Of a stretch of 64,000 bases of DNA, positions 1-64,000 are shown piece after piece. Below the pieces are notes generated by a model. That model did not search any database. It was not told the origin of the DNA and was given only the letters and a program-made list of their open reading frames with translations. Position 1 is the first letter of the stretch. Every line of letters starts with the position of its first letter. This DNA is from Qipengyuania vulgaris (GTDB lineage Bacteria; Pseudomonadota; Alphaproteobacteria; Sphingomonadales; Sphingomonadaceae). The stretch is taken from contig CCSI01000002.1 in NCBI GenBank assembly GCA_000756795.1, positions 434,001 to 498,000 of the forward strand. Direction: 5' to 3'. The position numbers were made by a program, and so were the translations under genes.

Positions 1-2
1 TG

Positions 3-956
3 CAAAGTATCGAGCGCCTGCGCCACCTTGCCATCCTGACCGCCGTCGATATCCGCGCCGTTGGCCCGGGGACGTGGAACAGCTGGAAGGGCCAGTTGCT
101 GGGCGAACTCTACGATGCCTCGTCGGAGCGCTTGCGGCTCGGCCACATGCGGCACGGGCGCAAGGAGAAGGTTGCTGCCAAGCGGGCGCAGGTCGCCGAG
201 GCACTGGGCGACAAGGCCGCACTGGTCGAGGAACACGGCGCGAGCTTCGGCGATGCCTACTGGATTGCCGAACCGAGCGATATCATCGCCCTCAATCTCG
301 CGCATTACGCTGCCGCGCGCGAGATGGGCCACGAACTCTCGGTCCATTGCGAATATTACGAAGCACGCGGGGCGACGCTGGTCACGGTTATCGCATCTGA
401 CCATCCGGGCCTGTTCTACCGCATCGCGGGCGGCATCCATCTTGCCGGTGGCAATATCATCGACGCGCGCATCCATACCTCGCGCACCGGTTGGGCCCTC
501 GACAATTTCCTCGTGCAGGACCCGCATGGCGCGCCGTTCCGCGAAAAACAGCAGCTTGAGCGCCTGAAGAAAAGCATCGCCGACGCGCTCGCCAACCGCA
601 TCGACTTGACGCCGAAACTGGCGCAGCGCCCGCTTGCACACAGCCGTTCGAAGGCCTTCGACGTCAATCCGCGCGTCCTGTTCGACAACAAGGCATCGAA
701 CCGATTCACCGTCATCGAGGTCAATGCGCGCGATCGGCCTGCACTTTTGAACAGGTTGGCGCGCGTGCTGTTCGAGCAGCGGCTGGTGGTTCACTCCGCC
801 CATATCACCAATTATGGCGAGCGCGCGGTAGACACGTTTTACGTTACGGATTTGACGGGTGGGAAGCTTGCCGAAGGCGAGCGCCAGAACCGCCTCGAGG
901 CTCGTCTTGTCGAAGCGGCAGGTGATGCAATGCAGGCACGGTTGGAAGACGCTTAG
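3..956 (+). CDS. glnD: [Protein-PII] uridylyltransferase / uridylyl-removing enzyme, C-terminal part
   Basis: This is the 3' end of a gene that begins before the window; the reading frame is open from base 3. GlnD adds and removes UMP on PII proteins according to glutamine, so it reports nitrogen status in the cytoplasm. The first visible residues (RHLAILTAVDIRAVGPG) match the end of the HD/UR region. Two ACT domains follow, at about 378-560 and 709-890, which in this family bind glutamine. The gene stops at 954-956. Only about 317 codons are visible, so the nucleotidyltransferase active site cannot be checked. Identity is confident from the HD tail plus tandem ACT arrangement. Confidence 0.93.
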   Translation, partial: QSIERLRHLAILTAVDIRAVGPGTWNSWKGQLLGELYDASSERLRLGHMRHGRKEKVAAKRAQVAEALGDKAALVEEHGASFGDAYWIAEPSDIIALNLAHYAAAREMGHELSVHCEYYEARGATLVTVIASDHPGLFYRIAGGIHLAGGNIIDARIHTSRTGWALDNFLVQDPHGAPFREKQQLERLKKSIADALANRIDLTPKLAQRPLAHSRSKAFDVNPRVLFDNKASNRFTVIEVNARDRPALLNRLARVLFEQRLVVHSAHITNYGERAVDTFYVTDLTGGKLAEGERQNRLEARLVEAAGDAMQARLEDA

Positions 957-1041
957 CATACGTTTGCAGGAAGATTGTTGCGCGTTTGTCGCAAATCCGG
1001 CATCGATTCGCCTGAGAGAACACCAGGAGAGAGGGTTACTC

Positions 1042-3789
1042 ATGCGAACCACTACGCTTTCGTTGCGCGCGCTTGCCTTGCTTGGCGCCGGTTTCACCAT
1101 GCTGCCGCAAGCGGCCATGGCCCAGTCCACAGCCGATGAGGGCGACATCGTCGACAATGCCGATGTCGAAGATGCAACGCCCGTCATCGTGGTGACCGCG
1201 CAGGGCCGTGCGCAAAACCTAGCCGATGTGCCGGTCGCCATTTCCGCCGTCTCGTCGGAAACCCTTGAAAACTCGGGCACCAGCGACATTCGCGAACTGA
1301 ACCAGGTCGCTCCGTCGCTGCTTGTCTCCTCGACTGGTAACGAAGCCAATGGCTCGGCCCGTATCCGCGGTATCGGCACCGTGGGCGACAACCCCGGCCT
1401 CGAAAGCTCGGTCGCGGTCTTCGTCGACGGCGTTTATCGTTCGCGTTCGGGTAATGCCCTGAGCGAACTTGGTCCGCTCGACCGAATCGAAATCCTGCGT
1501 GGCCCGCAAGGCACGCTCGGCGGACGCAACGCATCTGCTGGCGTCATCTCGATCTACACCGCAGAACCGGAATTCAATTTCGGCGGCTATGCTGATTTCA
1601 CCTATGGCAATTACGACGCCATCCGCATCGAGGGTGGTGTGAACGCACCGCTTGGCGAGACCGTAGCCGCCCGTGTCGATGGCGTCTGGTTCCAGCGCGA
1701 CGGTTTCTACAACGATGTCGTAAATGGTACCGACATCAACGACCGTGACCGTTATCTCGTCCGCGCGCAGGCGCTGTTCGAACCCAACGAGGACATCAGC
1801 TTCCGCCTTGTCGGCGACTATTCGAAGAAGGATGAATCTTGCTGTGCGGCAACCTTCGTGCAGCCCGACTTCGCTCCATTTGCGCGCGTTTCGCCCGGCT
1901 TCGATCCCTTCGCCCTCCCAAATCCCGGCTCTGCGGCGCTGACCGATTTCACCGCCGGAGGTAATCCGATTGCCGGAATTCTTGTCGGCCTTGGCAATGA
2001 TCCCCGCGCTTTGACCCAGTCGACGTTTGACCGCGATATCTACATCACTCCGGGCCGCTCCTATGATGGCGAGACCGAGGACTATGGCGTCTCGGGCGAA
2101 CTGAACTGGAACCTTGGTGGCGCCAACCTTACGTCGATCACCGCCTATCGCGAATATGCGAACAATCAGGGTTCGGATACCGATTACACGCAGCTCGACA
2201 TCCTCTATCGCGCTCCCGGACCGGACGCCGGCGCGCGCGAATTTGGAACCTTCACGCAAGAGTTTCGCCTGAATGGCGAGGCTTTCGACGACAGGCTCGA
2301 CTGGCTGGTCGGCGCGTATTACGCGAACGAGAAGCTGGAAGTTCGCGACAATCTTCGCTTCGGTGAGGATTACGGCCAATTCGTAAGCTGCCGTCTCGCC
2401 ATCGCATTGCAGCCGACACTTGGAACGTCACTGGGTCGCTCTGTCGCTGATCCGACGCAGGACAATTGTTTTGATCCAGTTGCCTTCTCGGTAATCGAAT
2501 CGGGAGGCGTGTTTGGTGCTGCAACACCTCTCGTGGTGCCTGCACTCAACAATCTGGCGGGCCTTGGCGACCTTGGCGGTACCGGTGACCGTTACAACCA
2601 GACGAGCGAAAACTTCGCCGTCTTCACGCATAACATCATCCACCTGACCGATCGCCTCGATCTGACCCTCGGCCTTCGCTACACCAGCGAAACCAAGGAT
2701 TTCGACGCGACCTTCAGCAATGACAATGATGTTTGCCCGACGAACCGCGCCCTGTTGGGGCCGATCGCAGCAGCTTCGCCGTTCTTCGCTGGCGCTCTTG
2801 CTCTGTCCTGCCAAGGCAACAGCACCTCTGAACTCGACGGTGTGTCGATTGCCGACACGCGCGATGAGGACGAGTTCACCGGTACGGCCATCCTCAGCTG
2901 GAAACCGGTCGACGATGTCATGGTCTACGGTTCCTATTCGCGCGGTTACAAGGCGGGTGGCTTCAACCTCGACCGCTCGGCTCTGGGCAACCCGGTCACG
3001 TTCGATGCAACCGACCTTGACCCATCCACGCTGCAGTTCGACGAGGAAACGGTCAATTCCTACGAGGTCGGCATCAAGTTCGCCGACCGTCAGTGGAGCC
3101 TGGGTCTCACCGCCTTCCGTCAGGAATTCAGCAACTTCCAGCTGAACACCTTCAACGGCTCGGTCTTCCTCGTGCAGAACATCAATGGCTGCGGTTCGAG
3201 CCTTGATGGCGATGACCGTGATGCAAGCGCCACTACCGGCTCCTGCGCTGCTGACGACGTGACGCCCGGTGTGGTCTCGCAGGGCTTCGAGTTCGAAGCT
3301 GGCCTCAGCCCGACCCGCAACGTCAACATGACGCTTGGCATCACGCACGCCGATACGCGTTATGCCGACAATCTGGTCGGCAGCGACCAGGGCGCTCCGC
3401 TCGATCCGGCGCTTCGCCTGCTGCCGGGTGATAATCTGTCGAACGCGCCGCAGTGGGTCGGCACCAGCTCCTTCACCTGGACGCCCGACATCGGTAGCTC
3501 GGGCATGAAGGGCCTTGTCTTCGTGAACGCTCGCATGACCGGCGATTACAACACCGGTTCGGACCTTCTCTACGGTAAGGAGCAGGATGCATATGTTGTA
3601 GTGAATGGCCGTATCGGTCTCACTAACATTGCGGATCGCTTTGCAATCGAGGGCTGGGTGCAGAACGCCTTTGACGAAGACTATACGCAGGTGGCCTTCA
3701 ACACGCCGTTCATCGCGCCGCAGCAGACCTATTCGGCCTTCCTCGCCGAGCCGCGCACCTACGGTGTCACGGTTCGCGCCGAGTTCTAA
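1042..3789 (+). CDS. TonB-dependent outer-membrane receptor
   Basis: This is a 915-residue outer-membrane active transporter. The ATG at 1042 was preferred over upstream starts because it follows an AGGAGAGAGG ribosome site and begins a clear signal peptide cleaved near AMA-QS (residue 27). A TonB-box-like stretch (PVIVVTAQ, about 47-54) and the plug domain follow, with the conserved RGPQGTLGGRNASAG near residue 155. The rest is beta-barrel and ends in the terminal Phe (VRAEF) expected for outer-membrane insertion. The substrate cannot be read from sequence; this sphingomonad type is often linked to sugars or aromatic compounds, which is only a hint. A strong terminator lies 24 nt after the stop. 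Confidence 0.92.
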   Translation: MRTTTLSLRALALLGAGFTMLPQAAMAQSTADEGDIVDNADVEDATPVIVVTAQGRAQNLADVPVAISAVSSETLENSGTSDIRELNQVAPSLLVSSTGNEANGSARIRGIGTVGDNPGLESSVAVFVDGVYRSRSGNALSELGPLDRIEILRGPQGTLGGRNASAGVISIYTAEPEFNFGGYADFTYGNYDAIRIEGGVNAPLGETVAARVDGVWFQRDGFYNDVVNGTDINDRDRYLVRAQALFEPNEDISFRLVGDYSKKDESCCAATFVQPDFAPFARVSPGFDPFALPNPGSAALTDFTAGGNPIAGILVGLGNDPRALTQSTFDRDIYITPGRSYDGETEDYGVSGELNWNLGGANLTSITAYREYANNQGSDTDYTQLDILYRAPGPDAGAREFGTFTQEFRLNGEAFDDRLDWLVGAYYANEKLEVRDNLRFGEDYGQFVSCRLAIALQPTLGTSLGRSVADPTQDNCFDPVAFSVIESGGVFGAATPLVVPALNNLAGLGDLGGTGDRYNQTSENFAVFTHNIIHLTDRLDLTLGLRYTSETKDFDATFSNDNDVCPTNRALLGPIAAASPFFAGALALSCQGNSTSELDGVSIADTRDEDEFTGTAILSWKPVDDVMVYGSYSRGYKAGGFNLDRSALGNPVTFDATDLDPSTLQFDEETVNSYEVGIKFADRQWSLGLTAFRQEFSNFQLNTFNGSVFLVQNINGCGSSLDGDDRDASATTGSCAADDVTPGVVSQGFEFEAGLSPTRNVNMTLGITHADTRYADNLVGSDQGAPLDPALRLLPGDNLSNAPQWVGTSSFTWTPDIGSSGMKGLVFVNARMTGDYNTGSDLLYGKEQDAYVVVNGRIGLTNIADRFAIEGWVQNAFDEDYTQVAFNTPFIAPQQTYSAFLAEPRTYGVTVRAEF

Positions 3790-3812
3790 GCCGGACGGAC
3801 ATGAGAAACGGG

Positions 3813-3839
3813 AAGGGGCGCTTTCGGGCGCCCCTTTTT
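3813..3839 (+). terminator. Rho-independent terminator of the TonB receptor gene
   Basis: A 9-bp perfect stem (AAGGGGCGC at 3813-3821 pairing with 3828-3836) with a TTTCGG loop runs into five T residues at 3835-3839. It begins 24 nt after the receptor stop codon. Confidence 0.9.
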
Positions 3840-3842
3840 GTT

Positions 3843-3906
3843 TGCGCTACCGCTCCGCTGCTTGAGCGCGTGTATCTCTGCGCTACCGCTTCGCTGCTTG
3901 AGCGCG
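3843..3906. repeat. Tandem 28-bp direct repeat after a terminator
   Basis: Two copies of a 28-bp unit (TGCGCTACCGCT then CCGCTGCTTGAGCGCG) lie at 3843-3870 and 3879-3906 with a 36-bp period; they differ at one base (C/T). They sit between the receptor terminator and the 3' end of the convergent yggS gene. No gene is seen here, and the function is unknown. Confidence 0.75.
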
Positions 3907-3929
3907 CCGAGCGCTTTTATATCGAAGCC

Positions 3930-4595
3930 CTAATCCTGACGCTCACCGAACAGGGCTGTGCCGACGCGGATATGCGTTGCGCCCTGCATGATGGCGGTCT
4001 CGTAATCGCCGCTCATGCCCATGCTGCGGCCTTCGAGGCCGTGGTCGCGCGCCAGCTTGTCGAGGAAAGCGAAGAAAGGCGCGGGCTCGATATCGGCAGG
4101 CGGCAGGCACATCAGCCCGGCAAGCGGAATATCGGCATCGCGCGCCTGTGCGAGCAGCGCGGGTAGGTCGCTCACCGGGCAGCCACCCTTTTGCGGCTCG
4201 TCCCCGACATCGACCTGCACGAAACAGGGCACCTGTCTGCCGGTCTTGTCGAAGGCTTTCGCTAGTGCCTTCACGAGGCTCGGCCGGTCGAGCGAATGGA
4301 TGACATCGAAGAGCGCGGCGGCATCATCAGCCTTGTTCGACTGGAGCTGCCCGACGAGGTGCAATTGCACTCCGGGATGCGCCTCGCGCAGCGCTGGCCA
4401 TTTCTCCTGCGCTTCCTGCACGCGGTTCTCGCCGAAATGGCGGTGACCTTCGAGCAGCAAGGGCTCGATCGCCGACGCCGGATGCTTCTTGCTGATGGCG
4501 ACCAGCGTCACCTCGCCCGGGTCGCGGCGCGCGCGTTTACACGCCTGCGCAATACTGTTTCGGACCGAAGCGAGCGGAGTGTCTGCCTTTTCCAT
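3930..4595 (-). CDS. YggS-family pyridoxal phosphate homeostasis protein
   Basis: This 221-residue cytosolic protein is a single TIM-barrel PLP carrier. The PLP lysine is expected at K36 in LVAISKKHP, followed by HFGENRVQE (about 53-61) and the C-terminal phosphate-binding region (MGMSGDYETAI, then GTALFGER). Family members (YggS, human PLPBP) buffer PLP and affect amino- and keto-acid pools; they have no established catalytic activity. The gene is divergent from the ThiE-like gene with only 22 nt between starts, so the two promoters must overlap or lie inside the neighbouring genes. Length and motifs fit the family. Confidence 0.93.
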   Translation of the reverse strand: MEKADTPLASVRNSIAQACKRARRDPGEVTLVAISKKHPASAIEPLLLEGHRHFGENRVQEAQEKWPALREAHPGVQLHLVGQLQSNKADDAAALFDVIHSLDRPSLVKALAKAFDKTGRQVPCFVQVDVGDEPQKGGCPVSDLPALLAQARDADIPLAGLMCLPPADIEPAPFFAFLDKLARDHGLEGRSMGMSGDYETAIMQGATHIRVGTALFGERQD

Positions 4596-4617
4596 CGCGG
4601 CGCGCTATAGCGTAGTC

Positions 4618-5142
4618 GTGACTTCACGCCAGACCCTTCCCCTGCTGTGGCTGCTCTCCGACGCGCGCAACGATGCCGGGCTGGAGGATGCGCTCGCAGA
4701 TCTTCCGCGAGGGTCGGGTTTCGTGTTCCGGCACTACCACCTCGGCGAAGGAGAACGCCGCGAGCGATATGAGGCTCTTTCGCCCATCGCGCGCAGTCGT
4801 GCGCACACCGTGCTTCTTTCACGCGCAAGCGGGTGGGGTGAGGACGGCACTTACGGGGCGCAACGGCTGTCCGACGGTATGTGGCTGGCGACGGCCCATG
4901 ACGGCGATGAAATTGCCCGAGCGGTACGTGATGGCGCGGACGGCATCTTCCTCTCGCCGGTATTCCCGACTGCCTCGCATCCGGGCGCAGCGTATCTGGG
5001 CGTGCATGGGTTCCACGTGCTCGCGCAGCAATCGCCCGTTCCCGTCATCGCGCTCGGCGGGATGAATCATGAGCGCGCCCGAGAGCTCGACTGGCCGCGC
5101 TGGGGGGCTATCGACGGACTCGTCTCGACGAAGAGCGCTTGA
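4618..5142 (+). CDS. Thiamine phosphate synthase-like (ThiE/TenI) protein
   Basis: This is a 174-residue product starting at GTG 4618; the frame is open farther upstream, but those codons lie over the divergent yggS start. ThiE condenses HMP-PP with thiazole phosphate in thiamine synthesis. The C-terminal half carries the family motifs GADGIFLSPVFPT (about 105-117) and PVIALGGM (about 142-149). The protein is shorter than usual ThiE (about 210 residues), and the ThiE region around the HLGQ motif is not recognisable. It may therefore be TenI-like or a divergent paralogue. The fold assignment is fairly sure; the enzymatic role is not. Confidence 0.7.
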   Translation: MTSRQTLPLLWLLSDARNDAGLEDALADLPRGSGFVFRHYHLGEGERRERYEALSPIARSRAHTVLLSRASGWGEDGTYGAQRLSDGMWLATAHDGDEIARAVRDGADGIFLSPVFPTASHPGAAYLGVHGFHVLAQQSPVPVIALGGMNHERARELDWPRWGAIDGLVSTKSA

Positions 5143-5199
5143 CCTCGGACTCGCCGAGGATTCATACTGCGCCCCAAGACGGTAGAAGGGAAATCGAGC

Positions 5200-7542
5200 A
5201 TGGCAACGCGCGCAGGCGCCAAACCCGACTGGCGGGCGGCTTTCCGCCGTTCGCTGCGGCGCGCCACGCATATGGCGGGCGCTGGCGTACTTTTCGCGCT
5301 GCTGCTGTTTCTTGCGCTGGCGCTGGTGAGCTACACCCAGACAGACCCAAGCCCCTCCACCGCCGCTTCCGGAACCTCCATAGGCAACTGGATGGGCCTC
5401 AGCGGCGCATGGGCTGCCGAACGCGCCTATTTCCTGTTCGGCTTGCCCGCATTGCTGCTCCTGCCACTGCTCTGGATTGCCGCGCGGCGGTTGTGGACCG
5501 GCGTCGAGGATCCCGACGAAGAAGAAACGCCCGGCAAGTGGTGGAGCCCGCTCGCGCTGCTGATGCTTGCCATGGTGCTGCTCGGCACGGTGATTTCACT
5601 GCTGTTCGCCGAGAACCCCGGACCGTTCCCGTCGGGAGCCGGGGGCCTTGCGGGGCTCTTGGGGGCAGGCGGCATCGAAGCCGTCGCCACACGCTTCGGC
5701 GGTGCATTCTCCGGCTGGATTATTGCCGCGCTCGGCCTCGTCGCATTGGGCGGCGGGCTGGCGCTGGTGACCAAGGTCTTCGCCATCGACTGGGCCCAGT
5801 TCTTCACCCTGCCCGAAATGCTCAAGCGCCGCCCGCAGCTATCGGATATCGACCTGCCGCTCGCGCCCAAAAAGCAGAAGCGCGCGAAGAAGCAGGTTGT
5901 CGAGGACGATATTGACGACGAGGACGATGCGCCCGCGCGCCCCGCCCGCCGCGCGCCCGAAATTGCCGACCCCGTGGCCGCGCCCGCGCCGTCCAAAGCG
6001 GCAAAGCCCAAGCAGCGCGACATGTTCGCAAACTACCAGCTGCCGAGCACCGACCTCCTCGCCGACCAGCCCGAGCACAAGGCCGCCAAGCTCGACAAGA
6101 TCGCGCTCGAACGCAACGCGCGGCTGCTCGAAAACGTGCTCGACGATTTCAACGTGAAGGGCGAAATCACCGCCGTGCGCGCAGGTCCCGTGGTGACCAT
6201 GTACGAGCTCGAGCCCGCTCCCGGCATCAAGGCCAGCCGCGTCGTCGGCCTCGCCGAAGACATCGCCCGCAACATGAGCGCCATCAGCGCGCGCGTCTCG
6301 CCCATTCCGGGCAAGACCGTCATCGGCATCGAACTGCCCAATGCGGACCGCCAGATGGTCAGCTACAAGGAGCTGGCGACCTCCAGCGCCTTCGTCGACC
6401 ACAAGGGTAGTCTGCCGATGATCCTCGGCAAGGATATCGCGGGCGAGCCCATCATCGCCGACCTCGCCGCCATGCCGCATTTGCTGGTCGCGGGTACGAC
6501 CGGCTCGGGTAAATCGGTCGGCCTCAACGCCATCCTGCTGTCGCTGCTTTACCGCTTCACGCCGGAGGAATGCCGCCTCATCCTCATCGACCCCAAGGTC
6601 CTCGAACTGAAGACCTATGACGATATCCCGCATCTCCTGAGCCCCGTGGTGACCGAGCCCGCCAAGTCGGTCCGCGCGCTGAAATGGGCAGTCGAAGAGA
6701 TGGAAAAGCGCTACCGGATGATGAGTTCGGTCAACTCGCGCAACATCGCGGGCTTCAACGAAAAGGTCCGCAAGGCCGCCGAGAAGGGCAAGCCGCTGGG
6801 CCGCCGCGTGCAGACCGGCTTCGACCCCGAGACGGGTGAGGAACTCTACGAGGAAGAGCAGCTCGATTACGAACCGCTGCCGCTCATCGTCCTCATCGTC
6901 GACGAGCTGGCCGACCTCATGGTCACCGTGGGCAAGGAAATCGAAGTCCTTATCCAGCGCCTGTCGCAAAAAAGCCGCGCGGCGGGCATCCATCTCATCA
7001 TGGCGACGCAGCGGCCTAGCGTCGACGTCATCACCGGCGTCATCAAGGCCAACCTGCCCACCCGCATTAGCTTCAAGGTGACGAGCCGCATCGACAGCCG
7101 CACCATCTTGGGCGAGCAGGGCGCGGAGCAGCTGCTCGGCAAGGGCGACATGCTCTATAAGCCTAACACCGGCGCGGTCGTGCGCGTGCACGGGCCCTTC
7201 GTAGGCGATGACGAGGTCGAGCGCGTGGCCGACCACTGGCGCGAACAGGGCAAGCCCGATTATGTCGACGCGGTCACCGAGGAACCCGAAGACGGCGGCT
7301 TCAATTTCGAGGACGAGTTCACCGCTTCGGACAATCCCGAAGAGCGCAAATACCGCCAGGCCTGCCAGATCGTCATCGAGAATCAGAAGGCGAGCGGCAG
7401 CTGGCTCCAGCGCCAGATGGGCGTTGGCTACAACACTGCGGCCAAGTGGATCGAGCGCATGGAAAGCGAAGGCCTCGTCGGTCCTGCCAACCACGTCGGC
7501 CGCCGCGAGATTTATCGCGACCAGGACGGCAATCCCATCTAA
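5200..7542 (+). CDS. ftsK: DNA translocase FtsK
   Basis: This 780-residue septal DNA pump moves chromosome termini and aids XerCD dimer resolution during division. About four membrane helices occupy residues 25-200, followed by a charged, Ala/Pro-rich linker (about 210-280). The alpha/beta motor follows, with Walker A GTTGSGKS at about 432-439, Walker B LIVLIVDELADLM near residue 570 and MATQRPSVDVITG after it. The C-terminal winged-helix gamma domain (YNTAAKWIERMESEGLVG, about 747-764) reads KOPS sites. The linker is short compared with E. coli, as is common in alphaproteobacteria. ATG 5200 follows an AGAAGGGA ribosome site. Confidence 0.96.
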   Translation: MATRAGAKPDWRAAFRRSLRRATHMAGAGVLFALLLFLALALVSYTQTDPSPSTAASGTSIGNWMGLSGAWAAERAYFLFGLPALLLLPLLWIAARRLWTGVEDPDEEETPGKWWSPLALLMLAMVLLGTVISLLFAENPGPFPSGAGGLAGLLGAGGIEAVATRFGGAFSGWIIAALGLVALGGGLALVTKVFAIDWAQFFTLPEMLKRRPQLSDIDLPLAPKKQKRAKKQVVEDDIDDEDDAPARPARRAPEIADPVAAPAPSKAAKPKQRDMFANYQLPSTDLLADQPEHKAAKLDKIALERNARLLENVLDDFNVKGEITAVRAGPVVTMYELEPAPGIKASRVVGLAEDIARNMSAISARVSPIPGKTVIGIELPNADRQMVSYKELATSSAFVDHKGSLPMILGKDIAGEPIIADLAAMPHLLVAGTTGSGKSVGLNAILLSLLYRFTPEECRLILIDPKVLELKTYDDIPHLLSPVVTEPAKSVRALKWAVEEMEKRYRMMSSVNSRNIAGFNEKVRKAAEKGKPLGRRVQTGFDPETGEELYEEEQLDYEPLPLIVLIVDELADLMVTVGKEIEVLIQRLSQKSRAAGIHLIMATQRPSVDVITGVIKANLPTRISFKVTSRIDSRTILGEQGAEQLLGKGDMLYKPNTGAVVRVHGPFVGDDEVERVADHWREQGKPDYVDAVTEEPEDGGFNFEDEFTASDNPEERKYRQACQIVIENQKASGSWLQRQMGVGYNTAAKWIERMESEGLVGPANHVGRREIYRDQDGNPI

Positions 7543-7551
7543 GGGGCAGCG

Positions 7552-9105
7552 ATGAACGCGACGACTGCTTCCACCCCTTCCGCCGACGAACAGGCCGAGC
7601 GTACCGCGCGCTGGGTCTTCTCGCCCATCGGCCGCTCGATTGCGCCGCTGCGCGCATATTGGCGTGACCATGTGTCGAAGGGGGTCGACCACCCGGCGGT
7701 CGTGGCCAAGATTGCCGTCGAGTGCCCGGCAACCGCACGCTACATTCTGATGATCATGATGTCGGCGGGCATCGCCATTCTCGGCCTGCTGCTGTCCTCG
7801 CCTGCGGTGGTCATCGGGGCCATGCTTCTCTCGCCGCTGATGAGCCCCATCTTGGGGGTCGGCTTCGCGCTGGCTACGGGCAAGCGCAAATGGCTGGTCA
7901 TCAGCGCCCGTTCGCTGCTTTTGGGCAGTGTCGCGGCAATCCTCTTCACCGCGCTCATCGTCCTGATCTCGCCTCTGCAGACGGTGACCGAGGAAATCGC
8001 AGCGCGCACACGGCCGAACCTGTTCGACCTGATGGTGGCGCTCTTTTCCTCCATCGCGGGCTCCTATGCGATGATCCGCGGGCGCGAGGGGAGCATCGTC
8101 GGCGTGGCGATTGCGACCGCCCTTATGCCGCCTTTGGCCGTGGTCGGCTTTGGCCTCGCGACCTTCAACTGGACGGTCTTCTTCGGCGCCTTCGGCCTCT
8201 TCGTCACCAACTTCCTGACCATCGCGCTCACCGCCACGCTGATGGCGCGCCTCTACGGTTTCCGCACCACGCTTTCGAGCAAGCAGGGCTGGTTCCAGAG
8301 CGTCGGCATCTTCCTCATCTTCGTGGCGCTCGCCATTCCGCTCGGTCTCTCGCTGCGCAATATCGCTTGGGAATCGAACTCCCAGCGCATCGTGCGAAAC
8401 TCTATCCAGGATGAGTTTGGCAGCCGTGCGCGGATCAGCGAGCAGGTTATCGACTGGGACAGCGAACCGCTTGCCGTATCTGCAACGGTGCTCACGCCCG
8501 AGTTCGATACCAATGCGAATGCCGACATTTCCAAGGTGCTCCGGCAGCGGCTGGGCCGCGAAGTGGTGGTTCGGGTAGAACAGTTCCGGGTCGGAGCAAA
8601 CCCGGGGGCAGCCGAGCAGGCAGAACTCGCCCGTGCCCGCGCAGCCGAGCAGGCCGCAGCGAGCGAGCGGCAAATTGCGGCCATGGTCGATCGCATGGCG
8701 ATGGCGAGCGGAGCACCGCGTGACCGCGTCCTCCTCGACCGCGATACGCGGCGTATTTCGGCCACCGCTCGCGCGCTTCCGGGCCTGTCGCTCGCGGGCT
8801 ATCGCGAACTGGAATCGCGGGTGGCGGAAAAGGCCCCCGGCTGGACCGCCATCCTGCGGCCGCCTGCGCTCGCCCTGCCCGCCGTAGCGCTGGGCGAACA
8901 GGGGCCAACTGATGAGGGGCGGGCGGCCGAGCAGATCATCGGCTGGGCTGCCCAGCGCCTCGAAATGCCCATCGTCCTCGTGGGCCCCGTCGAACAGGCG
9001 GAAGCGCTCGCCCAGCGTCTGCGTGCGACCGGCGTGGTGGTAGCCGAAGTTACCCCGGCCGACGGATCGAGCATCGTGGCCGCATGGGCGGAAATGCCGC
9101 GTTAG
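7552..9105 (+). CDS. DUF389 (TIGR00341-type) integral membrane protein
   Basis: This 517-residue protein starts 9 nt after ftsK and is probably co-transcribed with it. Residues 60-265 contain about six membrane helices with the family core [18 protein letters not shown] and [20 protein letters not shown]. The C-terminal half (about 290-517) is soluble, with an Ala/Glu/Arg-rich helix near residues 350-380, and resembles the cytoplasmic or periplasmic tail seen in many DUF389 proteins. The function of the family is unknown; a transport role is often guessed. The stop overlaps the stop of the convergent chemoreceptor by 4 nt. Confidence 0.85.
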
Positions 9106-11132
9106 GCTGCCTTGATTGAGCTCAGGAACTCATCGACCGAACCGCGTACGCTGCCCGCTCGTTCGTTGAATTGCGTGGCTGCACCGATAACGCTCTGAAC
9201 CTGGTCGCGGGCGCGGGCACTCGACTGTTCGATTTCTGCGATATTGGCATCGACCTGCTCGACAGCCGAAGCCGCCTCCTGCACGCTTTGTGCGATGTTG
9301 CGCGCCGCCGCGCCCTGCTGTTCGAGTGCCGCCGACATGGCAGTGGCGGCCTGTTCTACCTCCTGCAGGGTGAGGGCAATGCGATCCATCCCGCGTGAGG
9401 CACGGTCCGATTTCTCGACCACTTCGCCCACGGTATCGCCGATGCGGCGCGTGGCCTGTGCGGTCTGTTCGGCCAGAACCCTCACCTCGTTTGCGACGAC
9501 GGCGAATCCAGCGCCCTGCGTGCCCGCACGTGCTGCTTCGATAGTGGCGTTAAGGGCCAGCACGTTGGTCTGTTCGGCGATGTCGGCAATGAGCCTGACC
9601 ACCTCGTCGATTTCGCGCGCTGCGCTGTCCAGCGCCTTCATGTCGGCATTGGCGATTTTCGCTTCGCTCGAGGCATCCGCCATCGACCGGGTCCCGCGGC
9701 TGACCTGGCCGACGATTTCCTCGATGGAGAGCGAAAGTTCCTCGGTAGCGCTGGCGACAATCTGGACATTGGTGTTGGTCTGCTGGCTGGCGCTGGCGAC
9801 CCGGACCGAACGTTCGGATGTCTCGCTGGCCTTGGCGTCGAGCTCGTCGGCAGCGACCATCAGGGTCTGGACAGAGTCGGCAAAGATGGTCAGCGCCCCG
9901 CTCATATCGGCATCGAAGCGGCCGGTCAGCTCGTCCACCCTGCGAGCGCGCTTTTCGACAAGGCGCAAATTGTCCTCACGGTCGCGGGCATGCGCTTCAC
10001 GGGCTTGTTCCCCGGCTAGCAGCTGTTCCCGGAACAGGCGCGTGCTTGCCGCGAGCGAGCCGATTTCGTCGCGGGTTTCTGCTACGCCGACCTCGGTCTC
10101 GTAATCGCCTGAAGCCATCCGCGAAGTCGCGGCTTCGAGCCGGTGAAGCGGCCTCGTAATGCTGCGGCTGACGAGAAGGGTGGCGGTAAGGGCTAGCAGG
10201 CAGGCTAGCGCGACCAAGGCGGTGTTGCCCAGAAGCGCATTGCGAGCCGCAATCCGCTTCGCTGCCGCTGCAAGCGCCAGTTCGTCGCCGACGGCATCCT
10301 CGACCGTTTTGAGGGCATCGATTTTGCCGGTGGTCCGTGCCCACCACACTTCGGCATCTACGCTCTGCGTGCCCGCCAGCCCCTGCCTTGCAAGTTCGCG
10401 CATGGCGAAGACGGCCTGCGCATCCTCGCTCGCCAGCACGCGCGCAAGAGCGCCCTTGGCAGCCTGGTCGGCATTGGCGGAAAAAGCGTCCAGATGAACT
10501 TCCTGCTCGGCCCTCAGGCCGACGAAGCGGTCGTAGATGTCGGGTGCGAATTGTCCTGCCCCGAAGCCGCTCGCTCCCATCGCGCGCTCGAGGCCGGCCT
10601 TCTCCTTCGCCCGCGAGATCGCGGTATAGGCTGCGAACATCCGGCCGATTTCCGGGTCGGCTGAAGCATAGCCCTTCGAATTCATCGAATCGATAAGCAG
10701 GCCGATGCCCGAGGTGTAGAAGCGCGCCACCTCGCCGACACTGGCCTCTTGCGAGATGGTACGCTCGCGCATCAGGCCAATGTCGTGGAAGGTGTCGAGC
10801 GCTGCGGAAAGCTCGCGGCTGCCCCCCGTCGCTTGCTGCACTGCCTTGAGGAGCCGGTCGGTTTTCTGCTGCTGCTCGGAAAGCGCCTCGGCGAACTTGG
10901 CCCCGCCGCTCGCGACGTAACCTGCAGACATTCCGCGCTCTTTCTGCAGCTCGTGAACCAGGTCGCCAATGTCCTTGGCAATCGCGACGCTTCGCTCGAC
11001 ATCCTCGCTGACGTTAACGGCAGTCCAGCTGTCGGTGATGCGGCTATAAGCGAACAAGGCTGCGGCGAGCAGCGGGACGAGCGCGATAAGCGCGATGCGT
11101 ACGGCAATCGGTCGGTTGGCAAGAATAGTCAT
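9102..11132 (-). CDS. Methyl-accepting chemotaxis protein with NIT sensor domain
   Basis: This 676-residue transmembrane receptor begins with a helix at residues 11-29. A periplasmic all-helical region (about 45-295) resembles the nitrate/nitrite-sensing NIT domain, with the signature [13 protein letters not shown] near 60-72. A second helix (302-322), HAMP (322-375) and a cytoplasmic signalling domain follow. The hairpin tip [18 protein letters not shown] is intact and should contact CheA/CheW. No che or flagellar genes are in the window, so it is an orphan receptor that must work with a remote array. The nitrate ligand is inferred from the domain only. It is divergent from ald across a palindrome. 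Confidence 0.88.
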
Positions 11133-11229
11133 GGCGAAACCCGTGGCCCCTGTGCGGATTTGGTCGGAGGACAGGGCAAGGGCTAGGTTTGGGTGGTGTT
11201 CAAGTGGTTAACGCGAGGTGCGCTGTCAC

Positions 11230-11248
11230 AAATGTCATGATGACATTT
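11230..11248. promoter_or_regulatory. 19-bp palindromic operator candidate between the chemoreceptor gene and ald
   Basis: The sequence AAATGTCATGATGACATTT is a perfect inverted repeat (9 + 1 + 9). It lies 97 nt upstream of the chemoreceptor ATG and 88 nt upstream of ald, in the shared divergent promoter region. Further TGTCA/TGACG pentamers flank it. Alanine dehydrogenase genes are often controlled by Lrp/AsnC-type regulators, but no regulator gene is adjacent, so the binding protein is unknown. Confidence 0.5.
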
Positions 11249-11336
11249 TGATGACGGGTGGGGTTGGCCCGCGCTCAAGCTTGCCCCAATCCGGTTTCAC
11301 TTGTAACGGCCCCAGCCATATAAAGGAGTCCTCCCC

Positions 11337-12455
11337 ATGCGCATCGGTTGCCCCAAGGAAATCAAGAACCACGAATATCGCGTCGGCCTCACGCCGGAGA
11401 GCGCGAAAGAACTCATCGTGCAGGGCAACGAGGTCTGGATCGAGACGCAGGCCGGCTGCGGCATCGATGCGACCGACGAGCAGTATGTCGAGGCGGGCGC
11501 GAAAATCGTTGATACGCCGGATGAAATCTTCGCCGAGTGCGAAATGGTGGTGAAGGTCAAGGAACCGCAGGCGGTCGAGCGCGCCAAGCTGCGTGAAGGC
11601 CAGATCCTCTACACCTACCTTCACCTCGCACCCGATGCGCCGCAGACCAAGGAGCTCGTCGAGAGCGGCGTGACCGCCATCGCCTACGAGACGGTAACCG
11701 GTCCGAATGGCCAGCTTCCGCTCCTCAAGCCCATGAGCCAGGTCGCAGGCCGCATGAGCGTGCAGGCCGGTGCCTCGGCCCTGGAGAAGGCTCACGGCGG
11801 GCGCGGCGTGCTGCTCGGCGGCGTGCCGGGCGTGATGCCGGGCAAGGTCGTCGTCATCGGCGGCGGCGTGGTCGGCTTCAACGCGGCGCAAATGGCTGCA
11901 GGCCTCGGCGCTGATGTCACCATCCTCGACCGCGACCCCGATGTGCTCGAAAAGGTCGGTACCCATTTCGAAAGCCGCGCCAGCACGCGCTTCTCGAACG
12001 CTGCCAACCTCTATGACGCGGTGTGCGGCGCGGACCTCGTCATCGGCGCGGTGCTCATTCCGGGCGCGGCGGCACCCAAGCTGGTTACTCGCGAAATGCT
12101 CAAGGACATGCAGACCGGCGCAGTCCTCGTCGACGTCGCCATCGACCAGGGCGGGTGCTTCGAGACTTCCAAGCCGACAACGCATGCCGATCCGACCTAT
12201 GTGGTCGACGACATCGTCCATTACTGCGTCGCAAACATGCCGGGCGCGGTCGCGCGCACGAGCACCTATGCGCTCAACAATGTGACCCTGCCGCATGCCC
12301 TGCGCATCGCGCGGATGGGCTGGAAGAAGGCGCTCGCCAACGATCCGCATCTCGCCGAAGGGCTTAATGTCCATGCAGGAGACGTGACTTATCAGGCTGT
12401 TGCCGAAGAACTGGGCTATGACTACCGCCCGGTCGCAGAGGTCCTCACCGCCTGA
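11337..12455 (+). CDS. ald: Alanine dehydrogenase
   Basis: This 372-residue cytosolic enzyme interconverts L-alanine and pyruvate plus ammonia with NAD(H). Catalytic and binding residues of the characterised family are in their canonical positions: R15, K75 (KVKEP), H96 (YTYLHLAP) and D270 (VDVAIDQGG). The Rossmann motif GGGVVG is at 175-180. ATG 11337 follows AAAGGAGTCC. It probably lets the cell use alanine as carbon and nitrogen source or dispose of reductant. A stem-loop with a T-run follows at 12467-12497. Confidence 0.97.
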
Positions 12456-12466
12456 GACCCGCAGGG

Positions 12467-12497
12467 AAAGGCGCAGATAAAGTTTAACGCGCCTTTT
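12467..12497 (+). terminator. Probable terminator after ald
   Basis: AAAGGCGC at 12467-12474 pairs with GCGCCTTT at 12489-12496 across a 14-nt AT-rich loop, and the right arm ends in TTTT. The loop is long and the U-run short, so termination may be partial. Confidence 0.5.
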
Positions 12498-12524
12498 ACG
12501 ATTTAGACGCTATAGTTCCGCAAC

Positions 12525-14291
12525 ATGGGACGGGGACTCCATCACCTGTTGCCGCTGGCCTTCTGGCGAGCGGCCGCTGCGCTCGTGCTTTGCGCGCTGA
12601 TGGCGCTCGCCCCCAATCCTGCTACGGCCCAGTCCGGTTTCGCGCCGGGCTCGGTCTGCCACACTTCGGTAGAAGCGAGCGTTTCCTACGAGGCTGCTGC
12701 AAAAGACCCTTCTTCGTGGACCTGCGAAGGCGCAGAGTTCGACTGGCACGCCGAGCGGCACATTATCCGCCACGACCTGACGCAAGCCGCGGGCGACAAG
12801 GCCAACCCCCGCTTTGCCGAATTCGACCGCAATGAATTCGAGCGCCTGATCGTGCGGGTGGAAGGGGAAAACGGTAACGTCATCACCCGCGACCTCGAGT
12901 TCGCCGACCTGAAGCTGGGCGCATCAAGCTTGAAAGCCTTGGTAGAGCTCCCCGATCCGGGTAGCCGCGTGACTACCGTGGTTCTCATCCATGAAGGTGG
13001 CTGGTTTCCCGAAAGCTTTGTCACGGCCAATTTGACGAACCAGCCCAAGGTCCCGCCGATTGCCGGTTACCTGCATATTTTTGCGGCCATAATGTGCGGG
13101 TTGTTGCTCGCTCCGGTCATTTTCGACTTGGTGTTTTTCAAGGCCCTGCGCGAACCCTTCCCGCTCTACCACGCGCTGTTTTGCATGATGGCCTTCGTGC
13201 AGACAGCAGCGGTGTCGGGCCTGCTCCCGATGCTCGTGCCCATGTCCTACATGAACGAGCTATACGTGACCTACCTCAGCCTCGACGTGATGATCGCGGC
13301 TACGTTCCTGTTCGCCTATCACTTCATCGAATCCGGCCGCCTGCCGCGCCGTTATCGCCGCTGGTTGCTCGGCCTCGCCGGTCTCGTGCTGGTCAACGGC
13401 CTCGTCACGACCTTCAAGATGGAATGGTTCAGCCTGTGGATCGACCATGTCTATTTCGGCAATCTGCTGGCGATTTTCGCGATCTATTTCTTCCTTCTCC
13501 ACCGCGCGCGGGCACAGGGAAGCCGGATGGCGCCCTACCTCTTCTTCGGCATCGCCCCGCTGGCTTGCATCGTCCTCCTGCAAGGCGCGCAGGTCTATAC
13601 GAACACGGTCGAGAGCGTGCCTTTCGACGAGACATGGCCGCAGAATTTCGCGCTATTGTTCGAAGTCGTCGCGACTGCGCTCGCCGTCGCCGACCGCTTC
13701 ATGATCATCCGCCGCGAGCGTGACAAGGCGATTACCGCCGCGCGCGACCTCGAACTGTTGAGCGAGCTCGACGAACTGACGGGCTTGCGCAACCGCCGCG
13801 CGCTCGAGGCGCATTATCCGGCGCTGGTTCAGCAAGGCTTCCACGCCATGGCGGTGGTCGATCTCGACCACTTCAAGTCGATCAACGACATCCACGGCCA
13901 CCCGGTCGGCGACCGTGTCATCCGCAGCGCCGCATGGGCATTGAGCCCGGGCGACGACGAGGATCTGGCCGCCTTCCGCATCGGCGGCGAGGAATTCATC
14001 CTCTTGCTGCGCGGCGACCATCCCGCGGACAAGGCCGAAGCGCGGCGCAAGGCAGTGACAGCGCGGATCATGACAGAAGTCGTCGAGTTGCACCGTCCCG
14101 TCACCGCGAGCATGGGCTTTGTCGAATTCGAAGGACTGGACGAGGGCGATATGGTCGATTTCCCGACCCTATACGCACGCGCCGACCAGCTGCTTTACAC
14201 GGCGAAATGTGCAGGCCGGAATATCACGCATTCCGAGACTCTTGAGCGCCCGCCCGTTTTTGCCCAATCCGATAACCGTTTCGCGGCCTGA
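12525..14291 (+). CDS. Membrane diguanylate cyclase (GGDEF) with 7TM sensor region
   Basis: This 588-residue inner-membrane enzyme should make cyclic di-GMP from GTP. A signal peptide (to about residue 36, NPATAQS) precedes a periplasmic region (about 37-180) that resembles a 7TMR-DISM extracellular domain. About seven membrane helices (185-400), a short coiled coil and a GGDEF domain follow. The active site is GGEEF at 487-491, and DLDHFKSINDIHGHPVGD is intact. The RxxD product-inhibition site is absent: the equivalent position reads DEDL. The periplasmic ligand is unknown. Confidence 0.88.
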   Translation: MGRGLHHLLPLAFWRAAAALVLCALMALAPNPATAQSGFAPGSVCHTSVEASVSYEAAAKDPSSWTCEGAEFDWHAERHIIRHDLTQAAGDKANPRFAEFDRNEFERLIVRVEGENGNVITRDLEFADLKLGASSLKALVELPDPGSRVTTVVLIHEGGWFPESFVTANLTNQPKVPPIAGYLHIFAAIMCGLLLAPVIFDLVFFKALREPFPLYHALFCMMAFVQTAAVSGLLPMLVPMSYMNELYVTYLSLDVMIAATFLFAYHFIESGRLPRRYRRWLLGLAGLVLVNGLVTTFKMEWFSLWIDHVYFGNLLAIFAIYFFLLHRARAQGSRMAPYLFFGIAPLACIVLLQGAQVYTNTVESVPFDETWPQNFALLFEVVATALAVADRFMIIRRERDKAITAARDLELLSELDELTGLRNRRALEAHYPALVQQGFHAMAVVDLDHFKSINDIHGHPVGDRVIRSAAWALSPGDDEDLAAFRIGGEEFILLLRGDHPADKAEARRKAVTARIMTEVVELHRPVTASMGFVEFEGLDEGDMVDFPTLYARADQLLYTAKCAGRNITHSETLERPPVFAQSDNRFAA

Positions 14292-14789
14292 CTAATCGAC
14301 CGCCTCGCGGAACGGCGCGAGCACTTCGGGCCGTACGCGCACCAGCCGCTGGCTTTCCCTGTCGAGCATCGCCCAGGTTGTGGCTGCGGACACGATGACC
14401 TTGCCCGCTCCATTGCGGAAATCCACCCGGCGGACGGAAGTAGCCCCGCGGGCCTCGCCTTCGATCCATGTCTCGCCGGTGACCTCGTCACCCTCTGACA
14501 CATTGCCGCGATAGTCGATTTCATGCCGCGTCACGACCCAGAAGAACTGTTCTGCATCCTCGGGTCGCGCCGTGTCGGACCAGTGCGCGGTCGCGAGGTC
14601 CTGAATCCAGCGGACCCAGACGGTATTGTTGACGTGGCCGAGCTCGTCGATGTGTTCGCTGGCGGCGGTAAAGGTGCGGGTAAAGCGTTTGATGTGGGCG
14701 TCCGTTTCAAAATGTGGTTTGTGTATGCCGGGGGCAGGGGAAATGCCGAAGCTTGCTCCGTTTTTTCCACGTCGGGAGTGACCCGGCAT
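14292..14789 (-). CDS. 4HBT-fold acyl-CoA thioesterase
   Basis: This 165-residue hotdog-fold protein carries HIDELGHVNNTVWVRWIQDLA, where the conserved Asp/Glu and the GHVNN motif mark YbgC/FadM-like thioesterases that hydrolyse acyl-CoA. The ATG at 14789 lacks a clear ribosome site, and the first 30 residues are not typical of the fold, so the true start may be internal. It is divergent from the orphan membrane protein with 26 nt between starts. The substrate is unknown. Confidence 0.8.
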   Translation of the reverse strand: MPGHSRRGKNGASFGISPAPGIHKPHFETDAHIKRFTRTFTAASEHIDELGHVNNTVWVRWIQDLATAHWSDTARPEDAEQFFWVVTRHEIDYRGNVSEGDEVTGETWIEGEARGATSVRRVDFRNGAGKVIVSAATTWAMLDRESQRLVRVRPEVLAPFREAVD

Positions 14790-14815
14790 AAGTCAATGGG
14801 AGCCCTGTCGCGCAT

Positions 14816-16423
14816 ATGACGCAAGCTGCAAAGCCACGGAGAGAGGGTCTCATCGCACGCTTCCTGCGCCTGCTTGGTTTCCGGCTGGTCTTTCCCATCG
14901 GCACCATGCCGATACCGTATCATCCGCTCGTTTTCCCGCTCGCGCTGCTGGCAATCCTGGGCTGGTTCGGCTGGAGCATTTGGGCCTCGCTCGAGACCAC
15001 CCAGCCTGGCCATGTCTGGTGGCAGCCGCTCCCCTTCTTCGCGCTGCTGGGCGTGCTGATGTCGGTGCCCATCGTGGCGTGGGCAGCGATGGTCTTCCGC
15101 GCCCCGCTGCTTCAGGGATTGCTCGGTGCCGCGGTGCCGGCGCTCGTTACCGCCGAAGTGGTGGGGGGAAACCTGCCAACCTCATGGCTGGCTTTCCCTG
15201 TGGCCTATGTGGCCAACTTTGCTTTCATGCTCTGGAACGGACCGCGATGGCTGGCTCGTGTCCAGGCCGAGAACGATGCCTTCGAGCCCGTCTCGCCAGG
15301 TCAAGCGACGCTTGCGCTCGATTGGCGCGTCCACCAGCCGGAAAGGGACGTCGAACATATCGATGCGCCGAGGGTCTGGGCGCGCAAACTCAAGGGTCGG
15401 GACGGCACGCTCGCTCATTGGATAACGCTTGAGGACGCGGACCGTATCGAGGCTGCTGCTGGCGGAAGGCTGCCGCGCGAATGGCGGCTGTCACGCCGGG
15501 AAAAGGGAGCGCTTTTGAAGCAGCCATGCGCGCATCCCCCTGAAGATTCAATTGCGGTCTGGGACAGGCCTGCACGTGCACCGCTGCGATGCGTGACGGG
15601 CCTCAAGGAGTATGGGTTGCGCTTGCCCGACTGCACCCTGCGCTTGCGCCGGGGAGAGGCGCGCCTCGTCGGCAAGCTGCCGCTATTCGTGGCTTTCCAC
15701 TGGACCGCCATATTCGGCGGCAAGAGCGAATGGCACATCGGTTTCCCGCGCGTGAAGTCCGTCCGCGTCGAGCCGGAAGCACTCGTTCACAATTCCTGCC
15801 TGCGCACCCTGATCAGGCCTCGCCCGGAAGATGGCGGCATATACGACACCACTCATGTCGAGGAAATCATCCGCCACTTCGAGAAGCTGGCAGATGAGAG
15901 GCTGCGCGAAGCAGCCGTAATGCGCGAACGGCAGGACGAATTCTGGGACGAATTGCCGACATTCGCGCAAGTCCCGCTCCATCTCAAACCCCATTACGAG
16001 GCGCTGGTGGCCGAGAAAGGCGCGGTCGATGAGGGCCGCCTCGGCGAGGTGCTGGACTGGCTGGAGCGTTGCCGCGACACGCCCTCGCAGGCCGGCTTCT
16101 ACAAGGCGTGCATGCTGCTCGACACCTTCCCGGACAGCGCCCTTTTGCCCGAAGGCGCGCGTATCGCCAAAATTTTCAACAGCCGGCGCATAGCCCTGCA
16201 GTGGGACATTGCCGAGGTGCCCGACACCGACAAGCTACCCGCCAACACGCCGGTCTGCGCGATGAACACGGCCGGCTTCGGCGTCTTTCGTGGCCTGCCT
16301 TTAATCTACCAGCGGCTCGGCACCCTGCTGCCCGAGCTTGCTGGAGTGAACGAGGGGCTGGCGCGCGAATATGCCAACCCCGAGCCGGGCCTTCGCCTCA
16401 AGGGTGTCGTCAGGAGCCTGTGA
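14816..16423 (+). CDS. Hypothetical membrane-anchored protein, unrecognised
   Basis: I do not recognise this 535-residue protein. It has four likely membrane helices in the first 150 residues (around 35-57, 72-92, 97-120 and 125-145). A long soluble part rich in Arg, Trp and charged residues follows, with LPLFVAFHWTAIFGGKSEWHIGFPR in pieces near residue 290. A helical segment (about 345-440) and the Gly/Ala-rich C-terminus CAMNTAGFGVFRGLPL complete it. No catalytic motif was found. Codon use looks like the neighbours, so recent transfer is not suggested. Its last 14 nt overlap the convergent oligopeptidase gene. Confidence 0.75.
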   Translation: MTQAAKPRREGLIARFLRLLGFRLVFPIGTMPIPYHPLVFPLALLAILGWFGWSIWASLETTQPGHVWWQPLPFFALLGVLMSVPIVAWAAMVFRAPLLQGLLGAAVPALVTAEVVGGNLPTSWLAFPVAYVANFAFMLWNGPRWLARVQAENDAFEPVSPGQATLALDWRVHQPERDVEHIDAPRVWARKLKGRDGTLAHWITLEDADRIEAAAGGRLPREWRLSRREKGALLKQPCAHPPEDSIAVWDRPARAPLRCVTGLKEYGLRLPDCTLRLRRGEARLVGKLPLFVAFHWTAIFGGKSEWHIGFPRVKSVRVEPEALVHNSCLRTLIRPRPEDGGIYDTTHVEEIIRHFEKLADERLREAAVMRERQDEFWDELPTFAQVPLHLKPHYEALVAEKGAVDEGRLGEVLDWLERCRDTPSQAGFYKACMLLDTFPDSALLPEGARIAKIFNSRRIALQWDIAEVPDTDKLPANTPVCAMNTAGFGVFRGLPLIYQRLGTLLPELAGVNEGLAREYANPEPGLRLKGVVRSL

Positions 16424-18563
16424 AGCCCATCTGCCACAGGATGAAGGCGTATTCCTCGGCCACCTCGTAAATGGAGGCGAAGCGGCCCGACTTGCCGCCA
16501 TGGCCTGCGCCCATGTTGGTCTTGAGCAGCAGCTCATTGTCGTCGGTCTTCAATTCGCGCAGCTTGGCGACCCACTTCATCGGCTCCCAATAAGTCACGC
16601 GCGGGTCGTTGAGGCCAGCAGTCACCAGCATCGGCGGATAGTCCTGCGCCACCACCTGGTCGTAGGGCGAATAGCTCAGGATGTAGGCGAAGGCCTGCTT
16701 GCTTTCGATGGGATTGCCCCATTCGGGCCATTCGCCGGGCGTGAGCGGCAGGTCCTTGTCGAGCATGGTGTTGAGCACGTCGACGAAGGGCACGTGCGCT
16801 ACCACCGCGCCCCAGAGTTCGGGGTTGGTGTTGAGCACCACGCCCATCAACTCTCCGCCGGCCGAACCGCCGCTGGCGCTGATCTTGCCCTGCTCGGTGT
16901 AGCCCTTGGCAATCAGCCCCTTCGCCACATCGACGAAATCGTTGAACGTGTTGGTGCGCTCGTTGAGCTTGCCCTGCAGGTACCAGTTGCGGCCAAGGTC
17001 GTCACCGCCGCGGATATGCGCGATGGCAAAGGCATAGCCGCGATCGACGAGGCTGAGGCGCGTGGTCGAGAAGTTGGGCGGATAGGCGAAGCCGTAAGCG
17101 CCATAAGCGTAAAGATGCAGCGGGCCGCCAGCCTCGCGATCCTTGCGGCTGACGATGGAGACGGGGACCATGGTCCCGTCGCGAGCGGCGATTTCGATGC
17201 GCTCGACCTGGTAGAGGTTCGCGTCATAGCCGCTCGGGATTTCCTGCTGCTTTAGCAGTTCGAGCTCGCCGCTGCCGACATGGTAATCATAAACCGAATC
17301 TGGCGTCACCATGCTCTCGTACGTAAGGCGCAGCTTCTGCGTGTCGTATTCTGGATTGTTCGAAAGCCCGGTCGAGAAGCTCGCCTCGGTGAAGGCGACG
17401 GGCTTCACGAGGTTGGGGTCGGCGTAGCTGCGCAGCTGGATCTGGTCGAGCCCGCGCAGGCGACCTTCGGTGACGTAGAAGTCCTTGAACAGCTCGAAAC
17501 CGTCGAGATAGAATTCGTCCGACCCAGCGATGAGCGTGGTCCATTCGCCCGGATTGTCGAGGCTGGCGGTGGCGAGGCGGAAATTCACGTGGTCGTCGTT
17601 GGTGTGGATGTAGAGCGTGCCGTCGCGCACATCGACATCGTATTCGCGGCCCGTCTGGCGCGGTGCGATAAGGATTTGCTCGCCGGTCGGGTCGTCGGCC
17701 CGAACGAGGCGCACTTCGCTCGTCTCGCTGTCGCCGACCGCAATGACCAGCCAGTCTTCCTGCGCCGAAAGCCCGGCGCCGACGCGGAAGCCGTCGTTTT
17801 CGGTCTCGCGGAAAAGTTCGACATCTTCCGACACCGGCGTGCCGAGTACGTGCAGCGTCGCATCGTGGACGCGCCACTGTTCGTTGGCGAGGCCGTAGAC
17901 CACCGCCTTGTCGTCCATCACCCAGGCAAGGCCGGTCAGCGTGCCGGGAATCTCGTCGGGCAGCATCTCGCCCGTCTCGAGGTCCTTGAACCGCGCGGTG
18001 AAGCGCTCGGACCCGTTGGTATCGCTCGAATAGGCGAGATAGCGCCCGTTCTTCGACATGGAGAATGCGCCGAGGCGGAAATATTCATGCCCCTCTGCCA
18101 ACTCGTTCTCGTCGAGGATGAGCTGCGCATCACCGCCAGCCACAGGCTTGCGGTAATATTTGCGGTATTCCTTGCCTTCTTCGAATTCGGACCAGTAGAG
18201 CCAGTCGCCATCCTTTTGCGGCACGGTGGAATCGTCCTGCTTCACCCGCGCCTTCATCTCTTCGTAGAGCTCGTCGACCAGCGCCTGCTGCGGGGCCATG
18301 CGGGCTTCGAACCATGCGTTCTCGGCCTTCAGGTGATCGAGCACGTCCTCGTCATCGATGGTCGGATAGCTCTGGTCTTTCATCCAGTGATAGGGGTCGG
18401 CAATCGTGATTCCGTGGTGCGAATAGGAATGGTCGCGCTTCTCGGCGGTGGGCGGAGAGGTCGGTGCAGTCACGGATGTCCCTTCGGTTTCCTGGGCTTG
18501 GGATGGCGCGGCGAATGCCAGCGATGCGGCAGATAGGCATGCAGCCAATCGAATGAAAGTCAC
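16410..18563 (-). CDS. S9 prolyl oligopeptidase family protein (oligopeptidase B-like)
   Basis: This 717-residue peptidase has an N-terminal signal peptide (about 1-23, AFAAPSQAQ), so it is probably periplasmic. A beta-propeller (about 80-430) follows the DPYHWMKDQS motif typical of oligopeptidase B. The catalytic alpha/beta-hydrolase domain has nucleophile S567 in ASGGSAGGELMG, an expected Asp in VTAGLNDPRVTYWEP, and a His in MGAGHGGKSGR. Such enzymes cut short peptides, commonly after basic residues. Export distinguishes it from cytosolic E. coli PtrB and suggests peptide scavenging. Confidence 0.9.
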   Translation of the reverse strand: MTFIRLAACLSAASLAFAAPSQAQETEGTSVTAPTSPPTAEKRDHSYSHHGITIADPYHWMKDQSYPTIDDEDVLDHLKAENAWFEARMAPQQALVDELYEEMKARVKQDDSTVPQKDGDWLYWSEFEEGKEYRKYYRKPVAGGDAQLILDENELAEGHEYFRLGAFSMSKNGRYLAYSSDTNGSERFTARFKDLETGEMLPDEIPGTLTGLAWVMDDKAVVYGLANEQWRVHDATLHVLGTPVSEDVELFRETENDGFRVGAGLSAQEDWLVIAVGDSETSEVRLVRADDPTGEQILIAPRQTGREYDVDVRDGTLYIHTNDDHVNFRLATASLDNPGEWTTLIAGSDEFYLDGFELFKDFYVTEGRLRGLDQIQLRSYADPNLVKPVAFTEASFSTGLSNNPEYDTQKLRLTYESMVTPDSVYDYHVGSGELELLKQQEIPSGYDANLYQVERIEIAARDGTMVPVSIVSRKDREAGGPLHLYAYGAYGFAYPPNFSTTRLSLVDRGYAFAIAHIRGGDDLGRNWYLQGKLNERTNTFNDFVDVAKGLIAKGYTEQGKISASGGSAGGELMGVVLNTNPELWGAVVAHVPFVDVLNTMLDKDLPLTPGEWPEWGNPIESKQAFAYILSYSPYDQVVAQDYPPMLVTAGLNDPRVTYWEPMKWVAKLRELKTDDNELLLKTNMGAGHGGKSGRFASIYEVAEEYAFILWQMGFTGS

Positions 18564-18708
18564 AGGCTAACCCTCCTCTGGCGGCACAAAGGTGGAAAGA
18601 CGCCGCCCAAAGTCCTATTGAGGGAAGGTGATTATGCGGGACGCCTCGTCCCGGCAAGCGCCGCATCGCCCAAGGGCCGAGCGGCCCCGATGAAAGGATT
18701 TTTCGCCC

Positions 18709-20514
18709 ATGCTGATGCAGACCCATGAAGCTCGCCTCGACGCACTGCGCACCGAACTGGACAAGCGCGGCCTCGACGGCTTCGTCATTCCCATCTCTGA
18801 CGAGCATATGAGCGAGTACGTCGGCTCCTATGCCCAGCGCCTCCACTGGCTGACCGGCTTCGGCGGCAGCGCGGGCAGCGCGGCGGTGCTGAAGGAAAAA
18901 GCCGCCATGTTCACCGACGGCCGCTATACCGTGCAGGTGCGCGAGCAGGTCGACGGCAAGCTGTTCGATTACGAGGATGTTCCCGCGACTTCGCCCGCCA
19001 AATGGCTGGCCGAGAACGCCTCGAAGGGCGCGAAAATCGGCTATGACGCCTGGCTCCACGGCGTCGAATGGGCGGAAGAGGCGACGAAGCTTTTCGCCAA
19101 GAAGGGCATCGAACTGGTGCCGGTGGACGGCAATCCCATCGATGCGGTCTGGGCCGACCGTCCGGAACCTTCCAAGGCCGTCGCGGTACCGCATGACGAC
19201 AAGTTCGCCGGTCGCTCCAGCGCCGACAAACGCGCCGAGATTGCCGACTGGCTGAAACAGGAAGGATACGACGCGACCGTCATCACCGCGCTCGATTCGG
19301 TCGCATGGGTGCTCAACATGCGGGGCGAGGACGTGGACAATACCCCCGTCGCCCTGTCCTATGTGCTGGCCCATGCCGATGGCACGGCCGAACTCTTCAT
19401 CGCGCCCGAAAAGGTGACGCCCGAACTTACCAAGCATTTCGGCAACGCCGTGCGCGTGCGCGACCGGGCCGATTTCGAGCCTGCGCTGGCTGACCTCAAG
19501 GGCAAGACCATCGCGGTCGACCCCAAGCATGCGGTGGCTGGCATCTTTCACGCGCTAGAAAATGGCGGCGCGACAGTCGTGCGCGACGCCGACCCCGCGG
19601 TCCTGCCCAAGGCCATCAAGAACCCCGCCGAACAACAGGGCCACCGCGATGCGCAGGCGCGCGATGGTGCGGCAGTGGTGAAATATCTCCGCTGGATCGA
19701 AGAAAACGCACCCTCGGGCGAGGTGGACGAACTGACCGCCGCGGCCAAGCTGCGCGAATTCCGCGGTCTCAGCCCGGACATGAAGGACACCAGCTTCGAC
19801 ACCATCAGCGCCGCTGCCGGCCATGCCGCGCTGCCGCACTACAAGGTGGACGAGGACAGCAATATCCCTATCCCGCCCTCCAGCATCTACCTGTGCGACA
19901 GCGGCGGTCAGTATATGGACGGAACAACCGACATCACCCGCACCGTCTGGGTCGGCCCGGGCGAGCCGACGGCCGAGATGGTGGACCGCAATACGCGCGT
20001 GCTCAAGGGTCATATCGAGCTCGACCTCGCGCGCTTCCCCGACAAGACCAGCGGCGGTGCGCTCGACGCACTGGCGCGCATGCACCTGTGGCAGGCTGGC
20101 GTGGATTACGGGCACGGCACCGGCCATGGCGTCGGCAGCTATCTCTCGGTCCACGAAGGGCCGCAGCGCATTTCCAAGCCCGGCGGCGCATTCCCCGGCA
20201 CCGAAACCCCGCTTCAGGAGGGCATGATTCTTTCCAACGAGCCGGGCTATTATAAGCCGGGCGAATACGGCATCCGCATCGAGAACCTCGTGTTGGTGGT
20301 CGATGCCGATATCGAGGGCAGCGAGGGCAAGTATCTCACTTTCGAAACGCTCACGCACGTGCCGCTCGACCGGAAACTGGTCGACAAGGACCTGCTGACG
20401 GAGCGCGAAATACTTTGGTGGAACACCTATCACACGAAGACACGCGAAATCCTCGCGCCGCAGCTCGAAGGCGAGGACCTCGCCTGGCTCGAGCGGGAAT
20501 GCGCGCCCTTGTAG
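18709..20514 (+). CDS. M24B Xaa-Pro aminopeptidase (aminopeptidase P)
   Basis: This 601-residue cytosolic metallopeptidase should remove an N-terminal residue preceding proline. The architecture is the three-domain type seen in eukaryotic APP1 and many alphaproteobacteria: two creatinase-like N-terminal domains (about 1-300), the M24 pita-bread domain (about 310-530), and a C-terminal extension. Metal ligands are visible as the Asp in LCDSGGQYMDG, the Asp in TTDITRT, the His in GTGHGVGSYL, and Glu residues in LSNEPGYY and GIRIENL. It is divergent from the exported S9 oligopeptidase, which suggests a peptide-use pair. Confidence 0.93.
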   Translation: MLMQTHEARLDALRTELDKRGLDGFVIPISDEHMSEYVGSYAQRLHWLTGFGGSAGSAAVLKEKAAMFTDGRYTVQVREQVDGKLFDYEDVPATSPAKWLAENASKGAKIGYDAWLHGVEWAEEATKLFAKKGIELVPVDGNPIDAVWADRPEPSKAVAVPHDDKFAGRSSADKRAEIADWLKQEGYDATVITALDSVAWVLNMRGEDVDNTPVALSYVLAHADGTAELFIAPEKVTPELTKHFGNAVRVRDRADFEPALADLKGKTIAVDPKHAVAGIFHALENGGATVVRDADPAVLPKAIKNPAEQQGHRDAQARDGAAVVKYLRWIEENAPSGEVDELTAAAKLREFRGLSPDMKDTSFDTISAAAGHAALPHYKVDEDSNIPIPPSSIYLCDSGGQYMDGTTDITRTVWVGPGEPTAEMVDRNTRVLKGHIELDLARFPDKTSGGALDALARMHLWQAGVDYGHGTGHGVGSYLSVHEGPQRISKPGGAFPGTETPLQEGMILSNEPGYYKPGEYGIRIENLVLVVDADIEGSEGKYLTFETLTHVPLDRKLVDKDLLTEREILWWNTYHTKTREILAPQLEGEDLAWLERECAPL

Positions 20515-20576
20515 GATTACGTATGTTCCCGTAATGTTCCGATGGTCGCGAGTCGTTTGAAAGAGGAGTCACGCGG

Positions 20577-20972
20577 ATGATTGGATATGTTACGGTCGGC
20601 ACCAACGACCTCGAGAAAGCTGCCAAATTTTATGACGCCATCGCCGCCGAAATGGGCGTCGGGCGGATGATGGAGTTCGAAACCTTCATCGCCTGGGGCA
20701 AGTGGGATGGCGGTGCGGGCATCGCGGCCACCAAGCCCTTCGATGGCAATGCGGCGAGTGTCGGCAATGGCACCATGGTTGCGCTCGAGGCCAAGGACCG
20801 CGAGCAGGTGCAGCGCCTCTACGACATCGCGCTGGCCAATGGCGGCAGCTCCGAAGGCGAACCCGGTCCGCGCGGCGAACCCGACGAGAACGGCATGCTG
20901 TTCTATGCCGGCTATTTCCGCGACCCCGATGGCAACAAGCTCAACGCCTTCCTGATGGACAAGGTGGCCTGA
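20577..20972 (+). CDS. VOC family (glyoxalase-like) protein
   Basis: This 131-residue vicinal-oxygen-chelate protein starts MIGYVTVGTNDLEKAAKFYD, the usual first beta-alpha unit, and ends with YFRDPDGNKLNAF, where the Asp-Pro-Asp-Gly turn closes the fold. Such proteins act as lyases, dioxygenases or binding proteins, and the substrate is not evident. The stop codon overlaps the start of the cupin gene (TGATG), so the two are translationally coupled. A second VOC protein of similar design sits in the formaldehyde operon at 52825-53205. Confidence 0.85.
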   Translation: MIGYVTVGTNDLEKAAKFYDAIAAEMGVGRMMEFETFIAWGKWDGGAGIAATKPFDGNAASVGNGTMVALEAKDREQVQRLYDIALANGGSSEGEPGPRGEPDENGMLFYAGYFRDPDGNKLNAFLMDKVA

Positions 20973-21370
20973 TGACCGGCCCACGTCGCCTTGCCGACAG
21001 TTTCGTGCATCTGGGGCTCGGCGCCACTGCCGTGCCCCAGCCACCCTTCGACGGGATGGAATGGTACGAAGCCTATGGCGCGCGGCATGCGGCCGACGGG
21101 CGTGAGGGGCGGCTGGTGAGCCTCCACACCTTCGAGGAGGATTGGCCGAGCTGGGAAATGCACCCCTCTGGCGACGAGCTGGTCATCTGCACCGAGGGCA
21201 CGATGGTCCTGCACCAGGAATTTCCCGATGGGCGGCGCGAGAGCATGACGCTCACGCCGGGCGAATATGCCATCAACCCGCCCGGCGTATGGCACATCGC
21301 CGATGTGGCGGAGCGGGCGACGGCCATTTTCGTCACCGCGGGCGAAGGCACAGAGCACCGCCCCCGCTGA
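20972..21370 (+). CDS. Cupin domain protein
   Basis: This 132-residue protein starts at ATG 20972 inside the TGATG overlap with the upstream VOC gene. It is a single small beta-barrel: WEMHPSGDELVICTEGT contains the His and Glu of cupin motif 1, and PPGVWHIADV supplies the motif 2 His. It probably binds a metal. The function is unknown; coupling with a VOC protein suggests both handle the same small molecule. Confidence 0.82.
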   Translation: MTGPRRLADSFVHLGLGATAVPQPPFDGMEWYEAYGARHAADGREGRLVSLHTFEEDWPSWEMHPSGDELVICTEGTMVLHQEFPDGRRESMTLTPGEYAINPPGVWHIADVAERATAIFVTAGEGTEHRPR

Positions 21371-21554
21371 GTTTGCGCCCCGATGAACGCGCCCGCCTGA
21401 ATGCGACACTTCGATACAATTCAGCCGCGATCGGGCATAAAGCTGCGACATTACAGGCCTAGAAGGGATACACGAGTTGCGGCGGGTCCCACTTGTTTCT
21501 CCCCCCTCCCAATGGGTCCGTCGCAACTCTCCTGAGTATTTTGGAGACAGCCTG

Positions 21555-22259
21555 ATGAAAAAGACCGCCCTGACCCTTTCCGCCGCCGCTTTGGCCCTGA
21601 CCGGCACGGCAGCGCTTGCCCACAACCACATGGCGAAAATCGATGCCGATGGTGACGGCAATGTCACCCGCGCCGAACTGACCACGCATGGTGCGGAAAT
21701 GTTCGCCAAGATGGATGCGAATAATGACGGCGTTATCAACGCGGGCGATCGCGCAGCCCGCCGCATGGAACGCTTTGCCGAGGCCGATACCAATGGCGAC
21801 GGCGAAATTTCGCAGGCCGAAATGAAGGCCATGCACGAAGCCCGCATGGAGCGTCGCAGCGAGCGCCGCGAAGCCCGCGCCGAGCGCCGTGCAGACCGCA
21901 TGGCAGAACACTTCGCGAAGATGGACACCGATAATTCGGGCGGCCTCTCGCAGGAAGAACTGCAGGCCATGCATGAAATGCGCGGCAAGCACGGCGGTGA
22001 CCATCAAGGTCGCCGCGGCGGCAAGCGCGGTCATCACGGCATGCGTGGCGGCCATCGCGGCGTCATGAAAATGTTCGGCATGGCCGATACTGATGGCGAC
22101 AAGACCGTCACCCGGGCCGAATTCGACGCAGCTCTCGCCGCCCATTTCGCCAAGGCCGATGCCAATGGCGACGGCAGCATCTCCGCCGACGAGCGCGAAG
22201 CTGCTCACAAGGCGATGCGCGCCGAATGGAAGGCCAAGCGCGAAGCCCGCATGCAGTAA
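21555..22259 (+). CDS. Exported six-EF-hand calcium-binding protein
   Basis: This 234-residue protein starts at ATG 21555 after GGAGAC and has a signal peptide cleaved near ALA-HN (residue 22). Six EF-hand loops can be read in order: DADGDGNVTRAE, DANNDGVINAGD, DTNGDGEISQAE, DTDNSGGLSQEE, DTDGDKTVTRAE and DANGDGSISADE. The fourth and fifth depart from the usual loop consensus. Between loops are Arg/Glu-rich helices (RRSERREARAERRADR) and a Gly/His/Arg-rich spacer near residues 150-170. It should be periplasmic. It is 48 nt upstream of a two-component system on the same strand, so a calcium-related link is possible but unproven. Confidence 0.88.
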   Translation: MKKTALTLSAAALALTGTAALAHNHMAKIDADGDGNVTRAELTTHGAEMFAKMDANNDGVINAGDRAARRMERFAEADTNGDGEISQAEMKAMHEARMERRSERREARAERRADRMAEHFAKMDTDNSGGLSQEELQAMHEMRGKHGGDHQGRRGGKRGHHGMRGGHRGVMKMFGMADTDGDKTVTRAEFDAALAAHFAKADANGDGSISADEREAAHKAMRAEWKAKREARMQ

Positions 22260-22307
22260 GCCGCTTGCGCCAGACGCAAACCCGAAGGTAGGCGCTCAAC
22301 GCGAAAG

Positions 22308-23042
22308 ATGAACGAAACAGCGCCCACCACCCTGCTGCTCGTCGATGACGAAGCGACATTGCGCGAACCCCTGGCCGAGTATCTCACCGGCCAGGGGTTC
22401 GACGTGCGCGAGGCGGAAAGCGCCGCCGCCGCGCGCAGCCTGCTGGGCAGCGAGACCCCCGACCTCGTCCTGCTCGACATCATGATGCCGGGCGAAGACG
22501 GTCTGTCGCTCTGCCGCCACCTCGTCGAAGCGCGCAAGCTCCCCGTCATCCTGCTGACTGCCAAGGGCGAGGCGATGGACCGCATCATCGGCCTCGAAAT
22601 CGGGGCAGACGACTATGTCACCAAGCCCTTCGAACCGCGCGAGCTTGTGGCACGTATCCGCTCGGTCCTGCGCCGCGCAGACCGCGCGCCGGAAGGGCCC
22701 GCTGAAGAACTTGCCTATCGCTTCGAAGGCTGGACGCTCGACCCCTTGAAACGCCGCCTGACCGACCCCGACGGCACGCTGGTCCCCATCTCGACTGCCG
22801 AGTTTCGCATGCTGCGCGCCTTTTGCGACCACCCGCGCCGCGTGCTCGACCGCGACCAGCTGCTCGACATGGTGCAGGGCCGCGAGGCGCATCTCTTCGA
22901 CCGCGCGGTCGACAACCAGGTCAGCCGCCTCCGCCGCAAAATAGAGGCGGACACGAAGGACCCGCAGCTCATCCAGACCGTGCGCGGCGGCGGCTACCGT
23001 TTTGCTGCCGATGTCACCCGCGTCGCGCCGGACGACACATGA
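22308..23042 (+). CDS. OmpR-family response regulator
   Basis: This 244-residue regulator has a receiver domain with D13/D14, phospho-acceptor D57 (LVLLDIMMPGEDG), T84 and K86. A winged-helix DNA-binding domain follows (about 135-240), ending in the family signature KDPQLIQTVRGGGYRF. The stop overlaps the kinase start (ATGA), so the pair is one operon, and the kinase at 23039 is the obvious partner. The target genes are unknown; the EF-hand gene directly upstream is a candidate. Confidence 0.95.
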   Translation: MNETAPTTLLLVDDEATLREPLAEYLTGQGFDVREAESAAAARSLLGSETPDLVLLDIMMPGEDGLSLCRHLVEARKLPVILLTAKGEAMDRIIGLEIGADDYVTKPFEPRELVARIRSVLRRADRAPEGPAEELAYRFEGWTLDPLKRRLTDPDGTLVPISTAEFRMLRAFCDHPRRVLDRDQLLDMVQGREAHLFDRAVDNQVSRLRRKIEADTKDPQLIQTVRGGGYRFAADVTRVAPDDT

Positions 23043-24475
23043 AGCGCCTGCTGCCCAAGAGCCTGCTCGGACAGGTCACGCTGGCAGTCGCGCTGACACT
23101 GTTCCTCGTGCAGGGTGCGAATGCCGTTTTCGCCTGGAATATCGAGAAGGACCGCGTCGAAACCGCTCTCGTCAACACGCTGGGCCTGCGACTCATAGCA
23201 TCGCAGCGCCTGCGCGATTCCGACGATACCAACTTGGTCGTGCGCCTCGACCCGCGGCCCTCTCGCCAGTTCGAGCAACGCGACGGCGTCCCCCGGCCAC
23301 CGCGCCGGGGAGGACGCCGCTTCAGCGGAACCGATTTCACCCGCGCTGAAGTTTTCGAGACCCTCCCGTCCGACCGGCCGCTGCCAGAACTCGAAGAGAG
23401 ACTGGCAGAAACGCTGCGCAACAATGGCCGCGATTTCACTGAATTGCGAATGGTCGCCCGGCCCGTCTCGTCCGACCCCGTCGCCCAGCGCTTCCTGCGC
23501 CGTCTCGCAATGCGCCGGGGGCTGCAAGAGGAAGACATTCCCGATGAAATCGCAGTCGCAGGGGTAACCGACGGGGAGCGATGGGACATCGTGCGTGCGC
23601 CTATCCGGTCGCCGCATCGCCATTTCGGCCCCGTCTTCCCGATGGCTCGTGCGGCGTTGCTCACTGCATTGCTCTGTTTCGTCCTGTGGCTGGTCCTGCG
23701 CCGCATCACCGGACCGCTTGCCCAGCTTACCAAGCGCACGGAGCGCTTTTCGCAAAAGCCCGGAGCGGGTGAGCCGATGGAGCCGAGCGGCCCTGCCGAC
23801 GTGCGCCGTCTCATTTCCGCGCACAACGCCATGGAAGCGCGCATCGGGGCGATGCTGGACGAGAAGGACGTGATGCTCGGCGCTATCGGACACGACCTCA
23901 AGACCCCGCTCGCTGCGCTGCGGGTACGGGTCGAAGGCGTGGAAAACGAAACCGCGCGCGCACGCATGGTCGACAGTATCGAGGACATCACCCGCACGCT
24001 CGACGAAATCCTCGGCCTCGCCCGCGTCGGCAATTCCGATGCGCCCCCTGAGAAGACCGACCTTGCCGCGCTCGCCGCCTCGGTGGTCGAGGAATTCGAG
24101 GATACCGGCGAGACGGTCGCGCTCGAAGCTGCGCGCGTGGTCGCGCCCGTGCATCTCACATGGCTCAAGCGCGGTTTGCGCAATCTCGTTTCGAACGCGC
24201 TGCGTTATGGAGGCAATGCGAGCGTCACGGTCCTCACCGAAGGCAATTTCGCCATCCTGCGGGTCGAGGACACGGGGCCGGGCATCCCCGAAGACCGCAT
24301 CACCGATATGCTCGAACCCTTCACCCGCGGCGAAGCCAGTCGCAACCGTGCAACCGGCGGCGCGGGGCTGGGCCTCACGCTTGCGCGTGCAGTCGCCGAA
24401 CAGCATGGCGGGACGCTGGAGCTATCGAACCGCCCCGAAGGCGGCCTGCGCGCCGAATTCCGCCTTCCGCTCTAG
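23039..24475 (+). CDS. Sensor histidine kinase
   Basis: This 478-residue inner-membrane kinase starts at the ATG within the ATGA overlap with the response regulator. TM1 is at about 12-30. A periplasmic sensor of about 165 residues includes an Arg/Pro-rich stretch (RPPRRGGRRFSGTDF, about 85-100). TM2 is near 200-220 and is followed by HAMP. The phospho-acceptor is H285 in GAIGHDLKTPLAALR. The N box (GLRNLVSNALRYGGN), G1 (VEDTGPGIPED) and G2 (GGAGLGLTLARAV) are all intact. The layout resembles EnvZ/RstB-type kinases; the signal is unknown. Confidence 0.94.
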   Translation: MKRLLPKSLLGQVTLAVALTLFLVQGANAVFAWNIEKDRVETALVNTLGLRLIASQRLRDSDDTNLVVRLDPRPSRQFEQRDGVPRPPRRGGRRFSGTDFTRAEVFETLPSDRPLPELEERLAETLRNNGRDFTELRMVARPVSSDPVAQRFLRRLAMRRGLQEEDIPDEIAVAGVTDGERWDIVRAPIRSPHRHFGPVFPMARAALLTALLCFVLWLVLRRITGPLAQLTKRTERFSQKPGAGEPMEPSGPADVRRLISAHNAMEARIGAMLDEKDVMLGAIGHDLKTPLAALRVRVEGVENETARARMVDSIEDITRTLDEILGLARVGNSDAPPEKTDLAALAASVVEEFEDTGETVALEAARVVAPVHLTWLKRGLRNLVSNALRYGGNASVTVLTEGNFAILRVEDTGPGIPEDRITDMLEPFTRGEASRNRATGGAGLGLTLARAVAEQHGGTLELSNRPEGGLRAEFRLPL

Positions 24476-24477
24476 CT

Positions 24478-24555
24478 CCGTTCGTGTCGAGCGCAGTCGA
24501 GACACGCTGGCCTGGCTCGAATTTCGCGCATCTCGACCTCGCTCGATGCGAACGG
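24478..24555. repeat. Inverted pair of REP-like hairpins (REPIN-like unit)
   Basis: Two 29-bp units face each other between the convergent kinase and HerA-like genes. The left unit (24478-24506) is CCGTT, stem CGTGTC, loop GAGCGCAGTCGA, stem GACACG. The right unit (24527-24555), read on the minus strand, is CCGTT, stem CGCATC, loop GAGCGAGGTCGA, stem GATGCG. Stems differ but both pair perfectly, while the CCGTT tail and GAGC..GTCGA loop are kept. A further inverted repeat, AATTTCGCGC/GCGCGAAATT, encloses the right unit. The same family flanks the GIY-YIG gene at 51057-51444. It may also act as a two-way terminator. Confidence 0.8.
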
Positions 24556-24565
24556 CGCGCGAAAT

Positions 24566-26107
24566 TTAACGCATCAGCCCGCCGACGATATTGCGCACAA
24601 ATGCATTGAGCCCCGTGCGCACCGGGTCGGCTCGTGATTTCTTGCCCAGCACCGTGGCGACAGCCACCGAGGTCAGCGAACCAGCCGCCGCCTTGGCCGC
24701 TGCCTTGCCCGCCTTGGTCCACATGGAAGTGGTCTTGCGTTCGCGCTTGCCCACTTCCTCGCGGCCCTTCTCCTCGACCTCTTTCGCCGTTGCCGCAGCA
24801 TCGGCGGTCTTGGCGGCGAGCACTTCCTCGGCGCTTTCGCGGTCGACTGCCTCGTCATATTTACCGTCGAGGTCGCTCACCGAATTGATGATTCTCCGCT
24901 CCTTCTCGGTGACAGGGCCGAGCCGCGAATGCGGCGGCTTGATGAGCGTGCGCTGCACCACCGTGGGCGCGCCGTTCTCGTCGAGCGTGGAGACCAGTGC
25001 CTCGCCGACCTTCAACTCTGTTATCGCCTGTTCGACATCGAGGTCGGGATTGATGCGGAAAGTTTCGGCGGCGGCCTTGATGGCGCGCTGATCGCGCGGG
25101 GTGAAGGCGCGCAGGGCATGCTGGATGCGATTGCCCAGCTGGCCGGCAATTTTCTCCGGAATGTCGATAGGGTTCTGCGTGACGAAATAGACGCCGACAC
25201 CCTTGGAGCGGATGAGCCGGACGACCTGCTCGACCTTGTCTTCGAGCGCTTCGGGTGCATCGTCGAACAGGAGGTGCGCCTCGTCGAAGAAGAACACCAG
25301 TTTAGGTTTTTCGGGGTCGCCTACCTCAGGCAGTGTCTCGAATAGTTCGGCGAGCAGCCAGAGCAGGAAGGTCGCGTAGAGCTTGGGGCTGCGCATCAGC
25401 TTGTCGGCGGCGAGCACGTTGATGATGCCGCGCCCCTGCTCATCGGTGGCGAGGAAGTCGTCGATTTCCAGCGCCGGTTCGCCGAAGAACATGTCCGCGC
25501 CCTGGCTTTCGAAGCTCAGCAGCTGGCGCTGGATAGCACCGACACTGGCTTTGGAAACATTGCCGTATTTGCCCGACAGGTCCTTCGCATTCTCGTAAGC
25601 GAAGGTCAGCATCGCCTGCAAATCGCCGAGGTCGAGCAGCAGGAGATTGTTCTCGTCGGCATAGCGGAACACGATGTTGAGCACGCCTTCCTGCGTCTCG
25701 TTCAAGTCGAGCAGGCGTGCCAGCAGCAGCGGCCCCATCTCCGAGATCGTCGTGCGGATGGGAAAGCCCTTTTCGCCATACAAATCCCAGAAAACCGCAG
25801 CGTTGTCGGCATAGGCATAGTCGTCCATGCCCAGTTCCTTCGCGCGGCCTTCGAGCTTGTCGGCATGCTTGAACTGGGGCGAACCGGCCATGGAGATGCC
25901 TGCCAAGTCGCCCTTCACGTCGGCGACGAACACCGGCACGCCATTTGCGGAAAAACTCTCGGCAAGGCCCTGCAGCGTCACCGTCTTGCCGGTGCCGGTC
26001 GCGCCTGCAATCAGCCCGTGGCGATTGGCCTGTTCGAGCCGAAGGTGCTGGTTCTCGCCATTCGCGCCCAGTCCAAGGAAAATCGTGCTCACATGCGCTC
26101 CCGCCAT
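24566..26107 (-). CDS. HerA/YjgR-type helicase-like ATPase (DUF853)
   Basis: This 513-residue FtsK/HerA-superfamily ATPase has Walker [11 protein letters not shown] at residues 35-44 and Walker B-like [16 protein letters not shown] near residue 265. An Arg-finger region ([19 protein letters not shown]) follows. The C-terminus is Ala/Lys-rich with a possible membrane-proximal helix near residues 470-505. ATG 26107 ([10 protein letters not shown]) was chosen; an in-frame start at 26158 would add 17 residues over the divergent pabB leader. E. coli YjgR is the named relative; the function is unknown, probably DNA- or RNA-linked. It is divergent from pabB. Confidence 0.88.
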
Positions 26108-26200
26108 TGGTTCAGTCCTGCCCTGATGTGGCGCAGGGGTGGAGCCAAGGTCAAGCAATGGCTCGACTTGGAAGCACAGGGCTGTAAATGCTCATCGCAC

Positions 26201-28012
26201 ATGGCGGGCAAAACTCCCTTCGTATTGCTGGACGATGCACGGACAAGCGGTGCTGCCGACGCGCTGCTCTATGAAAATCCGCGCGAGGTGTTCGTGGCGA
26301 GGCGGCCCGAGGAGGTCGAGGCGGTGCTCGAAGCTGCCGAGGCTGCGCGGCGCAGCGGCGGCGAGCTTGCGGGCTACATCGCCTATGAAGCGGGCCTTGC
26401 GCTGGAAGAGCGGCTGGCCGGATTGGCCGCTGCGAAAACCGGCGCTGCCGGGCCGCTGGTGTGGCTGGGCCTCTTCAATGAGCCCGAGCGTATCGCCGCG
26501 AGCGACATGCCGGAGTGGCTGGCGACGCGCGCGCAGGGACCCGGAAGCGTCGGCCCGCTCGAGCCGCAGGTCTCGCCGGGAGCCTACGAGAAAGCTTTCG
26601 CCCAATTGCAGGAAGCCATCCGCGCGGGCGATATCTACCAGGCGAATTTGACACTCCCCCTCGCAGGCAATTTCAGCGGCGACCCGCTGGGGCTTTATGC
26701 CTCGCTGAGGCCAGCGGCGCAGGCGGGCTATGGCGGGGTGATTTTCGACGGCTCACACTGGCTTCTCAGCCTGTCGCCCGAACTCTTCGTCTCGCTCAAG
26801 GGCAGCGAGGCCAAGGCCAAGCCGATGAAGGGCACGCGGCCCCGCTCGTCCGATGGCGCGCAGGACAAGGCGCTGGCCGACGAGCTGGCCTCCTCGGTCA
26901 AGGACAAGGCCGAGAACCTGATGATTGTCGATCTGATGCGCAACGACCTTGCCCGCGTGGCCGAGGCGGGCAGCGTGGCGGTTGACGAACCCTTCGCCAT
27001 CGAGAGCTATCCCACCGTCCACCAGATGGTCAGCGTGGTCCGGGCCACCTTGCGCGAAGGCATGGGTGCGACCGACCTTGTGCGCGCGCTGTTCCCCTGC
27101 GGTTCCATCACCGGCGCGCCGAAAATTCGCGCGATGGAGCTCATCGACGCGGTCGAACCAAATCCGCGCGGGCCCTATTGCGGGGCCATCGGGCGTATCG
27201 GCGCTGACGGCGATGCGGCCTTCAACGTCGCCATCCGCACCTTGCGCCTCACCGAAATCGAGAACCAGCGCGGCAAGGCTGTGCTGGGCGTGGGCGGGGC
27301 CATCGTCGCCGACAGCGAGCCGCGCACCGAATGGCGCGAGGCGCTGCTGAAAGGCGCATTTGCCAGCAAGTCCTCGCCCGAACATCGCGCGGCGCAGTTC
27401 GACCTCATCGAGACGCTGCGCTTCACGCCCGAAGAGGGCATTCCGCTGCTCGAACGCCATCTCGAACGGATGAAGGCGAGCGCGGCGGAACTTGGTTTCA
27501 GCTTCGACCGCCACGATGCGCGCAACCAGATGCACGCCTGCTGTTTCGTTCTCGACAAGCCCGCGCGCGTGCGGCTGCTGGCGGCCCGGAGCGGAGCCAT
27601 CGTCCTCGAAGCGCAGGCAATGCCCGAGGCCTGGCCCGAGCCTGCGACCTGCATCATCCTGCCGCTGCCGGTCGATCCGGGCGACTGGCGGCTGCGCCAC
27701 AAGACCACCGACCGCGGTTTCTACGAAGACGCGCAGGCCGTGGCCCGCCGCAACGGCGCGCATGAAGCGCTTTTCGTGCGCGAGGACGGCTTGCTGACCG
27801 AAGGCGCAATCACCAATATCTTTGTAGAGCGGGACGGTGTATTGCTGACCCCGCCCGCCTCGCTGGGGCTTTTGCCCGGCGCGCTGCGCCAGTCGCTTAT
27901 CGACGAAGGCAAGGCGCGCGAGGCCGAGCTGACCCTTGCCGATATCGAGGACGGTTTCCTCCTCGCCAATTCCCTGCGCGGCCTGATGCCTGCGCGATTG
28001 AAAGTTTCATGA
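26201..28012 (+). CDS. pabB: Fused aminodeoxychorismate synthase component I and aminodeoxychorismate lyase
   Basis: This is a 603-residue two-domain enzyme of p-aminobenzoate (folate) synthesis. Residues 1-380 form the chorismate-binding PabB domain, with PMKGTRPR, DLMRNDLARV and CGSITGAPKIRAME. Residues about 390-603 form a PLP-dependent class IV aminotransferase domain (PabC). Its PLP lysine is expected in LRHKTTDRGFYE, and NGAHEALF and LTEGAITNIF are present. The fusion lets one chain carry out the last two steps, with a glutamine amidotransferase (PabA) needed from elsewhere. The stop overlaps the rluA-type gene (ATGA). ATG 26201 was chosen because upstream codons overlap the divergent gene. 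Confidence 0.93.
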   Translation: MAGKTPFVLLDDARTSGAADALLYENPREVFVARRPEEVEAVLEAAEAARRSGGELAGYIAYEAGLALEERLAGLAAAKTGAAGPLVWLGLFNEPERIAASDMPEWLATRAQGPGSVGPLEPQVSPGAYEKAFAQLQEAIRAGDIYQANLTLPLAGNFSGDPLGLYASLRPAAQAGYGGVIFDGSHWLLSLSPELFVSLKGSEAKAKPMKGTRPRSSDGAQDKALADELASSVKDKAENLMIVDLMRNDLARVAEAGSVAVDEPFAIESYPTVHQMVSVVRATLREGMGATDLVRALFPCGSITGAPKIRAMELIDAVEPNPRGPYCGAIGRIGADGDAAFNVAIRTLRLTEIENQRGKAVLGVGGAIVADSEPRTEWREALLKGAFASKSSPEHRAAQFDLIETLRFTPEEGIPLLERHLERMKASAAELGFSFDRHDARNQMHACCFVLDKPARVRLLAARSGAIVLEAQAMPEAWPEPATCIILPLPVDPGDWRLRHKTTDRGFYEDAQAVARRNGAHEALFVREDGLLTEGAITNIFVERDGVLLTPPASLGLLPGALRQSLIDEGKAREAELTLADIEDGFLLANSLRGLMPARLKVS

Positions 28013-28665
28013 CCCAAATTCCCATCATTTTCGAAGACGGCGAAGCACTCGTTATCGACAAGCCCGCCGGACTTCCGGTCGACCGCCCCAAGCGCGGCGG
28101 CCCGTGCCTCGAAGACCATTTCGAGCAGCTGAAACTCGGCTTCCAGCGCGCGCCGCACCCAGTGCACCGGCTCGATACCGACACCAGCGGTTGCCTGCTG
28201 CTGGCGCGCAATCCAAAGGCGCTCAAACGCTTTGCCAAGGCCTTCGAGGAGCGGCTGGTCGAGAAACGCTATCTCGGCGTCCTTGCCGGTATTCCGCAAG
28301 GCGAGGAGGGCACAATCGAGCTCTCGCTTTCGAAGATCAGCAGCGCGGGCAGGGGCTGGCGCATGATCGCCGCAAAGAAGGGCAAGCCCTCGGTCACCCA
28401 CTGGCGCAAGCTGATGGAGCATGACGGCAAGGCGCTGGTCGAATTTCGTCCGGAAACCGGCCGCACGCACCAGATTCGCATTCACTGCGAGGCGGGCCTC
28501 GGCCTGCCGTTGCTGGGCGACCCGGTTTACGGCAATGGAAAGGGAGCGCCGCGCACCATGCTTCACGCAGCTGGTCTCACGGTCCCGCGCGAGAAGAAGC
28601 TCGCTATTGAGGCCGCCGCGCCGCTGCCGCAGGATTTCGCGCGCCTCGGCTTCACGGATGGGTAG
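28009..28665 (+). CDS. RluA-family pseudouridine synthase
   Basis: This 218-residue enzyme isomerises uridine in rRNA or tRNA. The catalytic aspartate is D56 in HRLDTDTSG, and the family motifs RTHQIRIHCEAGLGLPLLGDPVYG and LHAAGL are intact (the first read across about 160-182). It has no S4 domain, so it resembles the short RluA/TruC type; the target position is not predictable. It is translationally coupled to pabB upstream and overlaps arfB by 8 nt. Confidence 0.92.
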   Translation: MTQIPIIFEDGEALVIDKPAGLPVDRPKRGGPCLEDHFEQLKLGFQRAPHPVHRLDTDTSGCLLLARNPKALKRFAKAFEERLVEKRYLGVLAGIPQGEEGTIELSLSKISSAGRGWRMIAAKKGKPSVTHWRKLMEHDGKALVEFRPETGRTHQIRIHCEAGLGLPLLGDPVYGNGKGAPRTMLHAAGLTVPREKKLAIEAAAPLPQDFARLGFTDG

Positions 28666-29062
28666 GATTGCCGACCGCGCGCTGGAAATTGCCGAGGAGA
28701 AATTCATCGCCTCCTCCGGCCCCGGCGGGCAGAATGTGAACAAGGTCGCCACCGCGGTGCAGCTGCGGGTCGATGTGTTCCAGCTTGGCATGCCGCCCGA
28801 AGCCTTTGAGCGTCTGAAGGAAATCGCGGGTAGCAAGTTCACCAAGGCAGGCGAGATCGTCCTGACGGCAAATGAATACCGCACGCAGGAGCAGAACCGC
28901 GAAGCCGCGCGCGAACGTCTGGTGACACTGCTCGGCGAGGCACTGACCCCGCCCAAGAAGCGCAAGAAAAGCCGCGTAAACCGCGTGGGCAAGGTTAAAC
29001 GCCTCAAGGCCAAGAAGGCGCGTGGTGAAGTGAAGGCCAACCGCGGCAAGGTCGATTGGTAG
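28658..29062 (+). CDS. arfB: Alternative ribosome-rescue factor / peptidyl-tRNA hydrolase ArfB
   Basis: This 134-residue protein has the catalytic GGQ at residues 23-25 (SSGPGGQNVNKV) and the RF-1-like domain. A Lys/Arg-rich tail (KKRKKSRVNRVGKVKRLKAKK) follows, which in E. coli ArfB (YaeJ) enters the empty mRNA channel of stalled ribosomes. It releases the nascent chain without a stop codon. The ATG at 28658 lies inside the end of the rluA-type gene, so the two are coupled. Confidence 0.94.
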   Translation: MGRIADRALEIAEEKFIASSGPGGQNVNKVATAVQLRVDVFQLGMPPEAFERLKEIAGSKFTKAGEIVLTANEYRTQEQNREAARERLVTLLGEALTPPKKRKKSRVNRVGKVKRLKAKKARGEVKANRGKVDW

Positions 29063-29115
29063 CGCTTACGGCGCTTGACTTTTCCCCGTGAATCACCCAA
29101 TGGGCGCGCCGGAAC

Positions 29116-29146
29116 GGCGGTGCTACGCGCGCCGCCCTTATTTTTT
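29116..29146 (+). terminator. Possible terminator between arfB and rpmG
   Basis: GGCGG at 29116-29120 pairs with CCGCC at 29132-29136 across an 11-nt loop, followed by CTTATTTTTT. The stem is short, but the T-run is the strongest in the region. Directly after it, GGCCGAATTCGGCC (29148-29161) is a perfect 14-bp palindrome in the rpmG leader. Confidence 0.4.
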
Positions 29147-29188
29147 CGGCCGAATTCGGCCCTTCAGAAAGATCTTTAGGAACACGCC

Positions 29189-29356
29189 ATGGCGAAGCCC
29201 GCAACCGTCAAGATCAAGCTCGTCTCGACCGCCGACACGGGCTTCTACTACGTGACGAAGAAGAATCCGCGCAACCACACCGAAAAGTTCGTCTTCAAGA
29301 AGTACGACCCGGTGGCGCGCAAGCACGTCGAATTCAAGGAAGCCAAGATCAAGTAA
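29189..29356 (+). CDS. rpmG: 50S ribosomal protein L33
   Basis: This is a 55-residue basic protein of the large ribosomal subunit. It begins [20 protein letters not shown] and ends EFKEAKIK. It has the [21 protein letters not shown] core of L33 and lacks the CxxC zinc pairs, so it is the zinc-independent (C-minus) form usual in proteobacteria. The leader of about 125 nt carries a terminator-like hairpin and a 14-bp palindrome, which could shape its expression. No paralogue is in the window. Confidence 0.96.
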
Positions 29357-29457
29357 TCCTGGCGGGGCGGCGGCTCGTTTCGTCGCTCCATTAGCTGAAC
29401 CTCGGGAACGCCATTGGTTCAGTGACAGTTCAATGCTCCAAGTGTAATTCCAGGAGC

Positions 29458-30120
29458 ATGAGCACCTTGTCTATCTTCAAGAATCGCCCCGTCGCATCGG
29501 CCCTCGCACTCGCGATGGCCGTCGGCGTCCCCGCGTCTTTCTACGCCGCCCCGGCCCCAGTCGAGGCGGCCGCTGGCGACCTCGATCAGGCCGTCGCTGC
29601 CCTGCGCGGCATTTCCACCATGAAGGCGGATTTCGTCCAGACCGACCGTAACGGCCAGGCCGTTTCGGGCACGATGACGCTGAAGCGCCCCGGCAAGATC
29701 CGTTTCGAGTACGAAAAGGGCGTGCCGCTCCTCGTCGTCTCGAACGGCAAGTCGATGTACATGATCGACTACGAGGTGAACCAGGTCCAGCGCTGGCCGA
29801 TCAGCAATTCGCCGCTCGGCGCGCTGCTCGATCCGAGCCGCGACGTGAAAAAATACGGCCGCCTCATTCCCACCAGTCACGACGACGTGGTGAGCATCGA
29901 GGTGCGCGATCCCAAGCGTCCGGAATTCGGCGTCATCACCCTCATTTTTGCCCGCGACGCCTCGGCCCCCGGCGGCCTCCGCCTCACGCACTGGGTGGCG
30001 CTCGATTCGCAGAATCACCGCACCACGGTTCGCCTCAGCAACAACCGTTACGGGGTAACGGTCGCTGACAGCGCGTTCAGGTTCCGTGACCCACGCCGTT
30101 CGTCCCGTCGCCCGGGATAA
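29458..30120 (+). CDS. lolA: LolA-like outer-membrane lipoprotein carrier protein
   Basis: This 220-residue periplasmic chaperone carries lipoproteins from the LolCDE complex to the outer membrane. ATG 29458 follows an AGGAG site and starts a signal peptide (about 1-36, cleaved near VEAAA). The mature part has the LolA half-barrel pattern MKADFVQTDRNGQAVSGTM, LKRPGKIRFEYEKGVPLL and WVALDSQNHRTTVRLSNNRYG. The C-terminus ends in a short Arg-rich tail. Several acidic lipoproteins in this window would be its clients or stay in the inner membrane. Confidence 0.9.
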   Translation: MSTLSIFKNRPVASALALAMAVGVPASFYAAPAPVEAAAGDLDQAVAALRGISTMKADFVQTDRNGQAVSGTMTLKRPGKIRFEYEKGVPLLVVSNGKSMYMIDYEVNQVQRWPISNSPLGALLDPSRDVKKYGRLIPTSHDDVVSIEVRDPKRPEFGVITLIFARDASAPGGLRLTHWVALDSQNHRTTVRLSNNRYGVTVADSAFRFRDPRRSSRRPG

Positions 30121-30174
30121 ACGTTTCGGCGACGAACCGTTTGGCTAGTGCGATTCGCTGAAGGCGAATGTTCA

Positions 30175-30203
30175 TTGAGCAGCAAGCCAAACGCGCCTAA
30201 AAA
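30175..30203 (+). promoter_or_regulatory. Possible promoter for a short transcript after lolA
   Basis: TTGAGC (30175-30180), a 17-bp spacer and TAAAAA (30198-30203) give sigma-70-like spacing in an AT-richer patch after lolA. No open reading frame follows before the terminator at 30301-30335. Confidence 0.35.
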
Positions 30204-30209
30204 TAGGGC

Positions 30210-30335
30210 TATCGAGACGGCGGTCGGCAATTTCCCCCCTGTTGATTGACTGACCCAAGAAGTCGCTCGGTATCCAAGCGTGACGAACGCTCACAAGGAA
30301 CCCTCAAGCCAATGCCCCCGGCTTGAGGGTTTTTT
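30210..30335 (+). ncRNA. Candidate small RNA with its own terminator
   Basis: This is an intergenic stretch of about 125 nt between a promoter-like sequence and a strong terminator. It lacks a plausible ORF and contains a C-rich single-stranded run (TTTCCCCCC near 30230) and an imperfect hairpin (GGTCGG near 30219 with CTGACC near 30250). I could not match it to a named family such as 6S or SRP RNA. It could equally be the 3' UTR of lolA. Confidence 0.3.
30301..30335 (+). terminator. Strong Rho-independent terminator
   Basis: CCCTCAAGCC (30301-30310) pairs perfectly with GGCTTGAGGG (30320-30329), with a 9-nt loop and six T residues after it. It is 180 nt downstream of the lolA stop, which is far for a simple gene terminator and supports a separate transcript. 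Confidence 0.9.
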
Positions 30336-30513
30336 GTATGGGGGTGTTGGAGTTTTCGTATTGCGAACCCGCCTCCGCGGGTTCGTCCTCGCTAGACGTG
30401 CAGCAAGCTGCACCCGCTGCGGGCGGGCGGTCGCCCTTTGACTGCCGTGACCAAGCGTCGACAATCCCGACTCATCCCTAGACCGCTGCGCTCATGGCCC
30501 CTATCTCCCGCGC
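30336..30513. other. Gene-free palindromic block before xth
   Basis: No gene was found. It contains the hairpin CGAACCCGC/GCGGGTTCG (30364-30385), the hairpin GTGCAG/CTGCAC (30398-30413) and a GC-rich stretch ending in CTTTGACTGCCGTG (from about 30436). That 14-mer recurs in the gene-free block at 45340-45480. The xth promoter probably lies here but no clear boxes stand out. Confidence 0.5.
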
Positions 30514-31305
30514 ATGGTTTCTGTCGCTACTTGGAACATCAATTCCGTTCGCCTCCGCATGCCCATCGTCGAGCGTTTCCTGAAGGAGACCTCGCCCGAC
30601 GTGCTCTGCCTGCAGGAAATCAAGTGCCAAGAGCACCAGTTCCCCTACGAGGCCTTCAAGGCGCTGGGATACGAGCATGTCGCCGTGCATGGTCAGAAAG
30701 GCTATCACGGCGTGGCCACCGTCAGCCGCCTTCCCTTGCGCGAATTTTCGCGTCACGATTGGCAGGACAATGGGGAGGCGCGGCATGTGGGTGTGGAGCT
30801 GCCCGAGCATGACGGGATGATTATCGAGAACGTCTATGTCCCCGCCGGCGGCGACGAGCCCGACCGCGAAGTAAATGTGAAATTTGGCCAGAAGCTCGAT
30901 TTCCTCGAGCGCATGACGCGCTGGGCCGATACCATCGACCGCCCGACGCTAATCGTCGGTGATTTCAACATCGCACCGCTGGAAAGCGATGTGTGGAACC
31001 ACAAGCAGCTGCTGAAAGTCGTTAGCCACACACCCATCGAGGTCGAGAGCCTGCAGCGCTTCATGGATGCGCATGGCTGGTCGGACATCGGGCGCGAGCA
31101 CATCAAGGCGCCCGAGCGCTATTACAGCTGGTGGAGCTACCGCGCGAAGGACTGGAAAGCGAACGACCGCGGCCGCCGTCTCGACCACATGTGGGCGAGC
31201 CCCGAGCTGGCGAAACAGGCGAGTGCCCATTCAGTCCATGAATATGCGCGCGACTGGGAAAAGCCGTCGGACCACGTACCGCTGGTAACGGAGTTCGACA
31301 TCTGA
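30514..31305 (+). CDS. xth: Exodeoxyribonuclease III
   Basis: This 263-residue member of the EEP phosphatase superfamily acts as AP endonuclease and 3'-5' exonuclease in base-excision repair. Motifs include NINSVRLR (Asn), LCLQEIKCQ (metal-binding Glu), LIVGDFNIAP (Asp/Asn), DHMWAS and the terminal SDHVPLV histidine. Length matches E. coli XthA. The next gene (GTP cyclohydrolase II) starts about 36 nt downstream on the same strand, so they may be co-transcribed. MutM, at 56631-57446, makes the abasic sites this enzyme would process. Confidence 0.94.
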   Translation: MVSVATWNINSVRLRMPIVERFLKETSPDVLCLQEIKCQEHQFPYEAFKALGYEHVAVHGQKGYHGVATVSRLPLREFSRHDWQDNGEARHVGVELPEHDGMIIENVYVPAGGDEPDREVNVKFGQKLDFLERMTRWADTIDRPTLIVGDFNIAPLESDVWNHKQLLKVVSHTPIEVESLQRFMDAHGWSDIGREHIKAPERYYSWWSYRAKDWKANDRGRRLDHMWASPELAKQASAHSVHEYARDWEKPSDHVPLVTEFDI

Positions 31306-31340
31306 GCGGGCCGTCCCCTTCACGGCGCGCGGCGCTGGCG

Positions 31341-32363
31341 GTGGACGCATTGCGCCACGGCTGGCCGCTCGCCATCGAGGGCGCGCCGCTGCTGCAGCCG
31401 GTGGAGACGGCGTTTTCCGAGGTTTCGGGCGAGGCCATGCTGGTGTCTGCCAGCCGCGCCGCCACGCTCAAACTCGCCAATCAGCGCGAGGCGGCCGTGC
31501 CGCGCCAGCCGGTACTTATGCGCGGGGCGGAGGTTTTCGATTTGCCCGCCGCGCTGGCGGTCGCCGACCCGGCGCTCGATTTGCAAAGCCCGCTCAAGGG
31601 GCCGTTCAAGGCACTTGAGCTCGAATGGGAAGAGCAGGCGCGTGCAGCGCTCGAACTGGCGCGTATCGCGGGTATTCTCCCTGCTTTCCTCGTCGCCCCC
31701 GAGGGCGCGGATGAAGCTGCCTCACTCAAGGCGAGCGATATGGAGGCCTTCACCGACCCAGCGCGCTTGCGCATTGCAACACGCGCGAAGCTGCCGGTCG
31801 CGGCAGCAGAGGGCGCGCGCATCGTCGCCTTCCGCAGCCCCGACGACACGCGCGAGCACGTGGCGCTCGTTATCGGCAAGGAAGATGCCGCCAGCCCTCC
31901 CCTGGTGCGCCTGCATTCCGAATGCCTGACCGGCGACATCCTCGGCAGCCTCAAATGCGATTGCGGTCCGCAGCTCGATGCGGCGCTCCACGCGATGGCG
32001 GAAGAGGCGGAGAAGGGCGGCTGGGGAGTGCTGCTCTACATGCGACAGGAAGGGCGCGGCATCGGCCTCGTCAACAAGCTGCGCGCCTATCGCTTGCAGG
32101 ACCAGGGCTTCGACACGGTGGATGCCAATACGCGGCTCGGCCTGCCCGATGAAGCGCGTGATTTCCCCACCGCCGCGCGTATGCTCGATTTGCTCGGTGT
32201 GCAGGAGATCCGGCTGATGACGAACAATCCCGCCAAGGTCGACGCGCTCGAGGCGACCGGGGTGAGCGTCGCCGAACGTGTACCCCATTCGCTTCCCGAC
32301 AATCCGCATAATGCGCGCTACCTAGCGACCAAGCGCGACCGGGCGGGGCACATCCTCCCATGA
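31341..32363 (+). CDS. ribA: GTP cyclohydrolase II with N-terminal extension
   Basis: This 340-residue protein makes the first committed riboflavin precursor from GTP. The catalytic domain (about 145-340) has the zinc motif HSECLTGDILGSLKCDCG, the YMRQEGRGIGLVNKLRAY nucleotide site, and MTNNPAKV. The first 140 residues do not show the acidic DHBP-synthase motifs of bifunctional RibBA, so this domain may be a decayed or alternative N-terminal domain. The GTG at 31341 is the first plausible start; the frame is open upstream to the xth stop. The stop overlaps the GNAT gene (ATGA). Confidence 0.88.
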   Translation: MDALRHGWPLAIEGAPLLQPVETAFSEVSGEAMLVSASRAATLKLANQREAAVPRQPVLMRGAEVFDLPAALAVADPALDLQSPLKGPFKALELEWEEQARAALELARIAGILPAFLVAPEGADEAASLKASDMEAFTDPARLRIATRAKLPVAAAEGARIVAFRSPDDTREHVALVIGKEDAASPPLVRLHSECLTGDILGSLKCDCGPQLDAALHAMAEEAEKGGWGVLLYMRQEGRGIGLVNKLRAYRLQDQGFDTVDANTRLGLPDEARDFPTAARMLDLLGVQEIRLMTNNPAKVDALEATGVSVAERVPHSLPDNPHNARYLATKRDRAGHILP

Positions 32364-32860
32364 GCGCGCTGACCATCCGTCCCGAGAAGCCCTCGGACCA
32401 CGCGCAGATCGGCGTCGTCACGGATGCCGCTTTCGCCGAGGTCGACCACAGCGACGGGAGCGAAGTGCAAATCGTCGAGAGACTGCGCGCCCATGGTGAC
32501 CTGACGCTATCGCTGGTGGCCGAAGACGGAGAATGCATCCTCGGCCACGTCGCCGTCTCGCCAGTCACGATTTCGGACGGCAGCACCGGCTGGTACGGCC
32601 TCGGCCCCATCAGCGTGTTGCCTGCTCACCAGCGCGAAGGCGTCGGATTGCGCCTTATGCAGCGCGCGATTGCCGATATGCGCGAAATGGGCGCGAAGGG
32701 CATCGTGCTCTTGGGCGAGCCTGCCTATTACAGCCGCTTCGGCTTCGAGCACGACCCTGAGCTTTCCTATCCGGGACCGCCCGCAGAGTATTTCCAGCGC
32801 TTGGTGATGGGCGGCGATGCGCCCAGCGGGACAGTGACCTACTCCCCCGCCTTCGGCTGA
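32360..32860 (+). CDS. GNAT family N-acetyltransferase
   Basis: This 166-residue acetyltransferase of the YhbS/COG3153 type starts IRPEKPSDHAQIGVV. The acetyl-CoA-binding motif is LGPISVLPAHQREGVGLRLM, and the family-specific ending VLLGEPAYYSRFGFE follows. The acceptor substrate is unknown. It is coupled by ATGA to ribA upstream, and its 3' end overlaps the convergent psd gene by 22 nt. Confidence 0.9.
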   Translation: MSALTIRPEKPSDHAQIGVVTDAAFAEVDHSDGSEVQIVERLRAHGDLTLSLVAEDGECILGHVAVSPVTISDGSTGWYGLGPISVLPAHQREGVGLRLMQRAIADMREMGAKGIVLLGEPAYYSRFGFEHDPELSYPGPPAEYFQRLVMGGDAPSGTVTYSPAFG

Positions 32861-33699
32861 AGCCGCTTGCCGATGGCCTGTCCCATGCGGACGGCATCGC
32901 CAGACTTCAAACTCTCGTCCCACGCGACCCGACCGGGCTCGAACAACAGCACCACGGTCGATCCGAGGATGAAGCGACCCATCTCGTCGCCCGCGGCCAA
33001 GTCATGCGCGCCTGGGTCGAAACTCTCGCGCACCAGCTTGGGATGATGAGTCTCGACGAGGCCCGACCACACGGTCTCGATACCGGCGACAATCATCGCG
33101 CCGACCATGACGCTGGCGAAGACCCCGTCGGGGCCGGTGAACAGGCAGGCAAGCCGCTCGTTGCGTGCGAACAGCCCGTCGACATTCTCCGCCGTCACCT
33201 GATTCACCGAGAACAGCTCGCCGGGCACATAGGTAGTGGAAGCGAGCGAGCCCGCTGCCGGCATGTGGACGCGGTGGTAGTCGCGCGGGGATAGGTAAAT
33301 GGTGGCGAACTGGCCGCCCTCGAAGCGTTTCGCCGTCTCGCTATTCCCGCCAAGCAATTGCGCTGCCGTAAAGTGCCGCCCCTTGGCCTGGAAAATTCGG
33401 CCTTCCTCGATAGTGCCAATCTGGCTCACCGCGCCGTCGGCGGGGCTGAGGATGTGCGTCGAGGCATCAGCCAGCGGCCGCATCCCGGGCTTCAGTTCGC
33501 GCGTGAAGAAGTCGTTGAAGCTCTTGTATTCCTCGATGCCGCGCGCGGCTTCGCTCATGTCGACATCATAGGCATCGATGAAGCGGCGGATGAGCAGGTC
33601 CTTGAGGAAAGGAACCTCGGACGAGGCAATCTTCCCAGCCCCACGCGAGACGAGATGATGCGGCAGGGCATGCTGGAGCCAGATGAAGGGCGTTGTCAT
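32839..33699 (-). CDS. psd: Phosphatidylserine decarboxylase proenzyme
   Basis: This 286-residue inner-membrane enzyme makes phosphatidylethanolamine. It is synthesised as a proenzyme that cleaves itself at the Gly-Ser of FILGSTVVLLFEPG (about residues 245-260) to create the pyruvoyl group. SPADGAVSQIG, the LSPRDYHRVHMPAAG motif and the N-terminal RFIDAYDVDMSEA region fit the E. coli-type long form. Its start is 28 nt from the end of the DksA-type gene on the same strand, so the two may form an operon. Confidence 0.95.
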   Translation of the reverse strand: MTTPFIWLQHALPHHLVSRGAGKIASSEVPFLKDLLIRRFIDAYDVDMSEAARGIEEYKSFNDFFTRELKPGMRPLADASTHILSPADGAVSQIGTIEEGRIFQAKGRHFTAAQLLGGNSETAKRFEGGQFATIYLSPRDYHRVHMPAAGSLASTTYVPGELFSVNQVTAENVDGLFARNERLACLFTGPDGVFASVMVGAMIVAGIETVWSGLVETHHPKLVRESFDPGAHDLAAGDEMGRFILGSTVVLLFEPGRVAWDESLKSGDAVRMGQAIGKRLQPKAGE

Positions 33700-33726
33700 G
33701 AGAAAAGTCCTTAGTGGCAGCGCGCC

Positions 33727-33990
33727 TCAGCGCAACTGGCTGTCCTTGCTGCCGCGGCGATTGATGCTCAACTGGCGGGTAGCGGCATCACGGCCCGACT
33801 GGCACTCGACACAGGTGCGCACGCCGGGGAGCGCCTCGCGCCGCTTCTCAGGGATAGGCTCGCCGCATTCGTCACAATATTTCGCGCTGTCGCCTTTCGG
33901 CATGCGAGCGCGCGCCGCACTGACCGCGTCGCTCACCGTGTCGTCGATCTGGTCCTGAACGGCGCCATCGCGCGCCCATCCGCCTGCCAT
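33727..33990 (-). CDS. DksA/TraR-type C4 zinc-finger protein
   Basis: This 87-residue protein has the C4 zinc finger CDECGEPIPEKRREALPG followed by CVECQ, as in YbiI and the TraR/DksA family. It lacks the long coiled coil of true DksA, so it is a small paralogue that may or may not reach the RNA polymerase secondary channel. A good AAAGGAG ribosome site precedes the ATG. It lies just upstream of psd, in the same direction. Confidence 0.85.
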   Translation of the reverse strand: MAGGWARDGAVQDQIDDTVSDAVSAARARMPKGDSAKYCDECGEPIPEKRREALPGVRTCVECQSGRDAATRQLSINRRGSKDSQLR

Positions 33991-34038
33991 GGAAAACTCC
34001 TTTGCCCGCTCAACGGGCGGAGGAGCGGCTGCGTTCCG

Positions 34039-34146
34039 TCAGAGGAACAGGGCGGCGAAGGGGATGAGGCCGACCGAAGCTGCCGCAACCGCACCCACGA
34101 CCCACTCGGGGACGCGCTGGGGGTTGGAGGCAGCTGGTCTAGCCAT
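34039..34146 (-). CDS. Possible 35-residue single-helix membrane protein
   Basis: A short frame reads MARPAASNPQRVPEWVVGAV and then AAASVGLIPFAALFL, ending at TGA 34039. It has a polar N-terminus and one hydrophobic helix (about 15-35), like many bacterial small membrane proteins. An AAAGGTGG stretch sits directly before the ATG, closer than is ideal. It lies upstream of the DksA-type gene on the same strand. No homologue is known to me. Confidence 0.35.
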   Translation of the reverse strand: MARPAASNPQRVPEWVVGAVAAASVGLIPFAALFL

Positions 34147-34241
34147 TCCACCTTTCTACGCGCGAAAGGTTAAGATCACCGCAAGGCGTATAATGGTGAA
34201 ACTACGTCAAGATTGTCGGTTTCCGCCGTGGTAACGCTTGG

Positions 34242-34436
34242 CTAACCCTTGGCGGGAGGACGCCCCCGGCGCGGCGGTTTCGATGGTTTCACATCCACCC
34301 CGCGTTTCTTCAGGGCTTCGCGCAGGAGCATCTCGATTTGCGCATTGGCACTGCGCAGTTCGGCAGCAGCCAGACGCTCGACCGCGGCATGCACTGCCGG
34401 GTCGAGACGCAAGGCGAAGGCTTTCTTCTTGGACAT
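34242..34436 (-). CDS. Ribbon-helix-helix (Arc/HicB-like) DNA-binding protein with AT-hook-like tail
   Basis: This 64-residue protein begins KKKAFALRLDPAVHAAVERL, a beta strand followed by two helices (about 15-45), which is the Arc/MetJ ribbon-helix-helix fold. The C-terminus, KPPRRGRPPAKG, contains the RGRP core of an AT-hook that inserts in the minor groove of AT-rich DNA. It starts 20 nt after the SPFH gene, so they form one operon. The AT-rich palindrome in front of that operon is a natural target for autorepression. No toxin partner is evident. Confidence 0.8.
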   Translation of the reverse strand: MSKKKAFALRLDPAVHAAVERLAAAELRSANAQIEMLLREALKKRGVDVKPSKPPRRGRPPAKG

Positions 34437-34456
34437 CGGTCCGGTCCGTCAGGCCC

Positions 34457-35368
34457 CTAGTAGATGGACCCGGCGTTGACGACCGGGTGCGCGTCTTTCT
34501 CGCCGCACAGCACCACCATCAGGTTAGAGACCATATTGGCGCGGCGTTCGTCGTCCATGTCGACGATGCCGTCCTGGCTGAGCTTGGTCAGCGCGTCCTC
34601 GACCATGCCGACTGCGCCCAGCACGATCTTGGCGCGCGCTGCGATGATGGCATCGGCCTGCTGGCGCTTGAGCATCGCGCTGGCGATTTCGCTGGCATAG
34701 GCGAGGTGGGTAAGGCCCGCTTCGTCGACCACCACGCCGGCAGCCTTGAGCCTGTCGTTGAGTTCCTCGAGCAGTTCGCGATTGACCACCTCTGCGCTGC
34801 CGCGAAGCGTCACTTCCTCGCCTTCGAAATCGTCATAGGGATGGCGCGAGCCGACCGTGCGCAGGCCCGCCTCGATCTGGATGTTCACGAACTCCTTGTA
34901 GTCGTCGACGTCGAAGCTCGCCTGTGCGGTATCGCGCACGCGCCACACGACGTTGCAGGCGATCTCGATGGGATTGCCGCGCAGGTCGTTGATCTTCACG
35001 CGGTCGGAATGGATGTTGTGCGCGCGGGCGGAAATCTTGTTCTTGCCCATCCACGGCCACACCCAGCGCAGGCCCTCGGTACGCTCGGACCCGCGATATT
35101 CGCCGAACAGGGTAATGACCGCGGCCTGGTTGGGCTGGATCATGAAGAAGCCGGAGGCGAGGATGAGCACGCCGAGCAGCGAAACGACGAGCATGCCGAC
35201 AAAACCGACTTTCGTGGCCTTGGTCGCGCCGTCGCCCGGCGCCATTCCAGGCAGGATAAACGCCAGCGCCGCCACCACCACCACGAGGATGAGCAGCATG
35301 ACGTAGCCGCTGTAGCTGGTCGCCGATGTCTCGCGGCTGGTTTTCATTCCGGTCAGTTCGACTGACAT
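34457..35368 (-). CDS. SPFH/Band 7 domain membrane protein
   Basis: This 303-residue protein has two N-terminal membrane helices (about 22-40 and 55-78). An SPFH domain follows (about 80-240: [38 protein letters not shown]), then a helical coiled tail. Flotillin/stomatin-like proteins form large membrane rings and often guard proteases or organise lipid microdomains. No NfeD partner is present; its operon partner is the small ribbon-helix-helix gene. ATG 35368 has a strong AAGGAGG site that abuts the operator palindrome. Confidence 0.9.
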
Positions 35369-35385
35369 AATCTCATGCCTCCTTC

Positions 35386-35413
35386 GATATAATTATGATA
35401 TCATATTTATATC
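35386..35413. promoter_or_regulatory. 28-bp AT-rich palindromic operator over the SPFH operon promoter
   Basis: The arms GATATAATTATGAT (35386-35399) and ATCATATTTATATC (35400-35413) are inverted copies with one mismatch; the centre TATGATATCATA is a perfect 12-bp palindrome. On the minus strand a TTGACT box (35431-35426) sits just upstream, so the -10 region falls inside the palindrome. The arm nearest the gene touches the AAGGAGG ribosome site. The composition contrasts sharply with the GC-rich surroundings. The adjacent ribbon-helix-helix/AT-hook protein is the obvious binder (inference). Confidence 0.7.
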
Positions 35414-35441
35414 AAATGATGCGAAAGTCAATCAAAACCGG

Positions 35442-37217
35442 TCAGTGGCGGGCAATCTCTGTAAGGAAGCGCTCGCCATAGGCCTCCAGTTTCTTGGTGC
35501 CGACGCCGCCGACCTGGCCCAGTGCTGCGATGCTGGCAGGGCGGGTCGCGGCCATTTCGCGCAAGGTGCTGTCGTGGAAAATGACGTAGGGCGGGACCTG
35601 CGCCTCGCTGGCGAGTTCGCGGCGTAGTTCGCGCAAGGCCTCGAACAGCGGGTCGCCGACCGGATTGGCCTCGTCGCCCCCGCGACGGGAGCGGCGCTGG
35701 CGCTTGGGCGGGACGACGATTTCGACCTCGCGGATCCCCTTGAGGATCTCGCGTGCGCTTCCTCCCAGCGCGAGGCCGCCGTGCTCGGTCGGCAGCAAGT
35801 CGCCGCGGGCTTGGAGTGCACGGCCTAACGGCTGGAGCAGGCGCGCATCCTCGCCCTCGACGATGCCGTAGACACTGAGCTTATCGTGCCCGCGCTGGCG
35901 GATGCGGTCGTCCTCGGCACCGGTGAGGACCTTTTGCAGATGGCCCATGCCGAAGCTCTGCCCGGTGCGGTAAACGGCGGAAAGGAGCTTGCGCGCCAGT
36001 TCGGTCACATTGGTGAGGTCGGGCGCGTCTAGACAATTGTCGCAATTGCCGCAGGTTTCGGGCGGGTCCTCGCCGAAATGGCGCAGCAGCACGGCGCGGC
36101 GGCAATGCGGGGTCTCGACTAGGCCTGCCAGCGCATCGAGCCGGGTCCGCTCGGCATTGCGGCGTTCCTCGTCGACTTCTGCCAGCCTCGAGCGCGCGGT
36201 GGCGAAGTCGCCTGCACCCCAGAACATGGTGGCAGCCGACGGGTCGCCGTCGCGGCCCGCGCGGCCTGTCTCCTGGTAATAGACCTCGATAGACTTGGGC
36301 ACGCCGACATGCGCGACAAAGCGGACGTCGGGTTTGTCGATGCCCATCCCGAAAGCGACGGTGGCGACGATGACCATGTCCTCGCTGGCCACAAAGGCAG
36401 CCTGATTTGCGGCGCGTGTCTCCGGCGCCAGGCCTGCATGATAGGGCAGCACCTCGCGCCCCGTCGCTGCGGCGAGTTTCTCGGCGAGGTCCTCCACCTT
36501 CTTGCGCGTCTGGGCGTAGACGATGCCGGGGCCGGGCCGTTCCGCCATCAGTGTGGCAATCTGACGCACCGGATTGTCGCGGTGGCGGATGGCGTAGCGG
36601 ATGTTGGGCCGGTCGAAACCCGCCAGCACCAGCCCGTCTGCCGGAATGCCGAGCTGGGTCAGTACATCGCCGCGTGTCTGCCGGTCTGCCGTCGCGGTCA
36701 GCGCGAGGCGGGGGACGTCCGGGAATGCGTCCATCAGCGGGCGCAGCATGCGGTAGTCGGGACGGAAGTCGTGGCCCCACTCGGAGACGCAATGCGCCTC
36801 GTCCACCGCGAACAGCGCTATCCTGGCCGAGCCGAGGAAGTCGCGGAATTGCGGCTGGCTCGCGCGTTCGGGCGCGACATAGAGCAGGTCGAGTTCGCCT
36901 GCGCGATAGGCGTCCTGCGTTTCACGCCAGTCGGCATCGGCGCTGGTCAGCGTGGAGGCGCGAATGCCGTTGGCGCGCGCGCTTCTGAGCTGGTCGTGCA
37001 TCAGCGCGATGAGCGGGCTGATGACGACGCAGGTCCCCTCCAGCATGATGGCGGGAAGTTGGTAGGTGAGCGACTTGCCCGCACCCGTCGGCATGACCGC
37101 AAGGCTCGACTGGCCCGCCAGCGTGCGCCCCACCACCTCGGCCTGACGCCCGCGAAAATCGTCGAAGCCGAAAGTGGCGCGCAGGGCTTCGCGGGCGTTG
37201 TCGAGTGTTGCGACCAT
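35442..37217 (-). CDS. recQ: ATP-dependent DNA helicase RecQ
   Basis: This 591-residue 3'-5' helicase acts in recombination and fork repair. Motif I is MPTGAGKSLTYQLPA, motif II is AVDEAHCVSEWGHDFRPDY, and motif VI is QETGRAGRDG. The zinc-binding cysteines (CRRAVLLRHFGEDPPETCGNC in part), a winged helix and a C-terminal HRDC domain (about 515-590) are all present, so the protein is full length. ATG 37217 was chosen over a GTG six codons upstream. It lies upstream of the SPFH promoter on the same strand and is probably independent of it. Confidence 0.95.
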   Translation of the reverse strand: MVATLDNAREALRATFGFDDFRGRQAEVVGRTLAGQSSLAVMPTGAGKSLTYQLPAIMLEGTCVVISPLIALMHDQLRSARANGIRASTLTSADADWRETQDAYRAGELDLLYVAPERASQPQFRDFLGSARIALFAVDEAHCVSEWGHDFRPDYRMLRPLMDAFPDVPRLALTATADRQTRGDVLTQLGIPADGLVLAGFDRPNIRYAIRHRDNPVRQIATLMAERPGPGIVYAQTRKKVEDLAEKLAAATGREVLPYHAGLAPETRAANQAAFVASEDMVIVATVAFGMGIDKPDVRFVAHVGVPKSIEVYYQETGRAGRDGDPSAATMFWGAGDFATARSRLAEVDEERRNAERTRLDALAGLVETPHCRRAVLLRHFGEDPPETCGNCDNCLDAPDLTNVTELARKLLSAVYRTGQSFGMGHLQKVLTGAEDDRIRQRGHDKLSVYGIVEGEDARLLQPLGRALQARGDLLPTEHGGLALGGSAREILKGIREVEIVVPPKRQRRSRRGGDEANPVGDPLFEALRELRRELASEAQVPPYVIFHDSTLREMAATRPASIAALGQVGGVGTKKLEAYGERFLTEIARH

Positions 37218-37331
37218 TCGCCCCTGTTGCCACACGGCGCGCCGCGCGCAACCGCCGCAGGTGCATTTTCCCTTGGCGAAGTCGCAAACAAGCGATTAAC
37301 CACGGCTCACAGCCTATTGAAGGAGAACCAC

Positions 37332-37619
37332 ATGAAGTTCCGTATCGCTGCCGTCGCAGCCACCAGCCTCGCCCTTGCCGCCTGCGGCAGCGCGGACGAT
37401 GCCTCGACCGAAGCCGAAGCCGACACGGTTGAAGTCGCCGCCGACGAAGCCATGGCGGGTGTCGAGGAAGAGCCCGTCGCCGACCCCGAAGCTGCCGTCG
37501 AGCCGGTCGAAACCACGCCGAGCGCAGCCGAAGCCGCCTCGGTTGAAGCAGCTGGCGACAGCGCCGCAGCCACCGCCGAAGCCGCGATGGACGCGATGGG
37601 CGAAGACCCGCCCGAGTAA
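37332..37619 (+). CDS. Small acidic Ala/Glu-rich lipoprotein
   Basis: This is a 95-residue protein with signal MKFRIAAVAATSLALAACGS; the lipobox LAAC predicts lipidation at C18. The mature part is nearly all Ala, Glu, Asp, Val and Ser without hydrophobic core residues, so it is probably disordered or helical. It resembles the tandem lipoproteins at 43393 and 43810 in signal peptide and composition. The function is unknown. A terminator follows at 37637. Confidence 0.78.
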   Translation: MKFRIAAVAATSLALAACGSADDASTEAEADTVEVAADEAMAGVEEEPVADPEAAVEPVETTPSAAEAASVEAAGDSAAATAEAAMDAMGEDPPE

Positions 37620-37636
37620 GCAAACCGGTCACAAGG

Positions 37637-37671
37637 GGGCGGGCAGGAGCAAAGGCTCCGCCCGCCCTTTT
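37637..37671 (+). terminator. Rho-independent terminator after the acidic lipoprotein gene
   Basis: GGGCGGGC (37637-37644) and GGAGC (37646-37650) pair with GCTCC (37655-37659) and GCCCGCCC (37660-37667), leaving a one-base bulge at A37645 and an AAAG loop. TTTT follows at 37668-37671. Confidence 0.85.
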
Positions 37672-37718
37672 CCGTAGCGGCTTTGTCGCAACAGATTTTG
37701 GGAGATAGCATCGCCGCC

Positions 37719-37919
37719 ATGAAGCGACTCGTCCTGCTGCCCGCGCTGGCACTAGCTGCCTGCAATTCCTCAACCGAGGGTGCCGACCCCGGCCCCGTCA
37801 CGCAGGAGGAGGCCGAAGCGCTCGACGATGCCGCCTCGATGCTGGATGAGCAGCGCATGCCGGCCGAGACGCCGGAGCCGGAAGAACAGCCGGAAACCGA
37901 AGGGGGAGAGACCCAGTGA
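37719..37919 (+). CDS. Small acidic lipoprotein
   Basis: This is a 66-residue protein starting at ATG 37719, with the signal MKRLVLLPALALAACNSS and lipidation expected at C15. The mature chain is acidic and Pro/Glu-rich (ETPEPEEQPETEGGETQ). An upstream TTG in frame would add 12 residues without a hydrophobic segment, so it was rejected. The stop overlaps the GTG start of the acyl-CoA dehydrogenase (GTGA), which suggests co-translation. The function is unknown. Confidence 0.7.
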   Translation: MKRLVLLPALALAACNSSTEGADPGPVTQEEAEALDDAASMLDEQRMPAETPEPEEQPETEGGETQ

Positions 37920-39097
37920 GCACGCCCAATCCCGGAATGGATGCGGATACTTTCGCCCAGTTCCTCGAACAGCTCGAGCGCTATGTCCGCGAACGGCTCA
38001 TCCCGGCGGAAAAAGACGTCATCGAGAATGACGCCGTGCCGGAAGACATCCTTGCCGAAATGAAGGACATGGGCCTGTTCGGCCTGACCGTTCCCGAAGA
38101 CTATGGCGGCGCGGGGCTCAACATCACGCAGTACGCCAAGGTCGTGCAGACCATGGCCTATGCCGCGCCTGCCTATCGTTCGATTTTCTCTATCAACGTC
38201 GGCATGTTCAATTCCGCCATCAAGAACGGCGGGACCGAGGCGCAGAAGGCCGAATGGTGGCCGAGGATTGCCGAGGGCGCGATTGCGTGTTTCGGCCTCA
38301 CCGAGCCGGGCAGCGGCAGCGACAGCGCGGCGATGCAGACCATGGCGAAGCCCGACCCGGACGGGAACGGCTGGATATTGAACGGCACCAAGCGCTACAT
38401 CACCAATGCGCCGCACGCCGATGTCGCGCTCATCATGGCGCGCACGGAGAAGGACGCGCTGCCCAAGAACGCGCATGTCAGCGCCTTTATCGTGCCGATG
38501 GATACGCCGGGTGTTTCGACCGGCAGCCCCGACAAGAAGATGGGGCAGGCGGGCAGCCATATTTCCGATGTCATGCTCGACGATGTGCATGTGCCGGGCG
38601 AAGCGCTGCTCGGCGGCGAGACGGGGCAGGGCTTCCGCTTTGCCATGATGAGCCTCGACAATGGCCGCATCTCGGTCGGCGCGGCCAGCGCTGGTTATGC
38701 GCGCCGCGCGCTCGACAGCGCGACCAAATATGCGACCGAGCGGCAGGCCTTCGGCGAACCCATCGCCAACTTCCAGCTCATCCAGCAGATGCTCGCGGAA
38801 AGCTGGACCGAGATTTACGCGGCAGAGGCGATGATGGCCGATGTCACCGCGCGCGTGGACCGGGGCGAGGACACGGTGAAGCATGCCGCTGCCTTCAAGG
38901 TTTTCGCATCCGAAATGTGCGGCCGCGTGGTCGACCGCGTGGTGCAGATTTACGGCGGCGCGGGCTATCTCGCCGAATATGATGCCGAGCGTTTCTTCCG
39001 CGATGCGCGCATCTACCGCATTTACGAAGGCACGACGCAAATCCTCCAGCTGCAAATCGCCAAGCGCATGCTGCGCGAGTATGCGGCGAGTGTTTGA
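37916..39097 (+). CDS. Acyl-CoA dehydrogenase
   Basis: This 393-residue flavoenzyme oxidises acyl-CoA to enoyl-CoA. The first signature is CFGLTEPGSGSDSAAMQT and the second is QIYGGAGYLAEYDAERFFRD. The catalytic Glu is expected in IYRIYEGTTQIL near residue 372. It starts at GTG inside the lipoprotein stop. With the downstream CoA transferase and thiolase it forms a three-gene set for fatty-acid or branched-chain acid breakdown; the substrate is not predictable. Confidence 0.93.
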   Translation: MSTPNPGMDADTFAQFLEQLERYVRERLIPAEKDVIENDAVPEDILAEMKDMGLFGLTVPEDYGGAGLNITQYAKVVQTMAYAAPAYRSIFSINVGMFNSAIKNGGTEAQKAEWWPRIAEGAIACFGLTEPGSGSDSAAMQTMAKPDPDGNGWILNGTKRYITNAPHADVALIMARTEKDALPKNAHVSAFIVPMDTPGVSTGSPDKKMGQAGSHISDVMLDDVHVPGEALLGGETGQGFRFAMMSLDNGRISVGAASAGYARRALDSATKYATERQAFGEPIANFQLIQQMLAESWTEIYAAEAMMADVTARVDRGEDTVKHAAAFKVFASEMCGRVVDRVVQIYGGAGYLAEYDAERFFRDARIYRIYEGTTQILQLQIAKRMLREYAASV

Positions 39098-39100
39098 CGG

Positions 39101-40327
39101 GTGTACAAACTTCTCGATGACCTGAGCATTATCGAGGCCTCCAGCTTCGTCGCCTCGCCCACCGCGGGCCTCTATTGCGCGCAGATGGGTGCGGAGGTCA
39201 TCCGCGTCGATCACAAGGAGGGCGGGCTCGATTACGACCGCTACATGCTGACGAAAGAGGGCCGCAGCCTGAGCTGGGAGAACCTCAACCGGGCAAAGAA
39301 ATCGGTCGCGCTCGACCTGCGCAGCAGCGAGGGGCGTGAATTGCTGGTGGAACTGTCGGCTAAGACCGGCAATCTCATTACGAACCTGCCGGAGAAAAGC
39401 TTTCTCTCGCACGAGGCGGTGGCGGCCAATTGTCCCGACCTCGTCAGCGTCCGCATCATGGGCTGGCACGACGGGCGGCAGGCGATGGACTTCACCGTCA
39501 ATGCGGCCAGCGGCTATCCGCTGATGTGCGGGCCGGAGGAGTGGGATGACGCGACCGCGCCGCCGGTCAATCAGGTCCTGCCCGCATGGGATTTCATCAC
39601 CGGAGCCTATTGCGCCTTCGCGCTCGTCTCCGCCATCCGCCACCGTGACAAGACCGGCGAGGGCAGCGAGCTTCGCGTACCTTTGGGCGATGTCGCCATC
39701 GGCACGGTCGCCAATAGCGGGGCGATGGCCGAGATGCTCTATCGCGGCGGCGACCGCGAGCGGCTCGGCAATGCCATCTGGGGCGCATTCGGGCGCGATT
39801 TCCGGACGAAGGACGGGGTGCGATTCATGGTCGCCGCCCTGACCGCGAAACAATGGAAGGGTCTCGTCGAAGCTTTCGGCGTGGCGCAGCCAATCGCGAA
39901 GCTCGAGGCTGAAACCGGAGTGCGCTTTGCCGATGGCGACGACCCGCGTTTCAGGCATCGCCATGCGCTGTTCGACATTTTCCAGGAGGTCGCCTCGGGC
40001 CACGACTGGAAGGCACTCGAAGCGCGCATGGCGGCTGAGGGCTGCACGTTCGAACGCTACCGCACGATGCACGAGGCTGCGAACGACCCGGTCCTCGTAG
40101 ACGAAAATCCGCTGTTCACGCGCACCTCTGCGAACCCTTCGGGCTTCGAATATCCAGCCACCCGTAGCTTCGCCAATATTCCGGGACGCGCAGCGAGCCA
40201 GCCTGCCCCTGCGCCATATCTCGGGCAGCATACCGAGGAGGTTCTGGCTGAAAGGCTAGGCCTTTCTTCGGGCGCGATAGGCAAGCTTGTCGACCGCGAT
40301 ATCGCCCGCTTTTCCGATAAGGACTGA
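39101..40327 (+). CDS. Class III (CaiB/BaiF-family) CoA transferase
   Basis: This 408-residue protein begins 3 nt after the acyl-CoA dehydrogenase. LLDDLSIIEASSFVASPTAGLYCAQMGAEVIRVD, read across its N-terminus, is the family opening. The aspartate in LPAWDFITGAYCAF is at the place of the catalytic Asp of formyl-CoA transferase. It could move CoA between carboxylic acids or act as a racemase like AMACR. The product is most simply a feeder step for the flanking beta-oxidation enzymes. GTG 39101 is the only start consistent with the family N-terminus. Confidence 0.88.
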   Translation: MYKLLDDLSIIEASSFVASPTAGLYCAQMGAEVIRVDHKEGGLDYDRYMLTKEGRSLSWENLNRAKKSVALDLRSSEGRELLVELSAKTGNLITNLPEKSFLSHEAVAANCPDLVSVRIMGWHDGRQAMDFTVNAASGYPLMCGPEEWDDATAPPVNQVLPAWDFITGAYCAFALVSAIRHRDKTGEGSELRVPLGDVAIGTVANSGAMAEMLYRGGDRERLGNAIWGAFGRDFRTKDGVRFMVAALTAKQWKGLVEAFGVAQPIAKLEAETGVRFADGDDPRFRHRHALFDIFQEVASGHDWKALEARMAAEGCTFERYRTMHEAANDPVLVDENPLFTRTSANPSGFEYPATRSFANIPGRAASQPAPAPYLGQHTEEVLAERLGLSSGAIGKLVDRDIARFSDKD

Positions 40328-40330
40328 CGC

Positions 40331-41563
40331 ATGACTGAATTACGCCGTGTCGCCATCTGCAAGCCCTTGCGCACTCCCGTCGGGAAGTTTCTCGGCAGTC
40401 TCGCGCCGCTGGAGGCTGGCGAACTGGGCGCGGTCATCATCAAGGCGCTGGTCGAGCGTTCGGGCGTGGATCCGATGCGCGTCGACGATGTGGTTTTCAG
40501 CCAAGGCTATGGCAGCGGCGAGGCGCCCGCCATCGGGCGGTGGAGCTGGCTTGCGGCAGGCTATCCCATCGAGGTGCCAGGGTTCCAGCTCGACCGTCGC
40601 TGCGGCTCGGGCCTGCAGGCGGTCGCCACGGCGGCGATGATGGTCCAGACCGGCGTCGCCGACTGCGTGCTTGCGGGCGGGGTCGAGAGCATGTCCAATG
40701 TCGAGCATTACACCACCAAGGCCCGCCACGGCGCTCGGCTGGGCGATATGGTGCTGTGGGACCGCCTCACCCGCGGCCGCCTGATGAGCCAGCCAATCGA
40801 GCGCTTCGGCGTCATAACCGGCATGATTGAAACGGCAGAAAACCTCGCCAAGGATTACGACATCAGCCGCGAGGCCTCAGACGAATTCGCTGTCCGTTCG
40901 CACCGGAACGCGGCGAAGGCTTGGGAAGAGGGCAAGTTCGACGAGCAACTAGTGCCGGTCGAAATCCCCCAGCGGCGCGGCGACCCGGTGGTCTTCGCCA
41001 AGGACGCGGGCTTCCGCGAGGATGCCGATATGGAGAGCCTGTCGAAGCTGCGCCCCATCGACGGCAAGCGCGACCCCGATGCCATCGTCACTGCCGGCAA
41101 TGCCAGCCAGCAGAACGATGCGGCCGCCGCCTGCCTGGTGGTGGCGGAAGACAAGGTCGAGGAACTCGGCCTCGAACCCATCCTCTGGTTCCATTCATGG
41201 AGCGCGGCGGGCTGCGATCCCAGCCGCATGGGCATCGGCCCGGTCCCGGCAGTCGAGCGACTGTTCGCGAAGAACGGCCTCGGCTGGGACGATATCGGCC
41301 TCATCGAACTCAACGAAGCTTTCGCCCCGCAGGCACTGGCCGTGCTGAAGGGCTGGGGTTTCGCCGAAGGCGACAGCCGCCGCGACATCGTCAACGTCAA
41401 CGGCTCGGGCATATCGCTCGGCCACCCCATCGGCGCGACGGGTATCCGAATCCTCGCCGACATGGCGCACGAAATGCAGCGGCGCGAGGTGCGCTACGGC
41501 CTCGAGACCATGTGCATTGGCGGCGGGCAGGGCATGGCCGCCGTGTTCGAACGCGCGGCCTAG
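40331..41563 (+). CDS. Acetyl-CoA C-acyltransferase (thiolase)
   Basis: This 410-residue thiolase cleaves 3-ketoacyl-CoA or condenses acetyl-CoA. The acyl-enzyme cysteine is in LDRRCGSGLQAV, the catalytic His in SGISLGHPIGATG, and the second cysteine in TMCIGGGQGMAAVFE. It starts 3 nt after the CoA transferase and completes the three-gene set. It could also supply acetoacetyl-CoA for PHA synthesis, in view of the PHA depolymerase at 49788. Its end overlaps the convergent ppk2 gene by 4 nt. Confidence 0.94.
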   Translation: MTELRRVAICKPLRTPVGKFLGSLAPLEAGELGAVIIKALVERSGVDPMRVDDVVFSQGYGSGEAPAIGRWSWLAAGYPIEVPGFQLDRRCGSGLQAVATAAMMVQTGVADCVLAGGVESMSNVEHYTTKARHGARLGDMVLWDRLTRGRLMSQPIERFGVITGMIETAENLAKDYDISREASDEFAVRSHRNAAKAWEEGKFDEQLVPVEIPQRRGDPVVFAKDAGFREDADMESLSKLRPIDGKRDPDAIVTAGNASQQNDAAAACLVVAEDKVEELGLEPILWFHSWSAAGCDPSRMGIGPVPAVERLFAKNGLGWDDIGLIELNEAFAPQALAVLKGWGFAEGDSRRDIVNVNGSGISLGHPIGATGIRILADMAHEMQRREVRYGLETMCIGGGQGMAAVFERAA

Positions 41564-42330
41564 TCTATAGGATACTTCGCGATCGGCTTTAGCGAACCAT
41601 AGGTTTCGACCAGAGGCTCGTGATCGAGGTCGGGAAATTCGAGTTCGGCCGGTTCGCACTCGGTGTCGGGCAACCGGTCGAGGAGGTCGCGCACCAAAGT
41701 CAGTCGTCCCTGCTTCTGGTCGTTGAAATCGACCAGCGTCCACGGCGCCGATCTGGTGTGCGTGCGCGCCAGCATCTCTTCGCGCGCCCTGGTGTAGGCA
41801 TCGTATTTGTCGCGCGCGGCGAGGTCGATGGGCGATAGCTTCCAGCGCTTCAACGGATCTTCCAGCCGCTCGCGCAGGCGTTCTTCCTGGCGTTCCTGAT
41901 CCGCGCCGAGCCAGTATTTGAACAGGAGGATGCCGTCATCGACGAGCATCTTCTCGAAGGTCGGGACCTGGTCGAGGAATTGCTCGACTTGGCTCTCGCT
42001 GGCGAAACCCATCACTTTCTCGACGCCCGCGCGGTTGTACCAGCTGCGGTCGAACAAAACGATTTCGCCCTTGGTCGGCAGGTGCGGGACATAGCGCTGG
42101 AAATACCATTGACCCTGTTCGTCCTCGGTCGGCTTGCCAAGAGCGACCACATGGCATTGTCGGGGATTGAGCTTTTCGGAGACCGCTCGGATGGCTCCGC
42201 CCTTGCCTGCCGTGTCACGCCCCTCGAACAATACGACGATGCGCTGGCCGGTCACTCTCGCCCAGCGGGCCATTGCCACCAGTTCCTCGCGCATCGGCTC
42301 CAGCGCGGCTTCATAGGCCTTGCGTTTCAC
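41560..42330 (-). CDS. ppk2: Polyphosphate kinase 2 (class I type)
   Basis: This 256-residue cytosolic kinase makes nucleoside triphosphates from diphosphates with polyphosphate, or the reverse. Walker A is FEGRDTAGKGG, Walker B is VLFDRSWYNRAG, and the lid region is ERQEERLRERLEDPLKRWKLS. It has a single kinase domain. The GTG start at 42330 is supported by AAGG and GGGGAG stretches upstream. Reserve-polymer genes (ppk2, PHA depolymerase) are both in this region. Confidence 0.92.
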   Translation of the reverse strand: MKRKAYEAALEPMREELVAMARWARVTGQRIVVLFEGRDTAGKGGAIRAVSEKLNPRQCHVVALGKPTEDEQGQWYFQRYVPHLPTKGEIVLFDRSWYNRAGVEKVMGFASESQVEQFLDQVPTFEKMLVDDGILLFKYWLGADQERQEERLRERLEDPLKRWKLSPIDLAARDKYDAYTRAREEMLARTHTRSAPWTLVDFNDQKQGRLTLVRDLLDRLPDTECEPAELEFPDLDHEPLVETYGSLKPIAKYPID

Positions 42331-42383
42331 GCCTTGAATCTCCCCATTTGTAAGCGCCCGACAAAGCGCCTAAATAGCCGGTC

Positions 42384-43325
42384 ATGGCTACACTAGCAGA
42401 AACCAACCAGGATTTTACCCGCCTGCCCGAAATGCCGGCGGATGTTTTTACCGCGCCGCTGAAAAAGCCCGAACATGTCGGCGACGACTGGCTCGAGCCG
42501 AAGCAGACCGACTATGACACCGAAGACGACGCGATTTGGAACGACCTTTTCAAACGCCAGATGGAGATGCTCCCCGGCCGCGCGGCGACCGCTTTCATGG
42601 AAGGCACCGAAAAGCTCGACCTGGGGCGCGGTGGTGTACCCGAATTCGGCAAATTGTCCGAGGAGCTGGACAAACTCACCGGCTGGAGCGTGGTGCCCGT
42701 GCCCATGCTCATCCCCGATCACGTGTTCTTCTGGCACCTCGCCAACCGCCGTTTCCCGGCTGGCAATTTCATCCGCACGCGCGAGACCTTCGACTACATC
42801 CAGGAACCCGACGTGTTCCACGATGTCTTCGGTCACGTGCCGATGCTGACCGATCCGGTCTATGCCGATTACATGCAGGAATACGGCAAGGCCGGCTGGA
42901 AGGCGATGCGCTACAACCGCTTGAAGGCGCTGGGTTCGCTCTACTGGTACACGGTGGAATTCGGCCTGATCGAGGAAAAGCCGGGCGACATCCGCGCCTA
43001 TGGTGCGGGCATCCTCTCGGGCCCGACCGAGGTGGTCTATTCGGTGGAGGCGGAAAGCCCCAACCGGATCATGCTCAATGTCGACCGTGTGATGCGCACC
43101 GATTACGTGATCAGCGATCTGCAGCCGACCTATTTCGTGATTTCGAGCTTCGAGGACCTTTATCGTCAGACGGTGGAGCGCGATTTCGACAAGCTCTACA
43201 AAAGCCTCGGCCCCGGTTTCACCTATGCCAACACGGCAGTCATCGACGTCGACTACGTAGTGAACCGCGGCACGCTCGAATATACGCTGCGCGGCGGGCG
43301 AGGGAGCGGGGCCAAGCCGGTGTGA
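42384..43325 (+). CDS. phhA: Phenylalanine 4-monooxygenase
   Basis: This 313-residue pterin-dependent enzyme hydroxylates phenylalanine to tyrosine. The iron ligands are visible: H146 and H151 in DVFHDVFGHVP and E192 in YWYTVEFGL. Length fits bacterial single-domain forms without an ACT regulatory domain. No pterin dehydratase (phhB) or regulator gene is adjacent. The hairpin right after its stop reads as a terminator mainly for the opposite strand. Confidence 0.96.
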   Translation: MATLAETNQDFTRLPEMPADVFTAPLKKPEHVGDDWLEPKQTDYDTEDDAIWNDLFKRQMEMLPGRAATAFMEGTEKLDLGRGGVPEFGKLSEELDKLTGWSVVPVPMLIPDHVFFWHLANRRFPAGNFIRTRETFDYIQEPDVFHDVFGHVPMLTDPVYADYMQEYGKAGWKAMRYNRLKALGSLYWYTVEFGLIEEKPGDIRAYGAGILSGPTEVVYSVEAESPNRIMLNVDRVMRTDYVISDLQPTYFVISSFEDLYRQTVERDFDKLYKSLGPGFTYANTAVIDVDYVVNRGTLEYTLRGGRGSGAKPV

Positions 43326-43333
43326 GGCAAAAG

Positions 43334-43361
43334 AAAACGGCCCCGGATCGCTCCGGGGCCG
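43334..43361 (-). terminator. Terminator of the first tandem acidic lipoprotein gene
   Basis: CGGCCCCGG (43338-43346) pairs with CCGGGGCCG (43353-43361) around ATCGCT. On the minus strand the hairpin is followed by TTTTCTTTT, so it serves the 43393 gene. It may also slow read-through from phhA. Confidence 0.85.
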
Positions 43362-43392
43362 CCCCAATTTCCTAAGCGGAAATGTCTTGGAA

Positions 43393-43638
43393 TTACATGC
43401 CGTCCATTTCGTCGGCCTGAGCTTCCATGGTGTCTTCAGCGTCGTCGGCTGCTTCATTCATGGCGTCAGCTTCGGCTTCCATGCCAGCTTCTTCCATGGC
43501 GTCAGCTTCGTTTTCCATAGCGGTTTCGGTGGCTTCAGCCTGGTCTTCCATCGCTTCTTCCTGCGGGCCATCACATGCGGCGAGGCCGAGCGACATGGCA
43601 GCAGCGGTAGCAACGAGAGTGGTCTTGGCAAATTTCAT
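43393..43638 (-). CDS. Small acidic lipoprotein, tandem copy 1
   Basis: This 81-residue protein has the signal MKFAKTTLVATAAAMSLGLA ending in lipobox LAAC (C22) with Asp at +2, which in E. coli would keep it in the inner membrane. The mature part is made of Ala, Glu, Asp and Met repeats such as EADAMEEAG and is probably a long amphipathic helix. ATG 43638 follows AAGGGGAA. It is the nearest relative of the 43810 gene: 18 of the first 22 residues are identical. The function is unknown; charge suggests divalent-cation or envelope roles only as a guess. Confidence 0.8.
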   Translation of the reverse strand: MKFAKTTLVATAAAMSLGLAACDGPQEEAMEDQAEATETAMENEADAMEEAGMEAEADAMNEAADDAEDTMEAQADEMDGM

Positions 43639-43753
43639 TTGTATTCCCCTTGAATGGTTCTTGGCTGCGGCCCGGCGTATCCGGGGCAACCTTCATGGCT
43701 AAAATGTGTCAGACCCATCGTTGGTTCCCGTTGGAAACGAAAAAGGCCAAAAG

Positions 43754-43781
43754 AAAACGGCCCGGGATCGCTCCCGGGCCG
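43754..43781 (-). terminator. Terminator of the second tandem acidic lipoprotein gene
   Basis: CGGCCCGGG (43758-43766) pairs with CCCGGGCCG (43773-43781) around the same ATCGCT loop as the 43334 terminator. TTTTCTTTT follows on the minus strand. The two terminators and their AAAAGAAAACGGCC flanks are clearly duplicates. Confidence 0.85.
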
Positions 43782-43809
43782 TCGTCAATATCGCATTTGG
43801 AACAGCGTC

Positions 43810-44067
43810 TTAGTTGACGGCCTCTTCCATGCCTTCGGTCATCGCGTCGGTGTCGCCTTCGGCAGCATCTTCCATGTCGTCGGCTTCGGCTTCCATAGCG
43901 TCAGCTTCTTCATCGGTGATCATGCCGGCATCTTCCATGTCATCGGCCTGCTCTTCCATGGCTTCTGCTTCTTCTTCGGCTGCTTCTTCAGCCGGGCTGT
44001 CGCATGCTGCGAGGCCGAGGCTCAGGGCTGCTGCCGAAGCGACGAGGGTAGCTTTGGTGAATTTCAT
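43810..44067 (-). CDS. Small acidic lipoprotein, tandem copy 2
   Basis: This 85-residue protein has the signal MKFTKATLVASAAALSLGLA and lipidation at C22 with Asp at +2. The mature segment is rich in Glu, Asp, Ala and Met (EEQADDMEDAG). Its promoter region differs from that of copy 1, but its ribosome site (AAAGGGGAAG) and terminator are alike. Together the two genes are a tandem duplication of a whole gene plus terminator. It may be co-regulated with the GlsB-like stress gene that follows upstream. Confidence 0.8.
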   Translation of the reverse strand: MKFTKATLVASAAALSLGLAACDSPAEEAAEEEAEAMEEQADDMEDAGMITDEEADAMEAEADDMEDAAEGDTDAMTEGMEEAVN

Positions 44068-44143
44068 TGATACTTCCCCTTTTTGACGAGACTCGAACGC
44101 GCGTTGCGCATGTCTCGACGTGAATTGATAACGTGTGGCGAAA

Positions 44144-44398
44144 TTATGGCAAGGCCCTACGGCGCATGACATTATAGAGGCCTATCAGGACGATAGCGCC
44201 GAGCATGGCCCACATGAGCGTACTGGCTCGAATTGCGCCCAGGAAAACGCCGCCCGAGGTGGCCATGCCCACAGCCAGCGAACCGACGAGGCCTGCCACA
44301 ACATTGCGCAGGATCGAGCGCCCGTCTTCGATTTGAAGGGCAATCGTCGCCAGCCAGCCAAGCAGCGCGCCGGTAACAATCAGGATTATCAGGCCCAT
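44144..44398 (-). CDS. GlsB/YeaQ/YmgE family membrane protein
   Basis: This 84-residue inner-membrane protein has three hydrophobic helices (about 3-20, 30-50 and 58-78). It has the Gly-rich family pattern GLIILIVTGALLGWLATIAL and NVVAGLVGSLAVGM. Members, also called transglycosylase-associated proteins, are induced by stress in several bacteria; no mechanism is established. ATG 44398 was chosen because it begins the family's first helix. It lies beside two acidic lipoproteins on the same strand. Confidence 0.85.
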   Translation of the reverse strand: MGLIILIVTGALLGWLATIALQIEDGRSILRNVVAGLVGSLAVGMATSGGVFLGAIRASTLMWAMLGAIVLIGLYNVMRRRALP

Positions 44399-44490
44399 GT
44401 AAGCGTCCTTGCGAGAGGTATTCGTCCAACCCAATTCGCGCCCGTGCGGATGGTTCCGCAAATGCGACGGAATGCAGCCCTTATGTGACT

Positions 44491-45285
44491 TCAGAGCAAC
44501 GTGAGGAGAGCCACGCCGAGAATGACCCGATAGATCACGAAGACCATCATCGAAGCCTTCTTGAGGAAGTTCATCAGGAACATCATCGTGGCGAGCGCGG
44601 TGAAGAAGGTGAGGATGCCCGAAACCAGCGCATCCTGCTGCATCTGGGCGGTCGCTTCCGAAAGGTCGAAAGCGGCGAGAAGCCCTGCTCCGAACACCGC
44701 AGGGATGGCCAAGAGGAAGGAGAAGCGCGCCGATTCCACCCGGCCATATCCCAGCGCGCGTGCTGCCGTCATGGTCGCGCCCGAGCGGCTGGTGCCAGGG
44801 ATGAGCGCCATGGCCTGCGCAATGCCGACGAGGATCGCGTCCTTAAGGCTCATGTCCTCATACGCCTTGGTTTGCTTGCCGAACTTGTCGGCGAGGCCGA
44901 GCAGGATGCCGAAGATGATGAGATTGGTGGCGACGAGGTCGGTCGAGCGGAAGCCTTCGAGATAGCCCCCCATCTTGATGACGAGTCCCGCGACTACGGC
45001 AGGGATGGTCCCTATGGCGATGAACCAGAACAGGCGACGCTGCTCGTCGTCCTTGCCGAACCCGACACTGGCGAAACCGCCACGAGCGAGGCCAACCACG
45101 TCCTTCCTGAAATAGAGGATGATTGCGAGCAGCGAGCCCACATGCACCGCCACATCGATGAGCGGGCCCTGATCGGGAAAGTCGGTCAGCTTCGGTATCA
45201 GGATGAGGTGTCCCGAGGAGGAAATCGGGAGGAATTCTGTGATACCCTGGACAATCGCGATGATGAGTTCTTGCAGGAAGGTCAT
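44491..45285 (-). CDS. uppP: Undecaprenyl-diphosphatase
   Basis: This 264-residue integral membrane phosphatase recycles the lipid carrier for peptidoglycan and other surface polymers, and overexpression gives bacitracin resistance. E17 of QGITEFLPISSSGHL and the second motif ALIPGTSRSGATM match the characterised active site. About eight hydrophobic helices are visible. ATG 45285 matches the E. coli N-terminus; a GTG six codons upstream is possible. The gene is convergent with nothing and follows a gene-free block. Confidence 0.94.
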   Translation of the reverse strand: MTFLQELIIAIVQGITEFLPISSSGHLILIPKLTDFPDQGPLIDVAVHVGSLLAIILYFRKDVVGLARGGFASVGFGKDDEQRRLFWFIAIGTIPAVVAGLVIKMGGYLEGFRSTDLVATNLIIFGILLGLADKFGKQTKAYEDMSLKDAILVGIAQAMALIPGTSRSGATMTAARALGYGRVESARFSFLLAIPAVFGAGLLAAFDLSEATAQMQQDALVSGILTFFTALATMMFLMNFLKKASMMVFVIYRVILGVALLTLL

Positions 45286-45339
45286 GGCGCGGAGCGATGG
45301 CACAATGCCTTTTCAAGTCAAATTCTTTTGTTTTCTCCC

Positions 45340-45480
45340 TCAGACGCCGGGCGGCGGACGTCCGTCCGCCTCGGCTCCGGCCTAACCGGCCGACGCGCCT
45401 GCAGGTGGCCTTTGGCCAGCTGCGTCTTCGACTTCGCTTCCGCGCTTTGACTGCCGTGCCCAGGTTCAGCCATTCGGAGA
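45340..45480. other. Gene-free palindromic block
   Basis: No gene was found. It holds GGCGGAC/GTCCGCC (45353-45370), CCGG/CCGG near 45377-45389 and TGGCC/GGCCA near 45406, all small perfect hairpins. CTTTGACTGCCGTG follows near 45448 and is shared with the block before xth. It lies between the uppP start and the terminator of the M13 peptidase gene, so it may contain the uppP promoter, which I could not pick out. Confidence 0.5.
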
Positions 45481-45485
45481 ACTTC

Positions 45486-45515
45486 AAAACCCCGCCGACC
45501 ATTAGGCCGACGGGG
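45486..45515 (-). terminator. Terminator of the M13 peptidase gene
   Basis: On the minus strand CCCCGTCGGCC pairs with GGTCGGCGGGG around TAAT, with two G-T pairs, then TTTT follows (45489-45486). It begins 27 nt after the peptidase stop. Confidence 0.8.
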
Positions 45516-45541
45516 CTTCCAATCTAAATCCCTAAACGCGC

Positions 45542-47671
45542 TTACCAGATACGGATGCGCTCTTCGGGCGGAAGGTAGAGGTCGTCATCCGGAGTTACGC
45601 CGAAGGCTTCGTACCATGCGTCCATGTTCCGCACGATGCCATTGGTCCGATACATAGCCGGACTGTGCGGACCGTTACGAAGCTGGCTGCGCAGCGAGTC
45701 TTCGCGGTAGGCAGAGCGCCAGACCTGCGCCCAGGCGAGGAAGAAGCGCTGGTCGCCCGTCAGACCGTCGATAACCGGGACTTCCTGCCCTTCGGTGGCC
45801 AGCTTGTAGGCGCGGTAAGCCATCGAGAGGCCGCCGAGGTCGCCGATGTTCTCGCCCAGCGCGAGGCGGCCGTTGACGCAGGTCTCCCCGTCATCGAGCG
45901 GGCAGAACTGGTTGTACTGTTCGACCAGCTTGTCGCCCAAGGCATCGAAATTCGCGCGGTCCTCTTCGGTCCACCAGTTGCGCAGCGCGCCAGAGGCGTC
46001 GGACTTGGAGCCCTGATCGTCGAAGCCGTGGCCGATTTCGTGCCCGATCACACCGCCAATCGCGCCGTAATTCACCGCGATATCGGCGTCCTTACCGAAA
46101 AACGGCTGCTGCAGGATGCCTGCGGGGAAGACGATTTCGTTCTTCGACGGGTTGTAATAGGCGTTCACCGTCTGCGGCAGCATGAACCACTCGGTCCGGT
46201 CGATCGGCTGGCCGAGTTTGGCGAGGTTGTCCTCCATGCCCCACTTCGTTGCCGCCATCATGTTGGCAATCGGGTTGCCGGCCGTGATGACGAGCCCGTC
46301 ATAGGTTTCGAGGTTGTCGCGGTAGCCGATCTTCGGGTCGAAGGTATCGAGCTTGGCCATCGCCTGGACCTTGGTCTCATCGGTCATCCAGTCGATTTCC
46401 TTCAGCGACTCGGCCAGCGCTAGACGCAGGTTCGCCACCAGCTCGTCCATCTCGGACTTGCTCTCGGGCGGGAAGAACCGCTCGACATAGGACGCGCCCA
46501 GAAGCTCGCCGAGCATGCCCTCGGTTGCGCCCACGGCTCGCTTCCAGCGGTCACGCTGTTCGGGGACGCCGCGCAGCGCCGTGCCGTAGAACGCAAAATT
46601 GGCCTCGTCGAAACGCGTAGGCAGTATAGCTGCATTGTTCGACAGGAAGTTCTTCAGCGTCCATGCGCGCAGCACTTCCATGTCGGTTTCGGCCAGCAGT
46701 TCGAACATTGCGGGCGTGCCGCCGCCGATCTTCGCAACGGTCTCGTCACTCAGCTCAAGCTCGGCAATACGCTCTGCCGAAGGCGGGATGTCGCCGACGA
46801 TGTAGCGGTCGTTGTCGGCAAGCCCCATGGCGTTGATCATCGCCGCGATGGGGAACGCATCGGAGAGGCCCTCCACCTCTTCGGGGCTCAATGCGGTATA
46901 GGTAAGGTCACGGTTGCGGCGAACGGTGCGGTCCCAGGCCACCTTGCGTGCGAAGCTGTCTTCGAGGTCATAGACCTGCTGCGCCATTCCGGCAGCGTCC
47001 TCGAACCCTGCCTCGCCCATGAGGAAGGTCAGATAGTCCTGGTAGGCCTTGCGAACGGCGAAACCCTTCTCGCTTTCGTCGAAATAATATTCGCGGTCGG
47101 GCATGCCGAGGCCGCCGCTGCCGAGGTAGAAGGAATATCGCGTCGGTTCCTTGCTATCGACGTTGACGAAACCGCCGATGGGCGAGGGGTAGCCCGGTGT
47201 CGCCCACAGCGTGGCCAGCTTGGTCAGCGTGTCGGCCTCGCGGATTTTCGCAAGGTAAGGTTCGGCAGGCGCGAGGCCGGCGGCATTGATGGCGTCGGTA
47301 TCGAGGTAGCTGGTATAGGCATCGACAATCCGGCGCTCGTTGGCGGTCAGCTCGCTTGCGGGCTTGCCGGTCAGTTCATCGATGACCGACTTCACGTCGA
47401 AGGTGGATTTTTCGCCGAGAAGGTCGAAGGCCCCGAAGCGGCCGCGGTCTGCGGGCAGCGGGTTGCTGTCGATCCACACCTGATTGGCATAGGCGAAGAA
47501 GTCGTCGCCCGGATCGATATCGGGCGAGAGGTAATCGGTGTCGAAACCCCATTCGCCGAAGCTCATCGTCGGTGCCGCGGTTTCCTCTGCAGGCGCGTCT
47601 TCGGCCATTGCGGGTGCGCTCATGGCAAGGGCCAGCGCCGATGCGCCGAGGGCAAGAATTCTGGTCTTCAT
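45542..47671 (-). CDS. M13 family (neprilysin-like) zinc metallopeptidase
   Basis: This is a 709-residue exported endopeptidase. ATG 47671 follows GGAGAG and starts a signal peptide cleaved near AMA-ED. The zinc site HEIGH lies near residue 543 (GVIGHEIGHGFDDQGS), the third ligand is the Glu of GENIGDLGG, and the substrate-binding NAFYNP-type motif is NAYYNPSKNEIVFPAG. The C-terminus ends RIW as in the family. The protein is full length. It probably degrades peptides in the periplasm, like the S9 enzyme at 16410. Confidence 0.94.
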   Translation of the reverse strand: MKTRILALGASALALAMSAPAMAEDAPAEETAAPTMSFGEWGFDTDYLSPDIDPGDDFFAYANQVWIDSNPLPADRGRFGAFDLLGEKSTFDVKSVIDELTGKPASELTANERRIVDAYTSYLDTDAINAAGLAPAEPYLAKIREADTLTKLATLWATPGYPSPIGGFVNVDSKEPTRYSFYLGSGGLGMPDREYYFDESEKGFAVRKAYQDYLTFLMGEAGFEDAAGMAQQVYDLEDSFARKVAWDRTVRRNRDLTYTALSPEEVEGLSDAFPIAAMINAMGLADNDRYIVGDIPPSAERIAELELSDETVAKIGGGTPAMFELLAETDMEVLRAWTLKNFLSNNAAILPTRFDEANFAFYGTALRGVPEQRDRWKRAVGATEGMLGELLGASYVERFFPPESKSEMDELVANLRLALAESLKEIDWMTDETKVQAMAKLDTFDPKIGYRDNLETYDGLVITAGNPIANMMAATKWGMEDNLAKLGQPIDRTEWFMLPQTVNAYYNPSKNEIVFPAGILQQPFFGKDADIAVNYGAIGGVIGHEIGHGFDDQGSKSDASGALRNWWTEEDRANFDALGDKLVEQYNQFCPLDDGETCVNGRLALGENIGDLGGLSMAYRAYKLATEGQEVPVIDGLTGDQRFFLAWAQVWRSAYREDSLRSQLRNGPHSPAMYRTNGIVRNMDAWYEAFGVTPDDDLYLPPEERIRIW

Positions 47672-47801
47672 GTAATCTCTCCGGTCAGTCCCGGTCGTGC
47701 CCGCTTCCCCAAGCGTGCATGCGACCGCGTGCAGCCTGTCTAGCAGCGTGTGCGCCCGGGAGTCGCAGTTTATCGAGGGTCTTGCAGGTTTGGTCGAGCC
47801 G

Positions 47802-49619
47802 TCAGGCGGCTTCGTGACCGAACTGGAGCTTGGCAAGGCGCGCGTAGAGCCCGCCATTGGCCGCCAGCTGGTCATGCGTGCCCTGTTCGACGAGGCGCCC
47901 GTCCTCCATCACCACGATGCGATCCGCCGCGCGCACGGTGGCAAGCCGGTGGGCGATAACCAGTGTGGTGCGGTTTTCCATGAGGTGGTCGAGCGCGTCC
48001 TGCACCAGCCGCTCGCTCTCGGCATCGAGCGCGCTGGTCGCTTCGTCGAGCAGCAGGATGGGCGCATCGCGAAGCAGCGCGCGGGCAATGGCTACGCGCT
48101 GGCGCTGGCCACCCGACAATTGCGTGCCGTTTTCACCGAGATAGGTGTCGAGCCCCTGCGGCAGGTTCTCGAGGAATTCGGTGGCGTTCGCGGCGCGCGC
48201 CGCGGCCCAGATGTCCTCCTCGCTCGCATCCCAATTGCCGTAGCGTAGGTTGTCGCGCGCGCTGGCGGAGAAGAGCACGCCCTCCTGCGGGACGAAGGCG
48301 ATGCGCTTGCGAACCTCGGCAGGGTCGGCCTTGGTCAGCGGAATGCCATCGAGGCGGATGGTGCCCGCTTGCGGGTCGTAGAACCGCTCGGCAAGCTGGA
48401 AGATGGTCGACTTGCCGCCGCCAGAAGGGCCGACGATAGCCACCGTCTCGCCCGGTTCGACTTCGAGCGTGAAGTCGGTGAGCGCGGGCGTTTCGAGCCG
48501 GGTCGGATAGCGGAACGTAACATTGCGGAACGACAGGCTGCCGCGCGGCGGGTTGGGCAGAACTTGCGGTTTCTGCGGCGCGGCGATGTCGGGGGTCTCC
48601 TGAAGCAGTTCGGACAGGCGGCTGGCCGCTCCGCTTGCGCGCAGCAGGTCGCCATAGACTTCGGTCAATGCTCCGAATGCCCCGGCAACGAGGCCGGCAG
48701 TGAGCACGAAAGCAGCAATCGTACCGCCTGAAATCGTGCCTTCGTTGACCGCGTCCGCGCCGCGCCAGACCAGCATGGTGATGCCGCCGAAGACGACGAA
48801 AATGACAATCGCGGTGAAGGCCGCGCGAATGATGATGCGCCGCTTGGCGACAGTGAAGGTGCGCTCTACCGCATCGCGGAAACGGCCATGTTCGCGCGTT
48901 TCCTGGTTGAAGCCCTGCACGATTTTCATCGCCGATAGGACTTCGGTCACCATGGCGCCGATATCCGCGACGCGGTCCTGGCTCGTCCGGCTGACTTTTC
49001 GCAGGCGTCGCCCGAAAAAGGTGATGGGGATGACGATGGCCGGAATGATGAGCAGCATGCCCGCGGTTAGGCTCGGCACGAGATAGAAGAGGTAGGCCGT
49101 GCCGCCGATGGCAACCAGCGTGTTGCGCAGCGCGACCGAGACCGTACTGCCCACGGTCGTTTCGATGAGCGCGGTGTCGGAGGTCATCCGGCTGGAGATT
49201 TCCTTGGGGCTGTTTTCCTCGTAGAAACCGGGTGCGAGGCGCAGCAGGTTCTCCTGAACGCGCAGGCGGACATCGGCGACAACGCGCTCGCCCAGCCAGC
49301 TTACGAAATAGAACCGCATCGCCGTGCCCAGCGCGAGCACGCAGACAATCATAAGGAGGTAGCGGAACCAGCGCTCCATTTCGGCAGCGTTGCCGCCTTC
49401 GCCGAAGCCACTGTCGATTACCATTTTAAAGCCGGCAGGAATGGCCAGCGTCGCCGCCGCCGTAATCAGCAGCGCGACCAGCGCGAGCGCGACGTGGCCG
49501 GGATATTTCGCCATCGAAGCGAAAACCATCGCCAGCGGCTTGAGGCTGCGGCTTTCGCGCTCGCCCTTGCGGCGGAAAAGCCCGCGTTTCGGTTTCGGAT
49601 TGGTGCCCGTCTCGTCCAT
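47802..49619 (-). CDS. ABC transporter, fused permease and ATPase (ABCB/MsbA-like exporter)
   Basis: This 605-residue half-transporter would work as a homodimer. Six membrane helices (about 35-330) precede the nucleotide-binding domain, with Walker A GPSGGGKST near residue 395, Q-loop FVPQEGVLF, signature LSGGQRQRVA and Walker B ILLLDEATSALD. The best-known relatives move lipids or drugs; the substrate is not predictable. ATG 49619 was preferred to an upstream TTG. It is divergent from the PHA depolymerase, so the palindrome at 49689 lies in its promoter region too. Confidence 0.92.
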   Translation of the reverse strand: MDETGTNPKPKRGLFRRKGERESRSLKPLAMVFASMAKYPGHVALALVALLITAAATLAIPAGFKMVIDSGFGEGGNAAEMERWFRYLLMIVCVLALGTAMRFYFVSWLGERVVADVRLRVQENLLRLAPGFYEENSPKEISSRMTSDTALIETTVGSTVSVALRNTLVAIGGTAYLFYLVPSLTAGMLLIIPAIVIPITFFGRRLRKVSRTSQDRVADIGAMVTEVLSAMKIVQGFNQETREHGRFRDAVERTFTVAKRRIIIRAAFTAIVIFVVFGGITMLVWRGADAVNEGTISGGTIAAFVLTAGLVAGAFGALTEVYGDLLRASGAASRLSELLQETPDIAAPQKPQVLPNPPRGSLSFRNVTFRYPTRLETPALTDFTLEVEPGETVAIVGPSGGGKSTIFQLAERFYDPQAGTIRLDGIPLTKADPAEVRKRIAFVPQEGVLFSASARDNLRYGNWDASEEDIWAAARAANATEFLENLPQGLDTYLGENGTQLSGGQRQRVAIARALLRDAPILLLDEATSALDAESERLVQDALDHLMENRTTLVIAHRLATVRAADRIVVMEDGRLVEQGTHDQLAANGGLYARLAKLQFGHEAA

Positions 49620-49688
49620 CGCGTCCAACTAGTCACGGGCGGCGGTAAAATCCACACTCGAGGCACCTTACCGGCACTTTTACCCAGT

Positions 49689-49703
49689 TTGTGCATTGCA
49701 CAA
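49689..49703. promoter_or_regulatory. Palindromic TGCA-rich operator candidate upstream of the PHA depolymerase gene
   Basis: TTGTGCATTGCACAA is a perfect 7+1+7 inverted repeat, 85 nt upstream of the depolymerase ATG. PhaR-type regulators of PHA genes are known to bind TGC-rich palindromes, so this is a plausible PhaR site; no phaR gene is in the window. The spacing would also allow action on the divergent ABC exporter gene, whose ATG is 70 nt away. Confidence 0.5.
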
Positions 49704-49787
49704 TGAGATTTCACGCGGCACACTCCCGCTCTTTGTCGAGGACACCCGCAAGCCACAACACACAAGCGCGGGTCGCAGGGGATTACG

Positions 49788-51008
49788 ATGCTTTACCACA
49801 TGCACGAGCTGCAGAAGAGCTGGCTGTCGAGTGCCAGCACATGGGCTTCCATCGGGGCGGAGATGCTCTCCAACCCGGCGCTGCCCTTCGGCTACATGGG
49901 CATGGGCCCCATGGCCTCGAGCGCGCTCGAAGTCTTCGCGCACGCCACCGCGACCTATGGCAAGCCCGCATGGGGCATCGAGAGCGTGACGGTTGGCAAA
50001 GAGGCCCATCCGGTGGTCGAGGCCACGGTCGTCAACAAGCCCTTCGGCGATTTGAAGCGTTTCGAGCGCGAAAACCTGCCCGAAGATGCGCCGCGCCTCC
50101 TCATCGTCGCCCCGATGAGCGGCCACTATGCCACGCTGCTTCGCGGCACGGTCGAGCGGATGCTGCAGGAATATGTCGTCTACGTCACCGACTGGGCAGA
50201 TGCGCGCACCGTGCCGCTGCATGAAGGCCAGTTCGACCTCGACGACTACATGGATTACGTCATTGAGTTCCTTGAGCATATCGGCCCCGGCGCGCACGCC
50301 ATGGCGGTGTGCCAGCCTTCGGTCCCTGTCTTTGCCGCCACCGCCATCATGAACCGCGATGGCCACGAGTGCGCGCCCAAGACGCTTACTATGATGGGCG
50401 GACCGATCGACACGCGCTGCTCGCCCACCAGCGTCAACGACCTTGCGATGGAGCGCCCGATCGAGTGGTTCCGCCACAATGTCATCGCCACCGTGCCGAT
50501 GCAGTATCGCGGCGCGGGGCGGCAGGTGTACCCCGGGTTCATGCAGCTCGCCGGCTTCATGAGCATGAATCTCGGCAATCACATGATGAGCCATTACGAG
50601 ATGTTCAAACACCTCACCGTGGGCGACGAGGCGAGTGCGCAGGCGACCAAGGACTTCTACGACGAATACCGCAGCGTCTGCGACATGACGGCCGAATTCT
50701 ACCTGCAGACGGTGCAGGAGGTGTTCCAGGACCACGCCATCCCCAACGGCACCTTTATGCACCGCGGCAAGCGCATCGATTTGGGCGACATCACGACCAC
50801 CGCGCTGCTCGCCATCGAGGGCGAGCGCGACGATATCTCAGGGCTGGGCCAGACCCGCGCCGCGCTGGAGCTGACGCCGAACCTCGATGTGTCGAAAAAG
50901 CGCTACTATATGGCCGAAGGCGCCGGGCATTACGGCATCTTCAACGGCAGCAAATGGCGCGGCAAGATCGCGCCGGTGGTGGAGGAATTCGTTGCCGCGC
51001 ATGGGTGA
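49788..51008 (+). CDS. phaZ: Intracellular polyhydroxyalkanoate depolymerase
   Basis: This 406-residue alpha/beta hydrolase degrades native PHA granules inside the cell. The nucleophile is cysteine C175 in MAVCQPSVP, as in the Ralstonia PhaZ1 type, rather than the serine of lipase boxes. The Asp (EGERDDISG) and His (GAGHYGIFNG) of the triad are present. An AGGGG site precedes ATG 49788. Products would feed the thiolase and acyl-CoA enzymes. A weak terminator follows. Confidence 0.94.
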   Translation: MLYHMHELQKSWLSSASTWASIGAEMLSNPALPFGYMGMGPMASSALEVFAHATATYGKPAWGIESVTVGKEAHPVVEATVVNKPFGDLKRFERENLPEDAPRLLIVAPMSGHYATLLRGTVERMLQEYVVYVTDWADARTVPLHEGQFDLDDYMDYVIEFLEHIGPGAHAMAVCQPSVPVFAATAIMNRDGHECAPKTLTMMGGPIDTRCSPTSVNDLAMERPIEWFRHNVIATVPMQYRGAGRQVYPGFMQLAGFMSMNLGNHMMSHYEMFKHLTVGDEASAQATKDFYDEYRSVCDMTAEFYLQTVQEVFQDHAIPNGTFMHRGKRIDLGDITTTALLAIEGERDDISGLGQTRAALELTPNLDVSKKRYYMAEGAGHYGIFNGSKWRGKIAPVVEEFVAAHG

Positions 51009-51035
51009 GGGGCGTGACTTAGACACCCCAATTTT
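51009..51035 (+). terminator. Weak terminator after phaZ
   Basis: GGGG and GT (51009-51015) pair with AC and CCCC (51023-51029) with one mismatch, followed by AATTTT (51030-51035). The stem is short, so the call is tentative. Confidence 0.35.
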
Positions 51036-51056
51036 CCTTGCCACACGCTACTACAA

Positions 51057-51085
51057 CCGTTCGGCCTGAGCCTGTCGAAGGCCAG
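51057..51085 (+). repeat. REP-like repeat, left copy
   Basis: It reads CCGTT, then CGGCCT, loop GAGCCTGTCGA, then AGGCCAG. The stem GGCCT/AGGCC has five pairs. The sequence type is common in sphingomonad intergenic regions (from memory, not searched). It lies 21 nt before the GIY-YIG start. Confidence 0.85.
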
Positions 51086-51106
51086 TCCTGACGGGTAGCG
51101 AAAAAA

Positions 51107-51391
51107 ATGCCCTTCCACGCCTACCTCCTGCGCTGCAACGACGGCAGCTACTACACGGGCCACACCGACAATCTCGACCTGCGTATCGCGCAGCATCAAA
51201 CAGGTGCGATAGGTGGATACACCGCCCAGCGATTACCCGTAAGGCTGATCTGGTCCGAAACCTTCGAGACCCGCGAAGAGGCGCTTTCGGCCGAACGTCA
51301 GATCAAGGGCTGGAGCCGCGCCAAGAAACAGGCGCTGATCGACAGTAATTGGGAGCTGGTGTCCGAGCTGGCAAAGAACCGCCAGCGCTAG
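51107..51391 (+). CDS. Small GIY-YIG nuclease-domain protein
   Basis: This 94-residue single-domain protein is of the YhbQ/URI type. The GIY-like strand is AYLLRC (Y6), the YIG-like turn is YYTG (15-18), the catalytic Arg is R26 (LDLRIAQH), His is H30, and the metal-binding Glu is probably E63 (LSAERQIKGW). The C-terminal motif WSRAKKQALI is typical of the family. Such proteins could nick DNA, but cellular roles are unknown. Its start has no clear ribosome site. Perfect inverted repeats enclose it, which suggests it acts on or moves with them. Confidence 0.87.
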   Translation: MPFHAYLLRCNDGSYYTGHTDNLDLRIAQHQTGAIGGYTAQRLPVRLIWSETFETREEALSAERQIKGWSRAKKQALIDSNWELVSELAKNRQR

Positions 51392-51415
51392 GCCTATGCT
51401 TGGCAACCGCTGCGG

Positions 51416-51444
51416 CTGGCCTTCGACAGGCTCAGGCCGAACGG
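51416..51444 (-). repeat. REP-like repeat, right copy
   Basis: It is the exact reverse complement of 51057-51085 over all 29 bases, starting 25 nt after the nuclease stop. Bases just outside and inside the two copies do not match, so the repeat is exactly 29 bp. Confidence 0.85.
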
Positions 51445-51475
51445 AGATGGGGATGCTTGGCTGGGCAAGTATCGC

Positions 51476-52315
51476 TCACCCCAACCGCTCCGCATGCCAT
51501 GCCACATGCTCGGCCATGAAGGTCGAGATGAAGTAGTAGGAATGGTCGTAGCCCTCCTGCATGCGGATTTCGGCGGGGATGCCGGCCTTGGCGCAAGCCA
51601 TCGAGAGGAGGCCGGTCTTGAGCTGCTCTTCGAGGAAGTTGTCAGCCGTGCCCTGGTCCACTAGCAGGTGATCGACCCGCGCGCCGCTATCGATCAGTGC
51701 GACGGCGTCGTGTTGGCTCCAAGCCTCGCGGTCTTCTCCGAGATAGCGTGACAGCGCCTTCTCGCCCCACGGCACCTTGCTCGGCGCGACGATGGGGGCG
51801 AAGGCGCTGACCGATTTGAAGCGGTCGGGTTTACGCAAGCCAATGGTGAGCGCGCCATGGCCTCCCATTGAGTGACCGGTGATGCCCTGGCGCGCCATGT
51901 CGGCGGGGAAGTTCGCCTCGATGAGCGCGGGCAGTTCGTCCTCGATATAGCTGCGCATGCGGTAGTGCTTCGACCACGGCTCCCGTGTCGCATCGACATA
52001 GAAGCCCGCGCCCTTGCCGAAGTCGTATTCCTCGCTCGCATCGGGCACATCGTCACCGCGCGGGCTGGTGTCGGGTGCGACAAAAATCACCCCGTGCTCC
52101 GCGCATGCCGCGCGGTATTCGCCCTTCTCGGTCACATTGGCATGCGTGCAGGTGAGGCCCGAGAGATACCACAGCACCGGCAGCTTCGCGCCCGTTTCGT
52201 GCGGCGGGACATAGACCGAGAAGGTCATCTCGGTCCCCGTCGCTTCCGACTGGTGCGAGAGGACGAACTGGTCGCCGCCAAAGGCCTTGTTCTGCGAGAG
52301 GTAGTCGAGGGTCAT
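51476..52315 (-). CDS. fghA: S-formylglutathione hydrolase
   Basis: This 279-residue serine esterase hydrolyses S-formylglutathione to formate and glutathione, the second step of glutathione-linked formaldehyde oxidation. Nucleophile S149 is in GITGHSMGGHGAL; the triad His is in GYDHSYYF near residue 258, and LSGLTCTHANVTEKG is the family oxyanion region. It ends a four-gene operon that starts with the class III alcohol dehydrogenase. Its start overlaps the stop of the YbaK/ProX gene (ATGA). Confidence 0.96.
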   Translation of the reverse strand: MTLDYLSQNKAFGGDQFVLSHQSEATGTEMTFSVYVPPHETGAKLPVLWYLSGLTCTHANVTEKGEYRAACAEHGVIFVAPDTSPRGDDVPDASEEYDFGKGAGFYVDATREPWSKHYRMRSYIEDELPALIEANFPADMARQGITGHSMGGHGALTIGLRKPDRFKSVSAFAPIVAPSKVPWGEKALSRYLGEDREAWSQHDAVALIDSGARVDHLLVDQGTADNFLEEQLKTGLLSMACAKAGIPAEIRMQEGYDHSYYFISTFMAEHVAWHAERLG

Positions 52316-52821
52316 GGGGTCTCCTGCGCGGGGATGTCCGCGACCAGCGGCGCATGACCCCAGTGTTCGAGCAGGCGCAAGAGGTCCGCGCCGGACAGCC
52401 CGATGGTCGCGGTGTTGCGAAGCGGGTGGACGTTGACGCGCGCAGCCTCGGCAAGGCTGCGGTCGAGCACGACGGTGATGCTTCCCGCCGGCGCATGGAT
52501 TGCGCCCAGCGGAGTGACCGAGCCGGGCGTGAGGCCGAGCAATTGCAGCATGGGTTCGGGCTTGCCGAAGCTCACCCGCTTGCAGCCGATGGCGGCGGGC
52601 AGCGCCTTCAGGTCGACGCGCATTTCGCCGGGCACAGTGACTAGCCAGAAGTCCCCGTCCTTGTCCTTCAGGAACAGGTTCTTGGTGTGCTCGCCCGGAA
52701 TGCTCGCCTTGATGTCGCGGCTTTCCTCGACGGTGAAGACCGCCTCGTGCTCGTAGGTATCGAAGGGGATTGCGAGGGCATCCATGTCCGCCCGCAATCC
52801 CGCTTCGCCCTTGTCCGCCAA
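52312..52821 (-). CDS. YbaK/ProX-type prolyl-tRNA deacylase
   Basis: This 169-residue protein has the INS-like editing fold. It should clear mischarged Ala-tRNAPro (ProXp-ala type), with KNLFLKDKDGDFWLV containing the usual catalytic Lys, GKPEPMLQLLGLTPGSVTPLG, and VNVHPLRNTATIGLSG. A TTG start at 52821 was kept because the first helix (EAGLRADMDALAIPF) needs residues ahead of the internal ATG at 52785. The gene sits 3 nt after the VOC gene, so translation is probably coupled. Its reason for being in a formaldehyde operon is not obvious. Confidence 0.82.
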   Translation of the reverse strand: MADKGEAGLRADMDALAIPFDTYEHEAVFTVEESRDIKASIPGEHTKNLFLKDKDGDFWLVTVPGEMRVDLKALPAAIGCKRVSFGKPEPMLQLLGLTPGSVTPLGAIHAPAGSITVVLDRSLAEAARVNVHPLRNTATIGLSGADLLRLLEHWGHAPLVADIPAQETP

Positions 52822-52824
52822 GGC

Positions 52825-53205
52825 TTAGCCCGGACGGTACATCGCGCAGACCTTGTTGCCTGCCGGATCGCGCAAATAGGCGAGGTAGAGCTTCATGCCT
52901 GCACCTTCGCGAAGGCCTGGCGGATCTTCGATTTCGGTGCCGCCATTCTCGCTGCCCGCCTTGTGCCAGGCATCGGCCATTTCCTCACTCGAGGCGGCAA
53001 AGCCGATGGTCGAACCGTTGCCGCAGCTGGCAGGCTGCCCGTCGATGGGCTTGGTGATGAGGAAGATGCCGCCGTTATGCATGTAGATGACGCGGCCCTT
53101 GGGGTCGACCTGACCCTCGCGCCCGCCCAGCGCCTTGAAGCAGGCATCATAGAACTTCTTCGAGGCGTCGATATCGTCGGCCCCCAGCATCACATGGCTG
53201 AACAT
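52825..53205 (-). CDS. VOC family (glyoxalase-like) protein of the formaldehyde operon
   Basis: This 126-residue protein begins MFSHVMLGADDIDASKKFYD and ends YLRDPAGNKVCAMYRPG, a single VOC module pair. A very good AGGAGAGAG ribosome site precedes its ATG. It lies 24 nt after the dehydrogenase gene and may help handle glutathione-hemithioacetals, since lactoylglutathione lyases share this fold. That role is inferred from context only. Confidence 0.86.
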   Translation of the reverse strand: MFSHVMLGADDIDASKKFYDACFKALGGREGQVDPKGRVIYMHNGGIFLITKPIDGQPASCGNGSTIGFAASSEEMADAWHKAGSENGGTEIEDPPGLREGAGMKLYLAYLRDPAGNKVCAMYRPG

Positions 53206-53229
53206 TACTCTCTCTCCTTGGTGAATTAA

Positions 53230-54339
53230 TCAGTCGAAGACCACCACGCTACGGATGCTTTCGCCCGCGTGCATGAGGTCGAAGGCCTTGTTGATTTCTT
53301 CCAGCTTCAGGACGTGGGTGATCATCGGGTCGATGGCGATCTTGCCGTCCATGTACCAGTCCACGATCTTGGGCACGTCGGTGCGGCCCTTGGCCCCGCC
53401 GAAAGCCGTGCCGCGCCAGTTGCGGCCCGTCACCAGCTGGAACGGGCGCGTCTCGATGGTCTTGCCCGCTTCGGCCACGCCAATGATGATCGAGGTGCCC
53501 CAGCCCTTGTGGCAGCACTCCAGCGCCTGGCGCATCACATCGGTATTGCCGGTGCAGTCGAAGCTGTAGTCAGCCCCGCCGTCGAGCATCTCGACCAGCG
53601 TCGCCACGACGTCGCCCACCTCTTTCGGGTTCACGAAGTCGGTCATGCCGAACTTCTCGCCCCATCCCTTCTTGCTGTCGTTGATGTCGACGCCAACGAT
53701 GCGGTCCGCGCCTGCCATCTTCGCGCCCTGGATCACGTTGAGGCCGATGCCGCCTAGCCCGAACACCACGACATTGTCGCCCGGCTTCACCTGCGCCGTA
53801 TTGACCACCGCGCCCACTCCGGTTGTGACCCCGCAACCGATGTAGCAGCTGGTCTGGAAGGGCGCGTCCTCGCGGATTTTAGCCACCGCGATTTCGGGCA
53901 GGACGGTGAAGTTCGAGAAGGTGGAGCAGCCCATGTAGTGGTAGATGGGCTTGCCCTGGTAGCTGAAGCGCGTGGTCCCGTCGGGCATCAGCCCTTTCCC
54001 TTGAGTCTCGCGAATGGCGCTGCACAGGTTCGTCTTGCCCGAAAGGCACATTTTGCACTGGCGGCATTCGGGGGTGTAGAGCGGGATGACATGGTCGCCC
54101 GGCTTCACTGAAGTCACACCCTTGCCGACCTCGCGCACGATACCTGCGCCTTCATGGCCCAGCACGCTGGGGAACAGCCCCTCGCTGTCGAGCCCGTCGA
54201 GCGTATAGGCGTCGGTGTGGCAGATGCCGGTCGCCTTGATTTCGACCAGTACCTCGCCGTCCTTGGGACCTTCGAGGTCGAGCTCGACAATCTCTAGCGG
54301 CTTCTTAGCTTCGAAGGCGACGGCAGCACGGGTTTTCAT
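53230..54339 (-). CDS. frmA: S-(hydroxymethyl)glutathione dehydrogenase / class III alcohol dehydrogenase
   Basis: This 369-residue zinc enzyme oxidises the formaldehyde-glutathione adduct with NAD. Catalytic zinc ligands include C40 (GICHTDAY), H62 (GHEGAGIV region) and a later Cys (YIGCGVTTG). The structural zinc cysteines are in [15 protein letters not shown]. The Rossmann motif is [27 protein letters not shown] precedes the ATG. It leads the operon frmA - VOC - ProX - fghA. No frmR-like repressor gene is adjacent. Confidence 0.96.
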
Positions 54340-54434
54340 CTGAAACGAATCTCCTCTTTGGTGTCGGCGTAGGGAAGCGCGCGGGCAGGGGCAAGTTGCT
54401 TGCGGTTCATCCTGCGACGCCTAAACTGCCTTCC

Positions 54435-54812
54435 ATGAAAGCCTTTCTCCTTCCTCTCGCCGCCTGTGCCATCAGCGTTCCAGCAATCGCACAGCAATCT
54501 GACAGCGTGCCGGAATTGCCGGACCTCGCGATGGAACAGCAGTCCGCCCTGCGGTGCGGGGTGGCGTTTGCGCTTATAAGCAACGGGCAGAAGGCGGATG
54601 ACCCCGAAATGCGTCAATATCCGCAGCTTGGCGAGAGAGGCCGCGAATTCTTTGTCCGGACAACAGCGCGGTTGATGGACGACGGCGGTTTCGGACGCGA
54701 CACCGTCGCACGGCTCGTCCTGCGCGAGGTGAAGGCGTTCGAGGACAACGAGGAATTGCTCGGCGACGTCATGCCCGCCTGCACCTTGCTCCTCGACGCA
54801 TCGGGCGTCTGA
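54435..54812 (+). CDS. Exported hypothetical protein
   Basis: This 125-residue protein has a clear signal peptide (MKAFLLPLAACAISVPAIAQ, cleaved near residue 19-20). The mature part has two cysteines (LRCGVAFAL and MPACTLLL), which may form a disulfide, and is otherwise helical with REFFVRTTARLMDDGGF. I do not recognise the family. ATG 54435 was chosen because it begins the signal peptide. It is divergent from the formaldehyde operon and followed by another exported protein. Confidence 0.72.
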   Translation: MKAFLLPLAACAISVPAIAQQSDSVPELPDLAMEQQSALRCGVAFALISNGQKADDPEMRQYPQLGERGREFFVRTTARLMDDGGFGRDTVARLVLREVKAFEDNEELLGDVMPACTLLLDASGV

Positions 54813-54885
54813 GCGCCCGTTCAGCCCCCTTTCAGCGGCGTTTTGCTAGTCATTTCGGGTAGCCGAAACCACCCGGGGAATTCCC

Positions 54886-55341
54886 ATGCGTAAACTCGTC
54901 CTGTCCGCCCTTGCTGCAAGCGCTGTCGCCGCGCCCGCTCCCCTGCTTGCGCAGGATGATGCGGAAGCCGAAGCACCGCTCGCGCTGGAAGAGCCGGGCG
55001 ATGATTTCTCCGGCATGGCAGAGCGCTTCAAGGACCCCGAGCAGCAGCGCCAGATGGCGCTCATGCTGCGCACGATCAGCGAGGTCCTGCTCGATATGCC
55101 GCTCGCCCCGCTGATGGAAGCAATGGGCAAAGTGGCAGGTGAAAACGCGCCCGAGGTCGACCCGGACGCAACCTTGCGCTCGATGGCGCCTGAGGCCGAC
55201 CGCGTGCCCGAGGAAATCGAAAAGAACCTGCCGCGCGCACTCGATGCGATGGGCTCGATGGCTGAAGCGATGGAAAAGATGATGCCCGCGCTGAAGGAAA
55301 TGGCCGAGCGCATGAAGGACGTTGCGCCGCCCGCCGAATAG
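54886..55341 (+). CDS. Exported hypothetical protein, Met/Glu-rich helical
   Basis: This 151-residue protein has the signal peptide MRKLVLSALAASAVAAPAPL ending near LAQ-DD (residue 23). The mature chain is acidic and almost wholly helical, with a Met-rich end (MGSMAEAMEKMMPALKEMAERMK). I do not recognise it; the Met clusters could suggest metal binding, but composition alone is weak evidence. It probably acts in the periplasm. Confidence 0.72.
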   Translation: MRKLVLSALAASAVAAPAPLLAQDDAEAEAPLALEEPGDDFSGMAERFKDPEQQRQMALMLRTISEVLLDMPLAPLMEAMGKVAGENAPEVDPDATLRSMAPEADRVPEEIEKNLPRALDAMGSMAEAMEKMMPALKEMAERMKDVAPPAE

Positions 55342-55432
55342 CAAGCTGCCTGATTGTCCATGTAAAAATTTGATACAGCCGCGCTGGCCCGTGTGGATTT
55401 TGCCGCGCGGGTGAGGCATGGGGTTTGCCAGC

Positions 55433-56104
55433 ATGTGGCAGCTCCACCAATTCCCTCTGTGTCCCTTCAGCCGGAAATTGCGCCTTCTCCTGGGCGAAAA
55501 GTCGGTCGCCTATGAACTCGTGCGCGAGAACCCGTGGGACGGGCGCGATGCCTTCTGGCAATTGAACCCGGCGGGCAAGACGCCGGTGCTGCACGACCCT
55601 GCGCGCCGCGCGACCCTGTGCGACAGCCAGGCGATTTGCGAGTTCATCGAGGAAACGGTCGAGCGCAATCCGATGATTTCGGGCAATGCGATGCAGCGCG
55701 CGGAAATTCGCCGGCTGGTCGCACTGTTCGACGAGAATTTCTACGCCGACGTGACCGAGCCTGCACTGCACGAGAAGATGAAGAAGCGGCTCATCACCAA
55801 GCAGCCGCCGGACGGGCAGGTGCTGCGGAGCATGGGCCGGATGCTTCACGGCCACCTCGACTATATCGACTGGCTGGTCGACACGCGCCAATGGCTGGCA
55901 GGTCCGCAGCTGAGCCTGGCCGACCTCACCTGCGCGGCGCATCTCTCGGTGGTCGATTACCTCGGCGCGGTTGACTGGCGCGGGCACGAGCAGGCGCAGG
56001 GCTGGTACATGGTCATGAAAAGCCGCCCCAGCTTCCGCCCCCTGCTGAGCGAAAAGATGGACGGGCTACCGCCGCCACGGGAATATGCTTCGCTGGATTT
56101 GTGA
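55433..56104 (+). CDS. Glutathione S-transferase family protein
   Basis: This 223-residue protein has an N-terminal thioredoxin-like domain starting MWQLHQFPLCPFSRKLRLLL. Its CPFS element (C10, S13) is placed as in beta/omega-type GSTs, the cis-Pro loop is NPAGKTPVLHD, and the DSQAICEFIEE glutathione-contact motif is present. A helical C-terminal domain follows. ATG 55418 would add five residues. It may protect against electrophiles; the substrate is unknown. Confidence 0.88.
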   Translation: MWQLHQFPLCPFSRKLRLLLGEKSVAYELVRENPWDGRDAFWQLNPAGKTPVLHDPARRATLCDSQAICEFIEETVERNPMISGNAMQRAEIRRLVALFDENFYADVTEPALHEKMKKRLITKQPPDGQVLRSMGRMLHGHLDYIDWLVDTRQWLAGPQLSLADLTCAAHLSVVDYLGAVDWRGHEQAQGWYMVMKSRPSFRPLLSEKMDGLPPPREYASLDL

Positions 56105-56252
56105 GACCTTTGGCCGCATCGCGGCGCGAAGCGCAATTATCCTCAGGGAAAATTGACTAAGCCATTGTCTTAAATATCGAATGCGTAGACTTGGCGGAGC
56201 ATTCGCTCTGATCTCCGGGATCAGGAGCGGCTCGCCAAGAAAGGGGAATAGT

Positions 56253-56588
56253 ATGCTTCAGATTATCGGCTGGATGGGGTGTCTTTATCTTCTGGTCAAA
56301 GCGCTCGAACTATTTAGCAACGGGAAAGCGCGGCGCAACGACGATGGCTCCAATGATGTTGCCGCCATGATCGGTGGATTCGTCGCAATCCTAGGCGCTA
56401 TAGGTTTCTTCGTAATGCTCAATGCACAAGCGGATACGGCCGCGATCCCGTTCGCAGATGCGATGCCTTCAGATGGCGGTTTCCCCGGCTATGGATCAGA
56501 TGCTGAGGTCGAAGAGATGGCTCTGGAGGTGGAAGAGGCTGCCGACGCTGTTGCTGCAGCGGCCGAAGCGGCGATGGTTGAGGAATAG
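56253..56588 (+). CDS. Small membrane protein with acidic Ala/Glu-rich tail
   Basis: This 111-residue protein has two hydrophobic helices (about 2-16 and 36-58) and a tail of Ala, Glu and Val (EVEEAADAVAAAAEAAMVEE) like the acidic lipoproteins elsewhere in the window. ATG 56253 follows a strong AAAGGGGA site. The upstream 140 nt are AT-richer and contain TTGACT at 56153, a possible -35 box. I do not recognise the family. Confidence 0.7.
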   Translation: MLQIIGWMGCLYLLVKALELFSNGKARRNDDGSNDVAAMIGGFVAILGAIGFFVMLNAQADTAAIPFADAMPSDGGFPGYGSDAEVEEMALEVEEAADAVAAAAEAAMVEE

Positions 56589-56630
56589 CAGCGCTCGGTT
56601 AAGCGACGACGGTAGGTGGCCATATAGCAA

Positions 56631-57446
56631 TCACCTCTGACAAACCGGGCAGAACCACGTGCTTCTCCCGCCCTGCACGATGCGGCGGATGGTGCCGCCG
56701 TCCTCGTGGTGGCAGGGCTCGCCCTCGCGGCCGTAGACGTGGAAGCGGGTGGCGAAATAGCCGAGATTTCCGTCGGGCTGGGCGAAATCGCGCAGCGTGC
56801 TGCCGCCGTCGCGGATGGAGCGCTCCAGCACGTCCTTGATTGCGGGGACGAGGCGGCGAAGCTGCGGCATGGTCACCTTGCCGCCGGCCTTTCGCGGGTG
56901 GATGCCCGCATGCCACAGCGCCTCGCAGACATAGATATTGCCGAGGCCTGCCACGATGCTCTGGTCGAGCAGGAGCAGCTTGATCGCCTGTTTGCGCCCG
57001 CGCGTCGCCTCGCGCAGGTGCTCGGGGGTGAGCTCGTCGCCCAAAGGCTCCGGCCCCAGCGCGGCGAAGGGTTTCCATGTCACCAGTTCGCCGCTCGTCA
57101 TTAAATCGACCGAACCGAAGCGGCGCGGGTCATTGAGGGCAAAGCGGTGGCCAGCGGTTTCGATCACGAGATGGTCATGCTTCTCGTCTTCCGCCGGGTC
57201 GATCCGCCAGCGCCCGCTCATGCCGAGGTGGAACACCATCGCATGATCGCGGCTGGTGTGGATGAGGCCGTATTTCGCCCGGCGCGAGAGATGCGTCACG
57301 CTCGCCCCGGTCAGCGCCTGCACCAGATCGGGCGGGAAGGGGCGGCGCATGTCGGGGCGGTTCACGGTCACGCGCGTGATGGTTTCGCCCTCGAGAAAGC
57401 GCGCTAGGCCGCGGACGGTGGTTTCGACTTCGGGAAGCTCTGGCAT
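56631..57446 (-). CDS. mutM: Formamidopyrimidine-DNA glycosylase
   Basis: This 271-residue repair enzyme removes 8-oxoguanine. It begins MPELPEVETTVRGL, so after Met removal Pro1 is the Schiff-base nucleophile and Glu2 the catalytic acid. The helix-two-turn-helix (QSIVAGLGNIYVCEALW) is intact. The C-terminal zinc finger is unusual: GEPCHHEDGGTI then FCPVCQR, so the second of the four cysteines is missing and histidines sit in its place. It is divergent from ubiE across a palindromic repeat. Confidence 0.94.
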   Translation of the reverse strand: MPELPEVETTVRGLARFLEGETITRVTVNRPDMRRPFPPDLVQALTGASVTHLSRRAKYGLIHTSRDHAMVFHLGMSGRWRIDPAEDEKHDHLVIETAGHRFALNDPRRFGSVDLMTSGELVTWKPFAALGPEPLGDELTPEHLREATRGRKQAIKLLLLDQSIVAGLGNIYVCEALWHAGIHPRKAGGKVTMPQLRRLVPAIKDVLERSIRDGGSTLRDFAQPDGNLGYFATRFHVYGREGEPCHHEDGGTIRRIVQGGRSTWFCPVCQR

Positions 57447-57468
57447 ATTCAATCAAGCCCTATCCAAT

Positions 57469-57540
57469 TTGTCGTCCCGGCGGAAGCGGGGATCCATGGA
57501 CAGCTTCCTCCATGGGTTCCCGCGTTCGCGGGAATGACAA
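57469..57540. repeat. 72-bp imperfect palindromic repeat (REPIN-like class 2)
   Basis: The ends TTGTCGTCCC and GGGAATGACAA are near-inverted copies. Inside are CCCGGC/GCGGGG (left hairpin), ATCCATGGA facing TCCATGG (centre), and TTCCCGCG/CGCGGGAA (right hairpin). It fills most of the mutM-ubiE divergent gap and would sit in their promoters or leaders. The sequence type (GTCATTCCCGCG..) is common in alphaproteobacterial spacers, from memory. Confidence 0.75.
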
Positions 57541-57594
57541 AGCAGGGGAACGAATTATGGACGCTCGCCAATCTACCCCCTAAGGCTCCTCGCC

Positions 57595-58326
57595 ATGAGT
57601 GACACCGTTTCCTTCGGCTACGAAGATATCGATGCGAGCGAAAAGACCGGCCGCGTGGGCGAGGTCTTTTCCAATGTCGCGGCCAAATACGATGTGATGA
57701 ACGACGCGATGAGCGGCGGCATGCACCGTCTTTGGAAGGACCGCTTCGTCAAGCGCGTCAAACCGCAGCCGGGCGAGCAGATCCTCGACATGGCAGGCGG
57801 CACGGGCGACATCGCCTTCCGCATGGCGCAGCGCGGGGCGAGCGTGACCGTCAGCGACATCAACCAGGACATGCTCGACGTCGGCATCGAACGCGCGATG
57901 GAGCGCGGGATCGACGGCCTCGTCTGGTCCCGCCAGAACGCCGAAGAGCTGGCCTTCTCGAGCCGCACTTTCGATGCCTACACTATCGTCTTCGGCATCC
58001 GGAACGTGACCTTCATCGACAAGGCTTTGAAGGAGGCGCACCGCGTGCTCAAGTTCGGCGGGCGCTTCTATTGCATGGAATTCAGCCAGACCGACTGGCC
58101 CGGCTTCAAGGAAGTCTACGACCTCTATTCGCACCAGCTCATGCCCAAGATCGGCAAGGTGATCGCCAATGACGAGGAGAGCTATCGCTACCTCGCCGAA
58201 TCGATCCGCCGCTTCCCGAGGCCGCCCGAGTTCGAAGCCATGATCCGCGATGCGGGCTTTGCGAACACGCGGGTCGAGAAAATCCTCGGCGGCGCGGTCA
58301 ACATCCATTCGGGGTGGAAGGTTTGA
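57595..58326 (+). CDS. ubiE: Ubiquinone/menaquinone C-methyltransferase UbiE
   Basis: This 243-residue SAM-dependent enzyme methylates the quinone ring in ubiquinone synthesis. The opening FGYEDIDASEKTGRVGEVF, the DMAGGTGDIAFRMA SAM motif, YTIVFGIRNVTF and the closing GGAVNIHSGWK are family signatures. It is followed by ubiB on the same strand, separated by a palindromic repeat, so they may be one unit of quinone synthesis. Confidence 0.96.
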   Translation: MSDTVSFGYEDIDASEKTGRVGEVFSNVAAKYDVMNDAMSGGMHRLWKDRFVKRVKPQPGEQILDMAGGTGDIAFRMAQRGASVTVSDINQDMLDVGIERAMERGIDGLVWSRQNAEELAFSSRTFDAYTIVFGIRNVTFIDKALKEAHRVLKFGGRFYCMEFSQTDWPGFKEVYDLYSHQLMPKIGKVIANDEESYRYLAESIRRFPRPPEFEAMIRDAGFANTRVEKILGGAVNIHSGWKV

Positions 58327-58341
58327 TCGAGGCACCTGCAT

Positions 58342-58466
58342 CCTCCCCCCGTGGGGGAGGGGGACCAGCAAAGCTGGTGGAGGGGACTAGCCCCTTCGCT
58401 CTGCTCTTGCCGGAAATCCCCACCACCGCCCTCTGGGCGGTCCCCCTCCCCGTACCGGGGAGGTTG
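58342..58466. repeat. Long palindromic repeat between ubiE and ubiB (REPIN-like class 3)
   Basis: The left part has CCTCCCCC/GGGGGAGG and ACCAGC/GCTGGT hairpins; the right part has ACCGCCC/GGGCGGT and CCTCCCCG/CGGGGAGG. The two halves are also inverted copies of each other, so the whole can fold as one long hairpin. Its right end supplies GGGGAGG (58457-58463), eight bases before the ubiB ATG, which is the apparent ribosome site of that gene. Confidence 0.78.
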
Positions 58467-58471
58467 GCTTA

Positions 58472-60031
58472 ATGGCACGCCCCGCAACGCATATTTTCCG
58501 GCTCCTGAAATGGGGCCGCACGCTGGCGAAGCATGGCGCGCTGCGCGGGATCGAGCGTGATCCCAACACGCCGCCGCCGGTCAAGCGGCTGGCGCGGATT
58601 GCGCGGCTCGGCACGGTGCAGCCGAAAGAGCCGGACTATGCCGGTGCCTTCCGCGACATCGGCCCGGCCGCGATCAAGCTCGGCCAGACGCTGGCAACGC
58701 GGCCCGACCTCGTTGGCGAGGACGCGGCGCGTAACCTGCTCAAGCTGCAGGACGACCTGCCGCCGGTAGGTTTCGAGAAAATCAAGCAGAGCATCGAGGC
58801 GAGTTTCGAACAGCCGCTCGAGAACCTCTATTCCGAATTCGACCCTGTGCCCGTCGGCGCAGCGTCGATCGCGCAGGTCCACCGTGCGGTAACTACCGAT
58901 GGGAGGCAAGTCGCCGTCAAGGTGCTCCGCCCGGGCGTGCGTGAGCAGTTCGCGCGCGATATCGACACCTATGAATGGGCCGCCGCCCATGTCGAGGCGA
59001 TGGGCGGCGAGGCCGCGCGCCTGCGCCCGCGCCTGACCATCGCCAATTTCAAGCGCTGGACCAACCGCGAACTCGACCTGCGCCGCGAGGCCGCCAGCGC
59101 TTCGGAACTCGCCGAACACATGGTCGGAACCGAGGGCTACGAGATTCCCGGCATCGACTGGGACCGCACCAATGGCCGCGTGATGACCGTCGACTGGATC
59201 GACGGCATCAAGATCAGCAACACCGAAGCGCTGATAGCTGCGGGCCACGACATGGACGAACTGGCGAGCCGCCTCGTGCTCGCCTTCCTCAAGCAGGCGA
59301 TTTCGGCCGGCTTCTTCCACGCCGACATGCACCAGGGGAACCTGTTCGTGAAGCCGGACGGAACCATTGCCGCGATCGATTTCGGCATCATGGGCCGCAT
59401 CGACCGGCGCGCGCGCATGTGGCTGGCGGAAATCCTCTACGGGCTGACGACGGGCAATTACCGCCGCGTCGCCGAAATCCATTTCGAGGCGCAATACGTC
59501 CCGAGCTATCACAATGTCGACGAGTTCGCGACGGCGCTGAGGGCGGTGGGCGAGCCCATGCGCGGCAAGCCGGTGAGCGAACTCAGCGTCGGCCAGATGC
59601 TCGACGGGCTGTTCGCCATCACCCGCGATTTCGACATGCAGACGCAGCCGCATCTGCTGCTGCTGCAGAAGACCATGGTGATGGTCGAAGGCATCGCCAC
59701 CCAGCTCAATCCCGCGATCAACATGTGGGACACGTCGGCGCCCTATGTGCGCAGCTGGATACGCGACGAGCTCGGGCCCGAGGCCGCGATTGCAGACCGT
59801 ATCCGAGAAGATACCGAGACGCTGCTGCGCATCCCCGACCTCGTGCGCCGGATCGAAGACCGCTTCCCGCCCAAGGGCGGCGCGCCCGAGCCGCCGCCGC
59901 TTCCCGAGGTGGAGCTCATGTGGGAACGCGGCCGCAGCGAGGGCTCTCGCGGATGGCTGGGTTACCTCGCGGTGTTTGCCGCCGGCGGCGCGGCCGCCTG
60001 GCTTGCGGTTACGCAGGGCCTGCTGGGCTAG
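58472..60031 (+). CDS. ubiB: Ubiquinone biosynthesis kinase-like protein UbiB
   Basis: This 519-residue ADCK/UbiB-family atypical kinase is required for ubiquinone synthesis. The KxGQ-type element AAIKLGQTLATRPDL, the Ala-rich nucleotide loop PVGAASIAQVHRA, and HADMHQGNLFVKPDGTIAAIDFGIMG (read across about 285-310) are present. One membrane helix closes the protein (about 490-515). The ribosome site lies in the preceding repeat. Its last 23 nt overlap the convergent membrane-protein gene. Confidence 0.95.
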   Translation: MARPATHIFRLLKWGRTLAKHGALRGIERDPNTPPPVKRLARIARLGTVQPKEPDYAGAFRDIGPAAIKLGQTLATRPDLVGEDAARNLLKLQDDLPPVGFEKIKQSIEASFEQPLENLYSEFDPVPVGAASIAQVHRAVTTDGRQVAVKVLRPGVREQFARDIDTYEWAAAHVEAMGGEAARLRPRLTIANFKRWTNRELDLRREAASASELAEHMVGTEGYEIPGIDWDRTNGRVMTVDWIDGIKISNTEALIAAGHDMDELASRLVLAFLKQAISAGFFHADMHQGNLFVKPDGTIAAIDFGIMGRIDRRARMWLAEILYGLTTGNYRRVAEIHFEAQYVPSYHNVDEFATALRAVGEPMRGKPVSELSVGQMLDGLFAITRDFDMQTQPHLLLLQKTMVMVEGIATQLNPAINMWDTSAPYVRSWIRDELGPEAAIADRIREDTETLLRIPDLVRRIEDRFPPKGGAPEPPPLPEVELMWERGRSEGSRGWLGYLAVFAAGGAAAWLAVTQGLLG

Positions 60032-60410
60032 TCCCGTTCCAGGGGAAGGTCCTGATCGCCAGGCCGATTACGATCACGTGCAGCGCCTCGACGGTCATGG
60101 GCTGCCACCAGCCGTCGTAATCTCCGACCACGATCAGGTTCACCAGACGACCGGTAAAGGCGATGGCAAACAGCGCGAGCGCGGGCCACAGCACATCGGC
60201 GCGGCGTTTCCATGCGCCGATCCCCATGGCAATCGCAGCGACCCAGAAAAACGCTGCGAAATCGCCGCGCATCGCGGAAAGCCCCATGGGCGTGGGCGAT
60301 TGCAAGCCGAAGTCCATGCCCGCGGTCGCGGGGTCGACGAAGAAGCTCGCGCCGAGCGCAAGGTCGAGCAGCGCGCCGAGAGCAAGCAGGCTCGCGAGAA
60401 TGAAATGCAT
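60009..60410 (-). CDS. Four-helix membrane protein, hypothetical
   Basis: This 133-residue protein has four hydrophobic helices (about 2-22, 48-66, 72-92 and 105-122) with the pattern GLQSPTPMGLSAMRGDFAAFF, resembling DUF4345-type membrane proteins. The assignment is tentative. It is convergent with ubiB and divergent from coaBC. The 176 nt up to the coaBC start show no other gene. Confidence 0.7.
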   Translation of the reverse strand: MHFILASLLALGALLDLALGASFFVDPATAGMDFGLQSPTPMGLSAMRGDFAAFFWVAAIAMGIGAWKRRADVLWPALALFAIAFTGRLVNLIVVGDYDGWWQPMTVEALHVIVIGLAIRTFPWNGTSPAGPA

Positions 60411-60586
60411 GGCGAATAGTCCCCTCGTTACCGATTTCTAAACCATAGGCTGCCATGGCTACCGGTCAATTGCGCGGGGAATCGCGCTGGCAATGACGGA
60501 CAGGGGGCGCTAGCAAGCGCATCGATGACGCAATGGGAATGCACCAGCCGATCAGCGCGCACGGCGCCGCGCGACAGGAAGAAACC

Positions 60587-62350
60587 ATGAGCGGTCCCAA
60601 GATCCTGCTCGTGATCGGAGGCGGTATTGCCGCCTACAAGTCGTGCGAACTCGTGCGCCTGATCAAGAAGGCGGGCGGCGATGTCACCTGCGTGCTGACC
60701 GAGGGCGGCCAGCAGTTCGTCACGCCCATGGCGCTCGCCGCTCTGTCCGAGAACAAGGTCTACACCTCGCTCTTCGATCTCAAGGACGAGGTCGAGATGG
60801 GGCATATCCAGCTTTCGCGGAATGCCGACCTCGTGGTCGTCTGCCCCGCGACGGCGGACCTGCTCGCCAAGATGGCGGCGGGCATCGCGGACGATCTGGC
60901 CACCACGCTGATTCTCGCGACCGACAAGCCGGTCGTCACCGTGCCGGCGATGAATGTGCGTATGTGGGAGCATTCGGCGACCCAGCGTAACGCCGAATGG
61001 CTGCGCCAGGCGGGCGTCACCGTGATGGACCCCGATGAAGGCGCGATGGCTTGCGGCGAATTTGGCCCCGGCCGACTGCCCGAACCCGTCGCGATCCTGC
61101 AGAAGATTGCCGAACAGCTCGACCTCGATATCGACGCTGCTGCGATCGCTCCGGCCACGCCCGCGCTCGCGCCACCTGCTCCGGAAGAGGAAGACGCGAG
61201 CGAGGAAGAGGTCGAGGCTGAAGTCCAGGCCGACGCAGGCGAGGACGAGGACATCGCCCTCGAAGCGCTCGAACCCGAGGACGAGGAAGAGCCCAAAAGC
61301 GGCCTCGGTAGCCTGCTCTCCGCAATCATCCCGCGTTCGACGGCCAAGCGCAGCCACGAGGAAATCGACGAGGAATTCGAGGATTTCGGCGACGAGGAGC
61401 CCGAGCTCGACGACGTCGAGATGCTCGACGATGCGCCGCCGGAAGAAACACCCGAATTCAAGCCCGACATGGGCGGCCTGCTGGCCAAGAAGGGTGGCGC
61501 ATCCTCCGCCCCGCCGACCGACAAGGACGCGATCAACCACACGGTCGGCAAGAAGGACAAGCGCGCCGTCGCGCAGCCGATCCCCGAAGAGGTCGAAGTG
61601 CTCGAGCCGGAAAGCCCGCTCGAAGCCGATCCTCTGCATGGCCAGGCGATCTTCGACGAAGATCCCGAACACCGCCCGCTCTATGGCAAGCACGTGCTGG
61701 TCACGGCCGGCCCGACGCGCGAGCCGATCGATCCGGTACGCTACATCGCCAACCGTTCGAGCGGCAAGCAGGGCTTCGCCATTGCCGCCATGGCCGCCGC
61801 TGCCGGCGCGCGCGTCACGCTGGTTGCAGGCCCGGTCCACCTGCCGACGCCGGTCGGTGTCGACCGTATCGATGTCGAAACGGCAGAGGACATGGCCGAG
61901 GAAGTGCGCAATGCGCTGCCCGCCGATGCCGCCTTCATGGTCGCTGCCGTGGCCGACTGGAAGAGCCGCCACGTTGCTGGCGAGAAAATGAAGAAGCGCG
62001 GCTCTGCGCCGCCTGCTCTCATCCTTGCCGAGAACCCCGATATCCTCGCCGCCGTGGCTGCCGGGCGCAAGCGTCCGCATCTCCTCATCGGCTTTGCCGC
62101 CGAGACGGAAAACGTGGTCGAGAACGCCAAGTCCAAGCGCAAGCGCAAGGGCGCCGACTGGATTGTGGCAAACAATGTCGCGGGCGGCATGGGCGAAAGC
62201 GTGATGGGCGGGGACTTGAACCAAGTACACATCGTCACGCAGGGCGGGGTCGAAAGCCTGGCCGAAATGCCCAAGGAAGACGTGGCTCGCGAACTGGTGC
62301 GCCGCGCTGCCGAAGCCCTCGTGGAGCCGGAGCCCGATCCGCGTGACTGA
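60587..62350 (+). CDS. coaBC: Bifunctional phosphopantothenoylcysteine decarboxylase / phosphopantothenate-cysteine ligase with acidic insert
   Basis: This 587-residue enzyme carries out two steps of coenzyme A synthesis. CoaC (1-181) is a flavin domain with H73, the PAMNVRMW motif (120-127) and C156 in [13 protein letters not shown]. CoaB (about 368-587) has [20 protein letters not shown] and the EKMKKRG lysines. Between them lies an insert of about 185 residues, rich in Glu, Asp, Pro and Ala; usual CoaBC is about 400 residues. ATG 60587 follows CAGGAAG. The dut gene starts within its end. Confidence 0.95.
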
Positions 62351-62804
62351 TACGGTCGATGTGAAGATCAAGCGCCTGCCGCACGGTCACGGGCTCGACC
62401 TGCCCGCTTACGCCACCGACGGCGCTGCAGGCATGGATGTACTGTCCGCGGAAAGTGTCACTCTGAAGCGCGGCCAGCGCCATGCGGTCGCGACCGGCCT
62501 TTCGATGGCCATTCCGCAGGGCTACGAAATACAGGTCCGGCCCCGCTCGGGCCTTGCACTGAAGCACGGCATCACCGTGCCCAACACGCCCGGAACCATC
62601 GACAGCGACTATCGCGGCGAGTTGAAAATAATCCTCATCAACCACGGCGATGACGATTTCGCGATAGAGCGCGGCGACCGCGTCGCGCAGCTCGTGCTCG
62701 CGCCCGTAACGCAGGCCGCATGGGAAGAGGTCGACGACCTCGATGCGACGACCCGCGGGGAAGGCGGCTTCGGTTCGACCGGCGGATACACCGAACAGCA
62801 TTAA
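62343..62804 (+). CDS. dut: Deoxyuridine 5'-triphosphate nucleotidohydrolase
   Basis: This 153-residue trimeric enzyme turns dUTP into dUMP and keeps uracil out of DNA. The five motifs are visible: [38 protein letters not shown] and the C-terminal [14 protein letters not shown] 62343 overlaps the coaBC end by 8 nt, so translation is coupled, in the dfp-dut order common in proteobacteria. Confidence 0.96.
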
Positions 62805-62965
62805 TCTTCGGCGACATTTTCGCGCTTTTTGCTGCCACCATATATCATGCTTCCACTGTCACCGAGCATAGCAGCTTGGTCGTTCCAGCTGGCAGCAAAG
62901 ACTGCAACTCGCGACTATTAATCGCACACCGGTATCTGCTCGGCGGTGCGGGCATCGGCACCGGA

Positions 62966-63436
62966 ATGGCACTTACAGCGCTTTGGCGCGGGGAGCGAAG
63001 CTGGGCCGTCGTGGCAGGAGGGGCGGCAGGCGGCGTGGTCGTGGGGGCGCTGGGCTCGGCGCTGGCAAGTTACGGCTTGCGGGCGCTCACCGGGATGGAA
63101 TTGGGCAGGGTTACGGGGCTGTTCGAAGGAATGGTGCTGGGGCTGGCGGCTGCAGCAGCGACGGTCGTCGCGTGGAGGCTTTCCCTCGCGCGGCCAGTGG
63201 CGGTTGTCGCAGCGCTCGTTTGTGGCGCGGGAATCGCCGCCATGACCGCCGCGGCTGGAGGGCGCTTCTACGCGACCACGCTGGCGATACTCGAATGGCG
63301 CTTCCCGCATTCGGACCTCCGCATGGCGGGGGTTGGAAGCGCGCTCGGAGAAATCGGGACCGCCACGCTCGAAGGTGCGGTCTTCGCCGCCTGCATCACT
63401 TTCACTAACATCATCGCGAAATCGCGACAGATATGA
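62966..63436 (+). CDS. Hydrophobic membrane protein, uncertain start
   Basis: This frame gives 156 residues with about four Ala/Gly/Val-rich helices from ATG 62966. The frame stays open upstream to 62720, and the preceding codons (RYLLGGAGIGTG) are also hydrophobic, so a TTG at 62876 may be the true start. Alternatively this is the remaining C-terminal membrane part of a larger protein. I do not recognise it. The 160 nt after dut are AT-richer than the neighbours. Confidence 0.55.
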   Translation: MALTALWRGERSWAVVAGGAAGGVVVGALGSALASYGLRALTGMELGRVTGLFEGMVLGLAAAAATVVAWRLSLARPVAVVAALVCGAGIAAMTAAAGGRFYATTLAILEWRFPHSDLRMAGVGSALGEIGTATLEGAVFAACITFTNIIAKSRQI

Positions 63437-63466
63437 AAAAGGGCGGCCCGATCCTTGGCCGCCCTT
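63436..63466 (-). terminator. Terminator between the membrane protein and the DUF4136 gene
   Basis: GGGCGGCC (63441-63448) pairs with GGCCGCCC (63457-63464), extended by AA/TT. On the minus strand TTTTT follows, so it serves the DUF4136 gene; on the plus strand only TTCT follows. Confidence 0.8.
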
Positions 63467-63496
63467 CTCGTGTTTCCCGTCCGGGGTTCGTCCGGC

Positions 63497-64000
63497 TTAC
63501 CGCACGCGGCGGACCGTGTTCTCGTCTTCCGGTTTGACCGTAATGCGCACCGTCTCGCCCGAATTGCCGGGGAAATCGGTGAACATGGCTTCGACCAGGT
63601 TCGGCACGAGGTACTGCAGGCGGTTCGAGCGCGACAGGGCCTGCGCCTTGCCTTCGAACAGGCGCTCGCCAGTGGCGGCGCGGTCGATCTTCATCTCGAT
63701 TCCGCTGGTGTAGACCGTGTAGCTGCGAACTTCCGGGCCACCCATCCACGGGTCGTAGAAGCCGTAGCCCCAGGGCCGTCCGGCATAGCCGACGCGCACG
63801 ATGCGGCCATCGCGGGTGCGGACATAGCGCGGGCGGTAATAGGGCGAACGATGCCCGTAATATCCCATGCGGCCATAGGCACGCCACGGCGAATAGAACG
63901 GGTCGTGCATGCCGGTGGTGCGCACACGCTCGCGGCCTTCATCGACACCGTAGTCGAAACGGACGAGCAGCGTGGCATCCTCGGGCGAGGCAGCCTGCGC
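63497..64000 (-). CDS. DUF4136-like protein, C-terminal part
   Basis: The frame is open to the window edge, so the N-terminus is missing. About 167 residues are visible. After VRFDYGVDEGRERVRTTGMH comes a Tyr/Arg/Gly-rich stretch (about 12 Tyr: YYGHRSPYYRPRYVRTRDGR). A short soluble domain (GIEMKIDRAATGERLFEGKA, VEAMFTDFPGNSGETVRITV) follows, typical of DUF4136 proteins, which are usually exported or lipid-anchored. The function is unknown. Confidence 0.72.
   Translation of the reverse strand, partial: AQAASPEDATLLVRFDYGVDEGRERVRTTGMHDPFYSPWRAYGRMGYYGHRSPYYRPRYVRTRDGRIVRVGYAGRPWGYGFYDPWMGGPEVRSYTVYTSGIEMKIDRAATGERLFEGKAQALSRSNRLQYLVPNLVEAMFTDFPGNSGETVRITVKPEDENTVRRVR

Follow-up and report, generated by a model that had tools for sequence, protein, structure and literature searches.

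Small GIY-YIG nuclease genes enclosed by inverted hairpin repeats in Qipengyuania vulgaris and its relatives: a candidate one-gene mobile element

Results

A small GIY-YIG gene between exact inverted repeats

The window, which is the whole 64,000-nt stretch of Qipengyuania vulgaris DNA analyzed here, contains an element that measures 388 bp from head to head (51057..51444, + strand). Its 29-nt left arm (51057..51085, + strand) contains a repeat unit at 51057-51083, in which the head CCGTTCG faces outward and a GCC/GGC stem bears the conserved loop TGAGCCTGTCGAA. The right arm (51416..51444, - strand) is the exact reverse complement of the left arm and also directs its head outward. The first-pass annotation described the two arms as exact reverse complements framing nothing but a 94-residue GIY-YIG gene at a spacing of 21-25 nt, and both statements were borne out. 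The arms are 100% complementary over 29 nt and separated by a gap of 330 nt, and the single ORF between them (51107..51391, + strand) encodes a 94-aa protein, of which the GIY-YIG domain is the sole domain found (Pfam PF01541, E 3e-18); 21 nt separate the left arm from the ATG and 24 nt the stop codon from the right arm. The gene upstream (49788..51008, + strand; 406 aa, PHB depolymerase C-terminal family) and that downstream (51476..52315, - strand; 279 aa, putative esterase family) lie outside the element, and a PHB depolymerase-family gene adjoins an esterase gene in the relatives as well. A search of the window for the 25-nt core of the repeat, allowing 3 mismatches at most, gave 2 matches, which are the two arms, and 0 of 100 shuffled sequences gave a match.

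Five residues of the 94-aa protein, Y6, Y16, G18, R26, and E63, are invariant in all 34 aligned sequences (the protein itself and 33 relatives). We take Y6, Y16, R26, and E63 to be the catalytic Tyr, Tyr, Arg, and Glu, and the protein carries a GIY-YIG domain with these four residues (PF01541, 3e-18). The AlphaFold2 model had a mean pLDDT of 93.3, and a Foldseek search with it placed two UPF0213 structures at the top, 1zg2 (E 1.1e-6; 42% alignment identity, TM-score 0.55) and 1ywl (E 1.4e-4; 37%, 0.58), both of which were also found by sequence search, followed by Slx1 entries from E 0.0075. The predicted fold thus appears nearest to UPF0213 and then, more weakly, to Slx1. A hairpin would be a fitting substrate for an enzyme of this kind, since Slx1 acts on branched DNA. 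The motif order of the GIY-YIG residues agrees with that in the accessible text of Dunin-Horkawicz (2006), in which stand-alone prokaryotic GIY-YIG proteins are grouped with Slx1 and a link to repeats does not appear. Neither the 94-aa protein nor that of locus L002, a second GIY-YIG gene of this genome, matched NCBIfam, and the matches of two more (L003 and L004) fell far below the cut-offs. None of the four small GIY-YIG proteins of the genome matched PHROGs.

The repeat unit and its predicted hairpin

The repeats around GIY-YIG genes in this and related genomes fall into five families, namely family A (CCGTTCG-stem-TGAGCYTGTCGAA-stem), to which the arms of the 388-bp element belong, and four families starting with CGTC. 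The family labels rest on our own patterns (A, CTGAG...TCGA; B, CCnGCGnAnGCnGG; C, CCGGACTTGATCCGG; D, CTGAACTTGTTTCAG; E, ATTGCGAG), and a locus received a label when one unit was present on each side in either orientation. Family A was analyzed in 153 units (93 distinct), which delimit sharply a unit of 27 nt, CCGTTCG-NNN-TGAGCYTGTCGAA-N'N'N'-C. Because this boundary is sharp, the last two bases of the perfect 29-nt arm are regarded as incidental identity.

The head CCGTTCG and the loop TGAGCYTGTCGAA are conserved in family A, and the loop of 13 nt is closed by a variable stem of 3-4 bp. The three stem bases vary yet are complementary in 131 of the 153 units (shuffled mean 29, maximum 45) and in 73 of the 93 distinct ones. 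This pattern argues that the family A repeat forms a hairpin kept by compensatory stem change. Around A-type genes, 53 units upstream and 50 downstream had the head facing outward, against 33 units in the opposite orientation. At the loci of families B-E, the nearest units were head-out on both sides in 29 of 45; the pattern gave no call on one or both sides of the other 16, two of which had a downstream unit with the head facing inward.

Repeats and GIY-YIG genes across the genome

The genome of the window (G000; 2.86 Mb in 11 contigs) contains 21 exact copies of the 14-nt core TTCGACARGCTCAG (0 for the reversed pattern) and 28 copies with up to one mismatch (5 for the reversed pattern), most of which form inverted pairs about 60 bp apart. 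Among the copies listed for this genome, only two neighboring inverted pairs are separated by 200-1000 bp (326 and 356 bp), and both enclose GIY-YIG genes. Among the matches listed for G000 and for all or part of eight other genomes, four inverted pairs in this size range were recognized by eye (two in G000 and one each in G020 and G036), and all four contain a GIY-YIG match.

PF01541 was detected in five genes of G000, one of which sits in a 778-aa open frame and was taken as UvrC. The remaining four are all located between inverted repeats. Two of them lie in family A repeats, one between family C repeats (CGTCACCCCGGGCTTGACCCGGGGTCC, 34 nt, 97% complementary), and one between family E repeats (CGTCATTGCGAG...CAATCC), of which the arms differ by indels and gave an inverted-repeat score of 12. 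As these four small genes lie in different repeats, the layout is a property of this kind of nuclease rather than of a single repeat. The second A-type gene (L002, 1495-2733; G000:C3, around 144.7 kb) is part of a 412-aa frame that continues through the right repeat into an S4/pseudouridine synthase gene, so that the repeat codes for a linker peptide. In five loci with B- or E-type genes (L155, L164, L167, L168, and L177), a whole repeat pair rather than a single repeat was seen on each side.

Frequency of enclosure by inverted repeats

Among 41 related genomes, the search for PF01541 returned 109 rows, from which we set aside 40 rows in frames of at least 500 aa as presumably UvrC-like (two of these, of 554 and 560 aa, in G005) and retained 68 loci (69 rows, two of them joined in L179; L182 was kept despite its 1060-aa frame). 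A gene was regarded as enclosed if an ungapped inverted repeat with a score of at least 14 was found within 200 bp on each side. By this measure 54 of the 68 small GIY-YIG loci were enclosed (61 at a score of at least 12), in comparison with 0 of 408 random places in the same loci (8 at 12) and 6 of 409 neighboring ORFs (11 at 12); in five of the six enclosed neighbors, one of the arms lies no more than 250 bp from the GIY-YIG match. In five of the 14 loci missed at the higher score (L003, L148, L153, L159, and L172), CGTCATTGCGAG or a closely similar sequence is present in inverted orientation on each side. Chance was rejected as an explanation on the shuffled cores (0/100), the random places (0/408), and the neighboring ORFs (6/409).

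Homologues from named records gave a similar picture. Among the best 80 of 487, 63 were enclosed, and with 150-bp flanks the count was 62 of 80 versus 1 of 400 random places. The enclosed genes came from records including Sphingomonadales, Gallionellaceae, Methylococcales, Methylophilaceae, deltaproteobacterial, and SAR202 (Chloroflexi) ones. Repeats of the CCTCATCCTGAGG type, which may represent another branch of family A, flank a homologue in a Methylobacterium bullatum record (L277).

Of 150 genomes drawn across the phylum, the 29 top-scoring new ones were examined for their best match, which was enclosed in seven cases. These were divided by an HMM that had been built from the first sequence sets; at E 1e-33, a cut chosen after the scores were seen albeit applied to new genomes, 7 of 10 near relatives were enclosed versus 0 of 19 others. 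Enclosure as a trait of all GIY-YIG genes was rejected on the latter count (0/19 outside the repeat-linked clade), and no inverted repeat was found around yazA of Bacillus subtilis (score 8). The first-pass annotation had suggested testing whether GIY-YIG genes of this type are flanked far more often than other genes, which is what the counts above show (63/80 versus 1/400, 0/408, and 6/409). It had also reasoned that the link would be chance if most homologues lacked flanking repeats: the homologues of this type are mostly flanked, but this does not extend to GIY-YIG genes as a whole.

In a Neisseria gonorrhoeae record (L274), a GIY-YIG gene is situated within a series of dRS3-like repeats (11 ATTCCC-N8-GGGAAT units over 3.2 kb). 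On each side the head of the nearest repeat points toward the gene, the reverse of the usual arrangement. This record is 2.17 Mb long and filed as a plasmid.

Correspondence between nuclease clades and repeat families

We examined the phylogeny of 144 proteins (four of the 148 were left out as their sequences contained stops), a quick tree with few columns and several long branches. The 114 proteins labeled A-E required 8 changes of repeat family on this tree, versus a mean of 42.5 and a minimum of 37 in 300 shuffles of the labels. At least two repeat families occur side by side in thirteen genomes. When labels were shuffled only among the genes of one genome (n = 53 genes), by which the host background is removed, the 8 observed changes compared with a mean of 27.0 and a minimum of 19, and 0 of 500 shuffles were as low; the host-genome background was rejected as the cause of the pairing on this result. 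The label shuffles leave some relatedness in place, and the pairing is imperfect (8 changes, with 4 being the least possible). On this tree, each of several repeat families is tied to its own clade of small nuclease. Altogether, the layout, its recurrence, and the nuclease-repeat pairing are strongly supported by these sequence comparisons.

Repeat copy number and the distribution of Y1 transposases

Genomes with an A-type gene were richer in the matching repeat, with 6-56 family A copies in six genomes versus a median of 0 in the 35 others (p = 0.0016, counting G015, in which the repeat is on one side only; p = 0.0018 without it). Family B copies were likewise higher where the matching gene was present (p = 0.0002 with G002, the genome of the B-labeled L182, left out and G029 left in; p = 0.0001 with G002). 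In G029, the B pattern had 202 matches on one strand versus 5 on the other, a pattern more suggestive of a tandem or CRISPR-like array than of REPs. Of the 35 genomes in which no A-type gene was counted, ten have 7-41 orphan A units, namely G004 (41), G030 (23, with a one-sided A locus), G002 (22), G023 (17), G033 (15), G010 (13), G007 (12), G026 (11), G039 (9), and G001 (7), and 68 matches of the B pattern were found in G033, which has no small GIY-YIG gene. The many A or B repeats of G004, G023, and G033, which have no matching GIY-YIG gene, may be orphan populations, may have lost their partner, or may reflect action in trans.

The profile search for the Y1 transposase (PF01797) found no match in 34 of the 41 genomes, among them G000 and the repeat-rich G004, G014, G016, G018, and G020. 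Matches were found in seven genomes, and G022, G026, G030, and G036 among them hold A repeats. Seven of the 12 Y1 loci are full-length, and none of these has an A-D repeat within 400 bp, though two have a single E unit; the other five are cut by contig ends, and two of them hold an A unit somewhere.

Recurrence at unrelated sites

The 388-bp element matches sequences elsewhere in at least seven genomes of the genus with 69-72% identity. Among the matches listed, five of seven begin at 51057, the first base of the head, and the others at 51053 and 51041 (4 and 16 bases outside the left head), while the right end falls at 51444-51453 in six (0-9 bases past the head) and at 51411, short of the head, in the seventh. 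The 39 A-type elements measured are 357-457 bp long (median 376).

Protein pairs with at least 85% identity numbered 34 (including L035/L066, probably one locus from two collections, and L043/L044, which are without repeats). Eighteen of these share both flanks, eight share one side, and eight share none, counts in which short contigs can hide shared flanks. The 18 pairs reflect plain inheritance in place. Seven element pairs were aligned. Three of them (L070/L071, L071/L072, and L067/L121, the last within one genome) begin exactly at the left head, with unrelated sequence flanking the copies, and extend 6 to about 38 bases beyond the right head. L039 and L146, 420 bp each and 89.8% identical, occupy different sites of G026 (an assembly of 430 contigs), and their match starts 22 bases outside the head. 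The match of L109/L136 starts 9 bases outside the head and ends with the gene, and those of L124/L130 and L090/L101 run on the left from the gene start only and then through the right arm. One unit is thus found at unrelated sites and bounded by inverted repeats, with the pairs ending off the heads as exceptions. No target duplication of at least 3 bases was found next to the heads in any of the 39 A-type elements, and the outer flanks display a weak pyrimidine-rich motif only.

Short, REPIN-like repeat pairs were compared with the ends of the gene-bearing elements. Nineteen of 26 pairs fit the head-out pattern (15 from G020, three from G000, and one from G073). At a threshold of at most 1 of 100 shuffles, the inner sequence of these 91-95-bp pairs was shared with the ends of the L002 element in 14 of 19 and with those of the L048 element in 10 of 19; at the same threshold the 388-bp element matched 0 of 19, and at most 5 of 100 shuffles, 2 of 19. 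Sharing of this kind is as expected of internal-deletion derivatives or a shared origin.

Three sites of gene-less pairs were compared with relatives, using only loci with both flanks readable (2, 16, and 12 rows). A 94-bp pair at L009 (about 1492-1585; G000:C1, 742.4 kb) lies inside a gene, which we take to be DnaE-like, and leaves its frame open; the pair is absent in 16 of 16 rows, corresponding to all 15 relative genomes read. The pair at L013 is absent in 12 of 12 relatives, two of which hold other sequence there. For L007, with 2 rows compared, one relative is empty and one has a repeat remnant. As flanks of a few to about twenty bases also differ at the empty sites, the exact insertion event and its product are not readable there. 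A comparison of presence and absence at the site of the 388-bp element, as suggested by the first-pass annotation, bore fruit in part: none of 11 relatives matches the element (the spacer of L211 being only partly covered), but no clean empty site was found, because other sequence occupies the spacer in all eight relatives in which it was read. The content of this spacer (51009-51475), which separates the PHB depolymerase gene from the esterase gene, is variable, and in these eight (L204-L210 and L214) it holds mostly different ORFs.

Discussion

A proposed one-gene mobile element

Taking these observations together, we regard as fairly probable the reading that the nuclease moves the repeats, namely that the 388-bp unit is a one-gene mobile element, in which a Slx1-like GIY-YIG nuclease sits between the inverted hairpins that it recognizes, as in a REPtron. 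We infer the nicking of hairpins and the movement of the element. The GIY-YIG nuclease would recognize its two flanking inverted hairpin repeats and nick or cut the extruded hairpin, either as a single strand at a fork or as a cruciform, beside the conserved head. Host replication and repair would then copy the element to new places with no target duplication, and a gene-less repeat pair could be copied likewise in trans. The enzyme would thereby occupy the position of RAYT/TnpAREP in a REPtron-like unit. The idea that a GIY-YIG nuclease takes the place of RAYT in an element free of a transposase had been raised from the sequence of the window, and it gains support from the match between clade and family within genomes, the recurrence of the unit elsewhere, and the lack of a Y1 match in 34 of 41 genomes including G000. 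Speaking against it are the orphan repeats of ten genomes, the lack of target duplications, the 18 close pairs inherited in place, the lack of short pairs resembling the 388-bp element itself (0/19), and the reversed heads at the Neisseria locus. The four of seven aligned pairs with a match that does not begin at the head also count against it, but they are offset by the boundaries of the matches in the seven genomes of the genus.

Alternative explanations

Homing genes of the free-standing GIY-YIG type are known, and the elements resemble a repeat pair with a gene in the middle. A homing-type parasite may be considered, in which the repeats spread by other means and a free-standing GIY-YIG gene cuts repeat pairs and is copied in by break repair; repeat-bearing genomes without the matching gene (G004, G023, and G033) would then be uninvaded hosts. 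This explanation leaves the spread of repeats unaccounted for in genomes without a Y1 match and is countered by the higher repeat copy number where the gene is present. Besides, ectopic homing should fill many pairs, whereas the GIY-YIG copies are few per family and genome, and the accessible text of Dunin-Horkawicz (2006) reports no GIY-YIG homing enzymes found in Alphaproteobacteria. We consider homing unlikely.

A domesticated role in maintenance or regulation, in which the nuclease trims or resolves its own hairpins and cruciforms, the flanking repeats serve autoregulation, and nothing moves any more, seems improbable to a similar degree. The Slx1-like fold and the 18 of 34 close pairs inherited in place fit such a role. 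So do the small COG2827 genes of Caulobacter, one of which has an SOS box and which are discussed in the part of PMC1839093 available as potentially encoding repair enzymes. Left unexplained are the units at unrelated sites with their ends at the repeat heads, the two near copies in one genome (G026), and the species-specific repeat pairs.

It is very improbable that RAYT/TnpAREP or another known transposase moves the repeats with the GIY-YIG gene as a passenger. The layout is shared by REP/RAYT systems, as far as the accessible text of PMC8266576 describes them, and Y1 matches do occur in seven of the 41 genomes, including the A-repeat holders G022, G026, G030, and G036. On the other hand, a passenger is not expected to match the repeats clade by clade within genomes, and RAYT as the mover was rejected on the absence of Y1 from 34 of 41 genomes by profile search and on the full-length Y1 loci, of which 0 of 7 have A-D repeats within 400 bp. 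Finally, that common repeats happen to adjoin a GIY-YIG gene is hardly conceivable, since the many copies scattered through the genome, which would favor coincidence, are outweighed by the enrichment (54/68 and 63/80 versus 0/408 and 6/409) and pairing tests (8 changes).

Relationship to known repeat systems

The proposed mobile element shares with REPtrons and REPINs the placement of one enzyme gene between inverted headed hairpin repeats and the presence of gene-less repeat pairs elsewhere in the genome, albeit those tested resemble the L002 and L048 elements and not the 388-bp element. According to the accessible text of PMC8266576, REPtrons mostly have a single enzyme copy and many repeats. 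As with RAYT genes, there are few GIY-YIG copies, some of them fixed in place, and numerous short pairs. The enzymes differ, the GIY-YIG nuclease belonging to a protein superfamily unrelated to the HUH/Y1 transposase, and so do the heads (CCGTTCG or CGTC versus GTAG). As the defining enzyme and the GTAG head of REPtrons are both lacking, we do not file the system as a REPtron, though it works like one in the reading that we favor.

The short CGTC REPs are widespread, above all in alphaproteobacteria, and apparently without a dedicated transposase, and CGTC-1 has been equated with Neisseria dRS3, according to the accessible text of Di Nocera (2013; PMC3733652). The CGTC head and a hairpin are present in families B, C, and D, which fit by eye what that text describes, and dRS3-like repeats surround the GIY-YIG gene of N. 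gonorrhoeae. The two accounts differ in that no transposase gene is reported in the accessible text, while the repeats are tied here to GIY-YIG genes. The repeat of the 388-bp element itself does not have the form of CGTC-tagged REPs as given there (CGTC/TGTC/CCTC head, 8-9 bp stem, and 4-5 nt loop).

With UPF0213 and the prokaryotic Slx1-like proteins (1zg2, 1ywl, and yazA), the nuclease shares the minimal GIY-YIG fold, but none of those sampled outside the repeat-linked clade has enclosing repeats (0/19; yazA of B. subtilis, score 8). Free-standing GIY-YIG homing genes and Penelope-like retroelements resemble the present case as GIY-YIG nucleases serving a selfish element; they differ in that 94 aa are too few for an extra DNA-binding or reverse-transcriptase domain, and the element here is bounded by hairpins. 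Short derivatives that share their ends with a gene-bearing element recall MITEs and insertion sequences, from which the present elements are separated by having no transposase gene and no target duplication beside the heads (0/39).

A link between GIY-YIG genes and REPs was not found among the open-access titles and abstract openings listed, a scope that most subscription papers and bioRxiv fall outside. One paper containing both "GIY-YIG" and "repetitive extragenic palindrom" names them separately in its accessible text, and a term search of RepRanger 2025 (PMC12306157) returned no word beginning with GIY or nuclease.

Implications

A broader proposal, to which we give about even chances, is that GIY-YIG proteins are the missing mobilizers of CGTC-tagged REPs and CCGTTCG repeats. 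As minimal Slx1-like nucleases, they would constitute a second, independently evolved class of REP mobilizers, free of a transposase and working by cutting their own hairpins together with host replication, in alpha-, beta-, and gammaproteobacteria, deltaproteobacterial lineages, and Chloroflexi, and the Neisseria dRS3 arrays would be one of their products.

The 388-bp unit seems to represent a small mobile element of a little-known kind, and such elements may explain the spread of bacterial hairpin repeats. If true, the reading that the nuclease moves the repeats would provide a likely role for a set of small GIY-YIG proteins that are so far unassigned and would add a means by which bacterial DNA spreads without a transposase, and the lack of a dedicated transposase for CGTC REPs would become a question testable at the bench with the protein and its own hairpin.
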